Notes under the pieces: generated by a model
The model's database searches: none
Seen by the model: only the letters and a program-made list of their open reading frames with translations
Told to the model about the DNA's origin: nothing
Program-made: the position numbers and the translations under genes
In this document: piece by piece, positions 1 to 24,534 of the stretch
Numbering within the stretch: the first letter of the stretch is position 1
Layout: the number at the start of each line of letters is the position of its first letter
Virus record (IMG/VR): IMGVR_UViG_3300042465_005251
Coordinates: 1-24,534 of that record
Source: a virus
Direction: 5' to 3' (one strand)
Length of the DNA stretch: 24,534 bases

Positions 1-25
1 TGTTAACTTTTACTAATGTTTTCAT
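1..25 (-). CDS. 5' end of a truncated gene, product unknown
   Basis: A minus-strand ATG at 23-25 opens a frame reading MKTLVKVN before the window ends. It lies 4 nt after the stop of the preceding small fiber-tip gene, the same tight spacing used throughout this operon, so it is probably the next gene in the tail/fiber transcript. Too little is visible to say what it does. Confidence 0.5.
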
Positions 26-29
26 ATTT

Positions 30-272
30 TTAGATTATAAATGTCCACCCTGTTGATTTGTAAATGTATAGCCCCTCTGTTGCATCTGTACAGTATACTA
101 TTAACCCTACGGGAGGCGTACCACCTGCAATAGCAGTGCGTTGTGCATTAGTCATTCTAGGAAGCAATACACCTTGAGTTGTGCTATTAACTTCCAAAAT
201 TGCACTTGCATTATTAGCTGTTGTACCAGTAGCATCTAACTTTACTGGTTTTCTATATATTTTTTGCCCCAT
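30..272 (-). CDS. small tail fiber / fiber-tip associated protein
   Basis: An 80-aa protein of the kind found at the end of Bacteroidota phage and surface fibers. Residues about 23-45 contain a SAILEVNSTTQGVLLPRMT stretch, followed by AQRTAIAG and a C-terminal GLYIYKSTGW pattern. In such proteins the LPRMT...A-R-AI...GL-VY...GLY-Y-W arrangement sits next to fiber tips or collagen-like stalks; that is family knowledge, not a proven role here. The ATG overlaps the stop codon of the 991-aa fiber gene (TAATG), indicating translational coupling. It is probably an adaptor or tip subunit of the fiber encoded just upstream. Confidence 0.6.
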   Translation of the reverse strand: MGQKIYRKPVKLDATGTTANNASAILEVNSTTQGVLLPRMTNAQRTAIAGGTPPVGLIVYCTDATEGLYIYKSTGWTFII

Positions 273-3247
273 TATACAATATAACCTGTTATTAAATCTA
301 CCTCACAGTTATTAGTTAAACCTGTAACATTTAAGAGGTAATTTGTACTAAAATTACCTTCTATTGTACACGTATACGCTGCATTTTCCGCTTGGGCACG
401 TATAGGTGTTGTATTAGCGTTACTATTCGTGTCTAAGTTGGTGGTAAATATCACATTATCTAATCTCAATTTCGCACCAGTATTAAATCTTATAGGAACA
501 AAACTATTAACATCAGCTGTTTGCATACCACTACCGTAAAATGTAACGTTTGATATCCGTGCGTTACAACCACTAAATGTAACTAACAATGCCATGGTAT
601 TAGATAAGAAAGTGGTAGGTGTATATTCCCATACCCCTCTACCTACACCATTTATCTTAGTATTACTTTTTAAACTTAAATACCCTTCTGTTGCTGTTGC
701 CGTACATTTAATATATTCAAAATTCAATGTTCCATTAAATGTATTTCCATAACTTAGGTATCCGTTATATTCGAAATATCCAAAATTTAAAACAGAAGAA
801 CCATTTATAAGTGTCTGAGTATTAAGTAATGATAATTTCTTGATATTATATTGAATAGTTGTAACTGATGGATTTAAAAAGCCATACGTCTTAATACTTG
901 AACTGCTCGCAATAGTTACTTCATCAATATTTACCACAGAGCAATTTAATGATGTATCAAAACCAAATGCTGAGATATTAGTATATGTTGTAATACTAGA
1001 AATAAATTTTTTAATATTAATTATTCCGTGTGATGAACCGAATAGACTAATACTTGTACTTGCAACTGTTGGGGCACCTGAATAGGTCACAATTCCAATA
1101 TTGTATATCATGTTAGTATTCCCACCGAATAAACTAATAGCTCCTTTTATACTATTACTATCATTTGTTACAGACACATTTAGATTATTACAATTAAACA
1201 CCCCTGATGCAACAGTTCTAACTAAATTAACATTTAATGTTGTACTTGTATCAATTCCCATTAAAGCATTTACGGTGTTAAAGTTAATATTAGCAGAAGA
1301 AGAAATACCACCCATAACTAAGAATCCACCTTGCTTGGTCATCGTAAATGTTGGGCAATTGAATGTTAAATTATTGCATACATTTTCAAATGTAAATAAA
1401 GGTCTTGATGTTGTGGTACTATTTACATTGTAAATAATATCATTTAAAAAAGTAAATGTTATATTATTTTTAACAATACTTGTATAAACAGCATGAGTAG
1501 TGAATGTGTATTCTCCTTCAATTTCAATTAGAATATTAGCTGTACTACCAATTGCAATCAAATCCCAAACCGCCTGTAATGTTGCATAAGGTTTATCAGT
1601 TCTCCCTGCTACACCTGTAACATCACTCCCTGTATTTAAGTTTACTTTATAATAGTTTGGAATTGTATAAGCAGACAAATAACCTAAAGCCTGTACTTTA
1701 GGTAATAAGTAAGTAGTCCAAAAATTTAACAATGTAGATTTAACCCCTACAAATGTAGTTGCACTATCATGAAATCCAATAGTATCGGCATCTACTGGAG
1801 TTGCTTTACTTGCCCATGTCTGTACCCAAGTGCCCCAAAGTTGGGCGGTTGTGCTTATTAATTTCTTAGCAGAATCAAAGAAACTTGGAGTTGATACTGT
1901 TGCCTGTCCTGAATAGATTAATCCATTTCCATCAATGCTGCTTGTTACTATTCCTGCTCCGTTTACCACTTCAAAGATAGTGTCAGTATCAGCAGCAGAA
2001 CCCCGTTTAATAGATAGTGCCCCCCTTGTGGTATCTGTTAATATCTCAGGACTTAAACTATTGTCGTAAGCATTCTGTAAGGTTGAAACAGAAAGACCAC
2101 CAACGCCAGCGGTTCCCCCAAATTTAGGAGCCTCTAAGAAAAAAGCATTTGTTACTGAATTTAAAGCAGTAGCCCCTTGGCGTACTATTAAAAAAGCACG
2201 AAGAACACCATTAGGAATAATGGAAGGGTTTACAACAAATGATTCTACTTGAATCGCTGCTTTGGCCTCTGCTAAACTATTGTACTCATATTGCCCTCTC
2301 TGAATAGCCAATAAATTTGATGAAAACAAAAACACTCTTTGAATCGTGAATTTATTAACACTTACCGCAGTGGTTACGCCTGCTAAGTCATAATTGTTAG
2401 GGTCAATTGCGCTAACAATTCCACTTGCATTTCCTGTTTGGTTGTTGTACCTAAATGTTGCGGCTGTTAATGAAGCCGTTGAAACAATATTGGGATTATT
2501 CGCAGACGTTGAATAATTTGCACCTTGTTTGAAAATCTCTCCACTCGACTTGTTGATGTTTAAGTTTGTGCCATTAGCTGAAAATATATTGCCTGAAATA
2601 TTAAAGCCTGCTAATGATTGAAATAAGTCGTTAAGTTGTGATTGTGGACTTATTGCTAAGTGTTGCCCTTGATTAACGGATGTAACTGTTGTTAAATTAG
2701 TGTGAATAACAGAACCAATTACAATGTACTGTCTATGATATAGACCAGTGAAATCAGTTGCTTGCTGAATAACGTTACCACTTGCATCTATTGCGATAAA
2801 TGTTAGCGGTTGCGTTCCTATATTTGTAACTGCCACATCGGTTTTAGCCGACCATGTTACTGTTGTTAATGTTGCTGGAGTTACTGTATTGTCAACAACC
2901 AATCCAACGCCAGCAGCAATTGTGAAAGTAGTAGCTACACCTGCCCCCCCTGTACCAATTGATAATACTCCTCCCGTTTTTATTCCTGTTGAATTTGATG
3001 TCATTTGAGCCGTAGAAATTGGCTTATTTAAGTCGCTTGTATTGTCAACGTTTGGCAAGCCTACCAATGTCTTATCTAATGTTTCTAAACTTGCGGTGTT
3101 GGTATTGTCGCCTATATATATTTGACCTTCGGGCATTTCACTTGAAAGTCCTGCGTTGTCTATCATATCCACTAAGGTATCAAAACTTGCGTCCATTTCT
3201 TGCGTAGTTATCTTACGCATTACATTACGCCAAAAGGTTATAGCCAT
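272..3247 (-). CDS. tail fiber / tailspike with C-terminal beta-helix-like region
   Basis: A 991-aa protein, the largest in the window. The N-terminus (MAITFWRNVMRK...) has a phage-fiber attachment pattern, including LVGLPNVDNTSDLNKPIST around residues 61-80, a motif common in tail fibers. The middle is rich in Thr, Ser, Asn and Gly. From about residue 535 the protein has GSDVTGVAGRTDKPYATLQA, resembling the entry to a pectate-lyase-type right-handed beta-helix, followed by repeated short beta-strands with Asn and Thr turns to the end. It probably binds, and might degrade, a surface polysaccharide of the host; no catalytic residues can be assigned. A downstream start at MRKITTQEM is possible. 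It follows the neck genes and is coupled to the 80-aa tip gene. Confidence 0.75.
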   Translation of the reverse strand: MAITFWRNVMRKITTQEMDASFDTLVDMIDNAGLSSEMPEGQIYIGDNTNTASLETLDKTLVGLPNVDNTSDLNKPISTAQMTSNSTGIKTGGVLSIGTGGAGVATTFTIAAGVGLVVDNTVTPATLTTVTWSAKTDVAVTNIGTQPLTFIAIDASGNVIQQATDFTGLYHRQYIVIGSVIHTNLTTVTSVNQGQHLAISPQSQLNDLFQSLAGFNISGNIFSANGTNLNINKSSGEIFKQGANYSTSANNPNIVSTASLTAATFRYNNQTGNASGIVSAIDPNNYDLAGVTTAVSVNKFTIQRVFLFSSNLLAIQRGQYEYNSLAEAKAAIQVESFVVNPSIIPNGVLRAFLIVRQGATALNSVTNAFFLEAPKFGGTAGVGGLSVSTLQNAYDNSLSPEILTDTTRGALSIKRGSAADTDTIFEVVNGAGIVTSSIDGNGLIYSGQATVSTPSFFDSAKKLISTTAQLWGTWVQTWASKATPVDADTIGFHDSATTFVGVKSTLLNFWTTYLLPKVQALGYLSAYTIPNYYKVNLNTGSDVTGVAGRTDKPYATLQAVWDLIAIGSTANILIEIEGEYTFTTHAVYTSIVKNNITFTFLNDIIYNVNSTTTSRPLFTFENVCNNLTFNCPTFTMTKQGGFLVMGGISSSANINFNTVNALMGIDTSTTLNVNLVRTVASGVFNCNNLNVSVTNDSNSIKGAISLFGGNTNMIYNIGIVTYSGAPTVASTSISLFGSSHGIINIKKFISSITTYTNISAFGFDTSLNCSVVNIDEVTIASSSSIKTYGFLNPSVTTIQYNIKKLSLLNTQTLINGSSVLNFGYFEYNGYLSYGNTFNGTLNFEYIKCTATATEGYLSLKSNTKINGVGRGVWEYTPTTFLSNTMALLVTFSGCNARISNVTFYGSGMQTADVNSFVPIRFNTGAKLRLDNVIFTTNLDTNSNANTTPIRAQAENAAYTCTIEGNFSTNYLLNVTGLTNNCEVDLITGYIV

Positions 3248-3251
3248 TTTA

Positions 3252-3806
3252 TTAACAATTTGATTTAGTAGGTGTTAAACATTTATTTTGCAAATCAAAT
3301 ATTATCCTATATTCAATTTTAACAAGCACATCATTAGCATTTAGCTTGTACCTTAATTCTCCAAACTCTGACTTATATATTGCTTGTTTATCGGTCTTAA
3401 TTGACTTTATTTCAATATCAACAAAATTAACGCCTAACACATTGCGTTGTGCTTGCGTTAATAGCGTTGTTAAACCTTTGTCTATTATTTCGGTTATGTA
3501 CTCCGTGCTTGTGTTTCTTGCGTAAAGTATTATAGAGTTATCAAATGTTTTTTCGATAAGTTTATTGTCGCCAAAACCTTTATTATTGTTGTTATTATTG
3601 TTTTCAGAATTAGCATAGTGATAGAGTTCGCATTCAAATGAATCATCGAAAAAAATATGTTCAATGTCGCCATTTTCATAAATAACGGGAAACGTTTTCC
3701 CTTCTCGAATAAGCACTTCACTAAGTCCAATAGTGCGTATATTAATGCAACTATTAGCTTTAATGTTGTCATTAACTATTGAAACTATCTTATTAACTAT
3801 GCTCAT
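3252..3806 (-). CDS. putative tail completion / neck protein
   Basis: A 184-aa protein overlapping the stop of the preceding gp10-like gene by 4 nt (ATGA) and ending 4 nt before the fiber gene. Its position after capsid and connector genes suits a tail terminator or tail completion protein, which caps the tail tube and joins it to the head. The fold cannot be confirmed by eye. A run of seven Asn residues near residue 70, encoded by mixed AAT/AAC codons, looks like a flexible linker between an N-terminal part containing FPVIYENGDIEHIFFDDSFE and a C-terminal beta-rich part. Function is inferred from position only. Confidence 0.5.
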   Translation of the reverse strand: MSIVNKIVSIVNDNIKANSCINIRTIGLSEVLIREGKTFPVIYENGDIEHIFFDDSFECELYHYANSENNNNNNNKGFGDNKLIEKTFDNSIILYARNTSTEYITEIIDKGLTTLLTQAQRNVLGVNFVDIEIKSIKTDKQAIYKSEFGELRYKLNANDVLVKIEYRIIFDLQNKCLTPTKSNC

Positions 3807-4282
3807 TTCAAATATTTATCTAGTTCGAATAAAAATATTTCATTAAATAGGTCACTTTCTGATGTTGTCAGCTCAAATATTTTACCGTATTTATCTTCTA
3901 AAAATTCACTTTTTTGTGCTGCATTAGGATTTTCTTTCCCGTTTGGTTCAGCTTCAAAACCTAGACAATAATCGCCATTATTTACGCCTAACTTAAAATC
4001 TCTTTCGAGGTCGCCAGTATAAACTAGGTTAATATTTGAATTTGTTCTGCTTTCTTTTTTTGCCCTAACTTCTTTATATTTTGCATTATAAGAGCCGAAA
4101 GACTCGTTTACACTGTTTTTTCCTCCGCCCATATTGAATACTCTTTCTTTTACTTTCGCTAACATTGATAGTCCTGCCGCTCTTTGTGCCTTATCAATGT
4201 AATTACCAAAAATAGAACTACCCAACATTTCACCCATTAAGGTGTTATCTAGTTGCTTGTCTGTTTTGGCTGAAACTTTCAT
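3803..4282 (-). CDS. putative HK97 gp10-like neck protein
   Basis: A 159-aa protein. The central NSNINLVYTGDLERDFKLG segment followed by DYCLGF resembles the core of small head-tail joining proteins (HK97 gp10-like) in Bacteroidota phages, which typically contain a hydrophobic-TG-L pattern followed by a G-F strand. The N-terminal third is helical and rich in Lys and Ala. It sits between a small Cys-containing protein and the 184-aa neck protein, with a 4-nt overlap to the latter, inside the head-to-tail connector segment downstream of the capsid gene. The assignment rests on position plus weak motif similarity. Confidence 0.5.
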   Translation of the reverse strand: MKVSAKTDKQLDNTLMGEMLGSSIFGNYIDKAQRAAGLSMLAKVKERVFNMGGGKNSVNESFGSYNAKYKEVRAKKESRTNSNINLVYTGDLERDFKLGVNNGDYCLGFEAEPNGKENPNAAQKSEFLEDKYGKIFELTTSESDLFNEIFLFELDKYLK

Positions 4283-4284
4283 TT

Positions 4285-4425
4285 TTAAGCGGCTTTTTTT
4301 AGGCGTTCATACGATTCGATTTCATCACAAACTAATTCTTTTGGAATAGCTACGATTTTACACAATGGTAAATTAGTAGTCTTACACCCTCTTTTCCTTG
4401 CACCACAACTGTTAGTTATTCTCAT
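4285..4425 (-). CDS. small Cys-containing basic protein, unknown function
   Basis: The start chosen is the ATG at 4423-4425, which overlaps the TGA of the upstream gene (ATGA) and gives 46 aa beginning MRITNSCGARKRGC. A longer in-frame reading to 4470 would run inside the upstream gene and lacks support. Four cysteines (residues 7, 14, 22 and 33) and an Arg/Lys-rich N-terminus could indicate metal binding, but the spacing matches no zinc-ribbon family I recognise. It lies between two structural genes and may be a minor neck component. Confidence 0.5.
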   Translation of the reverse strand: MRITNSCGARKRGCKTTNLPLCKIVAIPKELVCDEIESYERLKKAA

Positions 4426-5426
4426 GGCCTTAAATATACGTTTTGAAATCTTTCGTTTTTGCTGAAACAACCGCTTACAGGCATCACCATATTTTTAAAT
4501 GCGATATCCAAATACTTGTTATATTCGCTTATGTATTGGTCATACATGGCGTTTAATTCCTCATTGGTGTATTGAGTTGTAAATAAATTGAACCTTTCGC
4601 TTAGCTTCGTTTCTTGGACTATTTCAGATAGTAACAAGTAAGCCCAAGCTAGTTTGAACCTATCAATAATAGGACTGATAAATTCGTCAAGTGAACACTT
4701 TTGATTGAAATCTAGGATTATACCCCAAGTATTTGAAATACTTGTAATGTTCGCCTTTACATTTAATTGCTTACCCGTATTGATAGCACCTACACAACTA
4801 ACAGAATAACCGTTTACAAAACCATTACTTTGCAAATTGCAATCGTCCTGATAGCTTGCTTGCGTTTGGTTTAGTTGAAACTCGCTATTGTCATAGCACA
4901 AAAAATAGTTCGGGTATAAATTGCCGTTATTCTCAATTTCTAAATCAACGAATACCGTATTAAAACCTACAATTAAATCTACGGTGATAGTTTTTAAGAG
5001 TAAAGCATTATTAAGGTCATAAACATAGAATTCTGCAGCCGTTACGGTTGAATCTGAAAAGCAAGTGAATTGCGTTAATTGAATGCGTTCGTACCTGTCC
5101 TGTATGCCGTAAAGCTTAACGCCGACATAGTCGTTGCTAGATGCGTTTATTGTTATTGTTTGAGGCTGTACACCAAATTGGATTTGCTCCTTAACAATAG
5201 GCATTAATACACGAGAATTTAAACGTGACAAAACGCCTTCTTGCATCATTAAGCAGCTTCTTTCTTGGATATTGTCCCAAGTGTTAAAAAATGTTTTGTC
5301 CTCTGAATTGGATATTTTATCTAAAGATTTAAGGCTTACCCCTGCCATTTGATTAATCCAAAAATTGCTCCTAGGATTTCCAACTGTGCAAGCTTTCAGC
5401 CCTATGTAGTCTTTAAATATTCTCAT
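4422..5426 (-). CDS. putative head-tail connector / minor structural protein
   Basis: The frame is open from 5474, but the extra 16 codons cover a terminator hairpin, so the start is placed at the ATG of MRIFKDYIGLKACTVGNP (5424-5426), giving 334 aa. The N-terminal segment with WINQMAGVSLKSLDKIS looks like structural proteins encoded just after the capsid gene in Bacteroidota phages. The middle is beta-rich and contains a jelly-roll-like stretch (VKLYGIQDRYERIQLTQFT). The C-terminal 90 residues are helical (FKLAWAYLLLSEIVQ...). It follows the major capsid gene across a terminator, so it is probably made at lower level. A connector or adaptor role is inferred from position; no firm homologue is recognised. 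Confidence 0.55.
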   Translation of the reverse strand: MRIFKDYIGLKACTVGNPRSNFWINQMAGVSLKSLDKISNSEDKTFFNTWDNIQERSCLMMQEGVLSRLNSRVLMPIVKEQIQFGVQPQTITINASSNDYVGVKLYGIQDRYERIQLTQFTCFSDSTVTAAEFYVYDLNNALLLKTITVDLIVGFNTVFVDLEIENNGNLYPNYFLCYDNSEFQLNQTQASYQDDCNLQSNGFVNGYSVSCVGAINTGKQLNVKANITSISNTWGIILDFNQKCSLDEFISPIIDRFKLAWAYLLLSEIVQETKLSERFNLFTTQYTNEELNAMYDQYISEYNKYLDIAFKNMVMPVSGCFSKNERFQNVYLRP

Positions 5427-5438
5427 ACCCCAAAAATA

Positions 5439-5470
5439 ACAAAAGCCCCCACCAAAGTAGGGGCTTTGTG
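5439..5470 (-). terminator. Rho-independent-type terminator after the major capsid gene
   Basis: Reading the minus strand, AAAGCCCC, a short spacer containing TACTTTGGTG, and GGGGCTTT form an 8-bp stem followed by TTTTGTTATTTTT. It lies between the capsid stop codon (5502) and the start at 5426. It probably attenuates transcription so that capsid mRNA exceeds that of the downstream connector genes. It also argues against the longer upstream start of the 334-aa gene. Confidence 0.7.
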
Positions 5471-5501
5471 CCACTTTATCTAATTTGAACTAACAAACAA
5501 A

Positions 5502-6584
5502 CTAGACAGCAGTTGCGGTATAACGTAGTAAACCGTTTGAGCCTGCCAAATCGTCATACGTGCCATAGGCATCGGTAGGAACAACATAAACACCCGCATT
5601 TACAGACAATCTCAACAAGAAAGTATCAGTACAAGTATCAAACTCAAATTTGGCATCATACATCAAATTTGGTATCATTGGATCGGGGATAGTGAACAAA
5701 GTAGCCCCTCCGAAAGTACCTGCATACTTGCCTACGTATTTATTCCAAGACATGAACTGAGCTGAACCTTCGCCCATAACGATAAGTTCATTAGTACCAA
5801 CAATAGTATTAACGGCTTTATCAACGAAGAATTTGTAATCCTGTGAAATGCTAGAGAAGTCAACACCGCTATTTTGCAAGCCGTATTTATTCGTTGCTAG
5901 GTCGAATTTCTCAAAATTACCTTTACCGATAATAATAGGAGTACCGTATAATTCATTTTCTGTGAAGTCAGAAAGTAAAGTTTGGAAACCTGCCAATACT
6001 GGCGCGCCTGCAACTATACCCGTAGCACCGTTTGAAATTACAGGAATAGAAGTAGTTGTGTTTACTCCTGTTGTTGCATTAACGCCGAAAGAAGTAGAAA
6101 GCTTAGTAACAACATCATTGTTGATAGACGTTCTCATTGCGTTCATGGCAGACAAGATACGTTTACTAACTTCTTTCAAGTTGTAAGGTACAGGCAATCC
6201 AGCCACAGCAGAAGAAGCTTCTTCGCAGAATACACGTATCTCGTCCATTCCCAAAGCAATATCATATTGCTTGTAAATGTCAAGTAATGTAGTGTCCTCC
6301 ACATAAGTTTGTGGGTCACCAGCTACGCAGTCGGCAGTATCTTTAATCAAGTCAGCCGTTACACGTGGTAAATATTTTACTCTTACCTCTTTAATAGTGC
6401 CTGTTTTGTTACCACCATAAACTGAAAGGATTTCAGCCGATTGGTTTTCAGGTTGAGAAAGTGCAAGCGTTGCGCCTACTGGTGTTTGTTTAGTTTGTGG
6501 GTCATTTAGACCTGCAACCATTTCCAATCCTGTTAGAATAGCTGGACATACGCCCGCTACATTGAAATCGATTCCTTGTGCCAT
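5502..6584 (-). CDS. major capsid protein (HK97-fold type)
   Basis: A 360-aa protein beginning MAQGIDFNVAGVCPAIL. It directly follows a coiled-coil scaffold-like gene by 2 nt and is the only gene with its own downstream terminator, as expected for the most abundant virion protein. Features seen are Ala/Gly/Thr-rich composition, an N-terminal helical region, and a C-terminal half with alternating strands (GTPIIIGKGNFEKFD; VGTNELIVMGEGSAQFMSW) and a MYDAKFEFDTCTDTFLLRLS segment, as in HK97-fold capsid proteins of Bacteroidota phages. Assignment is from size, context and composition; no single diagnostic motif exists for this family. Confidence 0.75.
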   Translation of the reverse strand: MAQGIDFNVAGVCPAILTGLEMVAGLNDPQTKQTPVGATLALSQPENQSAEILSVYGGNKTGTIKEVRVKYLPRVTADLIKDTADCVAGDPQTYVEDTTLLDIYKQYDIALGMDEIRVFCEEASSAVAGLPVPYNLKEVSKRILSAMNAMRTSINNDVVTKLSTSFGVNATTGVNTTTSIPVISNGATGIVAGAPVLAGFQTLLSDFTENELYGTPIIIGKGNFEKFDLATNKYGLQNSGVDFSSISQDYKFFVDKAVNTIVGTNELIVMGEGSAQFMSWNKYVGKYAGTFGGATLFTIPDPMIPNLMYDAKFEFDTCTDTFLLRLSVNAGVYVVPTDAYGTYDDLAGSNGLLRYTATAV

Positions 6585-6586
6585 TG

Positions 6587-7435
6587 TTAAATTCCGTTAG
6601 ATTGTTTAGCCTTCGCCATGTTTTGCGCAAAGGTATTGTTTACTGCCCTTGTTGGCTGCGCTGGTACTTGTTGAGTTACAATAGGTGCAGCAGCAGCGAC
6701 AACGTGTAATAGGTTTTTTTCGGCTAAAGCTTTTTGAATGCCTGTTTTTACGTCCAAATCGGTAACATCTAAACTTTCGTCCGATAGTCTTTTAAGTTTC
6801 AATTCACCATTTTGTAAAACAATTTTCGCATCCTTAGATTTGAAGAAATCATTAACGGCTTGTTTTGCAAGCGTTCCACGATATTCTGAAGGTATGCTTT
6901 CGCTTATTTTATGTTGGTTGATAAAACTTGACATATTCCAATCAATCTCTTTGTTGATTGATTGATTAACTAGGTCAATGTTAGCCGTTTTGAAAGATTC
7001 AACTTGGTTCGATAATTCTGAAATCTTAGATTTATATTCTAAATCCAAAGCTTTCAATTTGTCATCATTCCCACTTGCCTTTGTTTTTGCTTCGATTAGC
7101 TTATTAGCTTCATCCGTTAATTTTGATATGCGTTTGAAAGTTTTAGGTTCTGAAGCCTTCAGCTCGTTAATCTGTTCATCGCTTAGTCCAAGTCCCTTGA
7201 AAGCCAAAGTCAGTTCTTTGTCTGTCGCATCGGCAAACTCACTGAAGAATTTTGCTTTGATGTCGGGATTGTTCTTTGCTTCGTTGGCAGTTAGTAAGCT
7301 ACTTTCAAAAGTTTTTGCTAGTTCCTCATCTATTTCAATAGTTGCGGTTAAGCTTATAATCTGTTTTAGTGATTCATTTGCTGAATCTGTTCCCACTTTC
7401 GTGGCTAATGTTGTAATGAGTTCTCCTAATAACAT
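6587..7435 (-). CDS. capsid scaffolding-like protein
   Basis: A 282-aa protein, strongly charged and mostly alpha-helical. A likely coiled coil covers residues about 100-160 (heptad-like KLTDEANKLIEAKTKA... KALDLEYKSKISELSNQVESFK). An Ala/Pro/Gln-rich linker near residue 245 (VVAAAAPIVTQQVPAQP) precedes a basic C-terminal tail ending KAKQSNGI; capsid-binding basic tails are typical of phage scaffolds. It lies immediately before the capsid gene, the usual place for a scaffold, and no separate protease is seen. It is the first minus-strand gene after the plus-strand cassette, so the 7436-7511 gap probably holds a promoter for the head operon, though no clear consensus was found there. Confidence 0.65.
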   Translation of the reverse strand: MLLGELITTLATKVGTDSANESLKQIISLTATIEIDEELAKTFESSLLTANEAKNNPDIKAKFFSEFADATDKELTLAFKGLGLSDEQINELKASEPKTFKRISKLTDEANKLIEAKTKASGNDDKLKALDLEYKSKISELSNQVESFKTANIDLVNQSINKEIDWNMSSFINQHKISESIPSEYRGTLAKQAVNDFFKSKDAKIVLQNGELKLKRLSDESLDVTDLDVKTGIQKALAEKNLLHVVAAAAPIVTQQVPAQPTRAVNNTFAQNMAKAKQSNGI

Positions 7436-7511
7436 AAGGACTGTTTTTTAGTTAGTTAATTTTTCGAAATTTATTCACCTTTTAAAGATTAATTTATTAA
7501 CTTGTGCCACA

Positions 7512-7727
7512 ATGGAAAATAAAGATAAACATCGAATAGTTACACGTGTAAGCGAAAGTACACTTCTGTGGGTAGATTCTAAGGCTAGGGGAATGTCGTT
7601 CCAGAGGTCTAAGATTTTAAAAAAAATGATTAACGAGCATAAAATGTGTGAATCACTTACGGGGAAATCCGTATGGCAAATAATTAAAGATAATATTGAA
7701 CTTAGAAAGAAATTAAAAAATGAGTAA
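7512..7727 (+). CDS. ribbon-helix-helix-like small DNA-binding protein
   Basis: A 71-aa basic protein opening the plus-strand cassette. Residues about 7-40 (HRIVTRVSESTLLWVDSKA then SFQRSKILKKMI) fit the pattern of an Arc/CopG/MetJ-type fold: an N-terminal beta-strand with alternating polar residues, followed by two helices. That pattern is family knowledge applied by eye. It could repress its own divergent promoter region, which also lies upstream of the scaffold gene. It overlaps the next gene by 8 nt. A helical C-terminus (IIKDNIELRKKLKNE) could serve oligomerisation. Confidence 0.55.
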   Translation: MENKDKHRIVTRVSESTLLWVDSKARGMSFQRSKILKKMINEHKMCESLTGKSVWQIIKDNIELRKKLKNE

Positions 7728-8241
7728 ACATCCATGGAATAGCGAACATGCAGTAAGTTCACTTATTGCAGAATTGATTAAAATTAAGTCTTGTACTAAT
7801 GTTTTGGAAATTGGCGTTTTTCAAGGCCAAACAGGATTGGCCATGATTGGTGCATTACCTAAAGATGGCACTTATACGGCTTTAGACATTACAGAGGACA
7901 ACTACACCTCCGAGTTTAAAAAAGCTTTAAAGAAGCATACTTCTTTAGTAGGAAATAGTTTGGAGTTATTGCATTCAATTCCAAATAGGAGCGTAGACTT
8001 AATATTTATTGATAGCGTTCACGAATATGCGCACCTAAGCAAAGAATTCAAAATTTGTGAAAATATCATAAAGCAAAATGGATTGATAGTATTGCATGAT
8101 TCTATATTGTTCGTTGGCGTTGCTCAATTTGTTAAGGAGTTGAAAAGCAATAAAGGCTTTGAAATTTTAACACTTGAAACGCCTGAAGAGGGCGACCGTG
8201 TACCTAGTGGGTTAACTATCATTAAATGTTTATATCCGTAA
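7720..8241 (+). CDS. class I SAM-dependent methyltransferase (Methyltransf_24-like)
   Basis: A 173-aa protein with motif I VLEIGVFQGQTG at about residues 27-38 (SAM-binding glycine loop), a motif II acidic residue in TALDITEDN at about 59-62, and DLIFIDSVHEYAHLSKE at about 89-105. The D-x-x-H pattern after the DLIFID strand is typical of the Methyltransf_24/TylF-like O-methyltransferases, some of which bind metal. The likely reaction is SAM-dependent O-methylation of a small molecule or sugar; the substrate is unknown. Being next to an FkbM-type methyltransferase and near a glycosyltransferase suggests surface glycan or structural-protein decoration. It overlaps both neighbours, consistent with one transcript. 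Confidence 0.75.
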   Translation: MSKHPWNSEHAVSSLIAELIKIKSCTNVLEIGVFQGQTGLAMIGALPKDGTYTALDITEDNYTSEFKKALKKHTSLVGNSLELLHSIPNRSVDLIFIDSVHEYAHLSKEFKICENIIKQNGLIVLHDSILFVGVAQFVKELKSNKGFEILTLETPEEGDRVPSGLTIIKCLYP

Positions 8242-8408
8242 TCATGGCATTCACTATATTATTAATATTCGTTTACTTCGTACCTTCTATGATTGCGTAC
8301 GAAAAGCCTCAGTTCAATCAAATATTGGCATTAAATATATTAACAGGTTGGACTGGTATCGGTTGGCTAATTGGTTTATTGTGGGCTTTAAATAATCCTA
8401 AAGTATGA
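8226..8408 (+). CDS. superinfection immunity membrane protein (Imm_superinfect family)
   Basis: A 60-aa inner-membrane protein with two hydrophobic segments (residues about 4-22 and 34-54). The second contains LNILTGWTGIGWLIGLLWAL, close to the family signature seen in T4 Imm-type superinfection immunity proteins (LN---GWTGIGW---L-WA). In T4, Imm blocks DNA entry of later-arriving related phages; that function is inferred here. Two starts are possible: 8226, overlapping the methyltransferase by 16 nt, or the ATG at 8244 giving MAFTILLIF. Its 3' end overlaps the next start (ATGA). It is a typical cargo gene that would protect an infected or lysogenic cell. Confidence 0.8.
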   Translation: MFISVIMAFTILLIFVYFVPSMIAYEKPQFNQILALNILTGWTGIGWLIGLLWALNNPKV

Positions 8409-9040
8409 GAATACTCACGCTAAAAAATGGCGAACAAATATACGCACATGATAAAGGCGAATACGTAAGCGACATAATCGAGCAAACAGGATGGTATTAT
8501 GAGCCACAAACAATTGAATACATTAAAAATCTTGGTTTAAAGAATTGTATAATATTGGACATAGGCGCTAATATTGGCAACCATAGCCACGCAATAAAAT
8601 ATTTTTCAAATGATTGCACTATCTATTCATTTGAGCCTTTAGAGGCGAATTATAACGTTTTAAAAAATAATGCAAAAGGTACGGTTAATAGATTTGTTAC
8701 TGACAATTTAGGGAATGAAAACTTTATTACTTCGTTTTGGGGCAATGATAATTTAGGTTACACGGGATTAAGTGAAAACGGGCAATCATGTCAAAATATT
8801 ATTATTGATAATATGTTTTTCCCTAGAAAAGTCGGATTGATTAAAATTGATGTTGAGGGTCATGAGTTGCAAGCGCTAAATGGTGCATTTGAAACAATAG
8901 GGGAAAATTTGCCCGTTATTATTGCTGAACATCATACCAATGAAGAACACTTGCAAGTATTGGATTACTTAAAGCAATTTGGATATAATCTTGAAAAAAT
9001 TATTAAAGAGGATAATCTAAACTATGTTTATACGGTTTAA
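8405..9040 (+). CDS. FkbM-family methyltransferase
   Basis: A 211-aa SAM-dependent methyltransferase. Motif I is IILDIGANIGNHS at about residues 49-61; motif II is IYSFEPLEANYNVLKNN at about 73-89; the FkbM signature KIDVEGHELQAL lies at about 148-159; IIAEHH follows at about 178-183. These are the diagnostic motifs of the FkbM (Methyltransf_21) family, which O-methylates sugars, polysaccharides or polyketides. It starts with a 4-nt overlap to the immunity gene, so the two are probably translated together. A plausible role is modifying host surface glycan or phage glycosylated protein to alter receptor recognition; the substrate cannot be read from sequence. Confidence 0.85.
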   Translation: MRILTLKNGEQIYAHDKGEYVSDIIEQTGWYYEPQTIEYIKNLGLKNCIILDIGANIGNHSHAIKYFSNDCTIYSFEPLEANYNVLKNNAKGTVNRFVTDNLGNENFITSFWGNDNLGYTGLSENGQSCQNIIIDNMFFPRKVGLIKIDVEGHELQALNGAFETIGENLPVIIAEHHTNEEHLQVLDYLKQFGYNLEKIIKEDNLNYVYTV

Positions 9041-9054
9041 ATAAAATTAAATAA

Positions 9055-9201
9055 ATGAGCGATAAAGAAAAAATTGAAATGTATGAATCATTAGTTACTA
9101 ATTTAAACAATGAAATTGAAGAATTGAAAGATTCAAATGAAATATTAATCCATGAAAATAAGTTCTTAAAAGATACAATATTAAAACTAATTAAACCTTA
9201 A
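9055..9201 (+). CDS. small coiled-coil protein, unknown function
   Basis: A 48-aa frame beginning MSDKEKIEMYESLVTNLN and ending LKLIKP, 14 nt after the FkbM gene. Regularly spaced Leu, Ile and Met residues with many Glu, Lys and Asn give a heptad-like pattern along almost the full length (LVTNLNNEIEELKDSNEILI), so it probably forms a short coiled coil. It fills most of the gap between the FkbM gene and the next membrane-protein gene, on the same strand. No function is recognised. Confidence 0.55.
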   Translation: MSDKEKIEMYESLVTNLNNEIEELKDSNEILIHENKFLKDTILKLIKP

Positions 9202-9217
9202 TAATTAATCAAAAAGT

Positions 9218-9427
9218 ATGATATACCTAAAATTAACATCTGTTATTGTTGCTTTTTTTTTAGGAAGATATGCAACATATTACTTTAATGTAAAAGATGA
9301 TGACAGTTTGCTGTTTAAGTTATCAATGATCTTGATTGGTGCCATAATGGCTTGGTTACTAACATTAGTAATGTGTACTATAGCTATTGGCTGTTATTAC
9401 TTATTGATTCACTATATTATAGTATAA
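9218..9427 (+). CDS. small membrane protein, unknown function
   Basis: A 69-aa protein with a hydrophobic N-terminal helix (residues about 5-17, SVIVAFFLGRYATYYF), a short charged loop (NVKDDDSLLFK) and a long hydrophobic C-terminal stretch (residues about 35-69), so two or three membrane spans. It is the last gene of the plus-strand cassette and its 3' end overlaps the convergent minor head gene by 11 nt. Holin, immunity or uncharacterised membrane roles are all possible. No lysin gene is next to it, which weakens a holin reading. Confidence 0.5.
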   Translation: MIYLKLTSVIVAFFLGRYATYYFNVKDDDSLLFKLSMILIGAIMAWLLTLVMCTIAIGCYYLLIHYIIV

Positions 9428-10316
9428 TTCTATCTAAATCTTTCTTAGGCACCATCTTTTCACTTACAGGTAGTATTTGGTGATTACATTGCCAACCTCC
9501 CCTGTAAGTGAATATATTACTTGAATTAGTACCCGCAATCATTCCCCCTCCTTTATGCGTTTTAGTTTTACAAGAAAACCAAAGCGAAGGCGTTTCTCCC
9601 CACTTTTGCACCTCGGATAAATGGTAATAATTACCCGTTCTTTCAATGCAAAAGCAACGTGATGAACTTCTTAACCCTCCCTGATACAAGAACCATACTA
9701 AGCCTAAATCGTTACTAACTGTTTGAATATAATTAGCTGAATATTGGTTTAGCGAATCCGTAGCAATCTGTTTAACGTGCTTATTTAAGTACCCTAGCGT
9801 TTCAGGGTCGCCTACTATCTTAAGTTTTAAATCGGCAATGAATTCTTTAATGTTTGCGCCACTGGTTACCGACTTACTAAGATAGTCAGTAATAGGTGAA
9901 ATTATATCCGCAGAAACTCCCGACCCTAGTAATGATTCACTTGTGACGCTTACCGAGTTGGTTAATATTGCTTTGAATAATTCTCCTTTACCGTTAAAAT
10001 CGCTTACAATGGTACTAAAATAGCTATCTAGCAATGTTTTAGTATCATCGAATGAATTAAGATAAGAATTAACATCACTTTTATAATCATCGTTTAAAAT
10101 GATGTTATTAAGTCTATTCTTTACTTTTTGTATTTGCTTTAAATTTGAAACGCTTGTTTTTATGTTGCCGTTTACGACCTCTAATTTATTAAGCTCAATA
10201 GTCAGTTCGTCAAAAATAGCCTTTTCAATTGACGGTATAGATTCCTCTAAACTATCAATTGAATATTGCATACTTGCAAATATTTTAGCTATTAATTTGT
10301 CTTGATTAGATGGCAT
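9417..10316 (-). CDS. phage minor head / head morphogenesis protein
   Basis: A 299-aa protein overlapping the portal stop by 11 nt, the usual position of the SPP1 gp7 / Mu gpF type minor head protein. The N-terminal 110 residues are helical and charged. The C-terminal part carries SRCFCIERTGNYYHLSEVQKWG and a final YRGGWQCNHQILPVSE, which resembles the conserved C-terminal Cys/His block of these proteins, where a PxHxxCRC-like segment is common; here it is divergent (GGWQCNHQ). It is probably a low-copy head protein associated with the portal and ejected DNA. Its 3' end meets the plus-strand cassette. Confidence 0.65.
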   Translation of the reverse strand: MPSNQDKLIAKIFASMQYSIDSLEESIPSIEKAIFDELTIELNKLEVVNGNIKTSVSNLKQIQKVKNRLNNIILNDDYKSDVNSYLNSFDDTKTLLDSYFSTIVSDFNGKGELFKAILTNSVSVTSESLLGSGVSADIISPITDYLSKSVTSGANIKEFIADLKLKIVGDPETLGYLNKHVKQIATDSLNQYSANYIQTVSNDLGLVWFLYQGGLRSSSRCFCIERTGNYYHLSEVQKWGETPSLWFSCKTKTHKGGGMIAGTNSSNIFTYRGGWQCNHQILPVSEKMVPKKDLDRIIL

Positions 10317-12063
10317 TTAATGGGTTAGTTGCTTGTGTTGGTAGTTTATTAGCGTTGATATACTCATTTGCGTACGTGTTCATTAGCGCTTTTTTCTCGC
10401 TTAGTTCCCAAGTTGCAAAGTCTTTATTTTCGCTAAACGCACGTTCTATAAACGTGTTAATAAATGAGTGTATCGTTAATGTTTCAGCATTAAATGGTGA
10501 TATGGCATTCATGGTTAAAATATCGTCAGTAGTCATTCCACGAAGTGCATCTAACAAGATTATGTTTTGTTGATACGCCATTTCTTTTGGGCTGCCTTCA
10601 TACTTTTTACTTATGTAATCCATTTCCATAGATTCAATAATTGAACTACTGATACCGCTTTGCGTTGCTTTTCCTATTTGCTCTTCAATTACCGAAGTAG
10701 TGATAATATCAAAGTCGTTAGGTATATTGATACTTGGCAATTGCTCACTTAATAACTGTTTATTGTTTTCTAAGAGTACCGAATATCTTAAATCATTTAT
10801 AGCGTTTGTAATAAATGGCAATAATCGACCAAAAATATCATTGCTAATATTTGCAAGAAATAAGTGCGTTTGGTCGTAATCGTAAGACTTTGAAACACCG
10901 CTTTGATCCGTTGGACTTTCTGCTAAGAATTCCATGTTTACCGCTCCTAGTCCTTTTTTAATCAATCTATCAATGTCAGCACTAAGGAATTCAACGGGCT
11001 TTAAATCCTTTTCAATATACTTAACAGGTGCCCATGCCGGGATAGAGTTTTCCTCACCATTCATTGCGGGTCTTACCTTTGTAACGCCAAAAGGAGAACC
11101 ACTAGAGAACCCTGAACCACCGCAGGAATTACATGAGCTTGTGACATTCTTATTGAACATATTAACCCTTGACACGTTACCCGAACCGTTGCACGTAGTA
11201 CACTCGTTTTGAGTGAATTCTACACGTTCAGGGTATAGGTGCTGCTTAATAGTTACGTTCTTATCAATGTTCTCCAAAAGCGCTTGGTCGAAATCAGGAA
11301 TAATGCCAGCTACCCAAGATTCATAATAAATGTCATCGTCCTCGCTTGTTAATACTCCCCCGTTTTCGATAGCAGGAATATACCCTAGGTTATGAGCATA
11401 TAATAAGGTAGTTACGTATTTTTCTTTGACAGAATCACGCTCTAATAAGTAATAATTTGTTTCATCAATTACAAACCATTCCTTTTCCTCAATCTCAATA
11501 ATAAGTAACCCGTCATCAAAGTATTTTACTTTAGTTATTGAAAAAGAATACGGTATAGGCTTAATGAATTCATTTACAGGCATATTTTGGTACTCCTCTA
11601 AATAGTCATCGTCTAAAACATATTGAGGCGCAACCACTACAATACCATTTGAATCAGTTAAATAGTTCTTTAGTTGGAAATTAAAGAACCATTGAATAAG
11701 GCTGTTATGTTTCGGGAACTTTTCAAATAAATAGCTATAAAGCGTTTCTGATTCCTTAATTTTAGGGCTATTGTTTTCACTAGCTTTTATGATTAAATCC
11801 CTAGCTCTTTGTATTTTAGCTATTGAGTTTTGCACCTTCTTAAATGGTGCCTTAGTGATAGCTCTGTAATTGTCTTTTTTATACTTAGTAGCCCACTCAG
11901 GCTCACTTGGTTGGTACGTAACCATCATATCTAAAGCATCATCTACTTTGCCATCGGAATGTCTTTTAAGGCTTCTGTATTCCTTAACCTTAATGTCCTT
12001 TAATTCCTTATCGTGGTCTTTTTCGATGTACTTTTCAATAAATGCTTTTGTTCCAACTTCCAT
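10306..12063 (-). CDS. portal protein with an inserted DnaJ-like zinc-finger motif
   Basis: A 585-aa protein of portal size, followed by a minor head gene. The N-terminal part includes RAITKAPFKKVQNSIAKIQ, and the region after residue 350 (DIDRLIKKGLGAVNMEFLAE then LFLANISNDIFGRLLPFITNAIND) resembles the wing/stem helices of phage portals. Unusually, residues 288-295 (CTTCNGSG) and 311-318 (CNSCGGSG) form two CxxCxGxG motifs 15 residues apart, the zinc-binding pattern of the DnaJ Cys-rich domain, flanked by glycine- and serine-rich sequence. Four cysteines would bind one zinc ion. The portal is the dodecameric DNA channel at the capsid vertex, and terminase docks on it during packaging. Confidence 0.75.
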   Translation of the reverse strand: MEVGTKAFIEKYIEKDHDKELKDIKVKEYRSLKRHSDGKVDDALDMMVTYQPSEPEWATKYKKDNYRAITKAPFKKVQNSIAKIQRARDLIIKASENNSPKIKESETLYSYLFEKFPKHNSLIQWFFNFQLKNYLTDSNGIVVVAPQYVLDDDYLEEYQNMPVNEFIKPIPYSFSITKVKYFDDGLLIIEIEEKEWFVIDETNYYLLERDSVKEKYVTTLLYAHNLGYIPAIENGGVLTSEDDDIYYESWVAGIIPDFDQALLENIDKNVTIKQHLYPERVEFTQNECTTCNGSGNVSRVNMFNKNVTSSCNSCGGSGFSSGSPFGVTKVRPAMNGEENSIPAWAPVKYIEKDLKPVEFLSADIDRLIKKGLGAVNMEFLAESPTDQSGVSKSYDYDQTHLFLANISNDIFGRLLPFITNAINDLRYSVLLENNKQLLSEQLPSINIPNDFDIITTSVIEEQIGKATQSGISSSIIESMEMDYISKKYEGSPKEMAYQQNIILLDALRGMTTDDILTMNAISPFNAETLTIHSFINTFIERAFSENKDFATWELSEKKALMNTYANEYINANKLPTQATNPLNAI

Positions 12064-12067
12064 TTAA

Positions 12068-12988
12068 TTAATATTTATTGCGTTCTTTCAAATAGTCTTT
12101 TTTGTCAATCCATAGAAACGGATTCTTTACATTTTGATGTTGTGCGTAATTCCATTTAACATGATCATTATAAAGGTCTTTAAGTCCTTTGTTCATTACG
12201 TGGCCAGCCATTGAAATGAAGTAATAGTTATTTTCAATGTAACTTCTTTCGATAGGTTTTACCCCTCTTTTTATGCCATTCTCAATGGCTTCGCTCATAG
12301 GGTAGTAAAAAATATTTTTATATGGATTATCTACCTTGAAATTTAGGTTCAATAGACTTAAGCTAAATGCTAGTTCATCGGGCATACTATCCGCCCAATC
12401 TCTGAATTGAAAGTCTCGTGTAATGAATAACTCCTTAGCACGTGCGAAAATAGCCTCGGATTCTTTGGACTTCTTAAAATAAAGAAATGAGGATTGCAAA
12501 TGGTAGTAGTAGGCATCTTTTTTTAATTTGAAATATTTTCGTAAATCCCGTACAGTTTCTCCCTCCTTAAACCAAAAGTTTGAATTATCGCTATCAACTG
12601 GATAATGAGCAGCTTCATGGTATAAGGTAAATCCAAAATTAACGCCCTTATATGTATTAAATAAGTCACTTACTTTCTTATTCTTAATCCAAATTGAATC
12701 ACTATCAATATACACTGTTTCATCAAATGGGCTTAGTTCGTATATCATCGTTTTGGCCAATGGTATTTCGACTTTGCCGTTAATGGTGTAAGCTGATTTA
12801 TCAAGTTCGATAAAATGACTGAAATATTGCTTTTCAAAGTAATTGAATTTGTCTTTTACTCCCTCATTGCAAACTAAAGCAATTTGAGTATCAGGATTAG
12901 AAACCCTGATACTCATTGCAAGATTTAAAGCCATTCGTCTATAATTATCATGACCTAGAGCCACTATAATAACGCCTTTATTTTCCAT
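12068..12988 (-). CDS. GT-A type glycosyltransferase (GT8-like)
   Basis: A 306-aa protein. The N-terminal VIIVALGHDNYRRMALNLA and NPDTQIALVCNEG segments form a nucleotide-sugar-binding Rossmann-like half, and ETVYIDSDSIW at residues 90-100 carries the DxD motif (D95, D97) that binds the metal and nucleotide diphosphate in GT-A enzymes. This resembles glycosyltransferase family 8 and related proteins. It lies 4 nt before the portal gene and 25 nt after a tube-like gene, in the same orientation, so it is co-transcribed with virion genes. It might glycosylate a virion protein or a host surface molecule. Donor and acceptor are unknown. Confidence 0.7.
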   Translation of the reverse strand: MENKGVIIVALGHDNYRRMALNLAMSIRVSNPDTQIALVCNEGVKDKFNYFEKQYFSHFIELDKSAYTINGKVEIPLAKTMIYELSPFDETVYIDSDSIWIKNKKVSDLFNTYKGVNFGFTLYHEAAHYPVDSDNSNFWFKEGETVRDLRKYFKLKKDAYYYHLQSSFLYFKKSKESEAIFARAKELFITRDFQFRDWADSMPDELAFSLSLLNLNFKVDNPYKNIFYYPMSEAIENGIKRGVKPIERSYIENNYYFISMAGHVMNKGLKDLYNDHVKWNYAQHQNVKNPFLWIDKKDYLKERNKY

Positions 12989-13013
12989 TTGAATTGTTAG
13001 TTTTTAGGGAAAA

Positions 13014-13538
13014 TTAAACGCTGAACAAAGTTGAAGGGCTTGTGTATGGTGTAGGCATATCCATCTCAGCCCATTTTACCGTCACATTAAAGTTGATACC
13101 TTCTTGTAAGTTGTCGGTAATTGGCAAAGTTGATGCTAATTGAATACCTTTAGTTTGTCCCCAAATTAGTGATTCAGTAGCAAAATAAACATTGTAGTTA
13201 TTACTTGCTAGTGCGAATTCATTGTAAAACGATACGTTATTTTTAACGGTGTAATCCATGTAAGTTAATACATGATTTCTGCCTGTTAATTGTGCTGAAT
13301 TGTCGCCAAACCCAGTTGATTCAACTACAACGCCGCCATCGTATGCGCCTCTTACGTTCTTAATCACCAAAGCATCACCTGAAGCAATTAAAGCATCCCA
13401 TTCCGATGCGTTCGAAGGGTCTGTAATAGTTGCTGTTTTTTTCTTAAGGATCAAGTGTCTAACTCTACCATTTTCAATGTTTCCGCAATCATCCGCTACA
13501 TAGTCGGGGATAGCTTGGCAATCGGTGTAAATACTCAT
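13014..13538 (-). CDS. putative major tail tube-like structural protein
   Basis: A 174-aa beta-rich protein. Its N-terminal CQAIPDYVADDCGNIENG followed by RVRHLILKKKTATITDPSNA, the central GGVVVESTGFGDNS, and a terminal VTVKWAEMDMP look like a compact virion subunit found in Bacteroidota phages. Size and composition suit a tail tube subunit, though its place after the tail-tip genes is unusual and it could instead be a head or neck decoration protein. It is separated by only 25 nt from the glycosyltransferase gene. Confidence 0.4.
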   Translation of the reverse strand: MSIYTDCQAIPDYVADDCGNIENGRVRHLILKKKTATITDPSNASEWDALIASGDALVIKNVRGAYDGGVVVESTGFGDNSAQLTGRNHVLTYMDYTVKNNVSFYNEFALASNNYNVYFATESLIWGQTKGIQLASTLPITDNLQEGINFNVTVKWAEMDMPTPYTSPSTLFSV

Positions 13539-13559
13539 AATTAATTATTTTTTAAGTGT

Positions 13560-14297
13560 TTATAAACAATTCGAATTAACGTAATTATAGTTTGACTTAC
13601 TAAGTGTTGTGCCACCTTGGCACAGTGAATATCGGTCTATTGGCTTCATAGTGTATTCACTAGACTTTACATAGCTTTCTCCGTTTACCGTCACATTGTC
13701 ATGCATAAATGCAAGGTTAATTTTTTCATGTTCGTAAATCGGAATGTAATCCGTTTGAAAAACATTCTTATTTTTTAACATACTTGCAAGCTTGATAATC
13801 TGACCGTTTGACTTTTCGTAAACAGTGCTTGTTTCTTCAAAATTTACATCATGTCCAAATTGAGCAGAAACAAAAGCATAGTTCACATAATTAGCATAAT
13901 TGATGTTATCAAATATTTCGTCATTCGTATATTGAATTTGTAATAGTTCGCTATTGTCGGCACTTATATTTATCAATTCGCTTTCTGCTAGTATGTCGAT
14001 AGGGTCGGGATTAACTATGTTTTGTTGATTGGTATAGACATATGAGTGTAGGCACTTATTATACAGATTAACATATATTGATAAGTCAAAACTCCACTTG
14101 TATAGATTAAGCCCACAACTAACGCCTAAAGCTTCATATACTACTGCGTTGTTTTCGTCAAAGAAGCCCAGGTATGGCGTATTAATCCCATCGTATTCCA
14201 ACTGGGTGACAAATTGTCCCCATGTAGGATAGCGCTGTTTATAGGGGGCAATTTCTACCCCCACAACGTTATTATATTTATATAAAGTATCTGCCAT
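13560..14297 (-). CDS. hypothetical virion-associated protein
   Basis: A 245-aa protein that starts exactly at the stop of the preceding gene (one-base overlap at 14297), so the two are translationally coupled. It is rich in Tyr, Asn and Ser with no signal peptide or membrane helix. Paired cysteines occur at about residue 60 and at the C-terminus (SLCQGG... NSNCL). Because it lies between a receptor-binding-like protein and a tube-like protein, it is probably structural. No family is recognised. Confidence 0.45.
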   Translation of the reverse strand: MADTLYKYNNVVGVEIAPYKQRYPTWGQFVTQLEYDGINTPYLGFFDENNAVVYEALGVSCGLNLYKWSFDLSIYVNLYNKCLHSYVYTNQQNIVNPDPIDILAESELINISADNSELLQIQYTNDEIFDNINYANYVNYAFVSAQFGHDVNFEETSTVYEKSNGQIIKLASMLKNKNVFQTDYIPIYEHEKINLAFMHDNVTVNGESYVKSSEYTMKPIDRYSLCQGGTTLSKSNYNYVNSNCL

Positions 14298-15160
14298 TAT
14301 TCCGCTAGGTAGGTGATAGAGAAGTTGTAGTTAAATACATCACCATTCGCCACCGTAGCATTTGCAGCATCTCTGAAAGTTAAATACAGGCCTGTTGATG
14401 TTGTTGAACTAGGTTCGTTGTAATTGTCAATCCATCCCGCACTCGAATAGTTTTCGACTACTCCTAAGTAAGTTCTTGAAACGCTTACATTTGCAGTACC
14501 CATGACAAATCGTCCGCTGTTACCTTCTGCTATTGCGAAGTTATCAGCTAGGTAGCCCAAGAATATACTATTGCGATTAAATGAACTGTTGTTTGCTGTA
14601 AGTTGTAAAACACCGCTAACAGTCGTTAATTTTCCATATTGTGCAACACTAGCCCACATATTGTTATACGTGCAATTTGCTGGGGTGTAGAGTTGTTGAA
14701 AGACAACATTATTTGAAGCCGTATTTACAACGAAAGCACTATCGCTAGTTTCTGCTATTACCCTAAATTGCCAGTCGTCAAATGTTCCTTCACCGTCTAC
14801 TTTATCAACGGTCATGGTCCATGTCTGCGCTCCCATTGCAGACGTTCCACAATAGATAGTACCGTACATTCCGTTCCCTCCTGACCCTTGCGAACCTGCG
14901 AAAACCCGAAATGTAAAATTTTGGTCCCATGGGCAATTTGTGATAATAAATTCTTTAGGCCCCAAACCAATGGTTAGGCTAGTGGTTGAATTTACTCTAA
15001 ATGGACTATCTGCAAATGTATAGTCGAAATCTGAATCCGAGTTTTTAACTAATCCTTGACCAACTAAACCGCCACCAATTAAGTTAGTAGTGTTTATGTT
15101 AGCGTTGATTTTCGTTAATGCTACGTTTTCGGTTGGTGATATTGTTGATAATAAAGCCAT
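14297..15160 (-). CDS. putative tail appendage / receptor-binding structural protein
   Basis: A 287-aa protein with low charge, many Thr, Ser, Asn and Gly residues and alternating beta-strands. The N-terminus ALLSTISPTENVALTKIN is followed by a glycine-rich turn GGGLVGQGL and a long beta-region with aromatic residues (TFRVFAGSQGSGGNGMYG), suggesting a lectin-like or trimeric appendage fold. It sits after the tail-tip protein and the SprB-like protein and shares a one-base overlap with the next gene. A receptor-binding role is inferred from context and composition only. Confidence 0.4.
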   Translation of the reverse strand: MALLSTISPTENVALTKINANINTTNLIGGGLVGQGLVKNSDSDFDYTFADSPFRVNSTTSLTIGLGPKEFIITNCPWDQNFTFRVFAGSQGSGGNGMYGTIYCGTSAMGAQTWTMTVDKVDGEGTFDDWQFRVIAETSDSAFVVNTASNNVVFQQLYTPANCTYNNMWASVAQYGKLTTVSGVLQLTANNSSFNRNSIFLGYLADNFAIAEGNSGRFVMGTANVSVSRTYLGVVENYSSAGWIDNYNEPSSTTSTGLYLTFRDAANATVANGDVFNYNFSITYLAE

Positions 15161-15165
15161 ATATT

Positions 15166-15534
15166 TTAATTAAAATCTTCCCATTGACACAATGCATACT
15201 GCCCCCACTTGTTTGATGCTAAGTCTGACCAAATCGAGCCTGCATAAGTTCCGCAGTCTACGTTGTCGAATATGGTAACGCCCTGCCATCCTAATTTCCC
15301 AAACTTATCAACTACTTGAATAACATAATTTCTATTTTCAAGGCCTGTAAATGAGTTTGAGTATTGAGGCTCGCTCCTATCTATTACGTATCGAAATGGT
15401 GATGTTCCGTTTGGAGGGGGAACAACTACAATAACGCCATTGTCCAAACCACCTGTACAATTAGTAAGGATGGTTTCAACACTTAGCGTTCCCGTAATGT
15501 ATTTTAGTTGATTTGCTTTTGATATGTGTATCAT
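15166..15534 (-). CDS. SprB-repeat-like tail accessory protein
   Basis: A 122-aa protein whose middle part, VVVPPPNGTSPFRYVIDR then FTGLENRNYVIQVVDKFG (residues about 36-83), follows the pattern of SprB-type repeats of Bacteroidota: G-x-x-P-[YF]-x-[YV]-x-[LI]...[FY]-x-x-L-x-x-G/N-x-Y-x-[VI]-x-V-x-D. SprB is the large cell-surface gliding adhesin of flavobacteria. Here a single repeat in a phage tail gene could be an immunoglobulin-like adhesion module contacting the host surface. A C-terminal cysteine-containing tail (VDCGTYAGSIWSDL...QWEDFN) is specific to this protein. The start overlaps the stop of the 747-aa tail gene by one base. Confidence 0.5.
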   Translation of the reverse strand: MIHISKANQLKYITGTLSVETILTNCTGGLDNGVIVVVPPPNGTSPFRYVIDRSEPQYSNSFTGLENRNYVIQVVDKFGKLGWQGVTIFDNVDCGTYAGSIWSDLASNKWGQYALCQWEDFN

Positions 15535-17777
15535 TATTCTACGTATTCATCAACAACATAAGGACATTCGACATAAATCAAGTCGCAACTTTCTTCGTTG
15601 CCAAACATTCGAATCAAGTCAAAATTTGCCATTCCTTGTACAGGGGTAAAAGTAATCATTTTCACATATCCCCTATGTTCAATTGTGCCACCTTTACCAA
15701 TTCCATAATACCCTGTTTTATTCGCTAATAGATTATTGAATTGAGCTGAACTCATCGGATAATCAAATTTTATGCTTATAGGCTCGAATATTGGCGAATT
15801 GTTAGTATTGTTGACATCGTCCCACGCTAAGTCTTGGTTTTCAGAAAGCAGTTCATTATTATACCTATCATTTACCGACCCATTCAATGCACTTTGAAAT
15901 AAATAGTTATTTTTACCATTCGTAAATGTTGCCTTTTTACCTGCTATCTTGGCATAAGGCGCACTAATTACTTGATTCCAATTAAGTAACATTCTGCTAG
16001 GTGTACACCTTAGATTGTACCCCGTTTCAGGGCTTAAAATATTGTTAGTTTGTGAAAAGTTTTCGTTTTTTTCGGCTAGGTTTAATTCTGTTGCTGTGCC
16101 TAGTTCGTTTTCAGTTCTTTTCGTGCATATTACAAAATTATCATCATCGAATTTCCATGAGGCTGTGCTAGTGTCGAAGAACTGCACACGTCTTGTAAAC
16201 TCAATGGCGTAATGGTCAGCAATGTAACGGCATACATTAACGAAATCTTTTTTAACCGTGGTTATTGGTAGGTTATAATTGTGCATAGTAGCGAAGCCGT
16301 CCAATGTATTGTTTTTGTCCGTGCCTTCCTCTGTACCTTCCTTTTCAAATCCTATCTTAGCGGTGTTGTATATCTTGTTTAAGTCTACATTTACGGACAG
16401 TTGTTTAACGTTTAAAATATCGCCTAGATTAGTATCTGAATAGAAATACTTCACAGGTTCAACCCTTATAATCTCGTTACCTGTTTCATCGTCCTCAATA
16501 CCTAAACCTAGACAATGGATAGTACTTAATGCGCTGTACATTTCATTGAATGTCGATAGGATAGGCTTATCAAACGTCCTAATATTAAAGCCGTTTGTAA
16601 TGGCCATGAAACTACCTAGCCCGTTTGAGCCATAACCTAAATCTTTACGGCCTAGAAAATTGCTTTTAAAGGCAATTTCTTTGTCAAGTACATTTTGTGC
16701 TGTTCTTTCAAAGCATTCGTGAACCATGTATGTTTTGGCGGTACTCGCTGCGGTGGTTGTTTCAACTTTAAATTCAACATCTTGCGTTTGTGAACTGTGA
16801 ACCCAATTTGCAAATGTCGAACCCGTTCCCCCTAGAGTCCATTCAAAACTAACCCTATAAAAAAAAGAAACATAGTCGTTCGCCGCCAATGTCATTGTAA
16901 GTTCCCCCTCAGCCTCCCAATCTTGTGAGTAGGTACTACTTACTACTGGTGATTCTGAAACAATTACGGGCGTTGTAATGTCTGCGAATACGCTACCATT
17001 TTTGAAACAACATAAAACGATTGACATATAAAACGGCCTAGTGTCTACCGTGAAATTCGTATTCGATTTGATATTGTATTTTACTTTGTATTCGCCTGCT
17101 GTCTTAGTTTTGAATTGCGATATGTCAACCCACCATAGAGGGTTTGACAATACATTTCTAGTAATGAAAAACAAATCGCTTTCTACCTCGCTATCTAAAT
17201 CATCGCTTTTCTCTAATAGCCACAATGGCATGGCTATATTAATATTGTCAACTAAAGCATGATCTATACTTTCGCTTAATTCGATAGCATCTTCAAACAC
17301 GCTTGTAAGTACTATCGCTTTACTGTGCATATCCATATAATTAGGATATAGAGGTGCTAATGCTACATCTGTAAGGGTAGTTACACCAGAAAAGTTTACC
17401 TGCTTATCCCCGTTGTTCTTAATCAACATACTGCTATTGTCCTGCTCGATATTTACCAAGCAAGAACAATAAACATTAAACTTATCTTGAAATCCTGATA
17501 GGTTTATACGACCTGTGTAAAGCGTTTCGTAATCATAGTTCTCGTTACATCTTTGCTCAATCTTAAGCTTTAGAATGTACTCAATTCCATAAGTATAAAA
17601 CGCATTTGCAATAATAGTATAGCCACTATTGACAAACTCCAAGTCATCGGTATAGCTAACAAATAACCCGTGCATTTTCTCATCACGGGCTACTGTTATT
17701 TTACATTTATCCCACCCTATCGGCTCATCAATAACCGTTTGAACTTCGCCATCTATTATCGTGAATCTATACTCCAT
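15534..17777 (-). CDS. tail tip / baseplate-like protein
   Basis: A 747-aa protein overlapping the tape measure stop by 11 nt, in the position where siphophages encode distal tail and tail-tip proteins. The N-terminal region (EPIGWDKCKITVARDEKMHGLFVSYTDDLEF at residues 18-48) resembles a conserved start of Bacteroidota phage tail-tip proteins. It is beta-rich through residue 350 and has a central part with FNEMYSALSTIHCLGLGIED. It is cysteine-rich in places, without transmembrane segments. It is probably the structural platform that closes the tail and carries the receptor-binding proteins encoded next. Confidence 0.6.
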   Translation of the reverse strand: MEYRFTIIDGEVQTVIDEPIGWDKCKITVARDEKMHGLFVSYTDDLEFVNSGYTIIANAFYTYGIEYILKLKIEQRCNENYDYETLYTGRINLSGFQDKFNVYCSCLVNIEQDNSSMLIKNNGDKQVNFSGVTTLTDVALAPLYPNYMDMHSKAIVLTSVFEDAIELSESIDHALVDNINIAMPLWLLEKSDDLDSEVESDLFFITRNVLSNPLWWVDISQFKTKTAGEYKVKYNIKSNTNFTVDTRPFYMSIVLCCFKNGSVFADITTPVIVSESPVVSSTYSQDWEAEGELTMTLAANDYVSFFYRVSFEWTLGGTGSTFANWVHSSQTQDVEFKVETTTAASTAKTYMVHECFERTAQNVLDKEIAFKSNFLGRKDLGYGSNGLGSFMAITNGFNIRTFDKPILSTFNEMYSALSTIHCLGLGIEDDETGNEIIRVEPVKYFYSDTNLGDILNVKQLSVNVDLNKIYNTAKIGFEKEGTEEGTDKNNTLDGFATMHNYNLPITTVKKDFVNVCRYIADHYAIEFTRRVQFFDTSTASWKFDDDNFVICTKRTENELGTATELNLAEKNENFSQTNNILSPETGYNLRCTPSRMLLNWNQVISAPYAKIAGKKATFTNGKNNYLFQSALNGSVNDRYNNELLSENQDLAWDDVNNTNNSPIFEPISIKFDYPMSSAQFNNLLANKTGYYGIGKGGTIEHRGYVKMITFTPVQGMANFDLIRMFGNEESCDLIYVECPYVVDEYVE

Positions 17778-20568
17778 ATCTGTTATTTAACTTCTCTTGT
17801 TTCAAATGTTCAGAATAAATAAACGTTTTGAATCCGTCTTTATCTAAAGAAATATGATTCTTAGGCATACTGCGTAGTTCTTTCGCAAGGTGTGAGGTAT
17901 CTAAATTTATATTGGACATTTTTTGTCCACTTAGCATCATGTTAGCTAGCTCAGGGCTTAACTCCTTACGCCTAATGCTTTGGAGTAGCGGTTTGAATCT
18001 GCTTGTTTCTTCTGCTGTCATAACGCTTTCCCCCTTTGAAAGCATAGCATGTATTTCGTCACTCGTTCCCGTTCCTTTTCCTTGCAAGTCAATAACCCCT
18101 TTTGCAAATTTTGGAGTAGGCTGTGAAGAAACTAAAGCAGCTTGTATCGCTCCGCTGGCAATAACTAAAGGCACCATAAAAGGGGCTGTTGCTGTCTTAG
18201 TCCAAGCGTCTGAAATACCCTCTGCGGTATTTATTGCGATATTAATAAGGGCAATTTGTTTGTTTTGTTCAAACTGTTTTTTTCGTACCTTAGCTTCCTC
18301 TAATTGGTACTTCTTAGCAATAGCATCTTTTTTTGCTTGGTTATCGCCTGCTTGCTTCATTTCCCTTTCTTCTTTGTCTTTAAGGTCGGTTAGTTCCTGC
18401 TCATTCACTTGTGATTTGTATTGGTACACGGCATTAATGCCTTGTTTCAGTAAGTCAATAGATTGCTTTGCTATTTCTTTTCTTTCTTCTTGCTTCTTTT
18501 TGTCGTCCTCTACAATCTTATCATTAGCATCCTTATTTACCTTTACCTTTTCCTCTGCAATTTTACGCTCTAATGCTATATAGTCTTCTCTGTTTAATGT
18601 CAATAATTGAAGTCTTTCTTCGTCTGCTTTAATAGTAGCCTCTAGTGACTGTTTTTCAAATACCTCCTCTATTTTTTTGCGTTCATCTAGTTTTTGCTCA
18701 ATAGTTAGATTGGTAGATTCATAAAGCTTTATTAAGGTCTTGGCTCTTTCGATTCCAATGGTATCTTGTTCAATGCTTGCTTTTCGATTCAATGATTCAA
18801 CTAAATCCTTTTCGTCTTTTAAATGTAAGTCATTAACTTTCTTGCTCCACTCCTCATTCGCTTTCAGCCTAGCAGCTAAATCGTCTTTTGTTTGTTTCTC
18901 TATTTTTTTACCAATAGTTACGACATTCACTAAGGTACTTTCTTCATCTTGCTTTTGTTTAGTGTTTAAAATGTCGCTGTATTTCTTATAGATATCAATT
19001 CTTTTGCTATTGAATTTATCCTCAATTTTTAATACATCTAAGGCGGTGCCTCCTGCGTTTAGGGCTTTTTGCTTAGCTATTTCCTCTTCATGTTTTAGTA
19101 AATTTAAGGCATCTGGAACTAACGCTTGAAGTGCTTTTATCCTTATTTGCCTTTGTTTTTCGGTTTCTGCTTTAATTACAACAGTATCAGCCTCTAGTCG
19201 TTTTTTTAATTCGTCTGAAAGTGTTTGCAAAAAAAGCTCAGTATATTTAATACTTGCTTTTTGGATTATTATGTCATTTTCTAAGTCCTTATATGCTTGT
19301 GTATGTTGGTAGGATTTTGGTTTTTGTGATTTTTCTAATGCTGCTAAATCTTGTTTTTGAGCTTCTAAAATAGCTGACCTTGTCTTTGTTTCGTTGTCAA
19401 ATTCTTCTTGAAGTATTTCTTTTTTCGTTTTGCTTCTATTAGCATGAAGTTTTAATGCTCTCTCATATTCTGCCTCCACTTCTTTTAATATATCCTTTGA
19501 TTTTTCGATAGCTATTTCATCAACAAAATTTTGTTGAGATTTAAAAATTTTGTCTAAAACATCTACCATATTCCCCAATAGCTTTATTGATGTGTTAAGC
19601 GCTCCGCTATTCCCTTCTCCTAATTTTATAAGGAATTTATCCCATTTGTCGCCAAGATTGCTAATCTGCCCCCCTAGCTGTTCAGAAATTGCAACGGTTG
19701 AACCTGAAACTCCTTCTAAATCTCCTAAGCCTAACAGATAACCTTTGATAGCTTCTTGTGTGTTCTTTACTTCGGTAGTAACGCCTTTGAATGTATATTG
19801 TGTTGTTTCTCCTGTTTTCTTTGCAGTAATACCAAACTCTTTTAGTCTTTCATTTTCACCCGTAAAGGCATCTAGTGTAGCCTCTGTTAATTGGTCTATT
19901 GACTTACCTGTGCTATTCGCTATGTCGGCTAGTTTCATCATTTCTCCTGATGTCAACTTTAAGCCTCTATTAGCAAATTTAATATAGGTATCAGTCAATT
20001 CCATTACTGAAAAATTGGTCTTTATGGCGGTATCTTGAATCATACCCATTGCCATGTCCGCCCGTTGTTGGCTACCTAAAGTATTGGTTAAAACGGCTCT
20101 ATACTTCTGTACTTGGCTTGTAATATCAATTACGGATTTGCCAAAAGAAACGATAGAACCAATGGCGAAAGCCCCTGCAATAGCATTGCCTATTCCGCTA
20201 AATCCTGACTTTAGCTTTTCTGTTTGTTTGTTTGTATCTGTTAATTTTACCCCTAACTCCTTCGCTTCACTTTGTAGCGCTTGCATTTTTTGCTTATAAA
20301 TATCAAGCGTTTTACCGTCAAATGTTTTGCTCGCTTGATTGCTTATTTTTTGGTATTCTGCTTGCAGTTGGTTAGTTCTATTAATTACCGAACCAATAGA
20401 CTTATTTAAGTCGGCAACCGAAGTTTTAGCGTCTGTTGATTGATTTTTTAAAGCTGTTGTAGCTTTTTCAATCGAAGTTGTAAGCCCATTGTATTTTACT
20501 TTTGCTGCATCAATATCAGTTGAATCAACTGAAAACACGGTCTTAACTACTTTTATATCGGTTGCCAT
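17767..20568 (-). CDS. tail length tape measure protein
   Basis: A 933-aa protein. The first 130 residues are coiled coil. Residues about 130-260 include an Ala/Gly-rich hydrophobic segment (GIGNAIAGAFAIGSIVSFG) and the core MIQDTAIKTNFSVMELTDTY... EATLDAFTGENERLKEFGI, typical of phage tape measures of the TP901 type. A long charged coiled coil (about 350-730) is followed by hydrophobic segments (ALINIAINTAEGISDAW; PFMVPLVIASGAIQAALV). The C-terminal FAKGVIDLQGKGTGTSDEIH-AMLSKGESVMTA pattern is characteristic of Bacteroidota phage tape measures. It determines tail length and is ejected during DNA entry. At roughly 1.5 angstrom per residue, the length predicts a tail near 140 nm (rule of thumb, inference). 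It begins 2 nt after the frameshift extension of the chaperone gene. Confidence 0.9.
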   Translation of the reverse strand: MATDIKVVKTVFSVDSTDIDAAKVKYNGLTTSIEKATTALKNQSTDAKTSVADLNKSIGSVINRTNQLQAEYQKISNQASKTFDGKTLDIYKQKMQALQSEAKELGVKLTDTNKQTEKLKSGFSGIGNAIAGAFAIGSIVSFGKSVIDITSQVQKYRAVLTNTLGSQQRADMAMGMIQDTAIKTNFSVMELTDTYIKFANRGLKLTSGEMMKLADIANSTGKSIDQLTEATLDAFTGENERLKEFGITAKKTGETTQYTFKGVTTEVKNTQEAIKGYLLGLGDLEGVSGSTVAISEQLGGQISNLGDKWDKFLIKLGEGNSGALNTSIKLLGNMVDVLDKIFKSQQNFVDEIAIEKSKDILKEVEAEYERALKLHANRSKTKKEILQEEFDNETKTRSAILEAQKQDLAALEKSQKPKSYQHTQAYKDLENDIIIQKASIKYTELFLQTLSDELKKRLEADTVVIKAETEKQRQIRIKALQALVPDALNLLKHEEEIAKQKALNAGGTALDVLKIEDKFNSKRIDIYKKYSDILNTKQKQDEESTLVNVVTIGKKIEKQTKDDLAARLKANEEWSKKVNDLHLKDEKDLVESLNRKASIEQDTIGIERAKTLIKLYESTNLTIEQKLDERKKIEEVFEKQSLEATIKADEERLQLLTLNREDYIALERKIAEEKVKVNKDANDKIVEDDKKKQEERKEIAKQSIDLLKQGINAVYQYKSQVNEQELTDLKDKEEREMKQAGDNQAKKDAIAKKYQLEEAKVRKKQFEQNKQIALINIAINTAEGISDAWTKTATAPFMVPLVIASGAIQAALVSSQPTPKFAKGVIDLQGKGTGTSDEIHAMLSKGESVMTAEETSRFKPLLQSIRRKELSPELANMMLSGQKMSNINLDTSHLAKELRSMPKNHISLDKDGFKTFIYSEHLKQEKLNNRYGV

Positions 20569-20570
20569 AA

Positions 20571-20855
20571 TTACTTTTTATTTGCCTGTTTTTCCATTTC
20601 CTCCAAATATAGGTGGTACTCGTAAATGCTTAACCTTCTAATGCTATAGATTTCTGTAATGCTTCCTTTTGCAAGATTAATTTTTTCCCTAAATCGCCCT
20701 TCAATACCTCCGGTGAAAGATTGAGCAATATATTGTCTATTTGTAGAACCGTTAACTGTCTTACCTCTTGGTTCATTTTGGTAAAGGTCTCGAAATCTAT
20801 TTTTGAGAAATCTAAAGAGGGTATTAAATTTTGTATAGGCAAGACTTGGAAAAAA
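20571..20855 (-). CDS. candidate -1 frameshift extension of the tail assembly chaperone (gpGT-like)
   Basis: In the -1 frame relative to the chaperone gene, reading is open for about 95 codons and ends at a TAA at 20571-20573, 2 nt before the tape measure ATG. The final part reads INLAKGSITEIYSIRRLSIY then EYHLYLEEMEKQANKK, which looks like real helical protein and has no ATG of its own until the last nine residues, so it must be reached by frameshift. Two candidate sites are visible on the coding strand: a canonical in-frame heptamer T_TTT_TTC (20849-20855, codons 147-148) and an A-rich GGG AAA AAA TTA (20681-20689, codons 202-204). Either would give a product of 240 aa. The later site would preserve most of the short product. 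Confidence 0.55.
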   Translation of the reverse strand, partial: FFPSLAYTKFNTLFRFLKNRFRDLYQNEPRGKTVNGSTNRQYIAQSFTGGIEGRFREKINLAKGSITEIYSIRRLSIYEYHLYLEEMEKQANKK

Positions 20856-21292
20856 TCCTTTAATTTATCTTTTTTCCATTCATTTATTTTCTTCTCATTG
20901 TAAGCGAAATCATAAACTAAAGGGCTTTCGTTTTCGTCAAAGAAAACAACGCTTGCAAGCTTTAGTAATAAATCAGGGTCAGAAACTAGGCTAAGCCTAA
21001 TCTTTAAATCGTGGTTAAGCCTAACAACCTCTGTTAATTTACCATTATTACAAGCCGTTTCAATTGCTTCATTGTGGGCTAATAAGAATGCCCTATCGCA
21101 TTTCATTGTTAGTTCATCGTAATAGCTTACGGCTGTGAATGCACGTTCACAAGGTATGTTGATATAATCCGAAAGTTGATAGTAATTCTTCCCGTTATGT
21201 TTGAATGCGAATTCAATTACATAGTCGGTTTGTTTTCTCCACTTAGGAGGCTTTGCACTAAATAGCTTTGTTAGTTTTTCTTTTAGTCTCAT
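20630..21292 (-). CDS. tail assembly chaperone (gpG-like short product)
   Basis: A 220-aa alpha-helical, charged protein directly before the tape measure gene, the standard position of the tail assembly chaperone. Family knowledge: such genes make a short product and a rarer -1 frameshifted long product, and both chaperone the tape measure before tail tube polymerisation. Here the zero frame ends at 20630, leaving 61 nt before the tape measure start, but the -1 frame stays open to 20571. The start ATG overlaps the upstream stop (ATGA). No sequence motif is diagnostic; the assignment rests on position, helicity and the frame arrangement. Confidence 0.65.
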   Translation of the reverse strand: MRLKEKLTKLFSAKPPKWRKQTDYVIEFAFKHNGKNYYQLSDYINIPCERAFTAVSYYDELTMKCDRAFLLAHNEAIETACNNGKLTEVVRLNHDLKIRLSLVSDPDLLLKLASVVFFDENESPLVYDFAYNEKKINEWKKDKLKDFFQVLPIQNLIPSLDFSKIDFETFTKMNQEVRQLTVLQIDNILLNLSPEVLKGDLGKKLILQKEALQKSIALEG

Positions 21293-21546
21293 TTTATTAT
21301 TTGTTTATCTATAATAAATTCTATATCATTTAACATTAAGTTTGATAATAATGATTCATTCGATTCAAATATTATCCTTGTACCTTTTTCAATACCTTTT
21401 TCAAAATATTGGCTAATAAATAAAGGTTTTGCATATACTATAACGTTCCTTATCTCATACATATCAACAGGGCAATTTCCTATTATTTTTTCATGATTAA
21501 TAGTTTCTTCGTTATTAAAATAACACGGTATTTTTATTTTAAACAT
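21289..21546 (-). CDS. hypothetical protein
   Basis: An 85-aa soluble protein (MFKIKIPCYFNNEETINHEK...). It contains a pattern of short beta-strands and a C-terminal IEFIIDKQIIK, with no membrane segment or known motif. It lies 2 nt after the membrane-protein gene and its TGA overlaps the start of the tail chaperone gene (ATGA), so it is translated in the same operon. No function is recognised. Confidence 0.5.
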   Translation of the reverse strand: MFKIKIPCYFNNEETINHEKIIGNCPVDMYEIRNVIVYAKPLFISQYFEKGIEKGTRIIFESNESLLSNLMLNDIEFIIDKQIIK

Positions 21547-21548
21547 TG

Positions 21549-21824
21549 TTAGTCTTTATATGATATTGATAATAAACAACTATACACCTCTGATAATGCG
21601 AGTGTAAGGAATCCACACAGGAAAGCTTGCCAAGTGTACCCGTTTGCCAATGATACCGCAATCCCATACCACCAACCCATACACGTGGGACATCCGAAAA
21701 GAGGTTTTAATAACCATATTGATTTATATTTATTTAAGAACCCAAATATCATCCCCTCTTCAGTGCATTGATATACTGTGATTACTATCGCAGTAGCAAG
21801 CAACACACTATCGTAAATACTCAT
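21549..21824 (-). CDS. DUF1360-like small membrane protein
   Basis: A 91-aa protein with three likely membrane-associated segments (residues about 5-19, 47-60 and 68-86) and the sequence LKPLFGCPTCMGWWYGI at residues 39-55. A Cys-Pro-x-Cys-x-G-[FW]-W pattern following a charged loop is typical of DUF1360-type small membrane proteins, which are found in phages and bacteria and have no proven role. Its start lies inside the 3' end of the preceding gene (17-nt overlap). Its place in a packaging and tail operon is unusual for a membrane protein. A lysis or host-takeover role is possible but not shown. Confidence 0.5.
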   Translation of the reverse strand: MSIYDSVLLATAIVITVYQCTEEGMIFGFLNKYKSIWLLKPLFGCPTCMGWWYGIAVSLANGYTWQAFLCGFLTLALSEVYSCLLSISYKD

Positions 21825-22173
21825 AAGTTGCTTGTGAGTTAGATTGAATGAAGGTTAATATGAAGCAGTCGTAAGCTATTGAGTTGAATGTAAGCTCCAC
21901 AGGCGTTTCGTAATCGCTTGTTTCGTAAATTACAAGGTAGAACTCGCCTGCGTTGCAATTGAGTAGGTTAGGCGTAAGGTTTGATAAGTCTAGGGTACAC
22001 TCACCTAATACGGCGGTATCTAAAAGTACCTCTAAGGAGTTGAATTTATCCCATATTTCAAAAATGTAATTCGCCCCCGAAAGAAGCCCTTTAATCTTAA
22101 TTTCTTGCAAACATTGCGACATTGGCGCTGCATTGTAGCAGTTGCATTTGTCCTGTAAAGTTGTATATCCCAT
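21808..22173 (-). CDS. hypothetical structural-region protein
   Basis: The start is placed at the ATG of MGYTTLQDKCNCYN (22171-22173), giving 121 aa; a TTG two codons upstream would extend it slightly. It is cysteine-containing (residues 10, 12, 21, then later), beta-rich and contains LLSGANYIFEIWDKFNS. It sits 49 nt downstream of the terminase stop and overlaps the membrane-protein gene at its 3' end. It is probably a minor virion protein; function unknown. Confidence 0.5.
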   Translation of the reverse strand: MGYTTLQDKCNCYNAAPMSQCLQEIKIKGLLSGANYIFEIWDKFNSLEVLLDTAVLGECTLDLSNLTPNLLNCNAGEFYLVIYETSDYETPVELTFNSIAYDCFILTFIQSNSQATYEYLR

Positions 22174-22222
22174 ATTCAAAAGTAAGCTAAAAAAATAGAT
22201 ATTGCTTTCTTTTGTGCCACCT

Positions 22223-23549
22223 CTACAAATGCAGCGACTTAGTGAAATTATAGTGAAATGTTGAGTAGTAGTACCGCTGACAGTCCAAATTATGAGTTAA
22301 TTTACTATCTGACTTATCAATTGAGTTGTCCTCTAATACCTTCACGTTCAAATTATCCTTTATCGAATAAATACATTTAGGATGAATTAGGCATTTCTTA
22401 TGCTTTTCGAAAATGCTATTATACAACTCCCTAGACTTCTTATGGCTTGGATTTGCCCGTGGCGTTTTAATCGCTGTTATTGATAGGTTTAACTCACGTT
22501 TAATGATTGAGTACATTGAATCTAAAGCTGTGGTGCTTTTCTCCCTAGCCCAACCTGAAGCATCACCAGTAACGTATATTTGGCTATTAAAATAGTCTTT
22601 CGTCTTGATCAGTTCAATCACCGAATAGATAGAACTATCTTTTAGTCGTATCTCGTCAATTTGATAAATGAAATCATGAGTGTGCTGAAATACGGCACAC
22701 GTAGCCGGGTTGACATTAAAGTCAAATGATAAGTAAACGGGTAAACCTTCTTGATATACGGCTTCCTCGCTTACGTTACGGGTCGGCTCAAAAGCATAGG
22801 CGAATAGGTTTTCGTTTTCTCTGACCTCCCAATCACCGTTAACCATTCTCTCAAATATTAATGATGTTGTTGTTGCTCTTAGTTCCTCAATAGCACTTTC
22901 GGGAATATAGGGGTTATCAGTAATCTTTGAAGGGATATAAGCCCAGTTTGATGGCAAAGTATTATCTTTCCACCTATCATAAAAGAGTTCTTTTACCCAA
23001 CCCGTAGAGGGGTTGCAAGTCGCTAATATTAACGGCTTAGGTTGGTTAGGTATCAAATGCGAATAAGAGAACACACGGCTATTAACAACATTAAACGTAT
23101 CTTGATTACATTCGTTTATTTCGTCAAATCCTGCCCCGTTAATCTCTAAACCTCTAAACCTGTTTAGTTCCTTATCGGTGTCGTAGCTTTCGGCCATAAA
23201 CATGATTTGGCTACCATTCTTATAGTAGACTATATAATCTTGGTTATTGAACTTTTCAATATAGTGATTAATACCCATGTGATAAAGCTTAAAAAATGAG
23301 GGGATTAATGTTTTTTTAAGCGTTGGCAAAGACTTACGTATCATTACCCATTTAGAGCCTTCATGCTTCATTGCTAGGCTGTGCATCATTAAGCATAGCC
23401 AAAAACTTTTACCACCTCGAATTTATCCCCTACCTAATTAAAGATAGGGGCAAAAGCCGAATAGCCCCACCGTACAGAATAATATTCTTATCCTGCTGTG
23501 TTGCTATTTGCTTAGCTTCGATTTGTTTAGGTGTGGGGTTGATTATCAT
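22223..23549 (-). CDS. terminase large subunit, reading frame interrupted by a 40-nt segment in Walker A
   Basis: The DNA-packaging motor and headful nuclease. Initiation is at ATG 23547-23549, one nt after the small terminase stop. The first 30 codons end in NIILYGGAI; the frame then runs into a 40-nt segment and reaches TAG at 23430-23432 (39-aa product). Beyond the segment the other frame continues RGGKSFWLCLMMHSL and stays open for 398 codons. Joining the parts gives 428 aa, normal for this family: Walker A GGAIRGGKS (residues 27-35), Walker B INGAGFDE (about 123-130), coupling motif TCNP (164-167), and RNase-H-like nuclease motifs SFDFN (D263), TGDASG (D316) and THNLD (H406, D409). All other motifs are intact, so a working gene expressed across the gap is plausible. 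Restart at 23389 would lack Walker A. Confidence 0.85.
23418..23457 (-). other. 40-nt interrupting segment: candidate translational bypass or mini-mobile element
   Basis: The segment is exactly 40 nt (not a multiple of 3) and is bounded by the 5-bp direct repeat ATTCG on the coding strand (CGAAT at 23418-23422 and 23458-23462), so its edges can slide by 5 nt. It contains the inverted repeat CCCCTA/TAGGGG (23445-23450 and 23427-23432) with a 12-nt loop. A second possible stem pairs upstream GGGGC (23464-23468) with GCCCC (23447-23451) across the take-off point. Stop codons occur in all three coding-strand frames. The codon before the segment and the codon at its end are both ATT (Ile), matching the identical take-off and landing codons required in known bypassing such as T4 gene 60. 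Confidence 0.7.
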
Positions 23550-23550
23550 A

Positions 23551-23793
23551 TTACCAGTTTAAAATAGCTCCCTCATCGTTTAAAGTTACTTCTGCTTTTG
23601 TTTCCACCGCTGTTGGTATTAGCTTGCTAATTAGCTTATAAAACTCGGTTGGGTTAGACTTTGCCCAATCAACAATATTAACGCCTTGAATCCCTTGTAA
23701 GGTGTCAAAAGCTGCTTTAAAAACTTCTTTTACTTCTTTTGTTGTTTTGTTTTCGGAACCGACTACTCGCCCCCCTGTTTTTTTACCTTTCAT
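23551..23793 (-). CDS. putative terminase small subunit
   Basis: An 80-aa basic protein starting MKGKKTGGRVVGSENKTTKE, a pattern (K-GGR--G--NK-T-E) typical of short terminase small-subunit-like proteins of Bacteroidota phages, followed by a helical region with DWAKSNPTEFYKLISKLIP. Such proteins recognise phage DNA and regulate the large subunit; they are shorter than the classical type. It begins about 35 nt downstream of a clear promoter and ends 1 nt before the large-subunit ATG, so the two terminase genes are the first of the transcript. Confidence 0.65.
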   Translation of the reverse strand: MKGKKTGGRVVGSENKTTKEVKEVFKAAFDTLQGIQGVNIVDWAKSNPTEFYKLISKLIPTAVETKAEVTLNDEGAILNW

Positions 23794-23827
23794 CTAAATA
23801 AATCTAGTTTAGATAATACATTTTTCA

Positions 23828-23857
23828 CAAATATACAAAAAAAACTACTAAAATCAA
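23828..23857 (-). promoter_or_regulatory. Bacteroidota-type promoter for the terminase/tail operon
   Basis: On the minus strand TTG (23855-23857), 19 nt, and TATATTTG (23828-23835) match the Bacteroidota sigma-ABfr consensus TTTG-N19-21-TAnnTTTG. Transcription would start a few bases downstream and read the small terminase gene at 23793. The -33 element lies inside the stem-loop of the preceding terminator, so one short segment both ends the upstream transcript and starts this one. Confidence 0.7.
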
Positions 23858-23868
23858 TTAGTAGTTTC
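23837..23868 (-). terminator. Rho-independent terminator after the 55-aa gene
   Basis: On the minus strand AAACTACTAA, a short loop and TTAGTAGTTT form a 9-10-bp stem ending in a run of eight T residues, a few bases after the stop codon of the small membrane-protein gene. It separates the early-side genes at the right edge from the terminase operon. Confidence 0.7.
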
Positions 23869-23873
23869 TTTAT

Positions 23874-24041
23874 TTAAAATTTAAAAGGTTTTATTAAGTT
23901 AATTGATAATATAAGCCCTACAATGGGTAAAATTGCACATGTTAGGATTTTTGTACTAAAATTACCACTTAGACATTCATTAAATAAATACCCTAAATAA
24001 AATGAATGCATGAATATTGCTATAATATATAATTTTTTCAT
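23874..24041 (-). CDS. small membrane protein, 55 aa, unknown function
   Basis: ATG at 24039-24041 opens a 55-codon frame (MKKLYIIAIFMHSFYLGYLF...) ending KPFKF and a TAA followed directly by a terminator. Two hydrophobic stretches (residues about 4-20 and 31-50) separated by NECLSGNFSTK predict a small two-helix membrane protein, the N-terminal one possibly a signal anchor. It accounts for most of the 347 nt between its two neighbours. No family is recognised. Confidence 0.6.
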   Translation of the reverse strand: MKKLYIIAIFMHSFYLGYLFNECLSGNFSTKILTCAILPIVGLILSINLIKPFKF

Positions 24042-24053
24042 TTTTAATGTTTA

Positions 24054-24138
24054 ACGCCCCTACCTACATGGTAAGGGCGTGGAGTATTGGCACGTCCTCC
24101 AGTTGTCTGTAAACTTTACCGTGGTTAGTTTGCCAATA
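24054..24138 (-). ncRNA. candidate structured RNA or leader
   Basis: On the minus strand TATTGGCA (24131-24138) is perfectly complementary to TGCCAATA (24085-24092), closing a 38-nt internal region. Four nt later a hairpin with stem ACGCCC/GGGCGT, a 2x2 internal loop and ACC/GGT closing a 5-nt loop (24054-24080) follows. The segment is clearly richer in GC than its surroundings and contains no plausible reading frame. It starts right after the stop of the 108-aa gene and ends 12 nt before the 55-aa gene start, so it could be a leader controlling that gene, a processed small RNA, or a transcription attenuator. Confidence 0.4.
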
Positions 24139-24140
24139 TT

Positions 24141-24467
24141 TTAAAGTATTTTTATTGATGATGGGATAAAATTGAATGGATAATCATTTTTAGTCATCTT
24201 TATATTAATATCACAAGATCTTACTCTTAGAAGATATGCTAAAGAAACCCCGTCAATTTCAACAGGAACACAATCATAATTTCCAATTTTCAACCCTAAA
24301 AACGTTTCGGGTGTTAATTTCAAACCTAGCTTATTTATTTTAGCTAAGTCGAATAAATCATGGCCATCATCAGATTTTACTATTAGGAATTCTTTGTATT
24401 TGTGGATTATTTCATTATTCCCTAACTTATCCCCTACTTTTAGGTTATTAAATTCTTGCGCTGTCAT
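24141..24467 (-). CDS. hypothetical protein, 108 aa
   Basis: A soluble, beta-rich protein beginning MTAQEFNNLKVGDKLGNNEI followed by a YKEFLIVKSDDGHDLFDLAK stretch, which suggests a small SH3-like barrel. Its start overlaps the TGA of the gene cut by the window edge (ATGA). It lies upstream of the terminase promoter and so belongs to a different transcript from the packaging genes. No function is recognised. Confidence 0.5.
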   Translation of the reverse strand: MTAQEFNNLKVGDKLGNNEIIHKYKEFLIVKSDDGHDLFDLAKINKLGLKLTPETFLGLKIGNYDCVPVEIDGVSLAYLLRVRSCDINIKMTKNDYPFNFIPSSIKIL

Positions 24468-24534
24468 TTTATGCTTTTTTTAAAGTCCTTTATCATATCC
24501 CTCAATTTACAGGCGTGTCTTTCGTCAATCCTGC
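24464..24534 (-). CDS. 3' end of a truncated gene, product unknown
   Basis: A minus-strand frame entering from the right edge reads RIDERHACKLRDMIKDFKKS then IK and stops at TGA 24464-24466, overlapping the next start by 4 nt. The residual sequence is basic and helical. The 4-nt overlap is the usual spacing in this genome and supports it as coding. Confidence 0.45.
   Translation of the reverse strand, partial: RIDERHACKLRDMIKDFKKSIK

Follow-up and report, generated by a model that had tools for sequence, protein, structure and literature searches.

The window analysed here, a 24.5-kb virus record, carries its late operon on the minus strand, and the sole tightly packed set of plus-strand reading frames within the head module lies at positions 7512-9427. 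This cassette consists of c1 (7512-7727), c2 or MT24 (7720-8241), c3 (8226-8408), c4 (8405-9040), c5 (9055-9201) and c6 (9218-9427), which successively overlap by 8, 16 and 4 nt and are then separated by gaps of 14 and 16 nt. The coordinates bear out the first-pass annotation, which had described six packed or overlapping genes running against the genes of the head module. The cassette is placed between a gene in the minor head position (9417-10316, minus strand) and a gene in the scaffold position (6587-7435, minus strand). The stop of c6 is convergent with that of the minor head gene, with an overlap of 11 nt, and the divergent region between the cassette and the scaffold gene is 76 nt long. 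Both neighbours, as well as the gene in the major capsid protein position (5502-6584, minus strand), are named by position and size, and family searches of the three proteins in Pfam and PHROG gave no significant match. The portal gene (10306-12063, minus strand) matches PHROG 7376 (E 5.4e-21), and the late operon also contains a GT-A-like glycosyltransferase gene (12068-12988, minus strand), which separates the portal gene from the late genes upstream of it. Residues 285-318 of the portal protein, approximately, form a stretch resembling a DnaJ-type CxxCxGxG zinc finger (PF00684, E 2e-4), which is kept in L144. In L003, L006 and L007, at about 11755-11990, some 230 nt that are missing from the other close relatives lie between the portal and minor head matches; the portal reading frame of G006 is longer (662 aa), so that in this genome the stretch extends the C-terminus of the portal and is not an additional gene.

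Two of the cassette proteins are SAM methyltransferases, as had been annotated, and both match families of the O-methyltransferase type. MT24 (173 aa, class I) is recognized by the Methyltransf_24 / Methyltransf_3 profiles PF13578 (E 4.9e-14) and PF01596 (E 5e-14), with scores of 53.5 and 52.5 bits; its PDB matches are O-methyltransferases (E 1e-11), the nearest solved relatives being small-molecule enzymes, and FID98, H101 and H126-D127 are invariant in an alignment of nine sequences. By profile and by these acidic and His motifs MT24 is assigned to the Mg-dependent O-methyltransferases, the use of metal being putative. A DNA methyltransferase was rejected as the main assignment, since the PHROG and NCBIfam matches are weak or partial, the [DNS]PP[YF] motif is missing, and the PDB relatives act on small molecules. 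There is also a weak match to the PADLOC model mads_2 (E 2.7e-8), which plausibly arises through the common methyltransferase fold. The product of c4 (211 aa) belongs to the FkbM family, with PF05050 (E 1.8e-16, 61.2 bits) and TIGR01444 (E 1.2e-17, 64.7 bits) above cut-off and a PDB match to 2py6 (E 2.8e-7); in the alignment its SAM motifs are intact (LDIGANIGN, EP and the K-D-EG residues). The usual substrates of FkbM and Methyltransf_24-type enzymes are sugars or small molecules.

The remaining four proteins are small. The 60-aa membrane protein encoded by c3 belongs to the Imm_superinfect family PF14373 (E 9.3e-13, 48.3 bits against a gathering cut-off of 27.9), matches PHROG 1039, 'immunity to superinfection' (E 3e-10), and keeps the motif GWTxIGW across eight aligned sequences, and tblastn of 50,697 phage records gave no match to it at E<=1. 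The family assignment of the proposed superinfection immunity protein thus stands, whereas the exclusion role follows from the family name, and membership of PF14373 is not proof of exclusion. Searches of Pfam, PHROG and NCBIfam with c1, c5 and c6 found no significant family; c5 (48 aa, a predicted coiled coil) and c6 (69 aa, a predicted membrane protein) are described from the reading-frame call. For c1 (71 aa) helices are predicted at 15-24, 30-50 and 54-70 in a low-confidence model (pLDDT 67) that has no Foldseek match; its best ribbon-helix-helix match, antitoxin Rv0298, is not significant (E 1.3), and the Pfam profiles of that fold match none of nine c1 members. Accordingly, c1 is at most weakly ribbon-helix-helix-like; the earlier label 'DNA-binding-like' found no significant family match in Pfam or fold searches, and nothing in the analysis supports the role of the cassette's own repressor that had been proposed for it.

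IMG/VR was scanned for relatives with the portal, the capsid protein and MT24, and profile searches then added L144 and L174; the close set has a portal identity of 69-88%. The junction between the minor head and scaffold genes can be read in L002-L008, L013 and L144, while L009 and L010 end within the cassette. In 9/9 of these IMG/VR relatives of the cassette lineage with a readable junction, an opposite-strand cassette occupies the same site. This includes L144, in which the capsid (about 41%), portal and scaffold proteins are only about 40% identical to those of the window, yet the cassette keeps its position. L174, whose portal is 37% identical and whose gene order is unchanged, has an empty site: 69 nt separate the end of the minor head gene at 10837 from the start of the scaffold gene at 10907. 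The scaffold-position gene has 38-92% identity in cassette-carrying relatives and about 29% in L174; for the minor head-position gene the values are 45-78% and about 31%. The empty site of L174 indicates that the cassette was inserted between conserved phage genes.

With the window included, MT24 occurs in 10/10 loci, c1 and Imm each in 9/10 and FkbM in 7/10, the rest being variable; c1 is missing from L144, Imm from L004, and FkbM from L003, L008 and L144. In all eight relatives that possess it, c1 is the first gene. The c5 protein is 83% identical in L013, where its gene is duplicated around c6, and only a fragment of it is present in L005; c6 is 49% identical in L006 and 37% in L013. The genes do not form the one fixed unit that the first reading had implied, but a c1 and MT24 core accompanied by others that vary among the ten loci. 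Outside the group the only close MT24 relatives from the profile search are L097 and L141 (43%), and no other convincing relative of c1 was found among viral contigs. At 97 other loci there was no c1 profile match and an Imm match in L144 only, and the annotated phages contained no match to the portal, to Imm or at the DNA level.

The contents of the site have been exchanged between phages independently of the neighbouring genes. L004 and L005 are 98% identical at the nucleotide level in the minor head gene and 99% in the scaffold gene; within the cassette, MT24 falls to 82% (dS 1.44) and c1 to 89%, the FkbM gene has a mosaic structure, and Imm, which is absent from L004, and other reading frames are found in one of the two only. 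L007 and L144 present the opposite contrast: identity is about 40% for capsid, scaffold, minor head and portal, yet MT24 reaches 94% in amino acids and 88% in nucleotides. In FkbM the N-terminal part is conserved and the central block exists in three allele types (window/L004/L005, L002/L006/L013 and L007/L009); the L005 protein is chimeric, the N-terminus of one type being joined to the centre of another. It is from these two contrasts and from the chimeric FkbM that horizontal exchange is deduced. Together, the content swap between L004 and L005 and the empty site of L174 demonstrate insertion and exchange, and the claim of accessory cargo splitting the head module is thereby upheld. L005 repeats 26 nt from the 3' end of the minor head gene 514 nt inside the cassette, and the repeat-flanked stretch is consistent with an insertion scar.

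The c1 protein is variable in its N-terminal half (11-18 of 40 positions identical between the window and close relatives) and conserved in its C-terminal half (21-22 of 28). MT24 is under strong purifying selection: amino acid identity in the close group is 91-95%, with dN/dS of about 0.05-0.07. Between the window and L002-L006 its dN is 0.04-0.08 and its dS 0.6-1.4, values comparable with those of the capsid gene; saturated dS values were left uninterpreted. The low dN relative to dS, similar to that of the capsid, points to a maintained enzyme. This selection and the recurrence at the same site in nine relatives argue that the cassette reading frames are not due to chance.

Two genomes of the group, G001 (44.8 kb) and G006 (44.3 kb), appear near complete, their ends overlapping by about 1.1-1.2 kb. 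The overlap in G001, about 1.2 kb, contains differences, which suggests that the genome is circular or redundant and that more than one strain went into its assembly. The larger proteins of the two genomes include DnaB, ERF, thymidylate synthases, a VapE/BT4734-like primase, DNA methylases and a lysis-type peptidase; no integrase was found among them, small reading frames having been partly scanned. The phages look virulent. The hosts are probably Bacteroidota, judging from the TAnnTTTG promoters, the absence of Shine-Dalgarno sites and the BT4734-like domain. A portal scan of genome_contigs gave no relative, and an MT24 scan gave distant methyltransferases only (28% identity or less).

In flavobacteria TAnnTTTG serves as the -7 box for sigma-A, and a described variant, TAnnTTGY, precedes genes for LPS and gliding (PMC9723704). 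Alignment of the upstream regions places a putative cassette -7 box of the TAnnTTGY type, TAACTTGT, at 7498-7505 (plus strand), which is TAnnTTTG in L006, L007 and L008. On the opposite strand the late-promoter element GTGGCACAA (7502-7510) of the scaffold and capsid promoter overlaps the 5' end of the cassette and is followed 28 nt later by a putative late -7 box, TAAATTTC (7466-7473), which reads TATATTTG in L006. The arrangement GTRGCACAA-N27/28-TAnnTTTG, or near matches to it, recurs upstream of late sub-operons in the window, where the element lies at 22220, 13615, 7510 and 5474 (all minus strand), and in the relatives; the element is also found in L002-L009, G001, G004, G006 and G010, almost always in one orientation. 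Shuffles of the window average 0.38 motif sites, and 0.0 with a -7 box; the window itself contains five, every one on the late strand, and three of these have such a box. The site at 15691 lies within a gene. The element is a candidate activator site for late promoters. At 5438-5474 (minus strand) of the window, and at the same place in relatives, the promoter region of the gene that follows the capsid gene holds a hairpin (AAGCCCC...GGGGCTTTT), a terminator-like stem positioned between the GTGGCACAA element and the -7 box.

In most relatives the reverse complement of the element overlaps a plus-strand TAnnTTGY or TAnnTTTG box just 5' of c1, and plus-strand -7-like boxes, which are short motifs, are present in most of those aligned. 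L004 and L005 have TAAATTGG here and a changed element. Two other roles for the motif were considered. TTGTGCYAC as a promoter or operator specific to the cassette is contradicted by its recurrence, in one orientation, at other sites of the late operon, and it is better described as a late-strand element. Autorepression by c1 through matching operators is not supported: L004 and L005, which share one c1 subtype, have a changed element here, yet the other late sites of L005 are normal. A scan of 7300-9700 found no terminator-like site on the plus strand. As a hypothesis, late activation might exclude transcription of the cassette: the factor that binds GTRGCACAA and turns on the late genes would cover the cassette -7 box and shut the cassette off, so that its surface and immunity programme would run only before virion assembly. 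Such a divergent switch is improbable on present evidence; if it did exist, phages that lack an integrase would possess in the cassette a swappable 'exclusion module' under regulation, active in the pre-late phase.

These phages, a lineage with genomes of about 43-44 kb and no detected integrase, carry a moron-like cargo site at this junction. What the cargo does is a more tentative matter, and the leading possibility, judged from the families of its proteins, is that it changes the surface of the infected cell and excludes superinfecting phages. On this view the cassette, a transcription unit of accessory genes placed in reverse between the minor head and scaffold genes, would have its own promoter and be expressed either ahead of the late genes or together with them; the two methyltransferases, MT24 and FkbM, would methylate sugars of the envelope glycans, and the Imm-like membrane protein would hinder genome entry of further phages. 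The infected cell could thereby become a poor target for competitors, and the exchange of MT24 and FkbM alleles might track changing hosts or rivals. This explanation is favoured because in two unrelated phage contexts genes resembling MT24 have glycosyltransferase-like genes as neighbours, because envelope O-glycans of Bacteroidota are methylated, and because the Imm-like protein suggests a block at the membrane level. In L097 the MT24-like gene adjoins a glycosyltransferase-like gene, and in L016, a 120-kb phage contig, an MT24-like gene, several glycosyltransferase-like genes and FkbM stand in a row at 5550-9268, likely a glycan-modification cluster. It counts against the envelope explanation that a cell soon to be lysed would gain little by slow remodelling of its glycans. 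The surface-modifying and superinfection role given to the cassette in the first-pass annotation is therefore retained in part: the O-methyltransferase and T4 Imm-named families are confirmed, whereas the function is read from family names and a role directed at the virion still competes with it.

That competing role assumes that the product of 12068-12988 decorates capsid or tail proteins and that MT24 and FkbM O-methylate this glycan, which would vary the surface chemistry of the virion, the small membrane proteins being passengers. The location within the head module, the constraint on MT24, almost as strong as that on the capsid protein, and the clustering of MT24-like, FkbM and glycosyltransferase-like genes in L016 would all fit, and the GT-A-like gene is kept in all relatives, L144 and L174 included. 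L174, however, has the glycosyltransferase without the cassette, which argues against an obligatory linkage, and the cassette lies on the opposite strand with apparently its own transcription. Moreover, the glycosyltransferase call is based on a DxD motif (YIDSDSIW in an alignment of ten) and a weak partial fold match: the N-terminal part of a low-confidence model (pLDDT 52) resembles glycogenin at E 2e-3, and the fold search gave no match at E<=1e-3. We consider virion modification unlikely. About as likely is a permissive, non-essential junction that collects unrelated accessory genes, each selected separately and with no common function. The variable, modular content with MT24 as the sole constant gene agrees with this, and so do the gene-scale duplication in L013 and the repeat-flanked stretch in L005, whereas MT24 in 10/10 loci, c1 and Imm in 9/10 and the strong purifying selection suggest a maintained core; the explanation is rather unlikely. 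It is very unlikely that the cassette serves counter-defence or signalling, with MT24 methylating a small molecule or protein of the host to block its defence and c1 as regulator, given that no defence-system or inhibitor homologue accompanies it and that the nearest solved relatives of MT24 are small-molecule O-methyltransferases; the mads_2 match and the rapidly varying N-terminal half of c1 are the features that would speak for it.

Change of the envelope together with exclusion, the preferred explanation, has several partial precedents. T4 Imm confers superinfection immunity and is the namesake of PF14373 (PMC6832632). Like it, c3 is a small membrane protein, matching PF14373 and PHROG 1039; unlike it, c3 is linked to methyltransferases, has no tblastn similarity at E<=1 in the phage collection, and its exclusion activity is putative. 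In Tannerella forsythia envelope O-glycans are methylated by the cluster-encoded methyltransferases MtfJOY (PMC6120980). The cassette likewise encodes several SAM methyltransferases, and those of MtfJOY act on Bacteroidota envelope glycans, although they are chromosomal and embedded in glycosyltransferase clusters, and the likeness is one of description. Closest in concept are Bacteroidetes phages without integrases, for which the available part of the report describes a reverse-strand bS21 gene within the terminase, portal, protease and capsid region, FkbM among the highly transcribed genes, with late transcription, and a proposed remodelling of the surface against superinfection (PMC9723584). 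The combination of genes as one unit had been put forward as not recognized from earlier descriptions; the concept is not new, as a reverse-strand gene in the structural module, a late FkbM and surface remodelling against superinfection are already contained in that part of the report, and the absence of an integrase is shared as well. The bS21 system differs in its gene, which encodes ribosomal protein S21, and in the larger size of its phages (up to 331 kb), and the same part of the report describes no methyltransferase and Imm cassette at that site.

The cassette is most readily compared with phage morons and lysogenic conversion, of which the serotype-converting gtr genes are an example. 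The superinfection-exclusion lipoprotein gene ltp is another (PMC3952083). Like morons, the cassette genes are inserted between conserved phage genes, are horizontally exchanged, are not required for the virion and are predicted to alter the infected cell. Unlike morons, the cassette is multi-gene, modular and on the opposite strand, no terminator of its own was found, and in the absence of an integrase there is no evident prophage state. To the known morons the cassette adds a new case in which the series from empty through occupied to swapped sites is unusually clear. It provides a well-bounded natural series for a cargo site in virulent-looking phages, in which the control of superinfection has been less studied than in prophages. 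The alleles of MT24 and FkbM and the Imm-like variants at one locus make pairwise comparison of their effects on host surface or virion possible, and the shared late-promoter element offers a way into the regulation of late genes in an uncultured group of Bacteroidota phages.
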